Shown here: piece by piece, positions 1 to 53,491 of the stretch | Position numbering within the stretch: the first letter of the stretch is position 1 | How the letters are laid out: every line of letters begins with the position of its first letter | IMG/VR virus record: IMGVR_UViG_3300048091_000418 | Coordinates: 1 to 53,491 of that record | Origin: a virus | DNA length: 53,491 nt | Strand: one strand, 5' to 3' | Position numbers and translations under genes: made by a program | The notes under the pieces: model-generated | The model's database searches: none | What the model saw: the letters and a program-made list of their open reading frames with translations, nothing else | Told to the model about the DNA's origin: nothing

Positions 1-1116
1 CTACCCGGTGATTTCGCTGATATTGAGGTCTGGAACTGCCTCCGACCAGACGACTTCCGCGTGGTCCTTCTGGTAGTTTTTGGTCATGGTTTCGCTGGCG
101 TGGCCGGCAATCTTTTGACCGTCCTTTCCGGCTTTCTGATACAGGTGCAGAGACAGCGCCCGCACTTCGTGGAAGCCCGGCATTTCCTCCTCTTTCCAAC
201 CCTTGTAACAGCCCGCCGCTTCCCGGGCCTCTTTGAAGGCTCGCGTCAAATATCGTTCTTCGACCTGCGTCCAGTGATCCTTCGTCTGCGCCTGTTTCTG
301 CTTTTTGCGGTCTGGCCGACGGTGGATCAGGTAAGGCGAGACGATGTCATCCCGGCACCGGCTGATCACGGCCTGCAGTTCTTCGGTCACTTTGAACCGG
401 ATCCACGCCGCGTCACTGGCCTTGGCCGTCTTCTGCTGCACTACATACAAAAAACCTTCCCGAACACCATCGAATCGCATGTTCAAGATGTCGGTGCGCC
501 GTTGCGCGGTGATCAGCGCGAGGTCAATCGCGTTCTGTAACCAGTGCGGCGACTTCTCCCGAATGGCTTTCAGACCTTCGACTGTGTGCCGCTTGCGCTG
601 CTTCTTCTCGATTCGGTTGATGGTGCTGGCCGCCGGGTTGTCCGGACACAGGCCTTTGGCCGCTGCATGGTTGAAAATGTCGATCAGCAGGGAGCGGCAC
701 TGGTTGGCAGTGCGCGGCGTGAGGACGTCCAGCATCTCCGCGATCATGCGGATCGTGATCTGGTCGACCGCCTTGCCTTCGAACTGCTTCCGGAAGCGGC
801 GGAAGTGCACGGCATAGAGACCCAAGGTCCCTTTTGCCAACTCCCGCGGTGGCAACACGTCGCGCTCGTACGTGTCCAGGAAGCCGGCGAACGATTCGGA
901 TGTGCTGCCCATTACGGCGCCGATCAGGTCAGCGCCGCGCATGAACTCCAGGTTCAACTGCTTCGCGGCATCGATCGCTTTGATTCGGTCGGAGCCGAAC
1001 TGGAACCACTTACCGTCGGTAGGCCGCCGATAGCGATACGTCGAACGCCGCGGATCGAAGTACAGGTTCTGCGGCAGATTCTTGTTCGCCTTGTTGCGCG
1101 GCCGTGGGACCATCAT
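1..1116 (-). CDS. int: Lambda-type tyrosine integrase
   Basis: 371-aa site-specific recombinase that would integrate and excise the prophage. Residues 1-60 resemble the arm-type DNA-binding domain of lambda Int (basic start, then NLPQNLYFDPRR and a YRYRRPTDGKWFQFG strand pair). A SAM-like core-binding domain (about 72-170) and the catalytic domain follow. The catalytic set is visible: Arg206/207 in AQRRTDIL, a basic beta-hairpin near Lys229/232, the HEVR box (His316, Arg319), His339 in GHAS and nucleophile Tyr348. I chose the ATG at 1114-1116: it overlaps the excisionase stop (ATGA) and follows AAAGGAG. A longer in-frame start at 1179 would run far back into the excisionase gene. The gene lies at the window edge, so attP should be just beyond position 1. 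Confidence 0.95.
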   Translation of the reverse strand: MMVPRPRNKANKNLPQNLYFDPRRSTYRYRRPTDGKWFQFGSDRIKAIDAAKQLNLEFMRGADLIGAVMGSTSESFAGFLDTYERDVLPPRELAKGTLGLYAVHFRRFRKQFEGKAVDQITIRMIAEMLDVLTPRTANQCRSLLIDIFNHAAAKGLCPDNPAASTINRIEKKQRKRHTVEGLKAIREKSPHWLQNAIDLALITAQRRTDILNMRFDGVREGFLYVVQQKTAKASDAAWIRFKVTEELQAVISRCRDDIVSPYLIHRRPDRKKQKQAQTKDHWTQVEERYLTRAFKEAREAAGCYKGWKEEEMPGFHEVRALSLHLYQKAGKDGQKIAGHASETMTKNYQKDHAEVVWSEAVPDLNISEITG

Positions 1117-1325
1117 GCAGCTCCTTTCAATACCATCGCGACCAGGTCGTTTCCGTCCGATCGGCTGAACGCTGTCCAATCAACGTACCAGAGTTTTCCG
1201 ATCTGCTCGCCGGGCACCTGGCCGTTTCGGATGTAATTGCGGATTGCTTGGGGGCACGGAGGCGTGCCGTTTTCGCCCCAGCGCCGGCGCTGGAACTCAC
1301 TGATCTTGATCAGCTCTTTTTTCAT
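1113..1325 (-). CDS. xis: Excisionase-like DNA-binding protein
   Basis: 70-aa basic protein directly upstream of the integrase and overlapping it by 4 bases. It starts MKKELIKISEFQRRRWGENG, then PCPQAIRNYIRNGQVPGEQIG and KLWYVDW. This is the winged-helix layout of lambda Xis-like and MerR-like excisionases, with the helix and wing around residues 25-50. The start at 1323-1325 has GGAG about 8 bases upstream; the longer reading frame upstream is not needed. Family knowledge says such proteins bend attP and attR and bias the integrase towards excision. Position and overlap with int support this strongly; similarity alone is moderate. Confidence 0.8.
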   Translation of the reverse strand: MKKELIKISEFQRRRWGENGTPPCPQAIRNYIRNGQVPGEQIGKLWYVDWTAFSRSDGNDLVAMVLKGAA

Positions 1326-1363
1326 TGGGGATGCTCCATGCCGCGCGTGGCGGCAGAAGGTGG

Positions 1364-1609
1364 TTAGGATTTGCTGGCGACCCACTTGATGAGCTCGGCT
1401 TCGTCGTCCGGCCGAACCTTGAGTTCGCCCCAGCTGAGCCCGCGCACGATTCCAAGAATTTCGCATGCAGCCATGCCGCCACGCTCAGCGAGGCGCTGCA
1501 GAGACTGACTGTGATTGCGCAGGGCCTGCTTTTCATATGGCGCGAGCAAGTGCATGGGGATTGATTTGATGTTGGGGCACTTCATGACGGGCATATTTTC
1601 GAGAGGCAT
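1364..1609 (-). CDS. Small phage protein upstream of xis, unknown function
   Basis: 81-aa protein I do not recognise by function. It starts MPLENMPVMKCPNIKSIP and has a helical middle (LLAPYEKQALRNHSQSLQRLAERGG), a short hydrophobic stretch with one Cys (MAACEILGIVRGL) and an acidic tail. GGAAGGAA precedes the ATG at 1607-1609. It reads in the same direction as xis and int with 38 bases between, so the three are probably co-transcribed. Reading is clean and the ribosome site good, so I take it as real. It could help control excision, but that is only position. Confidence 0.6.
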   Translation of the reverse strand: MPLENMPVMKCPNIKSIPMHLLAPYEKQALRNHSQSLQRLAERGGMAACEILGIVRGLSWGELKVRPDDEAELIKWVASKS

Positions 1610-1920
1610 GAGAATTCCTTCCCACCATGTACCGGCAGGTCATGTATAAATTTTTGAAAAGTAATTAAGTTGCTGTATCGTTTCAGCAGTTCACCCTGCC
1701 GCATGACTCTTTACCAGTCCATGGATGGCGAGGTCATACATGCAGGGCGAACCCTCATTCGCTAAACGCCGTACACCGGCAGTCTGTTCAGTTGTGAATT
1801 GTTCAGAATTGCGTAGGGACGTGGCGTTGCGGAGCGCGTAAGATTTCCCAGCTCGTCCTGCCAGGTGCTGTATGTGCTGGCGCCGTCCAGCACCTGGTTA
1901 GGGCAAGCTCTTTTCGATTA
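1610..1920. other. Gene-free stretch with a 10-bp inverted repeat
   Basis: About 310 bases between the small gene at 1609 and the mini-ORF ending at 1921. I see no convincing coding frame. It holds a perfect inverted repeat (CCAGGTGCTG at 1861-1870 and CAGCACCTGG at 1888-1897, 17-base loop) and two copies of AGGTCAT (near 1635 and 1730). It sits where the promoter for the minus-strand xis/int group would be expected. No clear sigma-70 pair stood out. Confidence 0.5.
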
Positions 1921-1974
1921 TCACCGCGCCCCCTTGTAGCAGTACACATAGGCGAACCAGGCAAGGGCGATCAT
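1921..1974 (-). CDS. Possible 17-aa membrane micropeptide
   Basis: Tiny reading frame MIALAWFAYVYCYKGAR whose ATG overlaps the stop of the ASCH gene (ATGA, 1971-1974). The composition (11 hydrophobic or aromatic residues followed by KGAR) suits a one-pass membrane micropeptide. The same 4-base overlap joins the two upstream genes, which is why I list it. There is no other support, and chance is a real alternative. Confidence 0.3.
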   Translation of the reverse strand: MIALAWFAYVYCYKGAR

Positions 1975-2348
1975 GGCGTCACCACTTCGTCAGGAACTTC
2001 AAAGAAGTTGAGCCGGCCTTTCAGCGGCGCGAATGGAAGCGGCTTGGGATCGCGCAGAACGAATCCCTTCTCGCCCATGTACCAGGGCGAGTCGCTGTGA
2101 TCTACAGAATCGACCAGCTCTACAGATCCGATGATTCCGCCGCGCTGCATGTCGTCCCGGTCCGGCATAGGCAAGCCGCGCTCAGAACAGAACAGCAGAG
2201 CTTGCGTGAACTCGTTTCTGGTCATGCCCTGCGCCGCATGGATCAGGAAGCGGCCCCGGTGTTTCGTGTGCCAAGAGCGGTTCTCAACGTCCTTGCCGCC
2301 ATGGACGATCAGCCATGCCCACGGCTGGCGAATGGATAGGGCTTTCAT
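1971..2348 (-). CDS. ASCH-domain protein
   Basis: 125-aa protein with the ASCH-fold signature: N-terminal MKALSIRQPWAWLIVHGGKD, then VENRSW and a GRFLIHAAQG strand, then GGIIGSVELVDSV and a terminal LKGRLNFFEVP strand. ASCH domains are PUA-like beta-barrels that bind RNA or modified bases, and some are RNases or N4-acetylcytidine amidohydrolases. The specific substrate cannot be read here. It overlaps the stop of the upstream acidic gene by 4 bases (ATGA), so the two should be translationally coupled. ASCH genes are frequent in phage accessory regions. Confidence 0.85.
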   Translation of the reverse strand: MKALSIRQPWAWLIVHGGKDVENRSWHTKHRGRFLIHAAQGMTRNEFTQALLFCSERGLPMPDRDDMQRGGIIGSVELVDSVDHSDSPWYMGEKGFVLRDPKPLPFAPLKGRLNFFEVPDEVVTP

Positions 2349-2659
2349 GGGGTCACCTCGCGGCGTGCCAACTGCACATAGGGGCCATCATCCGTGTCGA
2401 AAATGCCGAGCAGGAACCACCCATCATCGGGCGGCGTCTCAGGCTCCCAGCCGAGGCAGTGGGCCTCGCCGTCTTCCCAGTAGGGGTGGGCGTCCAAGTC
2501 GGAATCCATGTGCCAGCCGATCACCTTTAGGCCCTGAGCTTCGAGCCATGCTTTCCATGCCTCTGCGTCTTCATCGAACTCCGGGATATCCGGGTGATAC
2601 CAATATCCGTCATCGCCTCGCACGATTTCGACGGGGCCAATCAACTTTTCTTCAGGCAT
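2345..2659 (-). CDS. Strongly acidic small phage protein
   Basis: 104-aa protein, first of the minus-strand pair with the ASCH gene. It is very acidic (about 26 Asp/Glu against about 6 Lys/Arg) and rich in Trp (YWYHPDIPEFDEDAEAWKAW; GWHMDSDLDAHPYWEDGE; FDTDDGPYV). The repeated acidic-aromatic pattern fits a compact beta protein with a negative surface. I know of no assigned function. A DNA-mimic or anti-restriction role is only a guess from charge. The start MPEEK resembles the MPxEN starts of two other minus-strand genes here (4859, 5845). Confidence 0.7.
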   Translation of the reverse strand: MPEEKLIGPVEIVRGDDGYWYHPDIPEFDEDAEAWKAWLEAQGLKVIGWHMDSDLDAHPYWEDGEAHCLGWEPETPPDDGWFLLGIFDTDDGPYVQLARREVTP

Positions 2660-2822
2660 GACTTCGTCCTTGCTGCTATAGCGGCTGAAAGTTGTACAAA
2701 AATTTTGATCTCGTACAGTTATTACGACCAGTTGTCAGATGCTGCTTCAGTGCGGTTGAACTTCGTTTTCATAGATATATTTTTGGATTCTGTTGACCCT
2801 GACAAGAAGCACAGGAGGCTCT

Positions 2823-3092
2823 ATGAGAGTTCGAGGCGATGTCTTCTGGGGCTGGGCAGACCCCACGCTCAATCACCGAATACACGACGAAATCCTTAGC
2901 GACGGGACTCTCATCGACGTGCAGGCCAGGCTATCGCGAGGTGGAAACGCCGAGATGTTCATCGGGATTTATGCGCCCGATGGTACGGCGCTGCATGAGG
3001 AGGCTGTCGACGCTCGCCCGGGCGAATCGATGACCAGAATGTTGGCTTGGGGTGTTGGTCGGGCTCGCCGGTTTGCTGCTTCCTCGAGATAG
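2823..3092 (+). CDS. Small phage protein, unknown function
   Basis: 89-aa protein starting MRVRGDVFWGWADPTLNHRI at an ATG preceded by AGGAGG with good spacing; an upstream in-frame start lacks this. It has a beta-rich core (GTLIDVQARLSRGGNAEMFIGIYAPDGTALHEEAV) and a basic C-terminus (GVGRARRFAASSR). The layout recalls short phage proteins that handle nucleic acid, but I do not recognise the family. It is the first of four small plus-strand genes that interrupt the minus-strand early region. Confidence 0.6.
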   Translation: MRVRGDVFWGWADPTLNHRIHDEILSDGTLIDVQARLSRGGNAEMFIGIYAPDGTALHEEAVDARPGESMTRMLAWGVGRARRFAASSR

Positions 3093-3231
3093 CGGCTGAC
3101 TTTGAAGGGGGAGTGGGGGGTTAAATTTTACCGGTTGTCGGATGGCACGAATCATATTGAGTTGCTGTACTCCACCGTCTGAGGAACAGTTGTTTCTTAA
3201 TGGCGGTGGACTCCGCTCCGAGGAAAAGGTA

Positions 3232-3450
3232 ATGGCCTCGATCGACGACTTCAGGTTTGAATCGCACCAACTTTTACTAGAATTGGATGCCGCTACGATG
3301 GGTATGATGCAACTGGTTTCATCCAAGTGCGTTTCAGGACCAAACTGGGATGCTGCGATCAAGAGACAACACGATGCCTATGAACGTTGGGATACCTTTA
3401 TCGGTGTGCCTGCTGTGGAAGCTTCACAAAATACTCCGCCCGTTGGCTGA
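3232..3450 (+). CDS. Member of a four-copy small protein family (copy 1)
   Basis: 72-aa helical protein starting at the ATG after GAGGAAAAGG. It shares the core G-P-x-W-x-x-A-x-x-R-Q-x-x-A-x-x-x-W with the genes at 3498, 4044 and 53279: here SGPNWDAAIKRQHDAYERW. The N-terminal half is a single amphipathic helix (DDFRFESHQLLLELDAATMGMMQLV). Function unknown; it looks like a two-helix hairpin. It is the most diverged of the left-end three and follows a 16-base direct repeat (3098-3113) found again after copy 2. Confidence 0.65.
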   Translation: MASIDDFRFESHQLLLELDAATMGMMQLVSSKCVSGPNWDAAIKRQHDAYERWDTFIGVPAVEASQNTPPVG

Positions 3451-3497
3451 TTAATTAAAGACGAACCATACTTATTGCCTGCCCTTGGAGAGCCCCA

Positions 3498-3722
3498 ATG
3501 ACTAGGCGACAAGAGTTTGTAGAAAAAGCTTTAGTGGCTCATCGCGAGTATGGAAAAGCCACAACAGCTATGCGTCAGATGATCAGCGAGAATGAAACGT
3601 ATGGTCCCGAATGGGACGCAGCGGACGCTCGTCAGCGAGCGGCTCTCGAAGAGTGGTCATCGCTTCTTCGTCATTTTCCCGATATCCATATAGCGGATGT
3701 GAGCCATAAGGGCCGACTTTGA
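3498..3722 (+). CDS. Member of a four-copy small protein family (copy 2)
   Basis: 74-aa protein MTRRQEFVEKALVAHREYGK... with core YGPEWDAADARQRAALEEW, closely matching copy 3 at 4044. The start has GGAG 8 bases upstream. Two helices are predicted by eye, around residues 3-30 and 38-58. The stop overlaps a 16-base direct repeat (3715-3730) that also follows the gene ending at 3092, which suggests that local duplication spread these copies. Function unknown. Confidence 0.7.
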   Translation: MTRRQEFVEKALVAHREYGKATTAMRQMISENETYGPEWDAADARQRAALEEWSSLLRHFPDIHIADVSHKGRL

Positions 3723-4043
3723 AGGGGGAGGGATATTTCCTGAGCCTATAAGGCCGGGGAAAAAGGTTATTAGACGTGCTGAAGCTGCTTTGTTAAAAAA
3801 TCAGTGCATGGTTGCTGCCTCATACCAATGCATCTCCATTTGGTTAAATGGAAATCGTCCAGCATCGAGCTGGGCAGTGATCAATGAGTCTGATTGCCGA
3901 TACAGGGATATAGCTGCGACTTTGGCCAACTGCTCGCGCACCAAAGCGTCGGGCTCATTGATCCCCTTCCTCCTCCTAACCCTTACCGATTGGCGCTCAA
4001 GTGGTTGTGGGTCAATACTTCTCACCTGTTTCGGGAGACCCCC
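3723..4043. other. 320-base stretch without a convincing gene
   Basis: Between two copies of the small helical family. A minus-strand frame (3801-4025, GTG start) ends QMEMHWYEAATMH and has a fairly protein-like composition, but has no clear ribosome site and no recognisable relative. Plus-strand frames here are poor. It may be the decayed remnant of a gene or simply a leader for the gene at 4044. Confidence 0.4.
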
Positions 4044-4247
4044 ATGAATCGGCGAGAAGAGTTTTTGGCGAAAGTATTAAAGACTCATCATGAATATGAG
4101 GAGGCTGCGGGCACCATTGAAAAAATGATGCGTGAGAACAGAGCTGTAGGCCCCGAGTGGGATTTTGCCGTAGCGCGTCAGATAGCAGCCCTTGATGCTT
4201 GGATGGAGCTGCCCGGAGAGTATAGAGACCTCAATGCAGATGACTGA
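4044..4247 (+). CDS. Member of a four-copy small protein family (copy 3)
   Basis: 67-aa protein MNRREEFLAKVLKTHHEYEE... with core VGPEWDFAVARQIAALDAW. About half of its first 55 residues match copy 2, with no gap. I chose the ATG at 4044, preceded by GGGAGA; an upstream in-frame start would add 50 residues of a different character. Function unknown. It is the last of the run before the minus-strand gene at 4272. Confidence 0.7.
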   Translation: MNRREEFLAKVLKTHHEYEEAAGTIEKMMRENRAVGPEWDFAVARQIAALDAWMELPGEYRDLNADD

Positions 4248-4271
4248 TTCTACCGCTGAGGTAGATACGCT

Positions 4272-4859
4272 TCATGCGGCCACCTTCGGCGTGTAGGTCA
4301 GCGCGCCGTCGAGGATCGCTTCCTTGATGGCTTCGAACTCCCAGGCGTAATGCTGGGATTCTACATAGACGCGCATCTCGCCGTAGTCGTGTTTCTTGCG
4401 CCGAATGAAAGCCTCGGCGGCGTCCTTGGTGAAGTGGCTGTTCACGATCTCCCAGCGCTCGTTCCAGCCTGTAACCGTGTGGCTATCGCATTCGGAGAGA
4501 TATTCCCACTGATCGTCCTCGTCCATATCCATGAATCCGCACTCTCGGTCGGCCTGCAATGCCTCATCAAGCTCGGCGCGTTCTTCTTCGTCTAGGTCGT
4601 CCCAGTATTCTTTCGGGCTAAACCATGACCGATCCTCAAGGCAGACAACCCGACCTTCCGCGTACTCCGGATCAAAGCCGTAGTCGATTCGCTTGGTCTG
4701 TACAGTGAATAGTGCTGCCGATGTGCCGTGAGCGTGCACCCCAGCGCCGACGCAGTCGTAATGCAGACGCTGCACGAAGTCGGCCCAGGTTGCAGCGCTG
4801 AGCGGGTGACCTGTGGCCAGGCTCGGAAGCGGCTCGGCCGGTATGTTTTCTGCGGGCAT
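4272..4859 (-). CDS. Acidic phage protein, unknown function
   Basis: 195-aa protein starting MPAENIPAEPLPSLATGHPL. The middle is markedly acidic (WDDLDEEERAELDEAL, FMDMDEDDQWEYL), then a mixed alpha/beta C-terminal half ending in KVAA. I do not recognise a domain. Its first ten residues resemble those of the gene at 5845 (MPTENKIAEPL) and of a broken remnant near 6325. Its last codons plus the following 25 bases are nearly identical to those of the gene at 5204, although the middles differ. That points to cassette exchange at conserved borders. Confidence 0.7.
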   Translation of the reverse strand: MPAENIPAEPLPSLATGHPLSAATWADFVQRLHYDCVGAGVHAHGTSAALFTVQTKRIDYGFDPEYAEGRVVCLEDRSWFSPKEYWDDLDEEERAELDEALQADRECGFMDMDEDDQWEYLSECDSHTVTGWNERWEIVNSHFTKDAAEAFIRRKKHDYGEMRVYVESQHYAWEFEAIKEAILDGALTYTPKVAA

Positions 4860-4939
4860 GGGGATTTCTCACTAATGATGTAGCGTGATGGTTGGAAGTG
4901 GGTTATTAATTGATGATCTGCGCTAGACCGGAGACCAAC

Positions 4940-5191
4940 ATGGATTTAGTCACCGAAATGCCACATCCCGTCGATTACGTTCATCCGAACGGAAGGAAAG
5001 CAACGATCGACTTCATTTGGGGTGAGCGGGGTAGTTCGACGCAGCGAGTCATTATCGTCTGGCTCAATGAATGTGGACGCTACACGAGGATTGGCGAAGA
5101 GTTTGGCGTCTGGATTACATTCGACGACGCACGAAAGTGCGGTATTGATCTTGCTGCCAAGTTGCTTGGAGCTAATACAACTTGCCGCTGA
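4940..5191 (+). CDS. Small protein of the two-copy VDYVHPNGR family (copy 1)
   Basis: 83-aa protein starting MDLVTEMPHPVDYVHPNGRK after GGAGACC. The paralogue at 8557 shares the segment PVDYVHPNGR-x-A-x-IDFIWG and a C-terminal pattern (FDDARKCGIDLAAKL here, FDEAMRRGIRLATKW there). A small beta sheet followed by a helix seems likely. Function unknown. Like its paralogue it sits alone on the plus strand between divergent minus-strand genes, downstream of a conserved leader (4898-4918). Confidence 0.7.
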   Translation: MDLVTEMPHPVDYVHPNGRKATIDFIWGERGSSTQRVIIVWLNECGRYTRIGEEFGVWITFDDARKCGIDLAAKLLGANTTCR

Positions 5192-5203
5192 GGTAAATCC
5201 GCT

Positions 5204-5845
5204 TCATGCGGCCACCTGCTGTTGTTCCTGGTGCAGTGCCTGCTGCACCGCCTCGACAACGCGGCGCAGGTAAGTGAATTCGTGGTTTTCTTCGACAGCC
5301 TTGCCATCGAGCGAGTAATGCCACTCCTCGCCAAACAGTTCAGTCAGCAGCTTGCTGTGATGCCAGCATTCGTTTGAACTCTCGATTCTGCGAAGAACAT
5401 CGATGTCATGCCAAAGCTCGCGGGCCTCACCTTTGCTCAGCTCGCCCAGTTCCCAGTCGTGGCGCCCGGTCTGTTGCCGACGGCGCTGGACGATGCACTT
5501 TTTGGCGAAGGTATGGAGCGCGTCACCGCTAAATCGCGTGCTGCTGATCCCGCGATCCAAGCAGTTCAGGACGTAGTCCCAGCCGCAGTTGGTGACGAAC
5601 TCCGCGACGGTGCGCGGCCCCATGCCGCCCCAGTAAGCGCTCCAGTTCTTATTCCAGCAGTTGATCGTGATCTTACCCTGGGCGGTCTGGTAGTTCGGGT
5701 TGGTTTCGGTCGGGCAGTCGCGTCGACCAAAGTCTTCAAGGAACACGGTGATTGCATCAAGTCGCGGTGCGCCGGTGATGACCAGCTTCATCACTGTCGA
5801 GCGCACAACCTTCAGTGGCTCAGCAATTTTGTTTTCTGTGGGCAT
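5204..5845 (-). CDS. Phage protein of unknown function
   Basis: 213-aa protein. N-terminal MPTENKIAEPL is shared with the gene at 4859; an alpha/beta body follows (VMKLVITGAPRLDAITVFLEDFG, GKITINCWNKNWSAYWGGMG). The C-terminal half is helical and basic, then Gln-rich (EAVQQALHQEQQQVAA). The Trp/Gly-rich strand KITINCWNKNWSAYWGGMG is distinctive, but I cannot tie it to a named family. The terminal VAA and the 33 bases around the stop repeat those of the gene at 4272. Confidence 0.7.
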   Translation of the reverse strand: MPTENKIAEPLKVVRSTVMKLVITGAPRLDAITVFLEDFGRRDCPTETNPNYQTAQGKITINCWNKNWSAYWGGMGPRTVAEFVTNCGWDYVLNCLDRGISSTRFSGDALHTFAKKCIVQRRRQQTGRHDWELGELSKGEARELWHDIDVLRRIESSNECWHHSKLLTELFGEEWHYSLDGKAVEENHEFTYLRRVVEAVQQALHQEQQQVAA

Positions 5846-5904
5846 GGGATGTCCTTGGCCGGGGATCGGCTACAGTTGATTGATCACCGATATGGAGATC
5901 GAAT

Positions 5905-6168
5905 ATGAAGTGCTTAATCTGTAAGGCTGCTGCGAGGACTCAGGTGCTTGGAAACTGGTCAGAGGTCGAATGCTCAGCTGGTTGTGGACACTTCAGGGTT
6001 TCAACGAGTCTTGTTGAGAAAATGGCGTTAAAGAGCGAATCCTTCGATGTCGAATGCACAAGGCTATGGCTTAATATGTCTCGTAAGCATGAGCCAGTGC
6101 CGTTGATATCAACCTACGATTTCAGTGTTTCCTTACTGCATCTCGACGCTGAAGAGAGATACATCTGA
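5905..6168 (+). CDS. Small putative zinc-binding protein
   Basis: 87-aa protein that begins MKCLICKAAARTQVLGNW and continues VECSAGCGHF. The pairs C-x2-C (residues 3 and 6) and C-x3-C suggest a zinc ribbon that packs the N-terminal half; the rest is mixed helix and strand. The start follows TGGAGATCGAAT. It is a lone plus-strand gene between minus-strand genes, with the shared leader motif at 5868-5888. A nucleic-acid or protein-contact role would fit but is not shown. Confidence 0.65.
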   Translation: MKCLICKAAARTQVLGNWSEVECSAGCGHFRVSTSLVEKMALKSESFDVECTRLWLNMSRKHEPVPLISTYDFSVSLLHLDAEERYI

Positions 6169-6234
6169 CTGTTAAATCGTTTTAAGCAGTCGATCACGTC
6201 AGAGCAAATGAAAAGTTCTTGCTTCGATCTGGCG

Positions 6235-6325
6235 GATGCATGCTGTACCGCGACAAGAGCTTGTCGGGTGCTCAACCATAAGCGGCTCGGCCGGTTTGTC
6301 TTCTATGGGGCGTCCTATGCCGGGG
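6235..6325 (-). pseudogene. Remnant of a minus-strand MPxEN/AEPL gene
   Basis: Reading leftward from about 6325, the frame gives PIEDKPAEPLMVEHPTSS, which matches the starts of the genes at 4859 (MPAENIPAEPLPSLATGHP) and 5845 (MPTENKIAEPL). Here the expected ATG reads ATA and the downstream frame becomes meaningless within about 30 codons. It sits exactly where the alternating pattern predicts a minus-strand gene, between two plus-strand small genes. I read it as the 5' stump of a deleted cassette. Confidence 0.5.
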
Positions 6326-6405
6326 CATGCCCGTGCGGTTGGCGTGTTTCGAGTTTGTGGGCTATTGATTGATGTTCCGGCATTCCGCCGATTGAGGAGG
6401 CCGTC

Positions 6406-6630
6406 ATGAGCTATAAAACTAGGGTCGTTTTCACGATCAAAGAGACCGCCGAAGGCCGCCCATATCTGATGATGGAATTTCACGACGATATTCCGGGCCT
6501 TCCAGTTGATCCGCCCGTTTTCGATCTAAGAGAAGGTGCAACCATGGAAGAGGCAGAACTGGTCGCTACGTTTTTAAACGCAAAGATTGCTTCCTATCGC
6601 CCATTCCCTATGATCCCCAAGGATGACTAG
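6406..6630 (+). CDS. Small phage protein, unknown function
   Basis: 74-aa protein MSYKTRVVFTIKETAEGRPY... with a strand (RVVFTIKE), a second strand (LMMEFHDDIPGL) and a helix (ATMEEAELVATFLNAKI). This is a small alpha/beta fold. A near-consensus TGAGGAGG precedes the ATG. It is the next lone plus-strand gene in the alternating early region, with the conserved leader at 6357-6378 and a small hairpin (CGGC/GCCG, 6378-6390). No family assignment. Confidence 0.65.
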   Translation: MSYKTRVVFTIKETAEGRPYLMMEFHDDIPGLPVDPPVFDLREGATMEEAELVATFLNAKIASYRPFPMIPKDD

Positions 6631-6655
6631 GTGACAGATTTTCTCAGTTGGTGTC

Positions 6656-8470
6656 TCAGGCTGCGAGGCGCTGGTAGAGCTCGATGATGTCGGCGGCATT
6701 GGCGGCGACCAGTGCTTTGGCTTCATCCGGACAGACACTGTTTCCGATCAGCCGGACCTGGTCCGTCTTGTTGATGTCGCGCCACTCTTCGGCCCCGGTA
6801 ACCGGGTCGACGAATAGGCCGCGGTCGATGATGTAGTCTTTGTCGAAGCCTTGCGCCGCCTTCAGCTCAGGCGGTTGAAGCATGCGCAGGGTGATGTCCA
6901 CCAGCACGTAGCCGCCGACCATGACCAAGTCGGCCGGGTCTTTGAAGTGTTCCGGAAGATGCTCATGCATGAAGGCGGCGCAACGGCGGGCGCCTTCCAA
7001 CTGCTCAGGCGTCAACGTTTCCGGCACCTGCACTACCTCAACCAATGCAACCCGATCCTTCGTCGGCAGGGTATGCATCGGCTCGGTCAGCGATATCCCG
7101 TCCTTTTCATTGCCGTAGTACTTCACCAGGTAGGCGTTCACAAGACGCTGGTTGGCGCCCGATTGGCAAATGGTCGAGAGCGGAGCGTCGGCGGCGCGGC
7201 CGTCACCGTCGTAGAACCCGCCATTCGCTTGTTCGAAGAACGCTGCGACGAGCGCCTGCTCGCCACGGTTAGCGCCCGTCACGGTTCGGGCCGGCTCGTC
7301 GAGTGAGTACCCGCTTCGGTCGCCGTGGTGCGTCAGGTGGGTCAGATGTCCGGCGACCATTGCGAAGTGGCCACCCTTGACCTGAGCCACCTGCGTGCGC
7401 AGCGGTTCCTGCACATCGAAGTTGCGCTGCGATGATCCGTTGGCGCACTCGGTGAGGAATGGCGCTGCCACCGGCTGCACCAGCGCGTGATGCGTGCCGC
7501 CGGCACTGATGGTCGACAGTGCTTCGTCCACACCGTGGGTGCTGGTGTGCGCTTCCGATGTGCCGCGCATTGGTACAATGAATGGCTTCGCGCTGGTCAG
7601 CACATGTCGCCAGCAGCCCTTGGCCACGCGACGCATGGTGTTCGCGGCCATCGGCTTGTCGCGGAAGATCGTGCGGCCCAGGTTGCTCCAGTCGATGCAC
7701 TCAGCAGCGGTGCGCCATGGCTGCTGCTTCGCCGTCGGCACCTTGTGACGTTTTGGTGCCGGCCAGACAATCGGCTTGCCGTCACTGCGTGCGACCAGGT
7801 ACAGACGCTTGCGAATCGTCGGGGTGCCGGCGTTGGCCGCGATACGCTCGCGCCATTCGACGTTGTAGCCAAGGCCGCGCACCAGTGCTTCCACCGGAAC
7901 GAACTCGCCGATTGATTCGAGGATCTCAGGCATATCCGGGTGATCGGCGGCGAGACCGGTGCTGAGCGCGGCGATGAATGCTTTGAAGGTCCGGCCGCGA
8001 TCGGCTTTGATCGGTTGGCCGTCTTCGTCGATCGGCCCCCAGTCGCAGAACTCTTCGACGTTCTCGAGGAACATCAGACGCGGCCGGGTTGCGTGAGCCC
8101 AGCGCACCACCACCCAAGCCAAGCCACGAACGCCACGATCACGCGGGGCGCCACCCTTGGCCTTGCTGTGGTGGCGGCAATCCGGCGAGGCCCAGAGAAT
8201 GCCAACCGGCTGGCGGCCGGTGGCGAGCACCGGATCCACCTCGAATACGTCCGCGACATAGTGCGCGGTCTGCGGGTGGTTGGCCCGGTGCACGGCCAGG
8301 GCGATTGGGTTGTGGTTTACCGCGACGTCCGGCTCCCGGTACGCCCGGGCAATCCCGGTACTGGCTCCGCCGCCGCCGGCGAACAGATCCACTACCAGTT
8401 CCTTTTCGAAGGGCAAACCCATGCTTGGCTGGCGGTTGATGAACTGGGGCAATTTCTGTTCTGCGGACAT
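6656..8470 (-). CDS. DNA (cytosine-5) methyltransferase
   Basis: 604-aa C5 methyltransferase that should transfer a methyl group from S-adenosylmethionine to cytosine in a specific site. Motif I DLFAGGGGAS (residues 28-37) binds the cofactor. Motif IV is SPDCRHHSKAKGG with catalytic Cys98. Motif VI is FLENVEEF, and motif X GNSVCP lies near the C-terminus. The PDC form instead of PCQ is typical of a large phage and prophage subgroup. The long middle part (about 290-480), with repeated strand-turn units such as EALSTISAGGTHHAL and EPARTVTGANRG, is probably the target-recognition domain. No restriction endonuclease gene is next to it, so it is an orphan. It may protect phage DNA from host restriction or alter expression. 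Confidence 0.93.
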   Translation of the reverse strand: MSAEQKLPQFINRQPSMGLPFEKELVVDLFAGGGGASTGIARAYREPDVAVNHNPIALAVHRANHPQTAHYVADVFEVDPVLATGRQPVGILWASPDCRHHSKAKGGAPRDRGVRGLAWVVVRWAHATRPRLMFLENVEEFCDWGPIDEDGQPIKADRGRTFKAFIAALSTGLAADHPDMPEILESIGEFVPVEALVRGLGYNVEWRERIAANAGTPTIRKRLYLVARSDGKPIVWPAPKRHKVPTAKQQPWRTAAECIDWSNLGRTIFRDKPMAANTMRRVAKGCWRHVLTSAKPFIVPMRGTSEAHTSTHGVDEALSTISAGGTHHALVQPVAAPFLTECANGSSQRNFDVQEPLRTQVAQVKGGHFAMVAGHLTHLTHHGDRSGYSLDEPARTVTGANRGEQALVAAFFEQANGGFYDGDGRAADAPLSTICQSGANQRLVNAYLVKYYGNEKDGISLTEPMHTLPTKDRVALVEVVQVPETLTPEQLEGARRCAAFMHEHLPEHFKDPADLVMVGGYVLVDITLRMLQPPELKAAQGFDKDYIIDRGLFVDPVTGAEEWRDINKTDQVRLIGNSVCPDEAKALVAANAADIIELYQRLAA

Positions 8471-8556
8471 AGGGGATCCTCGCCGACTGGCGTGAAGTGG
8501 TTTTGTGGGCTACTGCTTGGTGATCCAGCGCAGTGCTGGATGACAAGGAAATCGAA

Positions 8557-8793
8557 ATGAGCTTATTGGTAGAGCGGCCTTATCCTGTGGATTACGTCCA
8601 CCCAAATGGTAGAAGAGCGAAGATTGATTTCATCTGGGGAAAGCCGGATAACCCTGCCCCGGTGGGGCTTCGTGTCTGGGGGCGAGACGGTAGTAACGAT
8701 GTCCTGCTGGCCAAAGAAAGCTGGCCTTGGAAAAGCTTCGATGAAGCAATGAGGCGCGGGATTAGACTGGCTACGAAATGGTGCGAGCTATAA
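8557..8793 (+). CDS. Small protein of the two-copy VDYVHPNGR family (copy 2)
   Basis: 78-aa protein MSLLVERPYPVDYVHPNGRR..., paralogue of the gene at 4940 (PVDYVHPNGR then A-x-IDFIWG). It sits alone on the plus strand after the divergent methyltransferase start. The leader carries the conserved motif (8505-8526) and a perfect 7-bp hairpin ATCCAGC/GCTGGAT (8523-8541) just before AAGGAAATCGAA and the ATG. Function unknown. Confidence 0.7.
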   Translation: MSLLVERPYPVDYVHPNGRRAKIDFIWGKPDNPAPVGLRVWGRDGSNDVLLAKESWPWKSFDEAMRRGIRLATKWCEL

Positions 8794-8831
8794 CTGTTCC
8801 CCGGCATGGAGTCGGATCAAGGAGAAAGGTT

Positions 8832-9062
8832 GTGAACTATGATGCGATGTATGCGGGCATCAACAAGGTTGCCCAGGTTTTCAGCGGCACCGGTGAGGCA
8901 TGTTCCGAATGCGGGGCAACGCTCGACGCCACAATCGATTTCGGCGGCGCCGTAAACCACTACCTCGGCCATGGCTATGTACTCCTGCATGTCGGCCAGC
9001 AAACTTCTCGGGCTGATGAAGGCTTATGGCAGGAATCGGTTGCGATACTCGGTCGGCTATAA
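8832..9062 (+). CDS. Small Cys/His-containing phage protein
   Basis: 76-aa protein read from a GTG at 8832. GGAGAAAGG lies 7 bases upstream, much better than the ATG at 8778, which would overlap the preceding gene. It contains CSECG (C-x2-C) and later NHYLGHGYVLLHVG with three His, so a single zinc site is possible. It ends at 9062, convergent with the gene at 9090. Unknown function; probably co-transcribed with copy 2 of the VDYVHPNGR family. Confidence 0.6.
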   Translation: MNYDAMYAGINKVAQVFSGTGEACSECGATLDATIDFGGAVNHYLGHGYVLLHVGQQTSRADEGLWQESVAILGRL

Positions 9063-9089
9063 GCAATCAGCGAAATAAATGAAGTTGGC

Positions 9090-10097
9090 TCAGGCAACTG
9101 CACGCTTGAGCTGTTCGGTGAGCTGGGTCGGCAGTCCGCGCAGTGTCAGTGTGCCTCCTGCTTCGTCGAACTCCACCTTTGAGCCGAGAAGATGCTGCTC
9201 GAAGCTGATTGACAGACCCTCGGCCCGGCCGGTGAAGCGCCGGAATTTATTGATGGTCTTTTTGTCCGGCGGCAGGGTGTCGGAAATCCCGTAGTCGGCA
9301 GCCTTGATGAAGTCCGCGAATGCCTTCGGCTGGTCCTCGTTGATTAGCTCGGACAGCTCGTCGATGGTGATGGGCTCGCCGAGCTTGGCCTGGGCCATGG
9401 AGTAACTGACAAGGGTCTGCGTCTTCTCGCGGGCTGAATCTTCTGGCAGGTCTTCGCTCTCGACGAAATCGCTGAAGGCCTTGAGCAGCGTTCGCGTTTC
9501 ACCCGGGCCGTCGATCCCTTCCTGGCAACCGATGAAGTCGCGGAAGTATTCGTTGAGTCTGCGGCCCTGCTTACCCTTCAGGTACGAGATGTACTGGCGC
9601 GATTGCGGGTTGTTCTGCCACTCGCTGAGGTTGATGCGCGCGGCCAGGCGAATATGGTCTAGGTCCAGGCGCTTGACCGTCATCAGGCGCAGCTCTTCGG
9701 TCATGGTCACCGCTTCCGTTTCCTGCAACAGGGCGATGGCCAGGTATTGGGTCAGGCCTTGCTGGTACTGACAGAAGAGGGCGTGCCCGCCGGTGGTCAG
9801 GTTCGATTCTTCCATCAGCCTGGCCAGATGCTCGACGGCGGTGACGCTGAACTCAAGGAAGCCGGAACTACCAGCCAGGTACTTGCCGAGCCAGCCGCTG
9901 AGTGGGTACGCGCCAGATTCTGCGTGGAAGAATCCCCAGCCCTTGCCGGCGGTGGCGTTGTAGCTTTCGTTGAACTGGCACATCAGATCGTCGCGGGCTT
10001 GGCTCTCGACCTGCTCAGCGCTGCCGAGGAATAGAACAGCCGGTGTGCCGTCGGGCTTCTTGTCGATCTTGTGGATTGCGCTGTGGAGAACAGGCAT
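9090..10097 (-). CDS. YejK/NdpA-like nucleoid-associated protein
   Basis: 335-aa protein with the layout of the 37-kDa nucleoid-associated family: an N-terminal alpha/beta half ([21 protein letters not shown]...), the central block [20 protein letters not shown] and [23 protein letters not shown], and a basic C-terminal part ([28 protein letters not shown]). Host members bind the nucleoid. A phage-borne copy may coat or reorganise DNA, or counter host silencing. The length is close to the usual 335-340 aa, so it looks intact. The start has GAGGTAACCGCA before ATG. It is a single gene on the minus strand between two plus-strand small genes. Confidence 0.88.
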
Positions 10098-10204
10098 TGC
10101 GGTTACCTCGGGTAGACGCCGCCCTCCGTGACCGGTGGTGGCAATTTGGTTTGGGTTGAGGTATTACGGGTGACCGGCATTGGGCCGGGCACAAGGAGCT
10201 TTAA

Positions 10205-10423
10205 ATGAGTCAGCAACAAGCACAAATTGATGCGCTGGAGCATCTGGTAGTCGCTTTGTATAAGGAATTGCGCGCCAAAACCGATATCTCACTGCTACCG
10301 GTGATTAATGCAGCAAAGGCCTCCGCCCTTGACTCAGAAGGCGCTGGCGGTCCAGATCAAAAGACTGCAGTAGCTGAATATCTTGAGCATCTGGCGTGGC
10401 GATTGGGAAATAGCGGCCGCTAA
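10205..10423 (+). CDS. Small helical phage protein, unknown function
   Basis: 72-aa protein MSQQQAQIDALEHLVVALYK..., predicted mostly helical (residues 3-27 amphipathic, 50-68 helical), with no Cys. The start follows ACAAGGAGCTTTAA. The leader contains a perfect CCGGC-ATTGG-GCCGG hairpin (10174-10188), as in other plus-strand genes of this region. It is convergent with, and overlaps by 4 bases, the end of the gene at 10420. Function unknown. Confidence 0.65.
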   Translation: MSQQQAQIDALEHLVVALYKELRAKTDISLLPVINAAKASALDSEGAGGPDQKTAVAEYLEHLAWRLGNSGR

Positions 10424-10728
10424 TCCTCGGCTGTTTGCATCGATAGTTTCAGTCGTATGCTGTCCAGCTTTCGCGCCACGAGTGGCGAAATAGTGATTTC
10501 GTGGCGCGGAGGTGTCAGTAAGGGCAGGGCCCCGCCCGCGCCAAGCCGGTGCAGGTGGTGAATCATCAGCGTGATCGCCTCGCCCTGTTCCTCTATGCCG
10601 CTCCAGGCCATCAACTCAGCTAAGGCTTGGCGGGTGCCGGCCATGCAATGCAGCCTGATTTCTTCCTCGCCGCGAGTCTTTCGTCTCGCAGCAGTCTTTG
10701 CCGATCGATCTTTCTGCGCGGCTGCCAT
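10420..10728 (-). CDS. Small basic phage protein, possible DNA binder
   Basis: 102-aa protein with a basic start (MAAAQKDRSAKTAARRKTRG), then EEIRLHCMAGTRQALAELMAWSGIEEQGEAITLMIHHLHRLG. That strand-helix-helix order recalls ribbon-helix-helix proteins; the C-terminal 40 residues are separate. The ATG at 10728 follows GAGGTAGCTC. It is the last gene of the leftward recombination operon (76 bases after the gene ending at 10804). The function is inferred weakly. Confidence 0.6.
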   Translation of the reverse strand: MAAAQKDRSAKTAARRKTRGEEEIRLHCMAGTRQALAELMAWSGIEEQGEAITLMIHHLHRLGAGGALPLLTPPRHEITISPLVARKLDSIRLKLSMQTAED

Positions 10729-10803
10729 GAGCTACCTCTTCTATTCCACTGGCCGGCAATGCCAGCCACGTTTGTCGTTTGCGTTGCTGGGTGCGGAACC
10801 GTC

Positions 10804-11265
10804 TCACGCTGCTACCTTGATCTGATTCCAAGCCCCGACCGCTTCAAAAATCCGCGCTGCATGAGCTTCATCCAACGACAAGGAGTCCGGAATGGCGATC
10901 CAACCAGAGGCCACCATCTGGCTTTGATTGGCGGAGTCACGCAAATTCTTGTAGCAATGCTCGATCACTTCTTCGAGGTGGTCGGAGAGGTACATGCCGT
11001 CCGGCGCGACCTCCACCGACTTCAGGTAGCGATTGCCGGTGTGATCAATGCATAGCGCACTGAGGAAGATCGTCCAATGGTGGGCTATCTCGCAGACAGC
11101 CTGACCAATTTTCCCGGGCGCGATGTTCTTCAGTGACTTGTAATTGATCATTCCCTGCCGGCCGCTCGGGTCGATGTTGACCACCGCGACGTGGTTGGTT
11201 CGCACCAGGGACCGGCACGACCGGTCGATTCGCGCCTTGATGTTGTGCGGTTTGCGCTTGCTCAT
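10804..11265 (-). CDS. Phage protein in the recombination operon
   Basis: 153-aa protein, basic at the start (MSKRKPHNIKARIDRSCRS), then a strand-rich stretch (NHVAVVNIDPSGRQGMINY) and helices around Cys residues (GQAVCEIAHHWTIFLSALCIDHTG). It ends in KVAA. It overlaps the upstream gene by 4 bases (11262-11265). I cannot name a family. The position downstream of exonuclease and RecT suggests an accessory recombination or host-interaction role, which is inference. Confidence 0.6.
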   Translation of the reverse strand: MSKRKPHNIKARIDRSCRSLVRTNHVAVVNIDPSGRQGMINYKSLKNIAPGKIGQAVCEIAHHWTIFLSALCIDHTGNRYLKSVEVAPDGMYLSDHLEEVIEHCYKNLRDSANQSQMVASGWIAIPDSLSLDEAHAARIFEAVGAWNQIKVAA

Positions 11266-11504
11266 AATGAGCCCGCCATTCTGCGAAGGGCCCTGCGCTC
11301 GGCCAGTGACAGCGGCTTGGGGCGCCGCTTGAGTACCGTTTCAGGGTCTATTTTCTGTGAGCGGGGAGGCGGTAGCGGATTGCGCGGCGGGCTTTTCAGT
11401 TGGGCGACCTGCCCGCCGGCAGCCAGGGACTGGGCGACCTGATCAGATATCGTGTCCGCGTTTTGCCGCTGCTGTTCGATAAGATTGATGTGGTTGCTGA
11501 TCAT
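11262..11504 (-). CDS. Small proline-rich phage protein
   Basis: 80-aa protein with an N-terminal helix (NLIEQQRQNADTISDQVAQSL), a proline-rich linker (SPPRNPLPPPRSQKIDPETVLKR) and a basic C-terminal helix (LSLAERRALRRMAGSL). The start ATG overlaps the exonuclease stop (ATGA), and the stop overlaps the next start. It is therefore translated in tight coupling with both neighbours. Function unknown. Confidence 0.6.
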   Translation of the reverse strand: MISNHINLIEQQRQNADTISDQVAQSLAAGGQVAQLKSPPRNPLPPPRSQKIDPETVLKRRPKPLSLAERRALRRMAGSL

Positions 11505-13129
11505 GCCGCCACCTTGACCAGTCTCACACCGACCATACTGAACTTGGCTCCCTGGGCGGCGACCAGTGCATCGAGCTTTTCCCAGTCTACCGTCAGCACG
11601 GAAATCGGGGCATGGCCTTCGGCGACGGCATGAATCAGCGCTTCCAGATCGAACACCTCGGCTTGCAGGTTTACCAGCGGTGCGGCGCTGGCTACCGGCT
11701 TCGCAGCAGTTTGAATCGGTGCCGCCGCTTTCACCGGTGCAGCGGTGGACACTGGAGCGGGCTCGACCGGCGCACTGGCCTTCGTCTCGTTTTCGATGCG
11801 CTGCAGCTCTTGCTGCCGAATCTGCTCACGCTGCGCTTCGGCTTTTTGCTCCTCGGCCTTCTGGTGTTCCGAAATCCGAACCTTGATCAGCGCCACCAGA
11901 TCATCATTCGCCTTCAGCACAAGCTGCTGGACGTCGTTAAACAGGAAGACATAGTCGGCAGCCAACTCGACCAAGCTCGCGAGATTTGCGCGGATGCTGT
12001 CACCGACCTGGCTGGCGGCGATCTTCACGCGGGCCAGTTCCGAATCGGCGGCATCGCGTAGACTGCTGATGGACTTCTTGCCCTTGATGGCGCCAGCAAA
12101 ATCGGCGGGCACGGCCGGCATGCGAGCTTTGCCACCTAGTGAATTGTTGATCTGGTCGATGTGCACCTGCAGCGCCTTCGCCGCGTTCATGACGATGTCT
12201 TCGCGGATGCTGACCTTGCGAGCTTTTACCAGTTTTTCCAGTTCGAGGCGCTTTCTGCGTGCCTCGGCGCTGATCTCGTCGATGGTGCGGAAGAGGAAGT
12301 CGATGCTTTCTGTCTGACTCAGCGCATGCTGCTTGGCCGCGGCCAGGCGCTCTTCAACATCGCCACACCATTTGACGGTCTTTTCGGCGTCCGCGAAGTG
12401 CTGGTCGGTTTCTAGAACGGTGTTGATTGAGTCGAAGACGGCCAGCGAGTGAGCCTTGAACTGCTCCAAGTTGCTGGCGGTAACCATGCCGGTGACTTCG
12501 ATGCGAAGCGCTGGAAGGCTATCCGGCGTCTTGCCGACAGCTTCCGGCACGACCTCGACCGGCGTGAAGTCGAGTAGATCGGCCTGGAACTGCTTCCATC
12601 CTGCAACGAGTGTCGCGGCTCGGCCAGGCACCGGTGTGTATTCCATCGACACGAAATTGTCTTCGGTCCCATCGGAGCACACGAAGATCACTTTCTCGGC
12701 GCCACTCACCAACAGTTGCTGTTCAAGCTGCCAGTAGTAGTGCGGGTCCAGGTTGCCGGCCAGTACGTCGGCGGCGAGCTGCTCGTTCCACATTTTGTGC
12801 TCGAACAGTGTTTCGCCGAGCATGGTGCAGCCGTCGAGCGAGGCAAGCAGGTCGCCGTCGGTGCCGACAATCGGAAACAGGTCTTCGCCGATGCGTGCTT
12901 CCAGAATTGGGCGGGCCAAGGCTTCAGCTTCATGGCCTTTATCGAACAGATACTTCTGCACCCACCACGACACGTCGCGGTCGAGGCCGGTTTTCTTGGC
13001 GTGGAGCAGTTCAGTGCGCTTCATCTGCTTTGACGCGCCCATCATTGCCGGTGCCTCGGAGGCAGTGAAATAGTTGGCGCGTAGCGCATGCCAGGCTTCG
13101 GAACCCTGAGCGACATTATGGATTTTCAT
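11501..13129 (-). CDS. YqaJ/lambda-type phage exonuclease with C-terminal extension
   Basis: 542-aa protein. The first 230 residues are a YqaJ-like (lambda Exo family) PD-(D/E)xK nuclease. An N-terminal HNVAQGSEAWHALRANYFTASEAPAMMG stretch is followed by FDKGHEAEALARP and the catalytic region ASLDGCTMLGETLFEHK (Asp...Glu-x-Lys). The rest (about 240-540) is a helical, Lys/Glu-rich extension resembling DUF1351-like phage proteins, with an Ala/Pro/Val linker near 445-480. It should resect double-stranded ends 5' to 3' and hand the strand to the RecT partner, with which it overlaps by 4 bases. The fused length is longer than lambda Exo (226 aa). Confidence 0.9.
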   Translation of the reverse strand: MKIHNVAQGSEAWHALRANYFTASEAPAMMGASKQMKRTELLHAKKTGLDRDVSWWVQKYLFDKGHEAEALARPILEARIGEDLFPIVGTDGDLLASLDGCTMLGETLFEHKMWNEQLAADVLAGNLDPHYYWQLEQQLLVSGAEKVIFVCSDGTEDNFVSMEYTPVPGRAATLVAGWKQFQADLLDFTPVEVVPEAVGKTPDSLPALRIEVTGMVTASNLEQFKAHSLAVFDSINTVLETDQHFADAEKTVKWCGDVEERLAAAKQHALSQTESIDFLFRTIDEISAEARRKRLELEKLVKARKVSIREDIVMNAAKALQVHIDQINNSLGGKARMPAVPADFAGAIKGKKSISSLRDAADSELARVKIAASQVGDSIRANLASLVELAADYVFLFNDVQQLVLKANDDLVALIKVRISEHQKAEEQKAEAQREQIRQQELQRIENETKASAPVEPAPVSTAAPVKAAAPIQTAAKPVASAAPLVNLQAEVFDLEALIHAVAEGHAPISVLTVDWEKLDALVAAQGAKFSMVGVRLVKVAA

Positions 13130-14013
13130 TCTTGCTCTCCTTCAATGGGGGCGAGGGCCTTGATCGTTTCGATCTGCGCTTCGCTCAGGGTGAACTTGCT
13201 GCTGACGGTTGCGATCAAGTGATCAGGGGATGACTTACCGGAGTCCACTGCGGCCCGCCACTTGGGCAGGTTCTCGGCGAGCTTCTCGTCGGGGTAGGGT
13301 GGAAGCTCGGTGGTGGCCCGATCTTTAGGTGGCGACACATCGCGGATGACTGGAGTGACTTCTTCGAGTTCGTCCGGGCTGTACACGCCAAGGATCACGT
13401 CGGGGCAATACAGGCGCGACCAGCGCTTAGTCGCGAGATAGGCCAACTGCTGTCGAGGATCGTCGGCCCACAGCGTGCTGTTGCGGGTGCGGGCCTGGGC
13501 CAGCAGCAATTCCAGAACGCGTGGTTCGGCCTCACCGCGAAACGTAGCCCAGACCTTCACGCCCAGGCCTTCCTCATCGGCCAGAACCCACCCAGGTACT
13601 CGGTATTCACCTTTGTCGCTGGTCTTGATGGTGAATTTTCCGATCACCTTTTCCCAGGCGCCGTACCATTCGTAATGCAGGCGATCCAGTACCGGTGCAC
13701 AGGTGGTGATCACCGCGTTGACCAGCTGGGCTTCGTAGCCGAGCACGCCATTCACCAGGTGTGTTTTCTGTGCAACCGCGAAGGGGTTCATCTTCCATTG
13801 CATGGATTGCATGACGACCGCCAGGCAATCCGCCGAGTTACCGTTGAAGTGCTTCGGCACCGTAGCGCGGCCGGTGGCCATGACCTCTGCCAAGCGCATC
13901 ATCTTGTCCAGGCTATCGCCGTCGAGGACTAGAGCGCTGGTGCTGGTCGCGACATGGGGAAGAATGTGCAGGGTTTGTTCGTGCGCCACCGGCGCCACGC
14001 TTTGTGCGGACAT
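13126..14013 (-). CDS. recT: RecT-family single-strand annealing protein
   Basis: 295-aa annealase. The RecT signatures are present: RLAEVMATGRATVPKHFNGNSADCLAVVMQSMQW, KMNPFAVAQKTHLVNGVLGYEAQLVNAVI, and a later WATFRGEAEPRVLELLLAQARTRNSTLWADDPRQQLAYLATKRWSRLYCPDVILGVY. These proteins form rings or filaments on single-stranded DNA and pair it with its complement during phage recombination and replication. It is paired with the downstream exonuclease as in RecET. The start has AAGGAATTGTC upstream. Confidence 0.95.
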   Translation of the reverse strand: MSAQSVAPVAHEQTLHILPHVATSTSALVLDGDSLDKMMRLAEVMATGRATVPKHFNGNSADCLAVVMQSMQWKMNPFAVAQKTHLVNGVLGYEAQLVNAVITTCAPVLDRLHYEWYGAWEKVIGKFTIKTSDKGEYRVPGWVLADEEGLGVKVWATFRGEAEPRVLELLLAQARTRNSTLWADDPRQQLAYLATKRWSRLYCPDVILGVYSPDELEEVTPVIRDVSPPKDRATTELPPYPDEKLAENLPKWRAAVDSGKSSPDHLIATVSSKFTLSEAQIETIKALAPIEGEQE

Positions 14014-14058
14014 GACAATTCCTTGCCGCGCCCGGGCGCAGCTCTTGAAAGGTGTGTG

Positions 14059-14175
14059 CTATTGAGGGATTGGCGCGGAGAGGGCGCCGAACAACATGAG
14101 GGCGGTGCATGTAGTGAGGGCGATAAACGAACTGCGCCAGAAGAAGACGCAACGGTATCGCTGGCGACGGGTCAC
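14059..14175 (-). CDS. Small membrane protein (38 aa)
   Basis: Short reading frame from a GTG that overlaps the stop of the upstream gene (GTGA, 14172-14175). It gives a basic start (TRRQRYRCVFFWR), one hydrophobic span (SSFIALTTCTALMLFGALSA) and PIPQ. Basic-then-hydrophobic with four-base coupling is typical of phage micro-membrane proteins. Function unknown. Confidence 0.5.
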   Translation of the reverse strand: MTRRQRYRCVFFWRSSFIALTTCTALMLFGALSAPIPQ

Positions 14176-14348
14176 TGGTGTTCCTCGAGTGACAAAAGCC
14201 GCTCACCCAATTTGATCTTGGCGGCAACGCGCTCGCGATCGACTCCGGCGCGCTCGGCAACCTCGGTCAGCGGCAGGCCCTCCCGCCGAAGCTTTGCACA
14301 GCGTATTGCCAGGTGTTGGCCGCGTAGATGCGCGCCGTGGCCACTCAT
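14172..14348 (-). CDS. Small helix-turn-helix-like protein (58 aa)
   Basis: 58-aa basic protein starting MSGHGAHLRGQHLAIRCAKL. Residues 22-47 (REGLPLTEVAERAGVDRERVAAKIKL) look like a helix-turn-helix with the usual A-x-x-x-G turn. Both ends overlap neighbours by 4 bases, which supports expression as part of the chain. It may be a local transcription regulator in the recombination operon; targets are unknown. Confidence 0.6.
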   Translation of the reverse strand: MSGHGAHLRGQHLAIRCAKLRREGLPLTEVAERAGVDRERVAAKIKLGERLLSLEEHQ

Positions 14349-14545
14349 TCCTCACGCTCCAGTTGAGCAACTCGGTAACGCAGCACCTGCAGGACACGGC
14401 CGCCATAACCTGGCTCGGCATACTGCTCGACTGGCGCACCGAAGAAGCCGCGGCGCTCGGCCAGGCCGTAAGCCTCGCGCAAGTTGTGGGCGCTGATGTC
14501 CTCGAGCTGTTCGTCGATCAGCGTTTTGACTGGTGATGTAGTCAT
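14345..14545 (-). CDS. Small phage protein in the recombination operon
   Basis: 66-aa protein MTTSPVKTLIDEQLEDISAH..., mainly helical, ending YRVAQLEREE. Two adjacent ATGs exist (14548 and 14545). The second lies at a better distance from AAGGAGG, while the first gives an ATGA overlap with the upstream stop, so either may be used. Function unknown. Confidence 0.6.
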   Translation of the reverse strand: MTTSPVKTLIDEQLEDISAHNLREAYGLAERRGFFGAPVEQYAEPGYGGRVLQVLRYRVAQLEREE

Positions 14546-14742
14546 CATGCCTCCTTGCGCTGCTGGCAAATGTCGCGCAGCCGTTTGCAGTAGTGGTTGA
14601 ACTCGTCGATGGTGATTGCGCCGTCGGTGAAGAGGCGCGTGATCAGCTCCTGGACCAACAAGCTGATGTCCTCTTGGCCAATGGGTGTGGCCACGCCGTC
14701 GAGGGCCTGATCGATCAGGATGTGCGGGCTCAAAATCCGCAC
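14545..14742 (-). CDS. Small helical phage protein
   Basis: 65-aa protein ending TIDEFNHYCKRLRDICQQRKEA, with a central helical stretch (GQEDISLLVQELITRLFTDG). No ATG start: a GTG at 14742 (overlapping the upstream gene by 13 bases) or a TTG about 9 bases further in, which sits at a better distance from AAAGGTG, are the options. It is coupled to both neighbours. Function unknown. Confidence 0.5.
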   Translation of the reverse strand: MRILSPHILIDQALDGVATPIGQEDISLLVQELITRLFTDGAITIDEFNHYCKRLRDICQQRKEA

Positions 14743-15158
14743 CTTTGCTCAAGACGGTCCTGCTCTTCCTGGAGCGCAACGGCCTTGGCCGCGTGAGGCC
14801 GTAGAAGTTCGAGGGCAATATCCTTCAGCGCCGTCTTGGAGCCGAGCAGGTAGATGGCCATGTCCATCATCAGGCTAGATGTGCTGTAACCCAGGGCGGC
14901 GATCACCAGCTGGCCGAGTACATCTTTCTTGTCTTCACCGTCGATCTGGCGCTGGTTCACATGGTCCTGAACAGCCTTGTGAAGCTCGGCTTGGGTCACT
15001 TCACCGCGATTTGTGCGGATACCCCAGCTGACGACGAAGCCTCGCATCAGGTTTTCAGCGTTTGCTTCGAGCCATTGAATCTCCGCCAGGTCGTCTTCGT
15101 TCACCGGAGGCGGCAGAAGGTCGTCGTATTGAATTTGAGCCTTGCGTAGTGCTGACAT
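14730..15158 (-). CDS. Phage protein at the head of the recombination operon
   Basis: 142-aa acidic helical protein. I start at MSALRKAQIQYDDLLPPP (15156-15158) because CTGGAGGCGACC precedes it; the longer frame has no such site. Distinct stretches are EIQWLEANAENLMRGFVVSWGI and VLGQLVIAALGYSTSSLMMDMAIYLLGSK. It ends EEQDRLEQRCGF. I cannot name the family. It precedes the RecT/exonuclease group in the same direction. Confidence 0.6.
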   Translation of the reverse strand: MSALRKAQIQYDDLLPPPVNEDDLAEIQWLEANAENLMRGFVVSWGIRTNRGEVTQAELHKAVQDHVNQRQIDGEDKKDVLGQLVIAALGYSTSSLMMDMAIYLLGSKTALKDIALELLRPHAAKAVALQEEQDRLEQRCGF

Positions 15159-15275
15159 GGTCGCCTCCAGAGTGGCGGGTGTTGATCCAACAAAACTCGG
15201 CTGCACTCATCCGTTCCGCTGGTTGCCGTTGGGCGCGGAGGAGAGTGCATTCGGCTTGTGTTATTAGAGATAGGA

Positions 15276-15304
15276 GGAAAAAGAGAAAGGCCGCTTACGG
15301 CGGC
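15276..15304 (-). terminator. Leftward intrinsic terminator
   Basis: Read on the minus strand, a GC stem GCCGC/GCGGC with a 5-base loop (15290-15304) is followed by TTTCTCTTTTT. It lies just after the secreted-protein gene at 15360 and before the recombination operon. Leftward transcripts would have to read through it, which suggests antitermination or a second promoter downstream. Confidence 0.6.
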
Positions 15305-15359
15305 AAGTCGCTCATTTTCGAGAAGTCGGGATGCGAGAAATCAGAGCGATTGCTGGTAA

Positions 15360-15830
15360 CTAGCAGTTGTTGAACAAGCCGCAGAAGAAATTTCTCACTC
15401 CTTCCACAACGTCCCCACCCACACTGCCAACTCCTTTGACAATCGCCACTGATGCGCCTGCCGCGATGTCTAATGCGAGCACGCCAGCCCCAGCGAGATC
15501 TCCCCTTCCCACAGCATTGCCGAGATTGGCGAGCTGTTCAGGTGAAGCACTAACAGTCATCTCTTCGACGACATCTATCGGGGCTTTGCAGGTGTCTTTG
15601 TCGTAGTCGGTGACTGTGACATTTGTGGTGTCAACCTGGCGATATCGCTGTGAGACAATAAGCCGTGCTGCCTCCCGCCCAGGATCAATATCTCCATACT
15701 TAAAACGAGCATGGATCGATTCGGTTCTAGCTGGAGAAGAACGATCAACACAGAAGTCATGTTCCCCGCCGGCCCAAGTGTTCGCACTCACAAAAAACAA
15801 CAGACAAGCAATAGTTTTTTCCCATTTCAT
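15360..15830 (-). CDS. Secreted protein of unknown function, first gene after pL
   Basis: 156-aa protein with a standard signal peptide (MKWEKTIACLLFFVSANTWA) and a likely cut after Ala20. The mature part has four Cys, the last two in FFCGLFNNC at the very end, so disulphides are likely in the periplasm. A Gly/Ala-rich stretch (GRGDLAGAGVLALDIAAGASVAIVKGVGSVGG) could insert into a membrane. GAGGATCGCGCG precedes the ATG. I do not recognise the family. It lies between the immunity region and the recombination genes, a place where lambdoid phages carry cell-envelope or exclusion genes. Confidence 0.6.
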   Translation of the reverse strand: MKWEKTIACLLFFVSANTWAGGEHDFCVDRSSPARTESIHARFKYGDIDPGREAARLIVSQRYRQVDTTNVTVTDYDKDTCKAPIDVVEEMTVSASPEQLANLGNAVGRGDLAGAGVLALDIAAGASVAIVKGVGSVGGDVVEGVRNFFCGLFNNC

Positions 15831-16300
15831 CGCGCGATCCTCTCAATTTCAGGAAGTATGAGAAGCGTCGTGATTAGCAAAGGAGAGCTACTGCTGTACT
15901 GCAACTCTTGTTTGGCAATCCAACCAGCTCATTGATAAAGATAGCCTCTCCTGAACCGGCATTCGGTCGTTTTCCCAATGCACCCGTCACCAGGTGCATC
16001 AGTGAAAAATTCCGTGTTTCTCCGCACCTGCTTACCAGGTCATTCACTCAGTTCGGTTAACACCTCGTCCGCCGTCGCAGTGGGCTGCGCGTGGGCAGGC
16101 TTTCGGGCCTGTCGGATCGCCGGTCGCCGGTAGAGGCAAGTGCGGTTTTTATTCATCGGTTTACTGACCTCCCACCGATGGAGCCGGGAGTGACCTAACC
16201 GGACTGGCCGGGTAGTCGTTCATGGCGCTGGTTGTTAAAGAGCGGCGGGTCTGTTGAGGCCCTTCGCTGCCGGTCCCTGTTTGGGTGCTCGGTGGCGATG
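15831..16300. other. Long leader between pL and the first leftward gene
   Basis: About 470 bases without a convincing gene. It contains short dyads: ATGCACC/GGTGCAT near 15977-15998, ACCTG/CAGGT near 16026-16040, CAGGC/GCCTG near 16096-16111. The block GCACC...ACCAGGT...CA is repeated imperfectly about 50 bases apart. It is the untranslated leader of the leftward transcript if the promoter at 16307-16335 is right, and could hold antitermination signals or a small RNA. Confidence 0.4.
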
Positions 16301-16306
16301 GAGTGA

Positions 16307-16335
16307 AATTTAGCTGCAAGCTAAAGCGGCGTCAA
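16307..16335 (-). promoter_or_regulatory. Leftward early promoter (pL-like)
   Basis: On the minus strand TTGACG (16330-16335) and TAAATT (16307-16312) are spaced exactly 17 bases. The -10 overlaps one CI-type operator (16309-16325) and the -35 touches a second (16334-16350). Transcription would run leftward into the secreted-protein and recombination genes. The same GC-TAAATT -10/operator overlap is seen at the rightward promoter. Confidence 0.7.
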
Positions 16336-16350
16336 TAGCTTGAAGCTAAA
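16309..16350. promoter_or_regulatory. Left operators OL1 and OL2
   Basis: Two 17-bp dyads of the form TTTAGC-N5-GCTAAA: a perfect one at 16309-16325 (TTTAGCTGCAAGCTAAA) and AATAGCTTGAAGCTAAA at 16334-16350, 25 bases apart start to start. The same sequence recurs between cI and cro, so CI and/or Cro should bind both places. They cover the -10 and -35 of the leftward promoter. Confidence 0.75.
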
Positions 16351-16415
16351 TTATTTTCGCTGGACGATAAAAGCACTGAGAGCTGAGGCTGCCGAAAGCA
16401 ATCCTTTACCTGCGA

Positions 16416-16432
16416 TTTAGCATTGAGCTATG
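16416..16432. promoter_or_regulatory. Left operator OL3
   Basis: TTTAGC-ATTGA-GCTATG: one perfect half site and one 4/6 half site with the standard 5-base spacer. It lies 66 bases from OL2 and 14 bases before the LexA-like boxes of the rightward DUF1654 gene, so repressor bound here could also touch that promoter. Confidence 0.6.
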
Positions 16433-16445
16433 CTTCGCAAATAAA

Positions 16446-16478
16446 CTGTATTGATATACAGCATGTATGGATATACAG
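16446..16478 (+). promoter_or_regulatory. Tandem LexA-like (SOS) boxes
   Basis: CTGTATTGATATACAG (16446-16461) fits the CTGT-N8-ACAG SOS-box rule perfectly. A second, ATGTATGGATATACAG (16463-16478), keeps the right half and 3/4 of the left. They end 17 bases before the ATG of the DUF1654 gene and would cover its promoter, so LexA should repress that gene until DNA damage. Confidence 0.7.
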
Positions 16479-16495
16479 CATCCAAGGAGTAGTCC

Positions 16496-16816
16496 ATGGC
16501 AAAGCCGCAGAAGCAAAAACAAGAGGTCAAGGTTGCAATGTCTGGGATAGAGCGCTTGAGCCTGCGTGTATCCTCGATGATCAATCACCCGATCGCCCAG
16601 GATCAGCGCTGGGTGACGATCCATCGCCTGGACACAGATGGCGACCGGGAGTGGGAAGAGGTGATGGGGCTGCTGTCCGAAACGGACGGGATTGAAATGA
16701 CATTCAACGACGAGGATGAGTCAGTGACCTTGAGGTGGGAGGCGTCCTCCGAGGAAGATCCACGGGTAGAGGTACACGATGAATTCATGGCAGTAGAGGA
16801 GCCGGCACCTTTCTAA
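16496..16816 (+). CDS. DUF1654 protein
   Basis: 106-aa protein with the DUF1654 pattern: MSGIERLSLRVSSMINHPIAQDQRWVTIHRLDTDGDREWEEVMGLLSETDGIEMT. A short basic lead (MAKPQKQKQEVKV) precedes it and an acidic tail (ASSEEDPRVEVHDEFMAVEEP) follows. The family is largely confined to Pseudomonas and its phages; its biochemical role is not known to me. It stands alone on the plus strand between left operators and a terminator. CCAAGGAGTAGTCC gives a good ribosome site. The two LexA-like boxes just upstream make DNA damage the likely signal. Confidence 0.8.
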   Translation: MAKPQKQKQEVKVAMSGIERLSLRVSSMINHPIAQDQRWVTIHRLDTDGDREWEEVMGLLSETDGIEMTFNDEDESVTLRWEASSEEDPRVEVHDEFMAVEEPAPF

Positions 16817-16823
16817 CAGTCAC

Positions 16824-16847
16824 GAAAAAGCCCGCACGCGGCGGGCT
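16824..16847 (-). terminator. Terminator between DUF1654 gene and CI operon
   Basis: Stem AGCCCGC/GCGGGCT (16829-16847) with loop ACGCG. Read on the minus strand a run of five T follows, so it best stops leftward transcription from the CI operon; it could act both ways. Confidence 0.7.
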
Positions 16848-16861
16848 CAAATTGAAAGCAA

Positions 16862-17053
16862 TCAGCGGGGATGAAGCTGCCTGTGCGACTTATTCAGGAC
16901 AACGTGTGCTTCTGAAATGGTTCCATCTACAGGGAGTCGCATGGCAACGATGCGGCCGATGATCCGGTGGACGGTCATGGCGCGGTGATGGGTTGGCGTG
17001 CGCATAAGGTCTTTGGCGCGCCGGATTGTTGTGGCGATTTGTTGCTTGGTCAT
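16862..17053 (-). CDS. Small basic protein at the end of the CI operon
   Basis: 63-aa basic protein MTKQQIATTIRRAKDLMRTP... with many Arg/His (HHRAMTVHRIIGRIVAMRLP). GGAGATCATC precedes the ATG. It is the last frame before the leftward terminator and about 100 bases after the P63C gene. It might contact nucleic acid through its charge; I know no relative, and coding status is moderate. Confidence 0.5.
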   Translation of the reverse strand: MTKQQIATTIRRAKDLMRTPTHHRAMTVHRIIGRIVAMRLPVDGTISEAHVVLNKSHRQLHPR

Positions 17054-17157
17054 GATGATCTCCGGGCCGCAGGAAGAGAGTGGCCCGTTGAGATAATGTC
17101 GTCACGACAACAGGGGCGGGCGGAAATACAAAGCCCGGCGCTGGGCCTGACTGGATA

Positions 17158-18150
17158 TCACTGCTTGAAAAGATCGGGCTGATCGCCAAATAGACGCTCA
17201 ACAAAATCCTCATATTCCTGCTGGGTTCTGGAGATTCGCGCAATGCCCAATAATTGTCCGAGCTGTTGACGAAGTGCTTTTACGCCCACATCAGATAGAA
17301 ATTGGTGGAGTTTCTTGTGTCGCTCCTCACTTTTTGCTCGTTGCGCTTGAGTCAATTCGAGAACCCTTCCGCTACTCTTTGCTAGCGGTCGATATACGTG
17401 ATCGATTGTTAGATGCATAAATTTCCAAGGCTTGTTGCGCTCCGGCCTCGGAAGTTCATACAAGCGATACCATTCTGAATAAAGCTGGTCTGGAAACTCC
17501 TTCTCGTATTCGCGAGCCTCCTCGCGAACAAAGAATTTGAACGCGGCAACAACCTCGTCTCGGGTCGCATCATACCCGGACAGCGCATACACAAGTCCGG
17601 TAATCCCAGCTTTAGCAGAGGCATTCAGGATAACGTGAGCTTGCTTGGCCACATTCGCCTGGGATGGCAGAAGCTTGCCATCGCTTTCCGCTGCGACAAC
17701 CACTTTGCAGATATCAATGAGGATTGTTACGTCATAACCATTGAGATGCTGTGGCGGCTGGCTGTGGCCCACGGTAGGGCCCTGAAAAATTAGGGGTTTA
17801 TCGAGTTTTTCTCGAAGTTCTGGCCCCACGTATTCAGAGATCGTTTTGCCATTCATGAACCGCGGTAGACGGCTACCACCCTCACCTAAACCTAGGGTCT
17901 GAGCCATTCCCCGCTGGCTTATGACGGCGGTCTTCCGATCATCATTTAGTACGTAGCACTCCACTGATAATCCGAAGTCTTTCTCAAAGTTGCCCTTGTG
18001 TGTAGCCTTGAGCTCCGGAGCAGCTCGCGATTTTGTTGATTTCTTGGCAGGCAGCGCCGGCCTTGCTTCCGGCTCGGGCGACGATGGTTGGATTGTCAAC
18101 TGCAAGTCAGGATGATCTGTCGTGACTGAGTCCTTCTTTTTTTGAGCCAT
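17158..18150 (-). CDS. P63C-domain protein
   Basis: 330-aa protein. The N-terminal 45 residues are a low-complexity basic/proline tail. The body begins with a strand-rich block (ECYVLNDDRKTAVISQRGMAQTLGLGEGGSRLPRF). The C-terminal half matches the P63C domain pattern (YELPRPERNKPWKFMHLTIDHVYRPLA then KLHQFLSDVGVKALRQQLGQLLGIARIS). The domain is named from a Bacteroides plasmid protein and occurs in phages and mobile DNA; its activity is not established as far as I know. It lies downstream of cI in the same direction, a position used for genes expressed in the lysogen such as lambda rexAB, so a role in excluding other phages is a fair but untested idea. Confidence 0.8.
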   Translation of the reverse strand: MAQKKKDSVTTDHPDLQLTIQPSSPEPEARPALPAKKSTKSRAAPELKATHKGNFEKDFGLSVECYVLNDDRKTAVISQRGMAQTLGLGEGGSRLPRFMNGKTISEYVGPELREKLDKPLIFQGPTVGHSQPPQHLNGYDVTILIDICKVVVAAESDGKLLPSQANVAKQAHVILNASAKAGITGLVYALSGYDATRDEVVAAFKFFVREEAREYEKEFPDQLYSEWYRLYELPRPERNKPWKFMHLTIDHVYRPLAKSSGRVLELTQAQRAKSEERHKKLHQFLSDVGVKALRQQLGQLLGIARISRTQQEYEDFVERLFGDQPDLFKQ

Positions 18151-18220
18151 AGATACTCCATTATTCTCTTAAAATGCTGCTCATAAGTGGTCGAACTGTG
18201 CCAAACATCGCCTTAACGCC

Positions 18221-18460
18221 TCACTCAACCTTCCCCCGCACAATCCTTCCCACCTTCACCTCTTCCGCATACCCAGCCAGCTTGTCCTCCGTCTCCTGAA
18301 AGGCCAGTGCGATCTTCATCAGATCATTGGCGCCTTGCACATCTCCTGCAGCCAGAAGGCGCTTGGCGAAGCCGAACAGATCAACGCCCGACCACTTGAG
18401 CAGGGCGGCTGCCTCTTTCAGGTCGCGGCGTAGCTCTTGGTTGGGTTTGGTGAGGGGCAT
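18221..18460 (-). CDS. Small helical protein co-transcribed with cI
   Basis: 79-aa helical protein MPLTKPNQELRRDLKEAAAL... followed by KWSGVDLFGFAKRLLAAGDVQGANDLMKIALAFQETEDKLAGY. Its ATG is at the end of cI with essentially no gap, so it should be made in the lysogen together with CI. Unknown function; commonly seen next to repressors in Pseudomonas phages, from memory. Confidence 0.65.
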   Translation of the reverse strand: MPLTKPNQELRRDLKEAAALLKWSGVDLFGFAKRLLAAGDVQGANDLMKIALAFQETEDKLAGYAEEVKVGRIVRGKVE

Positions 18461-18462
18461 GG

Positions 18463-19302
18463 TTACGCTTTCCGCGCATTCCAGATCAGCAGCACCTTCG
18501 CATGGATCGTCACGTCATCGATCCGCGCAGTCTGGTTCTCGTAGTGCTGGTTGTCCGAGATCAGTCGATAGTGATCTTCATCCAGGCGCATCATCCGCTT
18601 GATGTACAAATCTTGGTGCCAGGTCATCACATAGATTCCTTCACCTATGAAATCCTTCACACCACGATCAACGATTACCAAATCCTTGTCGTTGATCGTG
18701 CCCTCCATTGACTGTCCCCAACCAGTAATCATCGCGAGAGCCGCGGTTGAGGTGTAGGTCACGCCTTTCTCGCGCAGCAACTCTTCCCGCACAACCAGAT
18801 TGCGTACTGCCTCGTTGTATTCGGGAGGGAGCTGGCCGTCACCCATTGCAGCGCGAATGTCGTACTGAGGGATCAGGATCTCATCCTGTTTTGGCCGAAG
18901 GCTTGCCAAGTTGGCTGGTAGAACCTCGGGAGCGTCTGTCGGTGGCTCTTCAGCAGCAGCCACAATTCGATCGCGAGTCTCGCTCGAAAGCCCTTTTACT
19001 TTTGCCAGCATCAGCTTTACCTGATCAGCCGCCGACACTCCGGATTTGGCCGCGGCTTGTTCTGCTGTCTGCACATTGCTTGCGGTCTCATCAAGTGGAA
19101 TTGAATCAAACCACCCCCTAGACAACCCCTCGACACTCTCAATCCTGCGAGCGACGTCATCTCCAAGATTCTTTGCTGTCTTGTCAGAAAGGATTTGGCT
19201 CAGGTGTGCAGGAGCCATGCCCCAGCGCTCGGCGCAGGAGCCTTTTCTTTGGCCACCAATCAGCTTGACCAGGTTGCGCTTGCGAATCTCGTAAATATCC
19301 AT
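18463..19302 (-). CDS. cI: CI-like phage repressor with S24 peptidase domain
   Basis: 279-aa repressor. Residues 5-60 form a helix-turn-helix domain (recognition region about 21-41, ERWGMAPAHLSQILSDK), then a linker. The LexA-type autopeptidase domain spans about 140-279, with Ser198 in GWGQSMEGTI and Lys235 in LYIKRMMR. A cleavage region around AAMGDG (151-156) sits where A-G or C-G is usual; here it reads M-G. RecA-stimulated self-cleavage should trigger induction. I start at 19302 (MDIYEIRKRN) because the upstream extension would run through the operators. A promoter TTGCGC-16-TAAACA on the minus strand would give a very short leader. Confidence 0.93.
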   Translation of the reverse strand: MDIYEIRKRNLVKLIGGQRKGSCAERWGMAPAHLSQILSDKTAKNLGDDVARRIESVEGLSRGWFDSIPLDETASNVQTAEQAAAKSGVSAADQVKLMLAKVKGLSSETRDRIVAAAEEPPTDAPEVLPANLASLRPKQDEILIPQYDIRAAMGDGQLPPEYNEAVRNLVVREELLREKGVTYTSTAALAMITGWGQSMEGTINDKDLVIVDRGVKDFIGEGIYVMTWHQDLYIKRMMRLDEDHYRLISDNQHYENQTARIDDVTIHAKVLLIWNARKA

Positions 19303-19321
19303 GGCTGCAAGAATGCCAGTG

Positions 19322-19387
19322 TTTAGCTCTCTGCTAAATGTGCGCAAAGCTAAATTCTCCTTGCTTGAAAATTAGCCATAAGCTAAA
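19322..19387. promoter_or_regulatory. Right operators OR (three sites)
   Basis: Three sites of the same 17-bp form as the left cluster: TTTAGCTCTCTGCTAAA at 19322-19338 (perfect arms), a degenerate ATGTGCGCAAAGCTAAA at 19338-19354 (one good half), and ATTAGCCATAAGCTAAA at 19371-19387. They lie between the divergent cI and cro starts. The last covers the spacer and -10 of the rightward promoter and the first covers the cI promoter. Confidence 0.75.
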
Positions 19388-19389
19388 TT
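19361..19389 (+). promoter_or_regulatory. Rightward early promoter (pR-like)
   Basis: TTGCTT (19361-19366) and TAAATT (19384-19389), 17 bases apart. The -10 is formed by the last part of the operator at 19371-19387, the same arrangement as at the leftward promoter. It would drive cro and the rightward operon. Confidence 0.6.
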
Positions 19390-19415
19390 TCTCAATATGT
19401 GTAAGGAGAACCCTC

Positions 19416-19652
19416 ATGAATGATCACCTCCGTGATTGGCTGGGCAGGGCCGCAAATGAGCGGCGGCAGGAAATAGCTATCGCTGCAAACACAACTGTCG
19501 GCCACCTTTGGCAGCTCGCAGGCGGTCATCGCAAAGCATCTGCCGAGCTGGCCGAGCGACTTCAAGACGCTTCGAGTGGCGAAATTACGATCGCCGGCCT
19601 ACGCCCTGACCTCATCCCGTTTGCCCGCAAGGCGCTCAAGGGCGCCGCCTAA
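19416..19652 (+). CDS. cro: Cro/YdaS-type transcription regulator
   Basis: 78-aa protein MNDHLRDWLGRAANERRQEI... with a compact helix-turn-helix (EIAIAANTTVGHLWQLAGGHRKASAELAERLQDAS). It is divergent from cI and follows pR with GTAAGGAGAACCCTC before the ATG. YdaS/Cro-like proteins take the first rightward position in many lambdoid phages and repress cI and early transcription. The first 26 residues of the longer open frame come from operator DNA and are excluded. Confidence 0.85.
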   Translation: MNDHLRDWLGRAANERRQEIAIAANTTVGHLWQLAGGHRKASAELAERLQDASSGEITIAGLRPDLIPFARKALKGAA

Positions 19653-19683
19653 CCCCTTCATCAGCCACAAAGGAAAGCCAAGC

Positions 19684-19884
19684 ATGTACATGGACCCCAA
19701 TCAGAAGCGCGCCATCCCGGTGAAGGTTCGTTTCGAACCTGTGCTGGATCGGATCCTACGCAAAGCCGCGAGCAAGACTCGCATGCAGCACGCGACCTAT
19801 CTCTACGAAATCATCGAGTGGGCCGTCGCCAACGGCGTGATCGAAGAGCTGATGCAGGACAAGCAAGAAGATATCGCGGGCTGA
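19684..19884 (+). CDS. Small ribbon-helix-helix-like protein 1
   Basis: 66-aa protein. The strand IPVKVRFEPVLDR is followed by helices ILRKAASKTRMQHATYLYEI and EWAVANGVIEELM, the Arc/MetJ-like ribbon-helix-helix order. AAAGGAAAGCC lies upstream. It is the first of four short genes of this appearance between cro and the Rha gene, closely spaced on one transcript. Likely a dimeric DNA binder; the target is unknown. Confidence 0.65.
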   Translation: MYMDPNQKRAIPVKVRFEPVLDRILRKAASKTRMQHATYLYEIIEWAVANGVIEELMQDKQEDIAG

Positions 19885-19903
19885 AGGCCCTTTGGAGGCC
19901 CAA

Positions 19904-20116
19904 ATGACCGTAGAGCTTGAACGTCTGCCGCCTGATACGCGACAGCAAGTAGAGGGGTTGATGCGCGGGAACGGTTGGACCTTCGACCGCGCCATCAATG
20001 AAATGATCGAGGCGTCCATTGCCAGTGGCGCGCTTTCCGAAGTCGGGAAGAGAAAGGCGAAGGTCTTGCAGTTGGTGCCCCCAATTAGGCCCTCCGTGAG
20101 GGACTCTTCGGGGTAG
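19904..20116 (+). CDS. Small ribbon-helix-helix-like protein 2
   Basis: 70-aa protein MTVELERLPPDTRQQVEGLM... with helix-turn GWTFDRAINEMIEASIASGAL and a basic tail (GKRKAKVLQLVPP). GGAGG sits 5 bases from the ATG. Shares general layout (short strand, two helices) with the neighbouring three, but little direct identity. Function unknown. Confidence 0.6.
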   Translation: MTVELERLPPDTRQQVEGLMRGNGWTFDRAINEMIEASIASGALSEVGKRKAKVLQLVPPIRPSVRDSSG

Positions 20117-20177
20117 GGCAGAGGCCCTCTTTTCATCCAGAACAACCAGTCACCGTAGAACGGCAGGGGAACACCCG

Positions 20178-20384
20178 ATGGCCTATGACGATAAAGCCCA
20201 CCGCCACGACCATCAGGTCAAGGTTCGTCTGGATGACGAAGATTTTCATGAGCTCAAGGATTACGCCCATGAGTTGAAGGCGCAACACAGCGTGCTGGCC
20301 CGCGAAATCATCCTCGCCGCGCTGGCATTCAAAAAAGAGCACGGCTACCTGCCACTGATCAACGAGAAGAAGGCCAGGGCCTGA
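20178..20384 (+). CDS. Small ribbon-helix-helix-like protein 3
   Basis: 68-aa protein MAYDDKAHRHDHQVKVRLDD... The strand QVKVRLDDEDF is followed by helix HELKDYAHELKAQHSVLAREIILAALAFKKEHG, a clear ribbon-helix-helix pattern with a basic strand for the DNA groove. It lies in the cro operon, and AGGGGAAC precedes the ATG. Likely a transcription regulator; the target is unknown. Confidence 0.65.
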   Translation: MAYDDKAHRHDHQVKVRLDDEDFHELKDYAHELKAQHSVLAREIILAALAFKKEHGYLPLINEKKARA

Positions 20385-20403
20385 ATAGGTCATGGGAGGG
20401 CCA

Positions 20404-20619
20404 ATGCCAGTACTAATCGACGCAACAACGCAACAGGTGTTTGAGGTGGCGCAGTTCAGGAAGAGCGACTTCGAGGATCTGGAGGCTTGGGCTGAAGAGA
20501 TGGGCATCAGTACTGATGCGCTGGCCTCGCAGATCGTAGGCAGGGCGAGTCGATTTCTCCTGCAGCGCCGAGTGACGAACGCAGGCAGCAACGTGGTTCC
20601 GTTCAGGCTACTGAGGTGA
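20404..20619 (+). CDS. Small ribbon-helix-helix-like protein 4
   Basis: 71-aa protein MPVLIDATTQQVFEVAQFRK..., with a strand then helices DFEDLEAWAEEMGISTDALASQIVGRASRFLLQRR. GGGAGGGCCA is right before the ATG. Fourth small member of the run; a terminator-like hairpin follows at 20693. Function unknown. Confidence 0.6.
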   Translation: MPVLIDATTQQVFEVAQFRKSDFEDLEAWAEEMGISTDALASQIVGRASRFLLQRRVTNAGSNVVPFRLLR

Positions 20620-20692
20620 TGTGCCGGTCCCTAATTAGGGAGTGGCAGCAAAGGGTCTCTGGAAAGGGACTGAATTCAAACAGGCACAAAAA

Positions 20693-20712
20693 AACCGCCA
20701 GGCCCGGCGGTT
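20693..20712. terminator. Terminator-like hairpin before the Rha gene
   Basis: AACCGCC/GGCGGTT stem with a 6-base loop. The T-run is strong only on the minus strand; on the plus strand CATTT follows. It could act like tR1, limiting rightward transcription before the replication genes unless antiterminated, or block opposing transcription. Confidence 0.5.
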
Positions 20713-20739
20713 CATTTGCAAAACTAGAGAGGCCCGATT

Positions 20740-21552
20740 ATGCATACCCAAATACCAATCGGCAATACCCCGAACCATGTCGCGACACGTTTTCGCGATT
20801 CTGAAAACGTGTCGCGTACCACGATGTCCTCTCGCGAGATCGCTGATCTGGTTGGTTCTCGCCATGACAAGGTCAAGCAGTCCATCGAGCGTTTGGCTGC
20901 TCGCACCGACAACAATGGAAAGGCTGTGATCGCTCTTCCCCCAATGGGGGAATACCTCGATAGCCTCGGCAGGAAGGCGTCCGAGTACATGATCTGCAAG
21001 CGCGACAGCTTCGTCGTGGTCGCCCAGCTCAGCCCTGAGTTTACTGCGGCACTTGTGGATCGCTGGCAGGAGCTGGAAGGGCAAATCGCTCAGCCCCGTG
21101 AACTCTCCCGCATGGACCTGATCCAGTTAGCCTTCGAAGCTGAGCAGGCGCGCCTGCAACTGACCATTCAAGTCGAAGCCCAGGCCACCAAAATTCATTC
21201 CTTGGAAAACCTGTTCAAGGAAGGCATGACCCACACCCAATTCTGCAAGGGCCTCAATGGGGTCAACGTCATGCAGGTGGGCAAGTACCTCGAAGGGCGC
21301 AACTGGCTGTTCAACGAAAGCAAATCTGGCCTGCGCTTCCGTGTGGCGTCTTATGCCCGCGATAAGTACATGACCGAACACCAGCACGAAGTCACCCCGC
21401 ATGGTCGCGAGCCATTCGTTTCCTTCACTCCCGTTCTGCTCAAGAAGGGCGCTGTGCGCCTGTACGACCTGTACCTGGCCGGCGAGCTGCCAATGAAGAA
21501 GGGCTGGGACGGCCTGTACACCCACGACAAAGCCCTGCGAGGTGCCGCGTGA
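20740..21552 (+). CDS. Rha/KilAC-type phage regulatory protein (antirepressor)
   Basis: 270-aa protein. Residues 29-110 match the Rha family (MSSREIADLVGSRHDKVKQSI... then SEYMICKRDSFVVVAQLS). About 150-270 match the KilAC domain (FKEGMTHTQFCKGLNGVNVMQVGKYLEGRNWLF...KDKYMTEHQ-like and PVLLKKGAVRLYDLYLAG). Such proteins act as antirepressors or regulate phage growth. GAGAGGCCCGATT precedes the ATG at 20740. The first 28 codons contain a 14-bp inverted repeat (20781-20816) and a TGTCGCGACA site that recurs upstream of the Acb2-like gene. The conserved domain begins at the ATG 20824, so the lead may be regulatory. Confidence 0.88.
   Translation: MHTQIPIGNTPNHVATRFRDSENVSRTTMSSREIADLVGSRHDKVKQSIERLAARTDNNGKAVIALPPMGEYLDSLGRKASEYMICKRDSFVVVAQLSPEFTAALVDRWQELEGQIAQPRELSRMDLIQLAFEAEQARLQLTIQVEAQATKIHSLENLFKEGMTHTQFCKGLNGVNVMQVGKYLEGRNWLFNESKSGLRFRVASYARDKYMTEHQHEVTPHGREPFVSFTPVLLKKGAVRLYDLYLAGELPMKKGWDGLYTHDKALRGAA
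20778..20819. promoter_or_regulatory. TGTCGCGACA site pair and 14-bp dyad in the Rha gene
   Basis: TGTCGCGACA (20778-20787) and TGTCGCGTAC (20810-20819) start 32 bases apart. The inner arms CGCGACACGTTTTC and GAAAACGTGTCGCG (20781-20816, 8-base loop) form a perfect 14-bp inverted repeat. The same site pair, also 32 bases apart, occurs at 26486-26527. Likely a binding site for a dimeric regulator, possibly Rha itself. Confidence 0.55.
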
Positions 21553-22472
21553 GCATGGGCCTTATGGTCGCCGCGATGAAGATTCGCGTCGGCAATCCAC
21601 TGCGCAAGCTGGTGCTGATCAAGTTGGCAGACAATGCCAGCGATCTGGGTGAGTGCTGGCCGTCCTATCAGCACATCGCCGACCAGTGTGAGATCAGCAA
21701 GCGTTCCGTCATGAACCACATCACCACTTTGTGTGAGGCTGGACTGTTGCGCAAGGAAATCAGGAAGGGCGGCCCGAAGGGGAACTCGTCGAACGTTTAC
21801 TTCCTGACCCTCGATGGTGGTGCACCTCCTGCACCAGGGGTGGTGCAGCAGATTCACCAGGGTAGTGCAGCAGGTTCACCCCCTAGTGAATCTCCTGCAC
21901 CAGGGGGTAGTGCAGGAGCTGCACCCAGAACCAGTCACTCTTCTGAATCAGTCAATGAACCGGTCATTGAACCAGTTGCAACCCCGGCTCACGCCGAGGT
22001 TGTGCCGGCTCAGTCCCGCAATCTGGTGCTGGTGGTTGATCGCACCGATACGCCACGGGTTGAAATCCCCGCTGACATGCCGGGCCCCAAAGACCAGTCC
22101 TGCAAAACCTTCAAGGTCTGGGCGAACTACGCCATGGCCTACCGCAAGCGCTACAACACCTGGCCGGTATGGAACGGCAAGGTCGGCGGCCAACTCGGTC
22201 AATTGGTCGACCGCCTCGGTGCTGACGTCGCCCACCACGTTGCCGCCCACTATTTGAAAAACAGTGACTCCGCTGTCGTGCGCAAGTGCCACAGCCTCAA
22301 CGAGCTGCTGGCCAACGCCGAGAGCTACCACACCCAGTGGGCCACCAATCGCCAGATGAACGCGACTACTGCCCAGCAAATCGAGCGTAAACAAGCGAAC
22401 CTCAACGCTGGTGTAGAGGCGGCCCAGCGCATCATGGAGCGTGTAGGAGGTTCGGCCAATGAATTCCTCTAA
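21549..22472 (+). CDS. Helix-turn-helix replication initiator (lambda O-like role)
   Basis: 307-aa protein. The N-terminal winged helix domain (about 8-90: LVLIKLADNASDLGECWPSYQHIADQCEISKRSVMNHITTLCEAGLLRKE) is the HTH_36 type found in phage initiators. A Gly/Pro/Ala/Ser linker (about 90-150) is encoded by an array of five iterons. A C-terminal domain includes FKVWANYAMAYRKRYNTWPVWNGKVGGQLGQLVDRLG. By analogy with lambda O it should bind the iterons and recruit replication partners. The GTG at 21549 overlaps the Rha stop and has GAGG upstream; an ATG at 21555 is possible. Confidence 0.85.
   Translation: MSMGLMVAAMKIRVGNPLRKLVLIKLADNASDLGECWPSYQHIADQCEISKRSVMNHITTLCEAGLLRKEIRKGGPKGNSSNVYFLTLDGGAPPAPGVVQQIHQGSAAGSPPSESPAPGGSAGAAPRTSHSSESVNEPVIEPVATPAHAEVVPAQSRNLVLVVDRTDTPRVEIPADMPGPKDQSCKTFKVWANYAMAYRKRYNTWPVWNGKVGGQLGQLVDRLGADVAHHVAAHYLKNSDSAVVRKCHSLNELLANAESYHTQWATNRQMNATTAQQIERKQANLNAGVEAAQRIMERVGGSANEFL
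21820..21924 (+). repeat. Five-iteron array, candidate replication origin
   Basis: Five 15-bp units of the form GTG(C/A)A-N5-T(G/T)CAC start at 21820, 21843, 21865, 21886 and 21910, a period of 21-24 bases. Each unit is itself a dyad. They lie inside the initiator gene, as lambda ori lies in O, and encode its low-complexity linker. Phasing near two helical turns would place bound initiator on one face of the DNA. Confidence 0.75.
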
Positions 22473-23259
22473 CCGCATGGGTCCTGAACAAATCGCCCGC
22501 CTGGCGCTGGCGATCACGGCCACCTCTGAGGTGCTGGGCCAGACCATCACGTCCGAAGCCGCCGAGATGATGGCTGACGACCTGGCTGACTATCCGGCTG
22601 AAGCTGTCGCCGGCGCACTGAAAGCCTGCCGCCGGGAGCTGACCAGCAAGCTGACCTTGGCCGCCATTCTCCAGCGTGTTCAGGCAGCCGACGGTCGCCC
22701 GGGCAAAGATGAAGCCTGGGCCATCGCCATGACCACGAACGACGAGTTCGAAACCGTGGTGCTAACCGACGAAATCCAACTGGCTCTGGCCGCCGCAAAA
22801 CCTGTCCTCGACGCCGGCGACAAAGTCGGGGCGCGCATGGCGTTCATCAGTGCCTACGAGCGACTGGTCGGCCAGGCGCGGGAAGACAACAGGTGCGTCA
22901 ACTGGCACGTCTCTGTTGGCTTCGATGCCAGCCGCCGCGTGCAGGCGATCACCAAGGCTGTGCAAATGCAGCGCATCGCCCATGAGCATGGCCAGAAGTA
23001 CTTGGCCGACCTGAGCGTGACACCTGTCACCGAAGACGGCCGGGCAGTCGTGGCGCTGCTCACCGGTGAAGTTGCGCGACCATCACCAAAGCTGCGCGTA
23101 AAGCTCGCCGCCGTGAAGGAGTCGATGCTGGAAATGCGAAAGGCGAGCACCGAAAGGAAAACCGAAATGCGGATTGAAGCAGCCAACGAATTGGCGGATC
23201 GCCGAGCTCTGTTGATTCAGCAGGCAGAGCAACTAGAAGCGAAGAGGGCGGTGCAATGA
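22459..23259 (+). CDS. Replication-region protein, possible loader partner
   Basis: 266-aa protein overlapping the initiator stop by 14 bases. The N-terminal part (MGPEQIARLALAITATSEVLGQTITSEAAEMMADDLADYPAEAVAGALKACRRELTSKLTLAAILQRV) resembles the small helical domain seen in phage replication proteins near lambda P. The middle is alpha/beta, and the C-terminus is a basic coiled helix (VKLAAVKESMLEMRKASTERKTEMRIEAANELADRR). I see no Walker motif, so it is not a DnaC-type ATPase. A helicase-loading role is inferred only from its position after the initiator. Confidence 0.65.
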   Translation: MNSSNRMGPEQIARLALAITATSEVLGQTITSEAAEMMADDLADYPAEAVAGALKACRRELTSKLTLAAILQRVQAADGRPGKDEAWAIAMTTNDEFETVVLTDEIQLALAAAKPVLDAGDKVGARMAFISAYERLVGQAREDNRCVNWHVSVGFDASRRVQAITKAVQMQRIAHEHGQKYLADLSVTPVTEDGRAVVALLTGEVARPSPKLRVKLAAVKESMLEMRKASTERKTEMRIEAANELADRRALLIQQAEQLEAKRAVQ

Positions 23260-23726
23260 CCGACAAAATCAGCGTTAACTGCCAAGCCAGGCTCTCCGAG
23301 GCCATCACCAAGCTCAGCGCGATGTTCCGCGACAAGAAGTTCGTGGTGGTGTCGCTGCGCCCGGGCAAGGACCGCACGCTCGACCAGAACCGTCTGTGGT
23401 TCGCAATGTACAAGCGCATCGCGGAGATGACCCAGATTGGCGACGCCGGCGAGGCCCGCAAGTACTGCAAGCTGCACATCGGGGTTCAGATCCTCCTGAG
23501 CGAGGATGCCGGGTTCCAGGCTGACTGGTACCGGGTCATGCGTCATCTGCCCTACGAAACGAAGCTGGACATGATGGGGGAGTGCCATTTGTTCGGGCCG
23601 GACGGCTTCCCGGTGACCAGTCTATTCAATCGCGCTCAGGGCATCGCCTACACCGACCGTATCGTCGCGCGCTTTGCTCCGCAGGGCGTGTACTTCGATG
23701 ATCTTCTGAGCCAGGAGGCCGCATGA
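23256..23726 (+). CDS. ninB: NinB recombination mediator
   Basis: 156-aa protein of the NinB/Orf family. The signature KFVVVSLRPGKDRTLDQNRLWFAMYKRIAEM corresponds to lambda Orf, and DWYRVMRHLPYETKLDMMGE and GPDGFPVTSLFNRAQGIAYTDRIV follow. Lambda Orf binds single-stranded DNA and SSB and stands in for RecFOR in phage recombination. It overlaps both neighbours by 4 bases. Length is close to the family norm (about 140-150 aa). Confidence 0.9.
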   Translation: MTDKISVNCQARLSEAITKLSAMFRDKKFVVVSLRPGKDRTLDQNRLWFAMYKRIAEMTQIGDAGEARKYCKLHIGVQILLSEDAGFQADWYRVMRHLPYETKLDMMGECHLFGPDGFPVTSLFNRAQGIAYTDRIVARFAPQGVYFDDLLSQEAA

Positions 23727-24337
23727 TGCGAGCAGCCATCAAGGGAAAGAAGGCGCCCAAGCCGAAGAAATGCCGTGTCGAAACCTGTAGGGCCTCATTC
23801 GTCCCCGTGCGTCTTGGCCAAGTGGTCTGCAGCCCGGCCTGCGCAATCATCGATGCGCCGCGCCACCAGGTGAAAGCTCGCAAGGCTCTGGCGCAGGTAG
23901 AGCGTCGCGAGATCAAGGTCCGCAAGGAGAAGCTGAAGAGTCGGGCGGATCATCTGCGTGAAGCCCAGGCGGCGGTTAACGAATATGTGCGCCTGCGTGA
24001 CGCGCATCTGCCATGCATCAGCTGCGACTCGACGCCCAGCGATCACGACCTCATGACCGGCAGCCGATGGGACGCCGGTCATTACCGATCCGTCGGCGCC
24101 TGCCCTGAGCTGCGCTTCGAGCCGCTGAACATCCACCGCCAGTGCGTGAAATGCAATCGCAACCTTTCAGGCAATGCCGTGGAGTACCGCATTTGCCTGG
24201 TACAGCGCATCGGCGCCGAGCAGGTGGCATGGATTGAAGGGCCTCATGAGCCCCGCAAATACACCGTCGAAGAGATCAAGGCCATCAAGGCTGAATACAG
24301 AGCAAAGACCAGAGAGTTGAAGGGGAGAGCGGCATGA
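23723..24337 (+). CDS. ninG: NinG (Rap) recombination endonuclease
   Basis: 204-aa NinG/Rap protein. The N-terminal zinc ribbon KKCRVETCRASFVPVRLGQVVCSPAC is followed by a basic helix (VKARKALAQVERREIKVRKEK), then CISCDSTP, WDAGHYRSVGACPELRFEPLNIHRQCVKCNRNLSGN and the C-terminal VEYRICLVQRIG. Lambda Rap is a structure-specific nuclease that cuts D-loops and Holliday junctions. All Cys/His positions of the family pattern appear intact. Confidence 0.93.
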   Translation: MMRAAIKGKKAPKPKKCRVETCRASFVPVRLGQVVCSPACAIIDAPRHQVKARKALAQVERREIKVRKEKLKSRADHLREAQAAVNEYVRLRDAHLPCISCDSTPSDHDLMTGSRWDAGHYRSVGACPELRFEPLNIHRQCVKCNRNLSGNAVEYRICLVQRIGAEQVAWIEGPHEPRKYTVEEIKAIKAEYRAKTRELKGRAA

Positions 24338-24879
24338 CATATCGCAACGTGGTATCCGCAGTGGTTCGCGCGCTCGCCGCCGAGACCATCAACTCCGCCG
24401 GCGGCTGCGACTTTGAGCCAAGGGTCCAGTGTGCCAAACAGAAAGGGGAGATCGTTGGGAGGGAAGCGGCGTTCCTCCAAGACTGCTGGGTGTTCAGCCG
24501 GCTACACAAGTCGCTGTCGGCTGCGCATTGGCGCGTGCTGGTGGCCAAGTTCTCGACTCACACCGAACGCAAGCATGCAGCGATCGCAGAACTGACAAAG
24601 GTCATGCGCTCACCGGCGCCGGAGCGGTTTCTGCATTGCGCTGTCGTGACCTGGGCATTACCGAAACTCGCCGGCGTTGACGGAAAGCGGTCGACCAATG
24701 TGCTGCCTGCCGGCTGGTACGAGATGGACAATTGGTCGAACGAGCCGCATCCGATCAAAACTCAGGAGCGCTGGCGGCGCGACATCCGCAAGGCGCTGGA
24801 GCGGGAGGTCGATGAGGCTTTGATGTCCGCTCAAACGCTGCTGGATGCAGAGGAACTCATTGAAACAAAAGCCGCTTGA
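24334..24879 (+). CDS. Phage protein after ninG, possible late regulator
   Basis: 181-aa basic protein overlapping ninG by 4 bases: MTYRNVVSAVVRALAAETIN..., VFSRLHKSLSAAHWRVLVAKFSTHTERKHAAIAELTKVM, and WALPKLAGVDGKRSTNVLPAGWYEMDNWSNE. It is the last gene of the rightward early operon, followed by a strong terminator at 24954. In lambdoid phages this place is held by Q-type antiterminators. I do not see a diagnostic Q motif, so the late-regulator role is position-based. Confidence 0.55.
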   Translation: MTYRNVVSAVVRALAAETINSAGGCDFEPRVQCAKQKGEIVGREAAFLQDCWVFSRLHKSLSAAHWRVLVAKFSTHTERKHAAIAELTKVMRSPAPERFLHCAVVTWALPKLAGVDGKRSTNVLPAGWYEMDNWSNEPHPIKTQERWRRDIRKALEREVDEALMSAQTLLDAEELIETKAA

Positions 24880-24953
24880 CGGTCAATGAGCCAATGAGCC
24901 ATTATCTATCCATCCTGTCGTACTTGCGCATGTAGGTCATGCAAGCGACAAGC

Positions 24954-24988
24954 AAAACCCGGCCACTGCGCCGGGTTTTCGCTTTTTT
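24954..24988 (+). terminator. Strong rightward terminator at the early/late junction
   Basis: AAAACCCGGC/GCCGGGTTTT, a 10-bp stem with a 6-base loop, followed by CGC and six T. It separates the early operon from the lysis and morphogenesis part, as expected for a site that late antitermination must pass. Confidence 0.85.
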
Positions 24989-25009
24989 GGACGCGGCCAC
25001 CTGATTACT

Positions 25010-25555
25010 CTAGAGAGAGGAGGCGATCAATGCGCCTGGTGCGGCTTCGGCGGTCTCTGCGAGCAATGCGTGTGCATGGCTGAAAACGCTTAGCTGCGCA
25101 CTGATGTCCTGAACACGACTGTCAGAAAGCAACGGCCCGCGGAGGTGCAAAATGTGCGCATTCACGTGCGACCTGTACTTGCCGTAATCCGCTATGACGG
25201 AGTGAGGGATCGATACGGCCTCTACGACTTCGTATGATTCATTGAAAATCACCGCAACGAGTTCGTCGAAATCGCCTTTATCCAAATTGCGTATAGCGCC
25301 TAGCTGTCTGGATTTGTTTTTGTGGCTTAAACGGCGTGCCTTTATTTGGATCTTTTTGCCTGCTTCAGACTCCGCGTCGTGGCCGGCAGCTGAGTTCTTG
25401 GCGAGCTTCAATCCGAGGGCTGAAGCAACCAGCCATTCAGCATAGTCGCCGACGGGATTGTTCATTGTTCTCAGGACACCACGAACTCTGAGCTCGCTTA
25501 TTACTTCAGATTGAAGCTTGAGTAAGTCTTTTGTCTGGAGATTAGCGAGATTCAT
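25010..25555 (-). CDS. DUF6998-like protein with PD-(D/E)xK-type features
   Basis: 181-aa protein starting MNLANLQTKDLLKLQSEVIS. The central block NPVGDYAEWLVASALGLKLAKNSAAGHDAESEAGKKIQIKARRL has the Glu...Asp...Gln-x-Lys spacing of restriction-like nucleases. QLGAIRNLDKGDFDELVAVIFNESYEVVEAVSIP follows. The pattern matches DUF6998, found next to restriction and defence loci, from memory. It is a lone minus-strand gene after the early terminator, a classic lysogenic-conversion place. I use 25555 as start; the longer frame upstream has no ribosome site. A defence role is inference. Confidence 0.7.
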   Translation of the reverse strand: MNLANLQTKDLLKLQSEVISELRVRGVLRTMNNPVGDYAEWLVASALGLKLAKNSAAGHDAESEAGKKIQIKARRLSHKNKSRQLGAIRNLDKGDFDELVAVIFNESYEVVEAVSIPHSVIADYGKYRSHVNAHILHLRGPLLSDSRVQDISAQLSVFSHAHALLAETAEAAPGALIASSL

Positions 25556-25837
25556 CGTGCGAGAGTCCTGTGATGCAGAGCAAATGGCGACGTTTGCATT
25601 GAATAGCGCTCTGTGTCGCCACTTTACACCTACAGCCCTCGGTAACGCCTGTGCGTCGATACCGGGATAGTGGGAAAGATCCCGCACCCATTCAGGGCCT
25701 CGACATTGATCGGGGCATTTTCGCTTTCGGCCCCGCCACACCCATTGCTCCGAGCTGGGAGTGCTGCGGGAGCTGATTCAAATCCGCAGGCCATCGCCTG
25801 CCAACAGATCACCACTCCCTGACGGGGAGGAACCGAG

Positions 25838-26170
25838 ATGCCAAACATGCCAGACAAACCAGACACCTGGGCGATAGCGCTTGCGTGGTTGAGCCAGCAT
25901 TCGCCGATCCTCTATGCGGCTGCGCTGTCCTGCGCAATGGCAGTCCTTCGCATCACTTACGGCGGCGGCACGCGGCGCCAGATGTTGGTGGAAGGCGCGA
26001 TCTGTGGTGGGTTGACCCTGACCATCATCAGCGGCTTGGATTTCTTTGGCCTGCCGCAAAGCATGGCCACCTTCGCCGGCGGCTGGGTTGGCTTCCTAGG
26101 AGTGGAGAAGATCCGGAACATCGCGGATCGGGTGACTGACTTCAAGTTGCCGAGTCGAAAGCCCGAATAG
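25838..26170 (+). CDS. Lambda S-like holin
   Basis: 110-aa holin with three likely membrane spans (about 25-42, 52-70, 74-93): PILYAAALSCAMAVLRITYGGG, MLVEGAICGGLTLTIISGLDFFGL, and MATFAGGWVGFLGVEKI. Pattern and length follow lambda S (107 aa). It begins MPNMPDKPD, with two Met codons three residues apart, like the dual starts that give lambda holin and antiholin. GGGGAGGAACCGAG precedes the first. The endolysin lies 24 kb away, which is unusual. Confidence 0.9.
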   Translation: MPNMPDKPDTWAIALAWLSQHSPILYAAALSCAMAVLRITYGGGTRRQMLVEGAICGGLTLTIISGLDFFGLPQSMATFAGGWVGFLGVEKIRNIADRVTDFKLPSRKPE

Positions 26171-26378
26171 GTAAAATCGTACTGTGCGGCGCGAGCTTTT
26201 GGATCTGTTCGGGACAAGAAACCCGCTCATTCAGAACCTGGCAATGAGTTTCTGCCTGCGCAGCGTGTAAGAAATTCTGATTGATCGCCTCGCCCGTGCG
26301 GACATCAACGACTCGGTAGTAGAACCCGTTCAGAACGCCGTTGGCGGGTCGCTTTTGCACGATAAACACTTCTTCCAT
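26142..26378 (-). CDS. Small protein convergent with the holin gene
   Basis: 78-aa protein starting MEEVFIVQKRPANGVLNGFY then YRVVDVRTGEAINQNFLHAAQAETHCQVLNERV. Two strands and a helix make a compact fold likely. The 3' end overlaps the holin end by 29 bases on the other strand. The ribosome site is weak (GGGGGCC). I see no family name, and coding status is moderate. Confidence 0.55.
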   Translation of the reverse strand: MEEVFIVQKRPANGVLNGFYYRVVDVRTGEAINQNFLHAAQAETHCQVLNERVSCPEQIQKLAPHSTILPIRAFDSAT

Positions 26379-26485
26379 TGCTCGGCCCCCGTAAGTCAAT
26401 TCTTACACCCTAGTCGGTGAAGGCTCATTTTCCAGTGAAGCGGATGAGCGGGGCCTCTGCTTGACCGATTAATCGCTTAGAAACT

Positions 26486-26527
26486 TGTCGCGACATGTTT
26501 CGAGAACCAGCAAATTGTGTCGCGACA
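26486..26527. promoter_or_regulatory. TGTCGCGACA site pair upstream of the Acb2-like gene
   Basis: Two perfect TGTCGCGACA palindromes at 26486-26495 and 26518-26527, 32 bases start to start. This spacing is identical to that of the pair in the Rha gene at 20778-20819. The second ends 18 bases before the ATG of the Acb2-like gene. They could be operators linking the two genes. Confidence 0.6.
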
Positions 26528-26545
26528 CGCGACGAGGAAAGCAGC

Positions 26546-26776
26546 ATGGATAACCAGCACAAGAAAATCACCGGTTACCGCGACCTGAGCCAGTCGGAAA
26601 TCGACGGTATGAACTCCATCAAGGCGCTTGAAGCTGACGCGGGTGAGCTGTTCAAGCAGATCAGTCAGATTGAAGGCGTTGATCCACGCCTGCTGGCTTT
26701 GGCCAAGACGAACCTGCAACAGGGCTTCATGTGGTTCGTGCGCTCGATCGCCAAGCCTGCTGATCCGTTCAGCTGA
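26546..26776 (+). CDS. acb2: Acb2-like anti-CBASS protein
   Basis: 76-aa protein MDNQHKKITGYRDLSQSEID... followed by MNSIKALEADAGELFKQISQIEGVDPRLLALAKTNLQQGFMWFVRSIAKP. The GYRDLS-x2-EI-x2-MN-x-IK and LA-x2-NLQ-x-GFMW-x-VR-x-IA-P blocks match, as I recall it, the Acb2 (Acb2/Tad1 hairpin) family of phage proteins that bind cyclic oligonucleotides made by CBASS and stop abortive infection. It is predicted to be a helical hairpin. The start follows GAGGAAAGCAGC. It lies after the holin in the lysis/moron region and is coupled to the next gene (TGATG). Confidence 0.78.
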   Translation: MDNQHKKITGYRDLSQSEIDGMNSIKALEADAGELFKQISQIEGVDPRLLALAKTNLQQGFMWFVRSIAKPADPFS

Positions 26777-26964
26777 TGAGCAACGTCACCCGCCTGCACC
26801 ACGCCCTGCCGATGAGCGCAGACATCAACAAGGCCATCGTCGACTTGGATCGCGCCATCGCCAAAGCAATCGACGCCGCTAAGTCCGCCGGTCTGCCGCA
26901 GGGGTTGATCGTCGCGCTGCTTCACGGCCAGGCGCACAGCGAGACTGCCTGGATGGTGAGTTGA
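26776..26964 (+). CDS. Small helical protein coupled to the Acb2-like gene
   Basis: 62-aa protein MSNVTRLHHALPMSADINKA... followed by IVDLDRAIAKAIDAAKSAGLPQGLIVALLHGQAHSETAWMVS. One long amphipathic helix then a short one. Its start shares one base with the upstream stop, so translation is coupled. Function unknown; a partner or second counter-defence gene is possible. Confidence 0.6.
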   Translation: MSNVTRLHHALPMSADINKAIVDLDRAIAKAIDAAKSAGLPQGLIVALLHGQAHSETAWMVS

Positions 26965-26975
26965 ATACGTATCCG

Positions 26976-27164
26976 CTATGACTCATCGTACTCACGATAA
27001 AGTCTTTCTAATGCTTGGTTGTATTCCTCGCCGGTGTGCTTGGCCTTGAGCGCCTTAATCGCATCCAACGCATCCGCAACGGCGGCGGCATCGTTTTTGT
27101 TTAATCGCGCAGCCCTTTCTCTAGCGGCCTGAACTATTAACTCTTCATTTATCCGCACGATCAT
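26976..27164 (-). CDS. Small helical protein, unknown
   Basis: 62-aa protein MIVRINEELIVQAARERAAR... then LNKNDAAAVADALDAIKALKAKHTGEEYNQALERLYREYDES, almost wholly helical and charged. AAAGGA touches the ATG at 27164, so a GTG two codons further in (27158) may be the real start. It is a lone minus-strand gene, divergent from the metallopeptidase gene at 27225. Function unknown. Confidence 0.55.
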   Translation of the reverse strand: MIVRINEELIVQAARERAARLNKNDAAAVADALDAIKALKAKHTGEEYNQALERLYREYDES

Positions 27165-27224
27165 TTCCTTTGTGATTTTCCCGAACGCATAACCATAGAC
27201 AGTCTTGGACAAGGAGGTGGACCG

Positions 27225-27848
27225 ATGAAGCGTCCGCATCCTCCAAAGGGTCTTGGCCTGTTCAATGAGGGTGATGATTACCCGATCAGCTTCGTGCCGG
27301 CTTCTGATGTTGCTGACTGGTTGTTCTCTACGATTATTGACCCCGATGGCGAGCTGCACAATGAAGATCATGAGCATTTGATTGATGCCGATCTCGCTGT
27401 GTTATGGGCAGCTGGCGGGTTCACCAAGCAGGGCCGGACAGTGGTTGGCCAGGCCGAACAGGTCACGTTCCGCTGTGGACCATGGCAGAAGGGTAGGCAA
27501 GAGCAACAGATGACTCAGTGGTTCGGTCGAGTGCCTTCCTACCTGATCACCCTGGATGCCAGCTACTGCGCCCAATGTTCGGACGCTGACTTCTGCGCCC
27601 TGATCGAACACGAGCTTTATCACATAGCCCAAGAGCACGACGTATTCGGTGCCCCCAAGTTCACAAAGGAGGGAATGCCGAAACTTTGCATGCGCGGCCA
27701 CGACGTCGAAGAGTTCGTCGGTGTCGTCCGCCGCTACGGTGCGAGCGCTGATGTCCAGGCGCTGGTAGACGCTGCAAACAATCCTGCCGAGGTAGGGAAA
27801 TTGAACATATCGAGGGCCTGCGGAACCTGTCTGCTCAGATCGGCCTGA
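27225..27848 (+). CDS. Putative phage metallopeptidase
   Basis: 207-aa protein with the zinc-metallopeptidase motif HELYH (His129-Glu130-His133) inside DFCALIEHELYHIAQEHD, and a likely third ligand further on (His138 or a later His/Glu). This matches a phage-encoded family annotated as putative metallopeptidase. Several Cys (CAQCSDADFC) lie just before it. AAGGAGG is at a good distance from the ATG. It lies right before the terminase genes, where related phages often carry it. Substrate unknown. Confidence 0.8.
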   Translation: MKRPHPPKGLGLFNEGDDYPISFVPASDVADWLFSTIIDPDGELHNEDHEHLIDADLAVLWAAGGFTKQGRTVVGQAEQVTFRCGPWQKGRQEQQMTQWFGRVPSYLITLDASYCAQCSDADFCALIEHELYHIAQEHDVFGAPKFTKEGMPKLCMRGHDVEEFVGVVRRYGASADVQALVDAANNPAEVGKLNISRACGTCLLRSA

Positions 27849-27879
27849 CCCCTGACAGACCTAAGACGGAACTAACCCT

Positions 27880-28341
27880 ATGGCAGCCCTGAACAGTGAG
27901 GTGAAAGGCTTCATAGTTCAGGCCTTGGCGTGTTTCGACACTCCTTCGCAGGTTGCGGCCGCTGTCCGAGAAGAGTTCGGCATTGAAGTCACTCGCCAGC
28001 AGTGTGAGGCCCAAGACCCAACCAAGCGCGCCGGAAGAGATCTGGCGAAGAAGTGGGTGACACTGTTTCACGACACCCGAAAGCGCTTCCGCGAAGAGAC
28101 GGCAGAGATCCCGATCGCCAACCGTGCGTTCCGCCTCCGCGCTATGAATCGATTTGTAGAGCGTGCCGAGACGATGAAGAACATTGGTCTGGCCATGCAG
28201 ATCCTGGAGCAGGCCGCGAAAGAAAGCGGCGACATGTACATCAACCGGCACCGGAAGGACGAACCGGACGATGAGCCGGCAATCCCGACCCGCATCCAGG
28301 TCGATGTAGTGGATGCGAGGAAGCCGAATGCCGAGCCTTAA
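27880..28341 (+). CDS. terS: Terminase small subunit (DUF2280)
   Basis: 153-aa protein. N-terminal helix-turn-helix (LNSEVKGFIVQALACFDTPSQVAAAVREEFGIEVTRQQCEAQDP), then a helical oligomerisation part (IANRAFRLRAMNRFVERAETMKNIGLAMQILEQAAKES) and an acidic tail. This is the DUF2280 pattern, which stands next to large terminase genes. It should recognise the packaging site (cos or pac). The next gene starts 14 bases before its stop. Confidence 0.85.
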   Translation: MAALNSEVKGFIVQALACFDTPSQVAAAVREEFGIEVTRQQCEAQDPTKRAGRDLAKKWVTLFHDTRKRFREETAEIPIANRAFRLRAMNRFVERAETMKNIGLAMQILEQAAKESGDMYINRHRKDEPDDEPAIPTRIQVDVVDARKPNAEP

Positions 28342-29629
28342 CGTTCCGCAGTCGCAGTTCCTCCTGTTGCCCCATAAGTTTCGCGCATTCGTTGCTGGAT
28401 TCGGCTCCGGGAAGACCTGGGTCGGGTGTTCTGCGCTCAGCAAACATTTCATGGAGTGGCCCGGCGTCAACGCGGGCTACTTCGCGCCGACTTACCCGCA
28501 GATCCGCGACATCTTCTATCCCACGATGGAAGAGGTGGCCTACGACTGGGGGCTGAAGACCAAGATCAACCAGGCGAATCATGAGGTTCACATCTACAGC
28601 GGCCGGCAGTATCGCGGCACTGTGATTTGCCGGTCGATGGAAAAGCCGCAGACCATCGTCGGCTTCAAGATCGGTCACGCGCTGGTCGACGAGCTGGACG
28701 TGCTGACGTCGATCAAGGCGCAACAGGCTTGGCGCAAGATCATTGCCCGGATGCGTTACAACATCCCCGGGCTGAAGAACGGCGTGGACGTGACCACGAC
28801 GCCGGAAGGCTTCAAATTCGTCTTTCTTCAGTTCGTGAAGCAGTTGCGGGACAAGCCGGCGCTGAAGGAAATGTATGGCCTGATTCAGGCCAGCACCTTC
28901 GACAACGAGCTGAACCTGCCTGACGACTACATCGCATCGCTGATGGAGTCATACCCCGAACAACTGATCCGCGCGTACTTGAACGGGCAGTTCGTCAACC
29001 TGACATCCGGATCGATATATCACGCCTACGATCGCAAGCTGAATCAATGCATCGACACCGTCCATGCCGGTGAGCCGCTGTTCATCGGCATGGACTTCAA
29101 CGTCGGCAAGATGGCGGCGATCACCCACGTCAAACGTGATCAGGGTCTGCCGCGCGCCGTGGATGAGTTGATGGATGGCTACGACACGCCGGACATGATT
29201 CGCCGTATCAAGGAACGGTACTGGGAGCACACCGGCAACGATTTCAGAAAGACCTGCGAGATCCGGATCTACCCTGACGCCTCGGGTGATTCGCGCAAGT
29301 CGGTCAATGCCAGCCTCACCGATATCGCCATGCTCAAGCAGGCGGGTTTCACAGTAATCGCGCCGGCGGCCAACCCGCCGGTGAAGGATCGGATCAACGC
29401 AATGAACGCCATGTTCTGCAACGCGCAGGGCGAGCGGCGTTACCTGGTGAACCCGTTCACATGCCCGACCTACGCCGATGGCCTCGAACAGCAGATCTGG
29501 GCGCCCAACGGCGAACCGGACAAGAGCCAAGGCAACGACCACGCCAACGATGGCGGCGGTTACTTCATTCACCGCGAGTACCCGATCGTTAAACCGGTCA
29601 CCTCAATGAAAATGGGAGTCGCCCGATGA
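28328..29629 (+). CDS. terL: Terminase large subunit
   Basis: 433-aa packaging motor. Walker A GFGSGKT (24-30), a Walker B-like hydrophobic strand ending in acid (HALVDELDVL), and a C-terminal RuvC-like nuclease with FIGMDFNVGKMAAI (first catalytic Asp) and further acids (YPDASGDSRKS). It cuts concatemers and pumps DNA into the prohead using ATP. I start at 28328 (MPSLNVPQ) with GAGGAAGCCGA upstream. It overlaps the portal start by 4 bases. Confidence 0.95.
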   Translation: MPSLNVPQSQFLLLPHKFRAFVAGFGSGKTWVGCSALSKHFMEWPGVNAGYFAPTYPQIRDIFYPTMEEVAYDWGLKTKINQANHEVHIYSGRQYRGTVICRSMEKPQTIVGFKIGHALVDELDVLTSIKAQQAWRKIIARMRYNIPGLKNGVDVTTTPEGFKFVFLQFVKQLRDKPALKEMYGLIQASTFDNELNLPDDYIASLMESYPEQLIRAYLNGQFVNLTSGSIYHAYDRKLNQCIDTVHAGEPLFIGMDFNVGKMAAITHVKRDQGLPRAVDELMDGYDTPDMIRRIKERYWEHTGNDFRKTCEIRIYPDASGDSRKSVNASLTDIAMLKQAGFTVIAPAANPPVKDRINAMNAMFCNAQGERRYLVNPFTCPTYADGLEQQIWAPNGEPDKSQGNDHANDGGGYFIHREYPIVKPVTSMKMGVAR

Positions 29630-31086
29630 CGGACGTCACTTTTACTCGTCCCGAGTACAAGGCGGCACAGTACCGCTGGCGCTTGGTGCGCGACGTCTGC
29701 AAAGGGTCGGAAACCATCAAGGCTGCCGGCGACCGTTACCTGCCGAGGCCGAACGCGGCCGACACCAGCGAGGACAACAAGCAGCGCTACGAGGCGTACA
29801 AGAAGCGGGCAGTGTTCTACAACGCCACGGGGCGTACCAAGCACAGCCTGGTCGGTGCAGTATTCCGCACCTGGCCAACCCTGATTGTTCCCGGCGCGCT
29901 CGATTACGTGGCCAAGGACGTCGACGGTCAGGGTGTGAGCGTCTACCAACAATCCCAGTCGGTGATCGGGCACCTGCTCGAAGTGGGTCGACACGGGCTG
30001 CTGGTGGATTACGCTGTGGTCGAGGCGGGCACGGTCAGCAAGGCGGACGAACTTTCCGGCCGTGCCCGAGCGAACATCGCGAGCTACACCGCCGAGTCGA
30101 TCATCAACTGGAAGACTCGCCAAGTCGGCGGCCAGCATCTGCTGAGCCTGGTCGTACTGCGTGAGACGGTCGATGTCGACACCGATGACGGGTTTGGCAG
30201 CGAACAGGTTGTTCAGTTTCGTGTGCTGCGTCTGGATGCCGCCGGCGTGTATACGCAGGAAGTGTGGGAAGAGGGCTCCAGCGAAACGGCAATGACCATC
30301 GCGCCCTTCACTCCACTGAATGGCCTCGGTCAGCCGTGGCGAGTGATTCCGTTCCAGTTTCTTGGTAGCGAGAACAACGACACCAGCATCGACGATTCGC
30401 CGCTGTACGACATGGCGGAAGTCAACATCGGCCATTACCGGAACAGTGCGGACTACGAAGAGGCGGCCTACCTGGTGGGCCAGCCTCAGCCATGGATGGC
30501 CGGCCTTGATGAACAGTGGCGCGATCACATGGAGAAGGGCGGCATCTTCCTCGGCTCCCGTGCGCCTTGGCTGCTTCCGGTCAGTGGCACGTGCGGCGTC
30601 TGGCAGGCTCAACCCAATACCGTGGCCAAAGAGGCCATGGACAGCAAGAAAGAGGACATGGTGTCACTCGGCGCCCGACTGATCGAGCGGGGTAGCGCGG
30701 TGAAGACCGCGACCCAGGCCGACAATGACAGCGCCGCGGAACACAGTGTCCTGTCGCTGGTAGTGAGCAACGTCAGCGAGGCCTACAGCCAGTGCTTGGT
30801 CTGGATGGCTGAGTTCGTGAATGCACCTGGCGAGGTCGTCTACAAACTCAATCAGGACTTCAGCCAGGTCACCCTGGACGCGACGATCCTGTCCGCACTG
30901 TTCAATGCAGTGCAGGGCGGCAAGTTGCCGGCGGGCGACTTCTGGCAGTACTTACGTGATCGTGGGGTTATCGACCCCGAGAAGACCGACGACCAGATCC
31001 GCGACGAACTGGAAACAGAAAGCCCTGGGCCTGCCCTGGACGACACCGAGGTAATCCCTAATGGCGGCAAACCAAGCAATCCTTGA
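29626..31086 (+). CDS. Portal protein (DUF4055 type)
   Basis: 486-aa portal-like protein: N-terminal YRWRLVRDVCKGSETIKAAGDRYLPRP..., YKKRAVFYNATGRTKHSLVGAVFRTWP, and the stem region further on; pattern of DUF4055 portals. It would form the ring at one capsid vertex through which DNA passes and to which the terminase docks. It overlaps both neighbours (4 bases before, 26 after). Length is usual for the family. Confidence 0.88.
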   Translation: MTDVTFTRPEYKAAQYRWRLVRDVCKGSETIKAAGDRYLPRPNAADTSEDNKQRYEAYKKRAVFYNATGRTKHSLVGAVFRTWPTLIVPGALDYVAKDVDGQGVSVYQQSQSVIGHLLEVGRHGLLVDYAVVEAGTVSKADELSGRARANIASYTAESIINWKTRQVGGQHLLSLVVLRETVDVDTDDGFGSEQVVQFRVLRLDAAGVYTQEVWEEGSSETAMTIAPFTPLNGLGQPWRVIPFQFLGSENNDTSIDDSPLYDMAEVNIGHYRNSADYEEAAYLVGQPQPWMAGLDEQWRDHMEKGGIFLGSRAPWLLPVSGTCGVWQAQPNTVAKEAMDSKKEDMVSLGARLIERGSAVKTATQADNDSAAEHSVLSLVVSNVSEAYSQCLVWMAEFVNAPGEVVYKLNQDFSQVTLDATILSALFNAVQGGKLPAGDFWQYLRDRGVIDPEKTDDQIRDELETESPGPALDDTEVIPNGGKPSNP

Positions 31087-32146
31087 TGCCACGATTCGCC
31101 ACGCGGTTTTCCTTGAACAACTGAAGTCGGGGGAGGTCGCCAAGTTCGGGCCTTTCCTCAAGGAGATTGATCGCTCGATCCGTGAGCGGCTGACCCGGAC
31201 CGACCTGACGGATTACACCGTTGCTCGGCTGGAGCGGCTGCTGAGCGAGGTCGATAGCCTGCTGTTGGGCATCTTCGACCGGTACAGCGAGAAGCTGAAC
31301 CTCGACCTGATCGACATTGCGAACTATGAGGCCGAGTTTGAGGCGACCAGCCTGACCCGGGCGGCACCGGCAGGAGTTTCATTCGATGCCGCGGTGCCAG
31401 GTGCTACCGCAATCAGGGCGGCGATCCTCACCAACCCACTCAGCGTGCGCGGCGCGGATGGCGGCAAGCTGCTCAAGACGTTTATCGATGGCTTCACCGC
31501 TACCGAGCGACAACGCCTCACTGGCGCGATCAGGCAGGGCTTCTTCGAAGGCCAAACCAACTTCCAGATCATCAAGAATATTCGCGGGACCAAGGCTCTC
31601 CAGTACAACGACGGCATCTTGGCCACGACCAACCGGAACGCCGGCGCTGTGGTGCGAACCGCGGTGCAGCACGTCGCCACCCAAGCGCGCATGGAGACGT
31701 TGAAAGAGAACGCCGACGTCGTGCAGGCGGTGGAATGGGTCAGCACCCTGGATACGAAGACCACTAGCCAATGCCGGTCGCTCGATAAGCAGCGATTCAA
31801 GCTGACGGAAGGGCCGAGGCCGCCGATTCACATCAACTGCCGTTCGACGGTGGTGGCGGTGACGCGCTTCAGTGCCTTGTTCGCCAAGGACGCCACTCGG
31901 GCATCCATCGGCGACGGTGGCGCCCAGCAGGTTAGGGCGGACCTCAGTTATTACGATTGGCTCAAGCAGCAGCCGGCAGCGTTTCAGGACAAGGCTATCG
32001 GCCCGGTCCGCGCGAAGCTGTTTCGCGAAGGCGGCTTGAGCATCGAACGATTCTCCGAGCTGCAGCTTGATCGCAACTTTGCCCCGTTGACCCTCACTCA
32101 GATGAGGGCGCTTGAGCCCTTGGCCTTCGAACGCGCTGGAGTCTGA
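31061..32146 (+). CDS. Minor head protein (SPP1 gp7/MuF-like)
   Basis: 361-aa head morphogenesis protein. The C-terminal part has the SPP1 gp7-like region NAGAVVRTAVQHVATQARMETLK...VEWVSTLDTKTTSQCRSLDKQRF...PPIHINCRSTVV, with Cys and His residues. These proteins sit inside the prohead near the portal and may travel with the DNA. It follows the portal with an overlap. Its end overlaps, on the other strand, the small membrane gene at 32098. Confidence 0.9.
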   Translation: MAANQAILDATIRHAVFLEQLKSGEVAKFGPFLKEIDRSIRERLTRTDLTDYTVARLERLLSEVDSLLLGIFDRYSEKLNLDLIDIANYEAEFEATSLTRAAPAGVSFDAAVPGATAIRAAILTNPLSVRGADGGKLLKTFIDGFTATERQRLTGAIRQGFFEGQTNFQIIKNIRGTKALQYNDGILATTNRNAGAVVRTAVQHVATQARMETLKENADVVQAVEWVSTLDTKTTSQCRSLDKQRFKLTEGPRPPIHINCRSTVVAVTRFSALFAKDATRASIGDGGAQQVRADLSYYDWLKQQPAAFQDKAIGPVRAKLFREGGLSIERFSELQLDRNFAPLTLTQMRALEPLAFERAGV

Positions 32147-32340
32147 GCGCCAAAGTACGCCCAGCAAAGCGCCACGGTCCAAGTTGCAGTCGCGACGATC
32201 GGTGGAGTGACGAACACAAGGAAGCACAGAAGAAGAATTGCTGTGAGCCTTTTGTGTTGGCGAATCGCTGCTAAACCAGCCGGAGCGATAAAGAGGCAGG
32301 CAATCAGGAAAACCGCAAATTCGTTTGGCGTGACGTGCAT
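32098..32340 (-). CDS. Superinfection-immunity-like membrane protein
   Basis: 80-aa protein with two membrane spans: FAVFLIACLFIAPAGLAAI and LTAILLLCFLVFVTPPIVA, then TWTVALCWAYFG. The order (span, A-x-R-x-H-K turn, second span, W-x-x-A-x-x-W-A) recalls the T4 Imm-type superinfection immunity family, which blocks DNA injection by related phages. It sits on the minus strand inside the head operon, with GGAG 7 bases from the ATG, so it must have its own promoter and could be expressed in the lysogen. Family call is by eye. Confidence 0.6.
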   Translation of the reverse strand: MHVTPNEFAVFLIACLFIAPAGLAAIRQHKRLTAILLLCFLVFVTPPIVATATWTVALCWAYFGAQTPARSKAKGSSALI

Positions 32341-32468
32341 CGAAAACTCCAGGTTCCGGTGGTGGATGCCTCAAGGGTATCGACTCTGCAAAAGTTTTCA
32401 CGCCAAAACCAGGTCTAGAAATTCCATCTGCAGGCAGGGCCTGCACCAACGTCTCTGGGAGACAAAAA

Positions 32469-33176
32469 ATGCTGAAATTCCAACTGGACAGCCTGGATGG
32501 TGTCGACGAAGCCGTGCGCGCTCTTTACACCGAGAAGGACGGCAAGTTCGTACTCGGCATTGAAGGTCTGCCGCAGCCTGAAGATGTCTCTGGCCTGAAA
32601 TCCAAGGTTCAGGAACTGCTGGACGAGAAGAAGGCTGCCGACAAGGCGCGCAAGGATGCCGAAGACCAGGCCCGCCTGGAGCGCGAAGAGAATGCCCGTA
32701 AGTCCGGCAACGTCGAAGAGCTCGAACGCTCCTGGTCCGAAAAGTACACCCGCCGCGAAGCTGAGCTGAACGGCATGCTGGAGCAGGAGCGTGGAACGCT
32801 GAGCAACCAGATCCGGGATCTGACTGTCGGCCGTACCGCTACTGATATCGCGTCTGCCCTGGCAATCCCAGGCAGTGCCAAAGCTCTGTTGCCACACATC
32901 GAACGCCGTTTGAGCGTCGAGCAGCGCGACGGGAAGCCTGTTGTGGTCGTGCTCGACCAGCAGGGCAAGCTCTCAGCGGCAACGTTGGATGAGCTGAAAG
33001 CAGAATTCGCAAACGACGTGGCATTCGCGCCACTGATCGCGGGTAGCAAGGCATCTGGCGGCGGGGCCGGCGGTGCTGGAGGTGGCGGCGGGGCCGCGAA
33101 AGGAAACATCGGCGGTACCAAAGCGGAGCGCACGGCGGCAATCGCGTCCCGGTTCTCTGATCTCCCTCTAAATTAA
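32469..33176 (+). CDS. Capsid scaffolding protein
   Basis: 235-aa protein with the usual scaffold layout: a short start domain (LDSLDGVDEAVRALYTEKDGKFVLGIEGLPQPEDV), a long charged coiled coil (about 40-115, rich in Lys/Glu/Asp/Arg), then a smaller domain. A Gly/Ala-rich linker (about 197-215) leads to a short C-terminal helix (TKAERTAAIASRFSDLPLN) that may touch the capsid protein. It lies directly before the major capsid gene. Confidence 0.8.
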   Translation: MLKFQLDSLDGVDEAVRALYTEKDGKFVLGIEGLPQPEDVSGLKSKVQELLDEKKAADKARKDAEDQARLEREENARKSGNVEELERSWSEKYTRREAELNGMLEQERGTLSNQIRDLTVGRTATDIASALAIPGSAKALLPHIERRLSVEQRDGKPVVVVLDQQGKLSAATLDELKAEFANDVAFAPLIAGSKASGGGAGGAGGGGGAAKGNIGGTKAERTAAIASRFSDLPLN

Positions 33177-33187
33177 GGATTTGACCC

Positions 33188-34156
33188 ATGTCCCTGTCTC
33201 AAATGCAGGTTTTCAACGATTACATCATGCCGGCGACTCTCGAGACGCTGGATCAAATGCTGGAAGCGTTCAACGCCGCCAGCAATGGCGCGATTGTGCT
33301 GTCGCCGAACGGCTTCACCGGCGACTTCTTGCAAGAGTCGTTCTTCCAGAACCTGGGAGCCGCTCAGCGCCGTGTTAACCGCTACGGTGCCAACGCCGTG
33401 GTGGCGCCAGTTGACCTGACCGAACTGCAAGACACCACCGTGAAAGTGGCCGGTGGTTTCGGTCCGATTCGCTACGAGCCGTCGCAAATGACCTGGCTGC
33501 AGCGTCCTACTGCGCAAGGCGTTGAGGTTGCGAGCCGGGCATTCGCCGAAGTGCTGCTGAAAGACCAGCTCAACACCGCGATTGCTGCACTGGTGGCGGC
33601 CATCACTGCGCAAGCAGCTGCCGTCAACGATGTGTCGGCCACTGCCGGCATCACCCAGTCCGGCCTGAACAGCGCGCACGCAAAATTCGGTGACGCAAGC
33701 CAGAACCTGGTTGCTCAAGTCATGCAGGGCACCACCTGGCACAAACTGGTCGGCCAAGGCCTCGCCAACCCGAACAACCTGTTCCAGGCCGGCAACGTTC
33801 GCGTCGTCGACATCCTCGGCAAGACCTCGATCGTCACCGATGCGCCAGCTCTCGCTCAGGCCGGTACGCCGAACAAGGAAATCATCCTGGGCCTGGCAGC
33901 CGGTGCCGCTCTGGTGCACGACAACCGAGACATCATCTCGAACGTGCAGACCAACAACGGTAACGAGCGCATCACCACGACCATTCAGGTGGACTACACC
34001 TTTGGCCTCGGGATCAAGGGCTACACCTGGGATGTGGCGAACGGCGGCAAGTCTCCATCCAGCGCCGCGCTTGCGACTGGCACCAACTGGGACAAGACCG
34101 CAGCCAGCATCAAGGACACCGCCGGTGTGGCCCTGATCGGCGACGCCTCCAAGTAA
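33188..34156 (+). CDS. Major capsid protein
   Basis: 322-aa protein following the scaffold by 11 bases. It is alanine-rich with long helical and beta stretches (FNDYIMPATLETLDQMLEAFNAASNGAIVLSP...; TTIQVDYTFGLGIKGYTWDVANGG). Position between scaffold and head-completion genes, length and lack of low-complexity regions fit an HK97-fold major capsid protein. I find no protease gene, so head maturation may not need prohead cleavage. Expected to be one of the most abundant late proteins. Confidence 0.85.
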   Translation: MSLSQMQVFNDYIMPATLETLDQMLEAFNAASNGAIVLSPNGFTGDFLQESFFQNLGAAQRRVNRYGANAVVAPVDLTELQDTTVKVAGGFGPIRYEPSQMTWLQRPTAQGVEVASRAFAEVLLKDQLNTAIAALVAAITAQAAAVNDVSATAGITQSGLNSAHAKFGDASQNLVAQVMQGTTWHKLVGQGLANPNNLFQAGNVRVVDILGKTSIVTDAPALAQAGTPNKEIILGLAAGAALVHDNRDIISNVQTNNGNERITTTIQVDYTFGLGIKGYTWDVANGGKSPSSAALATGTNWDKTAASIKDTAGVALIGDASK

Positions 34157-34209
34157 CCATTCAATGACTGAGCCGGGGCATAATGCCCTGGCCCAGCGGA
34201 GTGACAGTG

Positions 34210-34524
34210 ATGACTGACAACAACATCTGGTATCTGCCGGGCCCGTTCCACTGCTATGAAGATGACGTGAAGGCGATCGCCAAGAAGGCAGGTCTGATCA
34301 TCATCGATGCCAACGTGACGGAAGACCGTGGCGGTGAAGTCGAGAAGCCGCCAAAGGCTAAACTGAAGGCCGAATATCGCGAGAAGGCGAACAGGCCGGA
34401 AGCGGACCCTCGCGACAAGTTCACGCTCGATCAGGTGAGAGCCGCGTTGACCGCGGCGAACGTCACGTTCGACGATAAGGCCGATCTGCCAACCCTGCTG
34501 AAACTGCTTAAAGAACAGGACTGA
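34210..34524 (+). CDS. Small head or connector-region protein
   Basis: 104-aa charged protein starting MTDNNIWYLPGPFHCYEDDVKAIAKKAGLIIIDANV, Lys/Glu-rich in the middle (EKPPKAKLKAEYREKANRPEADP). The C-terminus is a small helical unit (FTLDQVRAALTAANVTFDDKADLPTLLKLLKEQD) like the Lys-rich head-to-head domains of some phage capsid-decorating or Rho-N-like units. The role is not clear. It lies between the capsid and the connector gene, 3 bases before the latter. Confidence 0.65.
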   Translation: MTDNNIWYLPGPFHCYEDDVKAIAKKAGLIIIDANVTEDRGGEVEKPPKAKLKAEYREKANRPEADPRDKFTLDQVRAALTAANVTFDDKADLPTLLKLLKEQD

Positions 34525-34527
34525 CCC

Positions 34528-35028
34528 ATGCTCATCATCGAGGACGGCACCGGCAAGCCTGACGCCGAGAGCTACGCATCCGCCGAGGATCTGGCCATGT
34601 ACGCCGTGAAGTTCGGCGTGACCATCCCGGCGGAAGTGCCAGCGCAAGAAGCACTGCTTCGCCGGTCCGCCTTGGCGATGAATGGCATGACCTGGAAGGG
34701 GCGCAAAACGGATAGCGATCAGGCTCTGGCCTGGCCGCGCCGAGGGGTTGAGCTGGACTGCCAGATCAAGCCCGACGACTACCTACCGGCTCGCATCCAG
34801 TACGGCCAGATGGCCTTGGCCGCCGAGATCTACACCGACGACATCGATCCGGTCGAGAAGCGCAAAGGCGCGGTAACGCTGGAGCGTGTCGAAGGGGCGG
34901 TAACGCGCGAGTACGCGACGATCCCGAACACCAGCGGGCGACTGTTGCCTGCGGCGCCGAACCGGCCGAGCATTACGCAGTTTGCCGATTATCTACACCG
35001 TCGTGGGTTGTTTGCAGTGAGAGCGTGA
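34528..35028 (+). CDS. Head-tail connector protein (DnaT-like family)
   Basis: 166-aa protein MLIIEDGTGKPDAESYASAE... with MYAVKFGVTIPAEVPAQEALLRRSALAMNGMTWKGRKTDSDQALAWPRRG, the pattern of a phage connector family labelled DnaT-like single-strand-binding protein in some annotations. In place after the major capsid gene it should be the head-completion ring (adaptor) that joins portal and tail, not a replication protein. C-terminus ends FADYLHRRGLFAVRA. Confidence 0.82.
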   Translation: MLIIEDGTGKPDAESYASAEDLAMYAVKFGVTIPAEVPAQEALLRRSALAMNGMTWKGRKTDSDQALAWPRRGVELDCQIKPDDYLPARIQYGQMALAAEIYTDDIDPVEKRKGAVTLERVEGAVTREYATIPNTSGRLLPAAPNRPSITQFADYLHRRGLFAVRA

Positions 35029-35063
35029 ACTAGCTTTACCCTTCCAACAGGGAGGGTTTCAGA

Positions 35064-35285
35064 ATGCCAATTCATAACGTCAACTGCCTTGTTCCGCCAG
35101 TACAAGATCAAATTGAGGCTTGGGATAGGTATGTCGCAGCCGTACTTTCGGCTATGAGTTTCAAGGATCTTGAAAACGAGCAGAGGGCGGTGGATTTAGC
35201 TGTTCGTGTTGCCAATGACCTGCTGTCAAAGCGTGAAAAAATAAAGGCCGATATAAAGGCGCATTGGCTCTCATCACCCAATTAA
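35064..35285 (+). CDS. Small helical protein inserted in the connector genes
   Basis: 73-aa protein MPIHNVNCLVPPVQDQIEAW... and a charged helix (LENEQRAVDLAVRVANDLLSKREKIKADIKAHW). A hairpin-like ACCCTTCC/GGGAGGGT (about 35038-35056) precedes the ATG and the GC content is a little lower than in the neighbours. It interrupts an otherwise compact head-tail gene order, so it may be a moron. Function unknown. Confidence 0.6.
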   Translation: MPIHNVNCLVPPVQDQIEAWDRYVAAVLSAMSFKDLENEQRAVDLAVRVANDLLSKREKIKADIKAHWLSSPN

Positions 35286-35303
35286 CAGAAAACTGGAGCC
35301 ACC

Positions 35304-35672
35304 ATGGTCTTCTACGAAGAAATGGCCGTGATGGCTCTGGAGATGATCACAGAGTTCGGTCAGCCCGTGATCATCCGGGCAACCACTGCTGGCGAGTACG
35401 ACCCTGATACCGGCACTGGCAGCCCCGGCATAGTCGCCGAGCAAACTGCTCAAGGCATCCTGCTTGACTTCACCGGCCAAGAATTCCAGAGCAACAGCCT
35501 CATCAAGCAGGGCGACAAGAAGCTCAAGATCGCTGCGCAGGGGCTTGATTGGGTTCCGGGTCTGCTTAACAAAGTGATCGTCCAAGGTCGCACCTGGTCG
35601 ATCGTCCCACCGCTGAAAGAGATCAACCCAGCCGGTACGCCGATTCTCTACGAGTTGCAGGTGCGGTCATGA
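35304..35672 (+). CDS. Head-tail joining (stopper-like) protein
   Basis: 122-aa beta-rich protein: ITEFGQPVIIRATTAGEYDPDTGTG, VAEQTAQGILLDFTGQEF, QGDKKLKIAAQGLDWVPG, and KVIVQGRTWSIVPPLKEINPAGTPILYELQVRS. The series of short strands and the terminal LYELQVR are typical of phage head-closure proteins of the lambda gpFII or SPP1 gp16 kind. Overlaps the next start by 4 bases. Position supports the call. Confidence 0.78.
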   Translation: MVFYEEMAVMALEMITEFGQPVIIRATTAGEYDPDTGTGSPGIVAEQTAQGILLDFTGQEFQSNSLIKQGDKKLKIAAQGLDWVPGLLNKVIVQGRTWSIVPPLKEINPAGTPILYELQVRS

Positions 35673-36265
35673 GCCGCGCCGGAGCAGGCCAGTCTGGCAG
35701 CTTCGCGCTGAGCCTTGCTGAGTTCGCCGCCCAAGCCACAGAAGCCATCGACGCCAGCCTGCGCGAGATCATCATCGAGGTCGGCAGCAGCGTTATCCGC
35801 ATGTCGCCAGTGGGGAGTCCCGAGATCTGGGCACAGAACGCCGTGGCCAGCCAATACAACAAGGCCGTGGACGATCACAACGGCGATCTGCGCAGCGATC
35901 CCGCCAACCTGACGAAGGCGGGCCGACTCAAGCCAGGGCGAAAGCTGAACGATGGCATGGATATCGTCGCGCCCGAAGGCTACGTCGGTGGACGGTTCCG
36001 GGCGAACTGGCATCTCTCAATCGATGTCGTCGAAAACGTCACGTTTGATGGGGTTGATCCGAGCGGACAAGAAGCCGTCGCCGCGCTGGTTTCTGCTGTC
36101 AGCGATTTCACTGCCGGCCAAACCGCCTACCTCATCAACAACCTGCCGTATGCGATTCCATTGGAGTACGGGCACTCAAAGCAGGCCCCCGCCGGCATGG
36201 TCAGAATCACTGTGGCCCGCTTCCAGCAGATCGTCGATGAAGCCATCAGGAACAACCAGGTATGA
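35669..36265 (+). CDS. HK97 gp10-like tail-completion protein
   Basis: 198-aa protein with the HK97-gp10-like course: an N-terminal helix (DASLREIIIEVGSSVIRMSPV), GGRFRANWHLSIDVVENV, and the near-C-terminal LINNLPYAIPLEYGHSKQAPAGMVRITVARFQQIVDEA, where E-Y-G-H-S is the hallmark turn. It should help close the head-tail joint or tail end. Overlaps both neighbours by 4 bases. Confidence 0.85.
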   Translation: MSRAGAGQSGSFALSLAEFAAQATEAIDASLREIIIEVGSSVIRMSPVGSPEIWAQNAVASQYNKAVDDHNGDLRSDPANLTKAGRLKPGRKLNDGMDIVAPEGYVGGRFRANWHLSIDVVENVTFDGVDPSGQEAVAALVSAVSDFTAGQTAYLINNLPYAIPLEYGHSKQAPAGMVRITVARFQQIVDEAIRNNQV

Positions 36266-36681
36266 GCCATAAGATCATCCGATCCTTGCTTGAGGGTCGA
36301 CTGAAGACATGGGCTGCCGCTCGCAGTCCGGCCCTGCGCATCGCTTACCAAAACGTAATGTTCACGCCGGTGGCGAACGAAACCTACTTTCGAGCGTTCA
36401 TGCTTCCGGCCGGTACCAGCAGCAACGACCTTGCTGGAGCGCATCGACTTTACACGGGCGTGTTCCAAATCACTATTGTGACGCCCGTTGGTGGCGGCCC
36501 CGGAGCAGCAGAGACGCTGGGCGACGAATTGGCCGCGCTGTACCCGCTGAATGATCAGCTGACCAAGGATGGCTTCAGCGTTCAGGTGATGACGCCTGTA
36601 AATCCAGGCCCTGAGCAGCAAGAGGACACCGCCTTCGCTTTACCTGTTTCATTTCAATACCGGGCCGACACCACAATCTAA
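36262..36681 (+). CDS. Tail terminator protein (DUF4128/gpU-like)
   Basis: 139-aa protein with the fold order of lambda gpU: RSLLEGRLKTWAAARSPALRIAYQNV, FRAFMLPAGT, HRLYTGVFQITIVTPVGGGPGAAETLGDELAALYP, PVSFQYRADTTI. It should cap the growing tail tube and interface with the connector. A terminator-like hairpin follows at 36704, before the tail tube gene. Confidence 0.82.
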   Translation: MSHKIIRSLLEGRLKTWAAARSPALRIAYQNVMFTPVANETYFRAFMLPAGTSSNDLAGAHRLYTGVFQITIVTPVGGGPGAAETLGDELAALYPLNDQLTKDGFSVQVMTPVNPGPEQQEDTAFALPVSFQYRADTTI

Positions 36682-36703
36682 TCCGCCCATTGGGCAAACC
36701 CAG

Positions 36704-36725
36704 AACCCGCCATCGAGCGGGTTTT
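36704..36725 (+). terminator. Weak terminator inside the tail operon
   Basis: AACCCGC/GCGGGTT with loop CATCGA and then TTTTG. It stands between the tail terminator and the tail tube gene, so it may attenuate transcripts or define the 3' end of the head-connector message. Confidence 0.6.
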
Positions 36726-36750
36726 GTCATTTCTGCATAGAGGAATACCC

Positions 36751-37398
36751 ATGGCCGTAAAACTGCCTAACGGTGCGACGTTCGAACACGCTGCTACCTA
36801 CGCCGCTGCACTTCCTGTCTCCGCCACATCCAATGCGTCCGAAGCCATCTGCACCGTGTCCGGCGCAACCCTGGTCGCTGGCGACATCGTGCTGTGTGCC
36901 TCGGCATGGACCGCACTGAATAACAAAGTCGTTCGTGTAAAGGCGGCAACCGCCACCGCGATCACCCTGGAAGCGATCGACACCACCGACACCACCGTTT
37001 ACCCGGCCGGCTCCGGTGTTGGCAGCCTGAAAAAGGTGCTGACTTGGGTGCAGATTCCGCAAATCACCGACTTCGCATCGGCCGGCGGCGAACAAAACTA
37101 CGCCGACGTTGCCTTCCTTGAAGCCCAGCAAGGCTTCCAGATCCCGACCGACAAGTCCGCTGCGAGCATGACCATCACCGTCGCGGACGATCCAGCGCTG
37201 CCTTATGTGCCGGTCGTTACCGCAGCCGACACCTCACGGATCATTCAGGCCGCGCGCATGAACCTGCCAGGCACCGACAAGCTGTACTACGGCGTCTTCA
37301 CGTCGTTCTCGCAACAGCCTTCGATCTCTCGTAACAACGTGATGACCAAGACTGTTTCCATGGCTCTGCAAGCCACTGCCACCCGTTACACCTCGTAA
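36751..37398 (+). CDS. Major tail tube protein
   Basis: 215-aa beta-rich protein. The Ig-like or beta-sandwich pattern is seen in GATLVAGDIVLCASAWTALNNKVVRVKAATATAITLEAIDTTDT and in VLTWVQIPQITDFASAGGEQNYADVAFLEAQQGFQIPTDKSAASMTITVADDPALPYVP. This matches tail tube proteins of the lambda gpV kind without an extra C-terminal Ig domain. It starts at ATG 36751. Position directly before the G/GT chaperones supports the call. Expected to be abundant. Confidence 0.87.
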   Translation: MAVKLPNGATFEHAATYAAALPVSATSNASEAICTVSGATLVAGDIVLCASAWTALNNKVVRVKAATATAITLEAIDTTDTTVYPAGSGVGSLKKVLTWVQIPQITDFASAGGEQNYADVAFLEAQQGFQIPTDKSAASMTITVADDPALPYVPVVTAADTSRIIQAARMNLPGTDKLYYGVFTSFSQQPSISRNNVMTKTVSMALQATATRYTS

Positions 37399-37407
37399 GG
37401 AAACCAC

Positions 37408-37791
37408 ATGGCCAGCTTTAAGATCGCCCAGAATCCGACATTCCGGGTTGAAGTCGACATCCCTCGTATCGGCGCAGATCCCACCAAGGTGGGATTTGAG
37501 TTCAAGAGCTTGGACCGAAAGGCGTTGTCGAAGTACTACGACAAATGGAACAAGGCTCGCGATGAGGCTATCCAGGAGTCGCGCAAGGATGGCGCGACCT
37601 GGGAGTCTGCCACTGAGGTGCAAATCGCACTTGAGGTTCGCCAGCTCAAGGAGATCGTGGTTGGCTGGGATTTTGAGGAAGACTTCACGGATGAAGCGAT
37701 CATCGAACTCGCCACCAGTTGTGCAGGCGCTCCTGCTGCTGTGATCGATGCCTATCAAAAGGCCTACGAGATCGCCCGCCGGGGAAACTGA
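37408..37791 (+). CDS. Tail assembly chaperone (gpG-like)
   Basis: 127-aa protein MASFKIAQNPTFRVEVDIPR... with KVGFEFKSLDRKALSKYYDKWNKARDEAI and LKEIVVGWDFEEDFTDEAIIELATSCAGAPAAVIDAYQKAYEIARRGN. The length and pattern match the upstream partner of phage tail chaperone pairs. Its last codons CGG GGA AAC TGA contain a perfect slippery heptamer (37782-37788), so a fraction of ribosomes should shift back one base and continue into the next frame, as lambda G and G-T do. Confidence 0.88.
   Translation: MASFKIAQNPTFRVEVDIPRIGADPTKVGFEFKSLDRKALSKYYDKWNKARDEAIQESRKDGATWESATEVQIALEVRQLKEIVVGWDFEEDFTDEAIIELATSCAGAPAAVIDAYQKAYEIARRGN
37782..37788 (+). promoter_or_regulatory. -1 ribosomal slippery heptamer GGGAAAC
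   Basis: G GGA AAC in the gpG frame fits X-XXY-YYZ. The gpG stop TGA follows at once (37789-37791) and the -1 frame is open for 104 further codons with conserved DUF1799 sequence but no good start codon. This is the classic tail-chaperone frameshift site; lambda uses GGGAAAG. Confidence 0.88.
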
Positions 37792-38102
37792 TCGCCGCGG
37801 CGCGCGCCCTGTACGAGCCGCGCGCCACAGCCGAAGACATGGCGAAGCTGGGCCTGACGCTGGCCGACATTGAAGAGGATGACGTGGAGATCTGGCCAGA
37901 CAACTGGCCAGTCTTCCGCCTGTTCAATGCGCTGGCGACTCAGTGGCGAACCGGCGCTGCCAGCGCGACCGGGCTCGACTACACGTCGATTCGCGACGTG
38001 GCGACCTACATCGGCATCAAGAAGCGGCGAATCCCCGAACTCTTTCCTGACCTTCAAGTAATGGAGGCCGAAGCGCTCGCTGTCATGGCTGAGGCGAAGT
38101 GA
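37788..38102 (+). CDS. GT-frameshift extension (DUF1799, gpT-like)
   Basis: The -1 frame after the slip gives about 104 residues: LIAAARALYEPRATAEDMAK, then LGLTLADIEEDDVEIWPDNWPVFRLFNALATQWRTGAASATGLDY and IPELFPDLQVMEAEALAVMAEAK. These match DUF1799. The domain is made only as the C-terminal part of a gpG-gpT fusion (total about 231 aa) that binds the tape measure protein. I give the segment from the first codon read after the shift. Confidence 0.85.
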   Translation: MIAAARALYEPRATAEDMAKLGLTLADIEEDDVEIWPDNWPVFRLFNALATQWRTGAASATGLDYTSIRDVATYIGIKKRRIPELFPDLQVMEAEALAVMAEAK

Positions 38103-38124
38103 ATTTTATTGCCGGGAGAATGGC

Positions 38125-40923
38125 ATGACACAAGACATCGCCAGCCTTGGAATCAAGGTAGAGACCGGTGACGTAGCCAAAGCTTCCACAGAACTGGATG
38201 GCTTGGCCCTGGCAGGTGCGAAAGCCGAAAAAGCTACGGAAGGCCTTACCGGGCAGAGCAAACAGGCTGGCGCTTCGATCAAGGCCATGGCGGCCGAGAC
38301 GAAGGCCGCCGAGGCTGCCGCGGCCAAGCTTGGCAAGCAGACCGAAGCCGTTGGTATTTCAGCCAAGCAAACCGCTGCCGCATTGCGCGGCGTGCCTGCC
38401 CAGTTCACCGACATCGTGACCAGTCTGCAAGGTGGCCAGGCTCCACTGACCGTCCTCCTGCAACAAGGCGGCCAGCTCAAGGATATGTTCGGCGGGATCG
38501 GTCCTGCTGCGCGTGCGCTGGGCGGCTATGTTGCGGGCCTGGTCAATCCGTTCACGGTCGCAGCGGCAGCAGCTGCTGGTCTTGGCCTTGCCTACTACAA
38601 GGGCAGCGAAGAGGCGACGGCCTATAACAAGGGCCTGATCCTGTCTGGCAATGCTGCGGGCACCAGTGCTGACCAGCTCGCCTCCCTGGCCAGCCAGGTC
38701 AGCGCCACCGTCGGCACCACCGGCGCAGCGGCTGAAGTGCTGGCCCAGCTCGCAGGCAACAGCAAGATCGCCGGCGAAAGCTTCGGCACCGTGGCAACTG
38801 CCGCACTCGAAATGCAGTTGGCAACCGGTAGAGCCATCGAAGAGACGGTCGCCGAGTTTGCCTCTATTGGCAAAGACCCGGTAGCCGCCGCGAAGACGCT
38901 GAACGATCAGTACAACTTCCTGACTGCTTCGGTCTACTCGCAGATCGTTGCGCTGAAGGAGCAGGGCGATACCATCGGCGCGGCCAAACTGCTGACCGAC
39001 ACCTATGCCGATACGATCAAGACCCGCACGACCGACATTACCTCGAACCTGAGCATCTGGGAGCGAGCATGGAAAGGGGTGGCCACCGAAACCAGGAAGA
39101 CGCTGGATGCTTTCAATGACATTGGCCGCGCCGAGGATTCTGCAAAGAAAATTGCTGACCTCACCAAGCAGGTTGCGTATGCGCGTAGCGCGGTGGCAGC
39201 CGATCCGTCCGACACCGACGCGCAAAAGAAGCTGCAGAACTCCCAGTTAGAACTGGACTTCCTGACCAAGCAGCGGGATACGAAAGCGGCGATCGCGGCT
39301 GCTCAAGGGCTGAATGCCGAGCAGCAGAAAGCAGGCATCGATGCCAGCGTAAAACTGAAGGCCATCAGCGATGCCAACCTCACCAATGAGGAAAAGCGCA
39401 ACAAGCTGATTAAGGAGTACAAACGCGACGTCGAGGATCTGCGTAAAGCAGACCCAAATAATCCGCTGGTTCAGGCCGATGTCGTCGCGAAGAATATCCA
39501 GAACATCAAGGACAAGAATAAGGACCCGGCCGGCAAGGCGAATCAGCTCAACCTGACCGGTTACAACGACGCGCAGAACGCGATCAAGGATCTGCAGTCG
39601 ACCTACTCGAACTCTGAAAAGAAACTTGAGGCGCAGCAGAAGGCCGGGCTGATCACTCAGCAGAACTACCTCGACCAGCGTACCGCGCTGATCCGGGCAG
39701 AAAAGGAAGAGATCACTGGCGCGTATCAGACTGAGATTGCTGCTCTTGAGGCGGTACGTGACAAGTCTGGGACGACCGGCGAGCAGCGCATCCAGTTGGA
39801 TCAGAAGATCGCTGACGCGCGAACCAGCATGGTCAAGGCGCAGAAGGATGCGGGCAGCCAGCTTGAAGTCCTCGCGACCAATGAGGAAGGGCGAGTCAAG
39901 AAGCAGGCCTTGGCGATCAAGACCTACACCGATGCTCTGAATCAACAAAACATCACGCTTCGCCAGCAAGGGCAGCGAGAGGCAGCAAGCCTTGGTATGG
40001 GTGACCGGCAAAAAGGGCTGCAAAGCCAGTTTAACGGCATCGACGACAAGGCAAACGCCCAGCGTATTGACCTGGCCAACCAGTATGGCGACGGCTCGCG
40101 CGGCATGAGCCTCGATGAGTACAACGCCAAGCTGAAGGCCGTCGCACAGAGTCAGCAGGATCTGCGCAACACCGTGATAGCGAACTATGACGACATGACG
40201 TCGGCGCAGGGCAGTTGGACCGCCGGCGCATCCTCGGCCTGGGAGAACTACCTCGAGTCGACGCGCGACGTAGCCGGGCAGACTAAAAGCCTGTTCACCA
40301 ACGCGTTCAGTTCGGCTGAGGACGCATTCACGAAATTCGTCACGACCGGAAAGGCATCATTCTCCGACCTGGCCAAGTCGATCCTTGCCGACATGGCGCG
40401 GATCGCGGCTCGGCAAGCCAGCTCATCGGCGCTTAGCGGTCTGTTCGGCTTGGCTGCCAATGTGGCTGGTGCCTATTTCGGCGGTAGCGGCAATGGTCTG
40501 GCCTCTGGCTCTGCCGGTGCGACTTCGTCGAATGTTGGCGCATCTCAAGCCGGCTACTCGTCCACCTACTTCCCGCAAGCGAGGGGCGGGGCCTGGTCAG
40601 GCGGCGTTCAGATGTTCGCCAATGGCGGTGCGTTCTCCGACAGTGTCGTCAGTACACCGACTGCTTTCGGCATGGCCAACGGAAAAACTGGGGTGATGGG
40701 TGAGGCCGGTCCTGAGGCGATTGTTCCCCTGGCTCGCGACTCACAAGGTCGCCTCGGCGTTCGCGGTGGCGCCAACTCCAGCACGGTCAACGTCAGTGTG
40801 ACGGTGGATGCCTCCGATGGCGGTGGAGCCTCGCCTGATCCAGCGCGCCTGGCCGAAGCTATTAAGGTCGTCTGCCGGCAGGAAATTGCAACCGCGCGCC
40901 GTAATGGCGGGCAACTCGCTTAA
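38125..40923 (+). CDS. Tail tape measure protein
   Basis: 932-aa protein. An N-terminal helical part (about 1-90, Ala/Lys-rich) is followed by the TMP segment AALRGVPAQFTDIVTSLQGGQAPLTVLLQQGGQLKDMFGGIGPAARALGGYVAGLVNPFTVAAAAAAGLGLAYYKG with a membrane-like stretch. A long coiled-coil middle comes next, then the C-terminal SWENYLES...SAEDAFTKFVTTGKASFSDLAKSILADMARIAARQASSSALSGLFGL, the lambda gpH C-terminal type. It sets tail length; by the rule of about 1.5 angstrom per residue the tail would be near 140 nm. It follows the chaperone pair directly. Confidence 0.95.
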   Translation: MTQDIASLGIKVETGDVAKASTELDGLALAGAKAEKATEGLTGQSKQAGASIKAMAAETKAAEAAAAKLGKQTEAVGISAKQTAAALRGVPAQFTDIVTSLQGGQAPLTVLLQQGGQLKDMFGGIGPAARALGGYVAGLVNPFTVAAAAAAGLGLAYYKGSEEATAYNKGLILSGNAAGTSADQLASLASQVSATVGTTGAAAEVLAQLAGNSKIAGESFGTVATAALEMQLATGRAIEETVAEFASIGKDPVAAAKTLNDQYNFLTASVYSQIVALKEQGDTIGAAKLLTDTYADTIKTRTTDITSNLSIWERAWKGVATETRKTLDAFNDIGRAEDSAKKIADLTKQVAYARSAVAADPSDTDAQKKLQNSQLELDFLTKQRDTKAAIAAAQGLNAEQQKAGIDASVKLKAISDANLTNEEKRNKLIKEYKRDVEDLRKADPNNPLVQADVVAKNIQNIKDKNKDPAGKANQLNLTGYNDAQNAIKDLQSTYSNSEKKLEAQQKAGLITQQNYLDQRTALIRAEKEEITGAYQTEIAALEAVRDKSGTTGEQRIQLDQKIADARTSMVKAQKDAGSQLEVLATNEEGRVKKQALAIKTYTDALNQQNITLRQQGQREAASLGMGDRQKGLQSQFNGIDDKANAQRIDLANQYGDGSRGMSLDEYNAKLKAVAQSQQDLRNTVIANYDDMTSAQGSWTAGASSAWENYLESTRDVAGQTKSLFTNAFSSAEDAFTKFVTTGKASFSDLAKSILADMARIAARQASSSALSGLFGLAANVAGAYFGGSGNGLASGSAGATSSNVGASQAGYSSTYFPQARGGAWSGGVQMFANGGAFSDSVVSTPTAFGMANGKTGVMGEAGPEAIVPLARDSQGRLGVRGGANSSTVNVSVTVDASDGGGASPDPARLAEAIKVVCRQEIATARRNGGQLA

Positions 40924-40932
40924 GGAGGCGTC

Positions 40933-41262
40933 ATGCCGACATTCACATGGGTTCCGACCTACGACGCCTCCAGGGTTATCACTCCGACGGTCAAGGTGAT
41001 CAAGTTCGGCGAAGGGTACGAACAGCGGCAGGGAACCGGGATCAACCGCCAGCCGCGCAAGTACTCGCTGACGTTCAAGCGGATCACGGCAGAGATTGAT
41101 GCCATTGATGCCTTCCTGATCGCCCGAGGCTCAATTGACGCCTTCAACTACACCCACCCCGGTCACCCGATCGGGGTTTTTGTTTGTCGCGAGTGGACGC
41201 GTACCGATGTGGCGCGCGGTATCGACAGTCTGTCAGCAACCTTCGAGGAGGTGTTCGAATGA
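40933..41262 (+). CDS. Minor tail protein M (lambda gpM-like)
   Basis: 109-aa protein with the gpM pattern: FTWVPTYDASRVITPTVKVIKFGEGYEQRQGTGINRQPRKYSLTFKRITAEIDAIDAFLIARGSIDAFNYTHP and a short strand-rich end. It belongs to the tail-tip (distal tail) complex. Overlaps the next start (ATGA). Confidence 0.92.
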   Translation: MPTFTWVPTYDASRVITPTVKVIKFGEGYEQRQGTGINRQPRKYSLTFKRITAEIDAIDAFLIARGSIDAFNYTHPGHPIGVFVCREWTRTDVARGIDSLSATFEEVFE

Positions 41263-41951
41263 GTGCACTTCAAGGCCAGCTGTCGCTGGCAACGGGCATG
41301 TCGATCTGGGAAGGCTTCGAGTTGGTGCTGCCTGGCCAGACGCTTCGCTTCCACGCCGGGACCAATGAAAGCCTGGGCTCAGTGGTCTGGCAGGGCAACG
41401 TCTACACGCCATGGCCGCTCAACGGTACCGAGTTCGCTACGCCGAGCCAGGGATCACCGGCCCGACCAAAACTGCAGGTCGGCAACTTCGGCGGCACCAT
41501 TTCTGCGTTGTGCCGGCAGTATGAAGACCTACTCGGAGTCAAGCTGAAGCGCCGCCGAACGCTGGTCAAATATCTGGATGCGGCGAACTTCTCCGCCGGC
41601 AACCCAACCGCAAATCCCGCCGAAGAGTACCCAGTCGAAACCTGGATCATCACGCGCAAGGCCAACGAGACGCCGACCGCCATCGAGTTCGAGCTTGGTT
41701 CACCGCTCGATCTGACGGGCGTCAAGCTTCCCCGGCGTCAGGTGGTGGCCGGTACTTGCCTGTGGGCGTACCGCTCGGGCGAGTGCGGCTATGGTGGTGG
41801 CCCGGTGGCCGACTATGCCGACAACCCAACCAGCGATCCCGCCAAGGACCAATGCAGTCGGACCATGAGGGGCTGCAAGAAGCGATTTGGCGAAAATGGC
41901 GAGCTGCCTTTTGGCGGCTTCCCGGGCATTTCCCGCGTTCCGAGACTCTGA
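41259..41951 (+). CDS. Minor tail protein L (lambda gpL-like)
   Basis: 230-aa tail-tip protein: PGQTLRFHAGTNESLGSVVWQGNVYTPWPLNGTEFATPSQGSPARPKLQVGNFGGTISALCRQYEDLLGVKLKRRRTLVKYLDAANF, and a C-terminal Cys set (GTCLWAYRSGECGYGG, DQCSRTMRGCKKRFG). Lambda gpL binds an iron-sulphur cluster through four such Cys, so this copy probably does too. I start at 41259, overlapping the M stop; the longer frame lies inside M. Confidence 0.92.
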   Translation: MSALQGQLSLATGMSIWEGFELVLPGQTLRFHAGTNESLGSVVWQGNVYTPWPLNGTEFATPSQGSPARPKLQVGNFGGTISALCRQYEDLLGVKLKRRRTLVKYLDAANFSAGNPTANPAEEYPVETWIITRKANETPTAIEFELGSPLDLTGVKLPRRQVVAGTCLWAYRSGECGYGGGPVADYADNPTSDPAKDQCSRTMRGCKKRFGENGELPFGGFPGISRVPRL

Positions 41952-41953
41952 CC

Positions 41954-42661
41954 ATGAGTGAAGTATTCAATAAGTGCCGGGCTGACGCCGAGGCACATGC
42001 CCGTGCCGAGTACCCGCGCGAAGCCGTGGGCCTGGCCGTCAGCGTTCGCGGCAAGCCCTCCTATGTGCCGTGCCGAAATCAGTCCGAGGAGCCTGATCAC
42101 TTCATCCTGCACCCGGAGGACTATGCCGCAGCGGAGGATATGGGCGACATCGTGGCCGTGGTGCATTCGCACCCGGATGCTGGACCTGAACCAAGCCTGC
42201 ACGATATCGCCAGCCATGCGGCCAGTCGCATGACCTGGTGGATTGTCGGGCTGAAGGATGGTGCTGCGACTTGGCATGAGATGCCGGCCGCCGGCGAAAT
42301 GCCGCTGGAAGGCCGCGTGTTCGTCCACGGCGTTATCGACTGCTACACCCTGGTCCGCGACTACTATCGACAGGTGCTCGGCATCACCCTGATGGACTTC
42401 CACCGCAAGGACGACTGGTGGCACAATGGCGAGAATTTGTACGTCGATAACTTCACCCGGGCCGGATTTGTCCAGGTTGACACGCCAGAGCAGGGCGACC
42501 TGATCGTCATGGCCATCGGCAGTCCAACCCCGTGTCACGGCGCGATCTGGCTCGACGGTGATGTCTTGCTGCATCACCTGTATGGTCGGCTGAGTTGCAA
42601 GGAGGTCTACGGCCGGGCTTACCGGGAGTGCACGACCCATATCCTGCGCTACCAGCGATAG
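41954..42661 (+). CDS. Tail-tip protein K with JAMM and NlpC/P60 domains
   Basis: 235-aa lambda gpK-like protein. N-terminal JAB/JAMM metallopeptidase with HSHPDAGPEPSLHD (His71, His73, Asp84, the H-S-H-P...P-S-x-x-D signature), then an NlpC/P60 cell-wall peptidase with catalytic Cys in VIDCYTLVRDYY and His in PCHGAIW. It may process tail proteins and open peptidoglycan at infection. Two bases separate it from L. Confidence 0.93.
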   Translation: MSEVFNKCRADAEAHARAEYPREAVGLAVSVRGKPSYVPCRNQSEEPDHFILHPEDYAAAEDMGDIVAVVHSHPDAGPEPSLHDIASHAASRMTWWIVGLKDGAATWHEMPAAGEMPLEGRVFVHGVIDCYTLVRDYYRQVLGITLMDFHRKDDWWHNGENLYVDNFTRAGFVQVDTPEQGDLIVMAIGSPTPCHGAIWLDGDVLLHHLYGRLSCKEVYGRAYRECTTHILRYQR

Positions 42662-42871
42662 ACTGAAAGTGTAGACCCCTTGAACTGTCTCAAAAATCTT
42701 ACTGTCTATTCGTACAGGTTGGCGTGACTGTTACATTATCGGGCTATGAATATTCGGCTTTGTTGGTGTTAAATGCCTTCCTCGTGAACAATAGTGATCT
42801 AGAGTGATCCTACAAGGGACACGGGATCGTTAAACAACGGCGAACGTCTTGACCAAGCGTTATGCCGATAT

Positions 42872-42888
42872 CCTGTTGATATGACAGG
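42872..42888. promoter_or_regulatory. Possible operator of the toxin-antitoxin-like pair
   Basis: CCTGT-TGATATG-ACAGG, a perfect 5-bp dyad with a 7-base spacer, 21 bases before the ATG of the first gene of the pair. Not an SOS box (spacer is 7, not 8). Autoregulation by the toxin-antitoxin complex is the usual use of such a site. Confidence 0.45.
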
Positions 42889-42909
42889 AAATCATACTGG
42901 AGAGAAGTC

Positions 42910-43110
42910 ATGGCTAAGGGCAATGTCGTCTCGTTTACCGAAAGAAAGGCTGAGATTCAAGCGGGCGTCGAGTTCCTCGACCTGCTGGACAGAGACGTAA
43001 AGGATAACCCTGAGACAATCCAGCCAATCCCTCGCGGGTTGTTGCAGCGAATTCACACTATTCGCGCCCAGGCAGACGAAAATCGTCGCCGCGAGCTCCA
43101 AGAAGGTTAA
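42910..43110 (+). CDS. Putative antitoxin partner of the YhaV-like toxin
   Basis: 66-aa protein MAKGNVVSFTERKAEIQAGV..., then EFLDLLDRDVKDNPETIQPIPRGLLQRIHTIRAQADENRRRELQEG. It is helical and charged. It does not look like PrlF/AbrB, the normal YhaV partner, but it lies two bases before the toxin gene and has a TGGAGAGAAGTC ribosome site. So it is either a new antitoxin type or a protein of another function. Confidence 0.6.
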   Translation: MAKGNVVSFTERKAEIQAGVEFLDLLDRDVKDNPETIQPIPRGLLQRIHTIRAQADENRRRELQEG

Positions 43111-43112
43111 GC

Positions 43113-43622
43113 GTGACTGAAAGCACCATACACATTGAGAACGGGTGGGCACTTTATGCTCACCCGTTGTTCGTTTCTCGCCTTGAAGATTTGACGGACG
43201 CTGTCGAAAAACTGGTGGTCAAGGACCCGGATGGCTTTCATCACCACCCGATTTATAAGCTGTTCGATGCGGTGTCCACGAACATCCTTGTGAATGTACC
43301 TACAGATCCTGCCCACCCTTGTTACCGCCAAGGAAACAAGCTTGGGCGTGATCATAAGCACTGGTTTCGGGTGAAAAAGCAAGGAATGCCGCCGCGGTAC
43401 CGGCTGTTCTTTCAGTTCAGATCGGAAGCGCCAAAGACCATCATTTACGCATGGCTGAATGATGAAGGAAGCATCAGAAAGGACGGCGACAAACATGATG
43501 TCTACGCTGTGTTCACGGCGATGCTCAGCAGTGGTCGGATGCCAAACTCCTATAGCGAGCTGATTGCAGCCTGCAAAACACTCGAGTTTGGAACACAGAA
43601 CACTGGCACTGAAGAAGAGTGA
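43113..43622 (+). CDS. YhaV-family toxin (RelE-like ribonuclease)
   Basis: 169-aa protein matching YhaV: NGWALYAHPLFVSRLEDLTDAVEKLVVKDPDGFHHHPIYKLFDAV, PTDPAHPCYRQGNKLGRDHKHWFRVKKQGMPPRYRLFFQF, KTIIYAWLNDEGSIRKDGDKHDVYAVFTAML, SGRMPNSYSELI. YhaV is a ribosome-linked mRNA endonuclease; the RYRLFFQF and KTIIYAWLNDEGSIRK strands with basic residues are the catalytic-face region. It is inserted in the tail operon between K and I. Confidence 0.85.
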   Translation: MTESTIHIENGWALYAHPLFVSRLEDLTDAVEKLVVKDPDGFHHHPIYKLFDAVSTNILVNVPTDPAHPCYRQGNKLGRDHKHWFRVKKQGMPPRYRLFFQFRSEAPKTIIYAWLNDEGSIRKDGDKHDVYAVFTAMLSSGRMPNSYSELIAACKTLEFGTQNTGTEEE

Positions 43623-43629
43623 TCCTCTG

Positions 43630-43656
43630 AAGCCCATCTTTGTGTCGGGCTTTTTT
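43630..43656 (+). terminator. Terminator after the toxin gene
   Basis: AAGCCC/GGGCTT stem with an 11-base loop and six T. It follows the toxin stop by 7 bases, so the toxin pair is a closed unit inside the tail operon. Confidence 0.7.
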
Positions 43657-43737
43657 GTGCGCGTCTCCCCTACGATAGGCCCTGTATTTGTGCGCAATCT
43701 CCCTGTTAGAGTCGCCAAAACTCAACGAGGGAACGAT

Positions 43738-44088
43738 ATGAAATTATTCGTATGGGCTTTGGCGTTAACGCTGCTCGCGGGGTGCATGGCGCCGACCATG
43801 AATCAGGCTCGCCAAGAAGGGCCCTACAAGATTCTCTACTCCCAAAAGACGGAAAAGGCATTGGCGCAGTGCGTCCAATACGAATGGCAGAATCAACCTA
43901 TTTTCGGCGGTGCTCCTGGCGCCACACTTCAACCCGGCAACGATAATGGTTTCACAGTATTTACAACCGGGTCCGAATACTTCGTCGATATTCAGCCTGG
44001 AGCATCAGGATCCATCGCGAAGTATTACGTCCTCATCAGTAACTGGATCGCAAAAAAGCGGCTAACCGCGTTGGAAGGCTGTCTCTAA
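43738..44088 (+). CDS. Phage lipoprotein, possible superinfection-exclusion type
   Basis: 116-aa protein with a type II signal peptide: MKLFVWALALTLLAGC, lipobox Leu13-Ala-Gly-Cys16. Mature part about 100 aa, beta-rich, with two Cys (CVQYEW and terminal GCL) and a stretch GNDNGFTVFTTGSEYFVDIQPGASGSIAKYYVLISNW. GAGGGAACGAT lies upstream and its own terminators flank it. Lipoproteins at this spot in lambdoid phages (Cor and Llp types) block the phage receptor; whether this one does is unknown. Confidence 0.75.
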   Translation: MKLFVWALALTLLAGCMAPTMNQARQEGPYKILYSQKTEKALAQCVQYEWQNQPIFGGAPGATLQPGNDNGFTVFTTGSEYFVDIQPGASGSIAKYYVLISNWIAKKRLTALEGCL

Positions 44089-44103
44089 ACTAAACCTGAG
44101 TTC

Positions 44104-44128
44104 AAGGCTCGCTTCGGCGGGCTTTTTT
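44104..44128 (+). terminator. Terminator after the lipoprotein gene
   Basis: AAGGCTCGC-TTCG-GCGGGCTTTTTTA: a GC stem with a UUCG-type tetraloop and a T-run. Closes the lipoprotein unit just before gene I. Confidence 0.8.
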
Positions 44129-44145
44129 ATTGCCTGGAGAAAAGT

Positions 44146-44775
44146 ATGTGCGCTGCCAACGTCCAGCCTATGACCACCATTTTGCTGTCCGGCAGCCTTG
44201 CACAAGCCTTCGGTCGAAAACACACCAGGCATCTTGAGACAGGGACTGCCCGCGAGGCATTCAGTGCTCTGAAGCACACCATTGAAGGCTTCGAGGACTT
44301 CATCCGTGAATCGGCTCGCAACGGCCTGCGTTACGCCATCTTCCGCAATCGCGAAAATGTCGGAGAGGGGGAGTTCACGCTGAGCGGGACAAATGAGATC
44401 CGCATCGTGCCAGTTATTTCCGGCAGCAAGAGTGGCGGTTTGTTCCAGACCGTTTTAGGGGTCGTGCTAATCGTCGCGGGCCTGTTCATCACAGGAGGTA
44501 CCTTCGGAGCTGGCGCCCCTTTCGGGTCCGCAATGATCATGATGGGTGCTTCGATGGTCCTTGGCGGGGTCGTTCAGATGCTCACGCCAGTTCCAAGTTC
44601 GAAATCAGGCAGCCAGCAGGAGCAGGCCAGCACCGAGAACAAGCCGAGCTACCTGTTCAACGGCGCTTTCAACTCGACGCAGCAAGGCCTGCCTGTGCCT
44701 GTGGTCTACGGCCAGATGCTGGTCGGCTCCAGCGTTATTACCGTCGGCACCTGGACAGAGGCTCTACCGGTATGA
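44146..44775 (+). CDS. Tail assembly protein I (lambda gpI-like)
   Basis: 209-aa protein: MTTILLSGSLAQAFGRKHTRHLETGTAREAFSALKHTIEGFEDFIRESARNGLRYAIFRN, two membrane-like stretches (FQTVLGVVLIVAGLFITGGTFGAGAPFG, MIMMGASMVLGGVVQML), and NGAFNSTQQGLPVPVVYGQMLVGSSVITVG. This is the lambda gpI pattern; gpI is needed for tail-tip assembly with J. GGAGAAAAGT precedes the ATG. It overlaps J by 4 bases. Confidence 0.9.
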   Translation: MCAANVQPMTTILLSGSLAQAFGRKHTRHLETGTAREAFSALKHTIEGFEDFIRESARNGLRYAIFRNRENVGEGEFTLSGTNEIRIVPVISGSKSGGLFQTVLGVVLIVAGLFITGGTFGAGAPFGSAMIMMGASMVLGGVVQMLTPVPSSKSGSQQEQASTENKPSYLFNGAFNSTQQGLPVPVVYGQMLVGSSVITVGTWTEALPV

Positions 44776-47700
44776 GCGAAGTCATTGTCGGTAGAAAGGG
44801 TGGCGGGAAGGGTGGCGGAAGCAGTAGCAGCAGTGGCTCCGTGCGCGCCGCCGTAGAGGCACCTGAAAGCCTACGTTCGCGTCAGCATGTGCGGGTGCTG
44901 CATGCAATCTGCGAGGGGGAGATAGAAGGCATCGTCGGCGGGGATCAGGGGATCTTCTTCGACGATGTTCCGCTGCAGAACACCGACGGCAGCTACAACT
45001 TTTCCAACGTCAGCATCGATACGCGTACCGGCACCCAGTGGCAGGGCTATATGCCGATCACCGGGCTCGAGGCTGAGCAGTCCGTTGGTGTCGAGCTTAA
45101 AGGATGGATTCCCATCGAGCGCGCCATCACCGACACCGATGCTGATGCAGTTCGGGTGACTGTCAGCGTTCCGCAGCTGTTCTCACAGAACACGCAGAAC
45201 GGTGACACGGGCGGCTCTTCTGCGATTTTTCGCCTTGAGGTCAAGCTGGGCAGCGGCACTTGGTATCAGATGTGCGAAGACATTCTGATCAATGGTAAAA
45301 CTATGAGCCGCACGCAGTTTTCGTACTATCTGCGTTTGCCGGTATCTGGGGGCCTGCCACGCTACATCCGGGCAACACGGATGGGGGGCGATTCGACAAG
45401 CTCTACGGTCCAGAACCGCACTTTTTTCGACTCGTTTACGCTTCTATGGGATGAGAAGCTGCGCTATCCGAACACCGCGCTGTGCGGCGTCAGCATTGAT
45501 GCTCAGCAGTTCGCCAGCATTCCGCGCATGGCCTTCATGGTGCGCGGCCTCAAGATTCTGGTTCCAAGCAACTACAACCCCGTGACGCGCACGTACAGCG
45601 GCTCCTGGAGTGGCGCATTCAAGCGTGCATGGTCTGACAATCCGGCCTGGGTCTGGTACGACATGCTGACCAATACCCGCTATGGGCTTGGGGGATTGCT
45701 CGAAACGGCGCTGGTCGATAAGTGGTCGCTGTACAACATCGCCCAGTATTGCGATGCGATGGTTCCAAGCGGTTACGGTGGGTATGAGCCGCGCTTTACC
45801 TGCAACCTCGCGCTGACTACTCAGCAAGATGCCTGGAAGCTGGTAAACGATATGGTTTCCGTGTTCCGCGCCATCTGCTTCTGGGCGGGCGGGACGCTGA
45901 CCGCCGTGCAGGACGCGCCGCGCTCCAGTCGATACCTGTTCAATAATGCCAACGTGGTCGGTGGCGACTTCAGCTACCAGTCGGTCGCATCGGATCAGCG
46001 CTACAACGTCGCCGCTGTCACCTGGAATGACCCGAGCCAGCAATATAAGCAGACGGTCGAGGTGGTCGAGCGTCCCGAGCTGATCGCGAAGTGGGGGCGA
46101 ATCCAGCAGAGCGATGTTGTGGCCATCGGCTGCACCACGCGCGGGCAGGCGCGACGCCTGGGACGCTGGCTGCTGTACGCCGAATCTGAGGCCGTGACCT
46201 TCGCCGTCGGTGCTGACGGTGCGCTGCCTCTGCCGGGCGACATCATCCAAGTCGCTGATGCCAATCGGGCTGGCGCACGCAATGGTGGGCGACTGCTGGC
46301 GGGGAGCACAGCCTCCACATTGCTACTGGATGCCCCCATCGGTGTGGCGGGTGCTGGTGTAGTCGGCGTGATCATGAGTGATGGCAGCTATGCCAGCGCG
46401 AATGTCACGGTGTCGGCCGGCGCGACGCAGATCAACGTATCGCCACCGCTGGCCTCTGCGCCCCTGACCTCTGCTCCATGGGTGTTCTCAACCGCCGCAC
46501 TGGATACGCAGAAATTCCGCGTCGTGGGCATCAGCGAAGGCGATGACGGCACCTACGCGATCAGCGCCGTGGCGTATGACTCGGACAAGTTCAACCAGGT
46601 CGAGTACGGCACACCGGACGTCGACAACCCGACCAGTATCGTCAACCTGGCCAAGCCAGATGCAGTCGGTCAGCTGACATTCTTCGAGTCACTGTATGAC
46701 ACAGGTACCGGTCTGGCTGCCGCACGACTGTCGGTCAGCTGGACCCAGCCGGCGCGGGCGATGCGCTATCAGGTCGAGGTAATGAAGCCAGGGGGAAACT
46801 GGGAGTATGTCGGTGAAGTGTCGACGCCCAGCATCGACTTCGACTCTGCATCATCGGGCCTGTGGTCGGTTCGCGTTACGCCGAAATCGGCCCTTGGCCT
46901 TTCCGGTGCGGCTTCCATTCAGACCTATACGGCTCAGGCATTGCTGGCGCCTCCATCGGCTTTAGCTGAGCTGAGGCTCGATGTAATCAACAGCGTAGCA
47001 ACGCTGGCGTGGGACCCAGTTCCGGAGCTGGACGTGAAGCTTGGCGGCAGCATCGAAATTCGTCATGCGCGCAACACCGCCGCAACCTGGGACGCTGCTT
47101 TGCCTCTACTCGAGGTGGCGGGGCGCTCTACGTCATCAGTAGTGGCGTTGCTGCCGGGCAAGTACCTGGCAAGAGCAGTCGATTCGTCGGGCATTGGTGG
47201 TCCTATCACCGAGGTCTGGTCGGATGCGCAGGTGCCTCTGCCGTCCAACGTGATACTGACCATTACCGAATCACCTGATTTCGCGGGGATAGCGGTCAAT
47301 GCAGCAGCCGCCAGCGGGATGCTTAAGCTCTCCGGAGCCGGACTTCTGGACGATGTGACAGATATCGATGCGCTGCTCTCGGAAGTCGATAAGTTCGGCG
47401 GTTCGCTGCTGTCCGCGTTCTATCGCTTTGCTGCACCGGCTGACCTTGGCCACGTCTATGACTGCCGGCTGACCGCTGATGTGGAGGCCGCGCTCTACGA
47501 CGACGGCACCTACATCGACCCGGTGCTGGATTTCGATTCGCTGACCAGCATTGATGGTGACCCGCCCAACGGCGCATCGCTGTCGCTGTGGGTGCGCACA
47601 TCGGACATTTCACCTGCAGTGTGGTCGGCCTGGAAGCCTTTTGTGGTTGGCGACTATCGCGCTCGCCAGTTTGATTTTGAGCTGCGTGGGTCCGTACAGC

Positions 47701-47987
47701 AGTCCACCCACTGGATCGACGTCTCCAAGCTTGAGGTCGTGATCGACATGCCTGATCGCATCGATAGCGGTAATGACCTCGACGTGCCTGCTGGAGGCCT
47801 GGTTGTCAGTTATTCACCACCGTTCGCCGCGCCTCCAGCTATCAGCCTGACGGCGCAAGGGTTGTCGCCTGGTGACTGGCTCGACGTTTCAGGCAAGAGC
47901 GCAGCCGGATTCACTGTGTTCATCCGCAATTCCAGCGGAGTAGCCCAGTCGGGCCGCTCGATTGACTACATCGCAAAAGGATACTGA
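44772..47987 (+). CDS. Host-specificity tail-tip protein J (lambda gpJ-like)
   Basis: 1071-aa central tail fibre. N-terminal conserved half: VRAAVEAPESLRSRQHVRVLHAICEGEIEGIVGG, QNGDTGGSSAIFRLEVKLGSGTWYQMCEDILINGKTMS, then WYDMLTNTRYGLGGLLETALVDKWSLYNIAQYCD, and fibronectin-like repeats (about 630-730 and 735-820). The last 250 residues (from VILTITESPDFAGIAVN) are the receptor-binding part. In lambda the C-terminus decides the receptor. The length is a bit below lambda J (1132). Confidence 0.95.
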   Translation: MSEVIVGRKGGGKGGGSSSSSGSVRAAVEAPESLRSRQHVRVLHAICEGEIEGIVGGDQGIFFDDVPLQNTDGSYNFSNVSIDTRTGTQWQGYMPITGLEAEQSVGVELKGWIPIERAITDTDADAVRVTVSVPQLFSQNTQNGDTGGSSAIFRLEVKLGSGTWYQMCEDILINGKTMSRTQFSYYLRLPVSGGLPRYIRATRMGGDSTSSTVQNRTFFDSFTLLWDEKLRYPNTALCGVSIDAQQFASIPRMAFMVRGLKILVPSNYNPVTRTYSGSWSGAFKRAWSDNPAWVWYDMLTNTRYGLGGLLETALVDKWSLYNIAQYCDAMVPSGYGGYEPRFTCNLALTTQQDAWKLVNDMVSVFRAICFWAGGTLTAVQDAPRSSRYLFNNANVVGGDFSYQSVASDQRYNVAAVTWNDPSQQYKQTVEVVERPELIAKWGRIQQSDVVAIGCTTRGQARRLGRWLLYAESEAVTFAVGADGALPLPGDIIQVADANRAGARNGGRLLAGSTASTLLLDAPIGVAGAGVVGVIMSDGSYASANVTVSAGATQINVSPPLASAPLTSAPWVFSTAALDTQKFRVVGISEGDDGTYAISAVAYDSDKFNQVEYGTPDVDNPTSIVNLAKPDAVGQLTFFESLYDTGTGLAAARLSVSWTQPARAMRYQVEVMKPGGNWEYVGEVSTPSIDFDSASSGLWSVRVTPKSALGLSGAASIQTYTAQALLAPPSALAELRLDVINSVATLAWDPVPELDVKLGGSIEIRHARNTAATWDAALPLLEVAGRSTSSVVALLPGKYLARAVDSSGIGGPITEVWSDAQVPLPSNVILTITESPDFAGIAVNAAAASGMLKLSGAGLLDDVTDIDALLSEVDKFGGSLLSAFYRFAAPADLGHVYDCRLTADVEAALYDDGTYIDPVLDFDSLTSIDGDPPNGASLSLWVRTSDISPAVWSAWKPFVVGDYRARQFDFELRGSVQQSTHWIDVSKLEVVIDMPDRIDSGNDLDVPAGGLVVSYSPPFAAPPAISLTAQGLSPGDWLDVSGKSAAGFTVFIRNSSGVAQSGRSIDYIAKGY

Positions 47988-47988
47988 T

Positions 47989-49185
47989 ATGTCGCAACAC
48001 GATATGACCATTGATAACGGTCCTGGATTGACGTTTCGAGTTGATGTGAACGGCGCACTGCAGGCGCTCGTGTCTCAGAGCAGCGGGGCTGCAACGCCAA
48101 ACCCGACATTCCCGTGCCAGGTCTGGGCGGATACCGGCACGGGTCGCATGAAAAAGCGTAACAGCACGAATACAGCCTGGCTGGATATGGGGGCGCTGGA
48201 CTCCACACTGCGGGATGCCGTCAGTGTGAGCTGTTTTGCCGTCGATGCCGGAGCGGCCAATGCTTATGTGTGCAACTTTACGCCTGCCATCACTGCCCGT
48301 AGCGAAAGCATTCCGATCCGTTTCAAAGCGGCCAACGCTAATAATGGCCCCTGCACAATCAATGATGGCCTTGGTGTCGTAGCGCTCGTCGGGGGGGCTC
48401 ACTCCGCTCTCCAGGGGGGCGAAATTGTTGCTAACGGCGAGGCATGGGCTCAGTGGAATAGCTCCGTTGGCGGAGGCTCTTACATCTTGCTGTTCTGCAC
48501 CGGGGCTGCCGAGCAAGTTGCGCAGGCCACCCAAAGCCAGCACGCGCTGCCGCTTGGTCAAGCGATGACTTTGCTTAGTCAGCCAGGACGCGTCGATTGG
48601 TTTGCAACAATGTCTCCACCCAGTGGTTATTTGTCGGCGGCCGGTACAGCCGTATCGCGCACTACCTACGCTACGCTGTTCGCCGCGATAACGGCACAAG
48701 TGACGGGTACGGTTACATCGGGCAGCAACAGCGTTTCAAGCGTGGCCAGCCCCCAAGCTATGTGGGTCGGCATGCCGATTAGCGGCCCTGGTATTCCCGC
48801 GGGCGCGACTATCACTGCTGTTGGTGCCAGCACCATCACGTTGTCTGCAAACGCCACGGCCACCTCTACTACAACCGTTGCTATCTGCCCATTTGGTGTG
48901 GGTGATGGATCAACCACGTTTAACGTTCCTGATGCTCGTGCCAGGGCTCCTCGCGGCTGGGATGGCGGCGCTGGCCTCGACCCTGGTCGTGTGTTCGGTA
49001 GCCTGCAGGGAGATCAATTCCCTGTTCACACCCACACGTATGGCTCTGCGACGTTCTTCACTACAGCCACCGGCGGTGGTAGCACCACAGTTGCTAACTG
49101 GTCCTCTGGTAGCACGGGCCCGGCGGGTAGTGGTTCAGAAACGCGGATGAAGAACATTGCGTTGCTGCCTTGCATTAAATATTGA
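47989..49185 (+). CDS. Tail fibre protein with phage collar domain
   Basis: 398-aa protein starting MSQHDMTIDNGPGLTFRVDV. The C-terminal Tail Collar domain is present: WFATMSPPSGYLSAAGTAVSRTTYATLFAAI, GVGDGSTTFNVPDARARAPRGWDGG and PVHTHTYG...SETRMKNIALLPCIKY. A Ser/Thr/Gly-rich beta insert splits it (GSNSVSSVASPQAMWVGMPISGPGIPAGATITAV). The His-x-His-containing knob region often carries metal in T4-like needles. It probably binds the host surface together with J. The assembly chaperone gene follows. Confidence 0.87.
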   Translation: MSQHDMTIDNGPGLTFRVDVNGALQALVSQSSGAATPNPTFPCQVWADTGTGRMKKRNSTNTAWLDMGALDSTLRDAVSVSCFAVDAGAANAYVCNFTPAITARSESIPIRFKAANANNGPCTINDGLGVVALVGGAHSALQGGEIVANGEAWAQWNSSVGGGSYILLFCTGAAEQVAQATQSQHALPLGQAMTLLSQPGRVDWFATMSPPSGYLSAAGTAVSRTTYATLFAAITAQVTGTVTSGSNSVSSVASPQAMWVGMPISGPGIPAGATITAVGASTITLSANATATSTTTVAICPFGVGDGSTTFNVPDARARAPRGWDGGAGLDPGRVFGSLQGDQFPVHTHTYGSATFFTTATGGGSTTVANWSSGSTGPAGSGSETRMKNIALLPCIKY

Positions 49186-49197
49186 GGATAAAGAACA

Positions 49198-49656
49198 ATG
49201 ATTGTTTACAGCTATGACCCAACAAGTATGGAGTTTGTCGGGGTAACAGATGCCTTTGAATCTCCACTGGAGCCGGGTGTTTTTCTTCTCCCGGCAAACT
49301 CTACAGAAGTTGCCCCGCCCAACTTTGATAGCGTCACTCAAATCTGCACATTCAATGGTGCTGACTGGACTATTACCGATCGTCCGTTGCCCGAGCCAGA
49401 CCCGGTCCCAACGCCAGAAGATATCCACGCTGCAAAGGTGTCTGCCCTTTTGAATGAGCGCGTACAACTTCTGTATTCGTCGGACTGGATGATAATCAGG
49501 CATCAAGACGAGTTGCTGGCCGGCGCAACACCAACACTAACAGCCACCAAACTCAAAGCCGTATTGGATTATCGTCAAGCGCTTCGCGATCTGCCAACAG
49601 CTGATGGCTTCCCTGAGTGCTGTCTGCCAGTGCTGACGTGGCCGACCTCCCCGTAA
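49198..49656 (+). CDS. Tail fibre assembly chaperone
   Basis: 152-aa protein: MIVYSYDPTSMEFVGVTDAF, then GVFLLPANSTEVAPPNFDSVTQICTFNGADWTITDRP, the typical N-terminal half of Tfa/gp38-like chaperones. The C-terminal half VSALLNERVQLLYSSDWMIIRHQDELLAG-x-TPTLTATKLKAVLDYRQALRDLPTADGFPECCLPVLTWP also matches. GAGGATAAAGAACA precedes the ATG. It helps fold and trimerise the fibre upstream. Confidence 0.85.
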   Translation: MIVYSYDPTSMEFVGVTDAFESPLEPGVFLLPANSTEVAPPNFDSVTQICTFNGADWTITDRPLPEPDPVPTPEDIHAAKVSALLNERVQLLYSSDWMIIRHQDELLAGATPTLTATKLKAVLDYRQALRDLPTADGFPECCLPVLTWPTSP

Positions 49657-49714
49657 CCGAGACCGCAACTCCGATGCCCGCCAAGTGCGGGTTTATTTTT
49701 GCCTGGAGAAAAGT

Positions 49715-50248
49715 ATGGCCATCACTCAGCAGCAGTTGCTGCAGATCCTCCCGAACGCCGGCGCCAAAGCCGGCGTTTTTGCACCTGTCCTTAATACGGC
49801 AATGCAGCGGTTCCAGATTGTCGGGGCCAAACGTGTCGCCGCATTCATCGCTCAGATCGGCCATGAGTCTGGTCAACTGGTCTATGTCCGTGAGATTTGG
49901 GGGCCAACCGCTGCCCAGAAGGGTTACGAGGGGCGGGCGGACCTGGGTAACACCGTCGTTGGCGATGGCTTCAAGTACCGTGGGCGCGGCCTGATCCAGG
50001 TCACCGGGCGGGCGAATTACGCGGCATGCGGTGAGGCGCTGGGTTTGGACTTGATTGCGCAGCCTGAACTGCTGGAAATGCCAGAGCACGCCGCGATGTC
50101 CGCGGCGTGGTTCTGGAAACAGAATGGATTGAACGACTTAGCCGACCGGGACCAATTCAACAGCATCACCCGACGCATCAACGGCGGATTGAGCGGTTTG
50201 AAGGATCGGCTGGAAATCTGGTCGTGGGCGCAGGCGGTGCTGTTGTGA
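49715..50248 (+). CDS. GH19 chitinase-like endolysin
   Basis: 177-aa lysozyme of glycoside hydrolase family 19: MAITQQQLLQILPNAGAKAGVFAPVLNTAMQRFQIVGAKRVAAFIAQIGHESGQL with catalytic Glu51, second acid Glu60, then GDGFKYRGRGLIQVTGRANYAACGEALGLDLI and WFWKQNGLNDLADRDQFNSITRRINGGLSGL. It cleaves peptidoglycan glycan strands. No signal peptide or signal anchor is seen, so it needs a holin. I start at 49715 after GGAGAAAAGT. Confidence 0.95.
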   Translation: MAITQQQLLQILPNAGAKAGVFAPVLNTAMQRFQIVGAKRVAAFIAQIGHESGQLVYVREIWGPTAAQKGYEGRADLGNTVVGDGFKYRGRGLIQVTGRANYAACGEALGLDLIAQPELLEMPEHAAMSAAWFWKQNGLNDLADRDQFNSITRRINGGLSGLKDRLEIWSWAQAVLL

Positions 50249-50760
50249 TTGCGGCCCCGTGGAAGGCGGTCGGCGCGCTGGTGCTGGTTCTGATTGGAGC
50301 CAGCAGTACTTGGCATTTACAAGACTGGCGCTACGGGAAGCAACTGGCCGAGCAGGCTCGGTTGCAAGCCGAAACCCTCAGTCAACTGACCCTGATGGCT
50401 GCCACCGCGCAGCAGGCCGAGCAGGACAAGCGTCTGGCTCTCGAGCAGCGGCTCTCAGCCAGTGAACAAACCCATTACCGAGTTCTGAGCGATGCCCAAC
50501 GTGATCAAGGTCGCCTGCGCGACCGCCTTGCCACTGCTGATCTGCGCCTGTCAGTCCTACTCGACGCCACCGCTGCAGCCAGTGGCCACACAGTATCAGC
50601 CACCACCGCAACCGGCGGCATGGTTCATGGCACCACAAGAGCCCAACTTGACCCGGCGCATGCTCAACGAATTATCGGCATCATCGACGACGGTGACAGG
50701 GGATTGATAGCGCTCGCGGCGTGTCAGGCCTACGTCAAAGAGGTTTCAACATCGAAGTAA
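50245..50760 (+). CDS. Rz: Rz-like inner-membrane spanin
   Basis: 171-aa protein read from a GTG that overlaps the endolysin stop (GTGA). An N-terminal membrane anchor (AVGALVLVLIGASSTWHL, about 7-25) is followed by a periplasmic coiled coil (KQLAEQARLQAETLSQLTLMAATAQQAEQDKRLALEQRLSASEQTHYRVLSDAQRDQGRLRDRLATADLRLSVLLDA). This is the Rz/DUF2514 pattern. With Rz1 it fuses inner and outer membranes at the end of lysis. Codons before the GTG belong to the endolysin frame. Confidence 0.9.
   Translation: MIAAPWKAVGALVLVLIGASSTWHLQDWRYGKQLAEQARLQAETLSQLTLMAATAQQAEQDKRLALEQRLSASEQTHYRVLSDAQRDQGRLRDRLATADLRLSVLLDATAAASGHTVSATTATGGMVHGTTRAQLDPAHAQRIIGIIDDGDRGLIALAACQAYVKEVSTSK
50492..50707 (+). CDS. 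Rz1: Rz1-like outer-membrane lipoprotein, nested in Rz
   Basis: 71-aa protein lying wholly inside the Rz gene in another frame. Lipoprotein signal MPNVIKVACATALPLLICAC with lipidation at Cys20 (or Cys18), then a short proline/glutamine-rich body (YSTPPLQPVATQYQPPPQP). That is the exact form of Rz1 in lambda. It pairs with Rz across the periplasm. Confidence 0.88.
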   Translation: MPNVIKVACATALPLLICACQSYSTPPLQPVATQYQPPPQPAAWFMAPQEPNLTRRMLNELSASSTTVTGD

Positions 50761-50761
50761 A

Positions 50762-50810
50762 AGGGCCGGTCTGTCTGAGTGCGACAACAATCAGCTCGAC
50801 CGCCGGCCCT
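50762..50810. terminator. Hairpin between Rz and the immunity gene
   Basis: AGGGCCGG (50762-50769) pairs with CCGGCCCT (50803-50810), with an inner CTGA/TCAG. No T-run is seen, so it is a weak candidate for a bidirectional terminator between two convergent units. Confidence 0.4.
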
Positions 50811-50822
50811 GCAGATTCATCT

Positions 50823-51074
50823 CTACACTTTGAAGCCCTGTAAGTCATTGGCAAGGCAGTAGTCTTTGATTGTCTGCACTACGCCCTCTGGTGAGTCATC
50901 CGCCCCATCTTCTGGATAGAACAACAAATCGCTACCTGCTGGATGAGGTACGAGCTTGTTGAAGTGTTCTACCAGCTCGCCTCGACCCTCTTCTGTGTCC
51001 GCATCGTCGATAGCTTCAATCAGGGCTTTGAATTCCTGTTCGGTGTACTCGGCAAGATTGCTCTTCAATTCCAT
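50823..51074 (-). CDS. Pyocin/colicin E-type immunity protein
   Basis: 83-aa acidic protein MELKSNLAEYTEQEFKALIE... with AIDDADTEEGRGELVEHFNKLVPHPAGSDLLFYPEDGADDSPEGVVQTIKDYCLANDLQGFKV. The length and the EF-x-x-LI...HPAGSDLIYYP...D-(S/G)-P-E pattern are those of DNase-colicin/pyocin immunity proteins (Im9 family), which bind the DNase tightly and protect the producer. Its ATG overlaps the pyocin stop (TAATG), so it is translated right after the toxin. Confidence 0.93.
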   Translation of the reverse strand: MELKSNLAEYTEQEFKALIEAIDDADTEEGRGELVEHFNKLVPHPAGSDLLFYPEDGADDSPEGVVQTIKDYCLANDLQGFKV

Positions 51075-52405
51075 TATTCAACCCCTCTGTGTATGTCGAT
51101 ATGGCGCCTTGGAGTAACAGCCCGCAAATTGTCGGAATCGTACACGGCGCCACCGTCCTTGATTAACTCTACGTGATGCAGCTCGAATGCAATTCGCTTC
51201 CCTGCATGCTCGATTTTGGGGGCCGCAGGAGCCAGGCCCTTTGCCATACCGGACAGATTGCGTGAACTGAATTGCTTGCTCAGCTCTGCGTCATTCGCTA
51301 CAGCGATCCAGAACGCTTTCCTAAAGGCATCAAAGCTGCTGAATTCCTGCCCCAGGAGCTGATTGGCAATCTGCGAGGGCACAGAGGCTCCGAGTCCTGT
51401 ACCGGCTCCAGCAAGCCAAATGCCCGTCAGGTCTTCACCTTGTCCCGTAGCAACACCCGGTGAGTTCCTGACACTCATCACAATGTACAGCGGCTGCACA
51501 CCCGAGTCAGCCGGGAACACAAGGATGAAATCCTTGTATTCCGGCGGGTAAATCGGGTTGACGATGATGTTATCTGCCTGTTCGGTAGGCGGATAAATCC
51601 AGATATGAGGGGCTTGTGGTGCGCCCTCTAATGGGGGAATGCCTGAGGTGCTGGATGGGTCAACAGCTGGCGTCCATATCAGGGTTATCCCGTCACCGAA
51701 GTCGGCCACCTGCCGAGAGCCCTGTGCCTTGAACTGGACTACAGGAATCATTTCCCAGTCGCGGCGCTTCTGGGTGTTGTACCCGTACCCCTTCAACGTG
51801 CCGTCTGCTTGTTGCTCGACATGCAATCGAACACGAGTGCGGCCTTCCTTGAGTGATTTGAGCTGCTCTTCTGTGTACAGGGAGCTGTCGCCCAAGCTCG
51901 ACGGCCACAGTAGCGCAACCACTCCTGCCAACGCTCCAGCAGCAACCCCCGCAGTAACTACACCAGCACCACCCGTTGTGGCAGTCCCGGTGCTTACCCC
52001 TGCAACCGCAGCCCCAGCGGTGCAGAGACCGCCACAAGACGCCCCGGCAGTAGCAACAGTCGTTCCGCCTAGTAGGAGGGTTCCCAGTGCTGTGGGTAAC
52101 GCGTTACCGCTGATTTTCTTGAGAGGGATGTTCCCCTCTGTATCCGCTTCACGACCACCCAGGAGGGAGAATTCACCGTACTCGCTGACAGCATCCGTGG
52201 GGATCGATCCACCAGGACTGACGTAGTTAATGGTCCCGTCGGGCAGCTTGCAGGGTTTGGTAAAGGTACAGCCAGCCGCATTGGGTTTCGCGCCTGCCTT
52301 CGGTGGAAGGTCTTTGTATTCCGCCCAGCGTTGAGCACCAATATCTACAGGTTCAACGCCCTTGTTGCGGTAGCCCTTCGGTGGGTTGGGTACATAACCA
52401 CTCAT
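51074..52405 (-). CDS. S-type pyocin-like HNH DNase
   Basis: 443-aa toxin. The N-terminal part (1-100) is unrecognised. A Gly/Ala-rich hydrophobic region (about 102-170) follows, then the S-type pyocin domain (about 175-310, with IPPLEGAPQAPHIWIYPPTEQADNIIVNPIYPPEYKDFILVFPADSGVQPLYIVMS). Last is a colicin E9-type DNase (about 312-443): PGVATGQGEDLTG-IWL...FELHHVELIKDGGAVYDSDNLRAVTPRRHIDIHRG. The catalytic H410/H411, N426, H435 and H439 all stand. It lacks a TonB box and the large receptor-binding part of 600-800-aa pyocins, so it may use another way into target cells. Encoded against the phage late direction, with its own promoter presumably between 52406 and 52520. Confidence 0.92.
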   Translation of the reverse strand: MSGYVPNPPKGYRNKGVEPVDIGAQRWAEYKDLPPKAGAKPNAAGCTFTKPCKLPDGTINYVSPGGSIPTDAVSEYGEFSLLGGREADTEGNIPLKKISGNALPTALGTLLLGGTTVATAGASCGGLCTAGAAVAGVSTGTATTGGAGVVTAGVAAGALAGVVALLWPSSLGDSSLYTEEQLKSLKEGRTRVRLHVEQQADGTLKGYGYNTQKRRDWEMIPVVQFKAQGSRQVADFGDGITLIWTPAVDPSSTSGIPPLEGAPQAPHIWIYPPTEQADNIIVNPIYPPEYKDFILVFPADSGVQPLYIVMSVRNSPGVATGQGEDLTGIWLAGAGTGLGASVPSQIANQLLGQEFSSFDAFRKAFWIAVANDAELSKQFSSRNLSGMAKGLAPAAPKIEHAGKRIAFELHHVELIKDGGAVYDSDNLRAVTPRRHIDIHRGVE

Positions 52406-53007
52406 GCAGCATCCTTGTTCGTCCTTGGGGAAATCCCAGCTTGAGGCAGGGACAGAATGACGTTACCGGGAAGCTCAGGCGCTGGCTGTAGGACTTATCC
52501 TAAAAGCTGAGCTCCGCTTTCCCTGTGTTCCATGTCACTACTGGGGGGCGAATGGTAACCGCTCTAGCACGAGGGTTTGAATGGTGGCATTTTGAGGTTG
52601 CTACAGCCACGGCAATCATTACAAGCGATAGCTTCTGGCTGAGCGTCGGCAGCGGATCACTTACGAGGGGTGGCGTCGTCGGCGGAATGCATGACGCCGG
52701 CGTAATACCGTCGGGGGTGATCAAGGGCCTACCGTGCATGGCTGGACTTTCTTATGGCCCGCCCAGCCATGACAATCCTACCAAGGCAGCTCAAGTGGAT
52801 CCGGTTCTGTGAATCGAACACGTATCTATCGGCAGTTTGAGCGACCACTTCTGGCCGATTTCAGCCTGTTGCGACCGGCTGAAAACGACCCGTAGTGGAG
52901 ATCGACGAAAGGCACTTGCTGGTACCAATTTGGCCTCACGTAAGGCCGCAGACTACCTATTATTATTTAGAGGAAATCAATTCCCTGTGACTCTGAGGAC
53001 GTAAGTC
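52406..53007. other. 600-base stretch with no clear gene; pyocin promoter region
   Basis: Weak frames on both strands (52525-52812 plus, 52500-52739 minus) have no clear ribosome site or family. The first ~110 bases must hold the pyocin promoter: AAGGA precedes its ATG. A small dyad TAGGA-CTTA-TCCTA near 52490-52505 is a possible operator. I see no perfect LexA box. Further right lies TTCAGCC/GGCTGAA (52860-52883). Confidence 0.45.
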
Positions 53008-53247
53008 ATGTTCTCGATGCGTGAGTTGCGCCAGATCATCGAATGCGGCTTTCTTCCGTTCTCCTGCACCTGCACGGCAAATCCGGATGGATCGTTGATG
53101 ATCAAAGTGTTCGATCCATCGACTGGACAGGTTGAATTGTTGGTCACTGCCATCACGACAGAGAAGCTAACGTCCAGCCGAGCGATAGCGGAACTCATAG
53201 GCGAGTTACGTAGTGAGATGACCATCAGACGTACGAATTTTGCCTAG
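53008..53247 (+). CDS. DUF1652 protein
   Basis: 79-aa protein MFSMRELRQIIECGFLPFSC then TCTANPDGSLMIKVFDPSTGQVELLVTAITTEKLTSSRAIAELIGELRSEM, the DUF1652 pattern: a small Pseudomonas family with C-x-C in the first strand. Function unknown. GAGGACGTAAG precedes the ATG. Its presence points to a Pseudomonas host. Transcribed rightward as a single unit at the right end. Confidence 0.85.
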   Translation: MFSMRELRQIIECGFLPFSCTCTANPDGSLMIKVFDPSTGQVELLVTAITTEKLTSSRAIAELIGELRSEMTIRRTNFA

Positions 53248-53278
53248 GGACGCTTAGGCATAGTCACCGAGAGCTAAG

Positions 53279-53491
53279 ATGACTACTGAAAAATTCAAAG
53301 CAGACTTGGCCCTGGCTCGTACGGAACTGGCTGCTGCGACTGCGGACGCTATGGCTTTCGTTAGAGCGGGGAGGGCCTTCGGGGAACACTGGGAGGCCGC
53401 CGTTGAGCGAGAGCGCGAGGCACATAAGAGAATGCAGCGGGTGCTCAATAGCCCGTTGGTCTCATCCGTGGGTGAGAAGCAGGAGCCATAA
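53279..53491 (+). CDS. Member of a four-copy small protein family (copy 4)
   Basis: 70-aa helical protein MTTEKFKADLALARTELAAA... with core FGEHWEAAVEREREAHKRM, aligning with the G-x-x-W-x-x-A-x-x-R-Q-x-x-A-x-x-x-W/M core of the three left-end copies. It is the last gene of the window, 50 kb from its relatives in the linear prophage but near them in the circular phage genome. Function unknown. Confidence 0.65.
   Translation: MTTEKFKADLALARTELAAATADAMAFVRAGRAFGEHWEAAVEREREAHKRMQRVLNSPLVSSVGEKQEP

Follow-up and report, generated by a model that had tools for sequence, protein, structure and literature searches.

A short Acb2-type gene and a recurring 36-bp dyad in the late cargo slot of a Pseudomonas prophage

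The DNA analysed here, a viral stretch of 53,491 nucleotides (hereafter the window), comes from a Pseudomonas prophage and includes a gene for a protein of the known Acb2 family, whose members soak up a bacterial alarm signal; this one is short and strongly conserved. The product of positions 26546-26776 is an Acb2-type, rather than a Tad1-type, protein, and it most likely acts as a cyclic-oligonucleotide sponge expressed alongside the late genes. We think it probable that the locus as a whole consists of this short Acb2-type sponge, a separate cargo gene (gene B) and a dyad that belongs to the slot holding them and that, by our favored guess, is read by a phage factor.

An Acb2-type protein with a shortened hairpin

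Three features define the gene and its neighbor:
26534-26541, + strand: Shine-Dalgarno-like GAGGAAAG of acb2, read from the sequence
26546-26776, + strand: acb2-like gene, short-hairpin form, 76 aa (PF24729, PDB match, fold search, Y11/K26, dN/dS)
26776-26964, + strand: gene B, 62 aa, its start overlapping the acb2 stop (TGATG); phrog_15190

A preliminary description had listed both open reading frames and their TGATG overlap and had assigned the first product to the Acb2 family. The frames and overlap are present as claimed, and both genes are under purifying selection, strongly so for acb2 (dN/dS ~0.06); the ~0.19 of gene B marks it as a real gene. Profile search, structure prediction and residue conservation all bore out the family match. 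The profile search against Acb2/Tad1 proposed at that stage matched Pfam PF24729, the Acb2/Tad1 hairpin, with a score of 68.2 bits, well above the curated cut-off of 27, and sequence comparison with solved Acb2 chains in the PDB gave E=1.5e-14. The AlphaFold2 model (pLDDT 84) has two long helices, lacks a short N-terminal helix and is of low confidence at residues 1-7. Foldseek against the PDB returned 8h2j/8h2x (Acb2) first and then T4 Vs.4, at probability 1.00 (8h2j_A: E=1.9e-4, probability 1.00, TM 0.72 by query), so that the predicted protomer resembles the Acb2 hairpin. PADLOC and NCBIfam contained no matches to acb2 or gene B.

By tblastn, 279 phage records matched the acb2 product, with sources including Vibrio, Pseudomonas and enterobacterial phages. 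Of 70 distinct close homologues, 68 keep both Y11 and K26, which we take to be residues of the Acb2 pocket; together with T55, these two are invariant in a wider alignment. In T4 Acb2, binding is lost in Y8A (PMC12657218) and lowered in T68M (PMC12657230); T55 aligns with T68 by our own matching of residue numbers.

PaMx33 Acb2 (p26; PDB 8h2j, 8h2x), whose gene was taken from the public record for alignment, shares with the window protein the family, the fold, the N-terminal block, Y11, K26 and the C-terminal GKT/AKT helix. The window protein retains this last motif as AKT, has the Acb2-type N-terminus MDNQHKKI-GYRDL, and is colinear with the proven PaMx33 protein except that 19 residues are deleted at the tip of the hairpin; its gene differs further in sitting in the late cargo slot of a temperate phage. 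The full-length hairpin of PaMx33 is thus absent, which we do not treat as decisive because the short form, with homologues of 74-76 aa, is common to many phages. T4 Vs.4 (the Acb2 of T4, PDB 7uq2) has the same fold and C-terminal helix motif, although sequence identity is low (23% in the fold alignment); F82 of the T4 protein, which stacks on the ligand, is alanine in the window protein and likewise in PaMx33 in our alignment. Tad1, the Thoeris sponge, has the PF24729 hairpin in common with the window protein, but its N-terminal β-sheet before the hairpin is absent from the 76-residue product, which comprises two helices only. The assignment to the Acb2 type rests on the profile, the solved-structure matches, the colinear PaMx33 alignment, the kept residues and the lack of this sheet.

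Cyclic-oligonucleotide binding and CBASS blocking would follow from family membership. After infection or induction, acb2, for which we found no separate promoter, would be made with the late transcript; its product would assemble via the helical hairpin and hold cyclic oligonucleotides from CBASS or related enzymes, so that the effectors would not be triggered. Because the hairpin tip is missing, the ligand range may differ from that of PaMx33 Acb2. That the short form is tuned to other signals instead of classic CBASS products (e.g., Thoeris gcADPR or Panoptes decoy nucleotides) strikes us as improbable, in that the N-terminal block and the two known pocket residues match the Acb2 type and the Tad1 sheet is missing. 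What speaks for such tuning is the deletion at the tip, the union of Acb2 and Tad1 in PF24729, the several nucleotide classes bound by sponges of this group (PMC12043709), and the triggering of Panoptes when Acb2 binds decoy nucleotides (PMC12657218).

Gene B and its relation to acb2

The only database match of gene B is phrog_15190, and the gene was present in 28 of the 199 Pseudomonas genomes sampled. Its AF2 model (pLDDT 87) is a short helix plus a helical hairpin, for which the best fold-search match in the PDB had E=1.9, with no Acb2 among the matches. Descent from acb2 by duplication or divergence was considered and rejected: the two hairpins align by eye, but hhalign gave a probability of 0.9% and the fold search was empty. 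Matches of gene B to RecG in actinobacterial MAGs were dismissed as chance.

Gene B had been described as a coupled partner of acb2. Gene order and translational overlap uphold the coupling, gene B standing directly behind acb2 in 49 of 80 loci fetched with acb2 and sharing the identical stop-start overlap in 48. An obligate pair, on the other hand, is contradicted, as each gene also occurs alone: acb2 lacks gene B in 31 of these 80 loci, and among 34 loci fetched with gene B only 8 have acb2 and 26 do not (some fragments are short, so that in certain cases the missing gene may merely lie outside the fragment). Moreover, gene B is truncated or frameshifted beside an intact acb2 in several phages, genes other than acb2 can precede it, and acb2 genes located elsewhere in the genome are not accompanied by gene B. 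No Shine-Dalgarno sequence is evident for gene B in the window, while several B genes that stand alone are preceded by one, located behind the dyad.

A two-part complex of Acb2 and the gene B product, or a regulator-effector pair, could be read from the overlap in 48 loci, from the position of gene B behind acb2 without an obvious Shine-Dalgarno sequence, and from the helical hairpins predicted for both products. The frequency with which each gene stands alone, the broken B genes, the B-less acb2 genes elsewhere and the other genes that may stand before B make such a pairing very unlikely. Re-initiation when coupled, together with an independent function, is the simplest reading because of the solo occurrence, the broken copies, the other preceding genes and the Shine-Dalgarno pattern. 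We therefore regard gene B as most probably a small cargo gene in its own right, with translation by re-initiation wherever it lies behind acb2; its product looks like separate cargo and not an Acb2 subunit.

The late cargo slot and the dyad

The slot and the dyad copies of the window are as follows (no strand is assigned to the dyads):
25838-26170, + strand: holin, upstream boundary of the slot (Pfam PF05106, 107.5 bits)
26489-26524: late dyad copy, 21 bp before the acb2 start
27225-27848, + strand: phage metallopeptidase, downstream of the slot and before terminase (Pfam PF18894, 144.5 bits)
20740-21552, + strand: Rha / KilAC-type phage antirepressor gene holding the early dyad (PF09669, 42.9 bits; phrog_63 anti-repressor Ant, E=9e-57)
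20781-20816: early dyad copy, 13-bp perfect arms, within the 5' end of the antirepressor gene
10420-10728, - strand: 102-aa phrog_5439 gene holding the third dyad (phrog_5439, E=1e-37; weak phrog_536 transcriptional regulator, E=0.006)
10472-10508: third dyad copy, 37 bp, C/G type, within the 3' part of the phrog_5439 gene

acb2 lies between the lysis and terminase genes, in agreement with its earlier placement inside a lysis/moron segment: the holin is upstream, and the metallopeptidase and terminase are downstream. The metallopeptidase gene is named transposase in PHROGs, and its apparent counterparts in public phage records are labeled transposase or HicA toxin, probably by misannotation. 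As in lambdoid morons or linkers, small cargo genes stand here at a module joint. Unlike them, the slot has no promoter or terminator of its own that we found (no sigma-70-type promoter or intrinsic terminator was detected near the dyad), and at the joint sits a symmetrical 36-bp site, of which two further copies lie in regulatory genes.

Two TGTCGCGACA sites had been reported upstream of acb2. Both copies exist (26486-26495 and 26518-26527); they are not two operators, however, but form the two arms of a single inverted repeat at 26489-26524. Relatives also have a version of this repeat, CGCGCCACG...CGTGGCGCG, whose single arms are no longer palindromic yet match each other; the unit is therefore a 36-37 bp dyad, CGCG[A/C]CAC-N20/21-GTG[T/G]CGCG.

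The late dyad was surveyed by three pattern scans of IMG/VR, which yielded at least ~300 records; the scans required exact arms and are therefore uninformative on arm pairing. Among the matches listed, ~218 of 302 elements begin 0-2 bases downstream of the preceding gene's stop codon, and the late dyad is followed by gene B in 62 cases, by acb2 in 52 and otherwise by a wide range of small or structural genes. Since such varied genes follow the dyad, while acb2 at other genomic places lacks it, the late dyad is a feature of the slot and not of acb2. All three elements, acb2, gene B and the late dyad, are present in Aurca01, a temperate phage available as an isolate. Further small uncharacterised slot genes behind the dyad (e.g., in L029, L030 and L019) form 69-aa, 72-aa, 58-aa and zinc-ribbon-like 101-aa families. 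These are possible counter-defence candidates; Pfam searches of ten other cargo genes gave nothing beyond weak zinc ribbons.

The early and third-copy slots of the dyad also recur in relatives, and phrog_5439 was found in 34 of 39 records tested. Its 102-aa product had no Pfam or PDB match; by eye it appears ribbon-helix-helix-like and may be a dyad binder. Within the antirepressor and phrog_5439 genes, the dyad arms are kept despite amino-acid change (VATRF...ENVSR versus APRF...ENVAR in relatives). The dyad-coding N-terminus of the antirepressor gene is constant in the window and in L428, L438 and L467, and the domain that follows varies between phages. C/G-type phages (L402, L472, L476) have an extra dyad between head-morphogenesis-like (~350 aa) and scaffold-like genes, both named by eye. 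In Pseudomonas sp. GM18, three of four dyad copies lie within 16 kb of one contig, beside its gene B. The early and late copies of the window are of the A/T type and the third is of the C/G type, a mixture that led us to reject strict co-evolution of all copies within one genome.

What the dyad may do

In the 199 Pseudomonas genomes, the A-or-C dyad pattern was counted 222 times, spread over 103 genomes, whereas the reversed control gave ~19 (our sum from the count table), and the mixed-arm pattern occurred 2 times against 9 in its own control; the sites are related by descent, so that these counts are not independent events. Mixed arms are clearly disfavored. Inner positions 10-12 are A/T in both arms of most copies and are paired in only about half to three quarters. 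The RNA fold of the window dyad is modest (z = -2.3), and its best structure differs from a simple hairpin. Rfam searches over the dyad region and the whole window gave no match, and a literature search for the arm sequences gave unrelated matches only.

Our guess, favored over the other readings, is that a phage-encoded factor reads the dyad as a DNA site. Action as DNA is suggested by the A/T-rich inner parts without strict pairing, the copies inside translated genes and the fixed length, and the matched arms point to RNA or cruciform pairing. A point against a DNA operator is that A/T and C/G copies coexist in one phage yet almost none mix arms, which would not be expected of a reader tolerant of half-sites. 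The phrog_5439 protein is the first candidate reader, since its gene holds a copy; the factor would act on the late dyad and also on those within the antirepressor and phrog_5439 genes.

It is possible, though we doubt it, that the dyad works instead as an RNA stem-loop in the transcript, as a processing, stability or antitermination site. The arms co-vary, with A-T or C-G at position 5 and mixtures only at chance level, the element begins at the upstream stop codon in most of the listed matches, and its length is constant at 36-37. Against this, inner positions 10-12 keep A/T with incomplete pairing, two copies lie within translated genes, in C/G-type phages the asymmetry is oriented oppositely, with respect to transcription, between the phrog_5439 gene and the late genes, and the fold is the modest one noted above. 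Slightly less probable is a mere linker for module swapping by recombination: the dyad does stand at module joints, flanked by differing genes in the late slot and followed in the antirepressor gene by N-terminal domains that differ, but plain homology would neither keep the arms matched while the sequence changes nor fix the length at 36-37 bp.

The dyad could be the control site of an undescribed phage circuit in which one trans-acting factor ties together phrog_5439 (a small left-operon regulator), the right-operon antirepressor and the late counter-defence slot, and it could serve as bait for new counter-defence genes, including gene B; we put this forward tentatively.

The Acb2 reading is ordinary in kind, and the short form is widespread. 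The gene extends a known sponge family to a compact version that many temperate Pseudomonas phages have, and it shows how large a part of the hairpin can be dispensed with. The dyad is more interesting than first described and would matter more than acb2 itself: it poses a concrete regulatory question and, because the slot it marks is occupied by acb2 and a number of uncharacterised small genes, it offers a sequence handle for further counter-defence genes.
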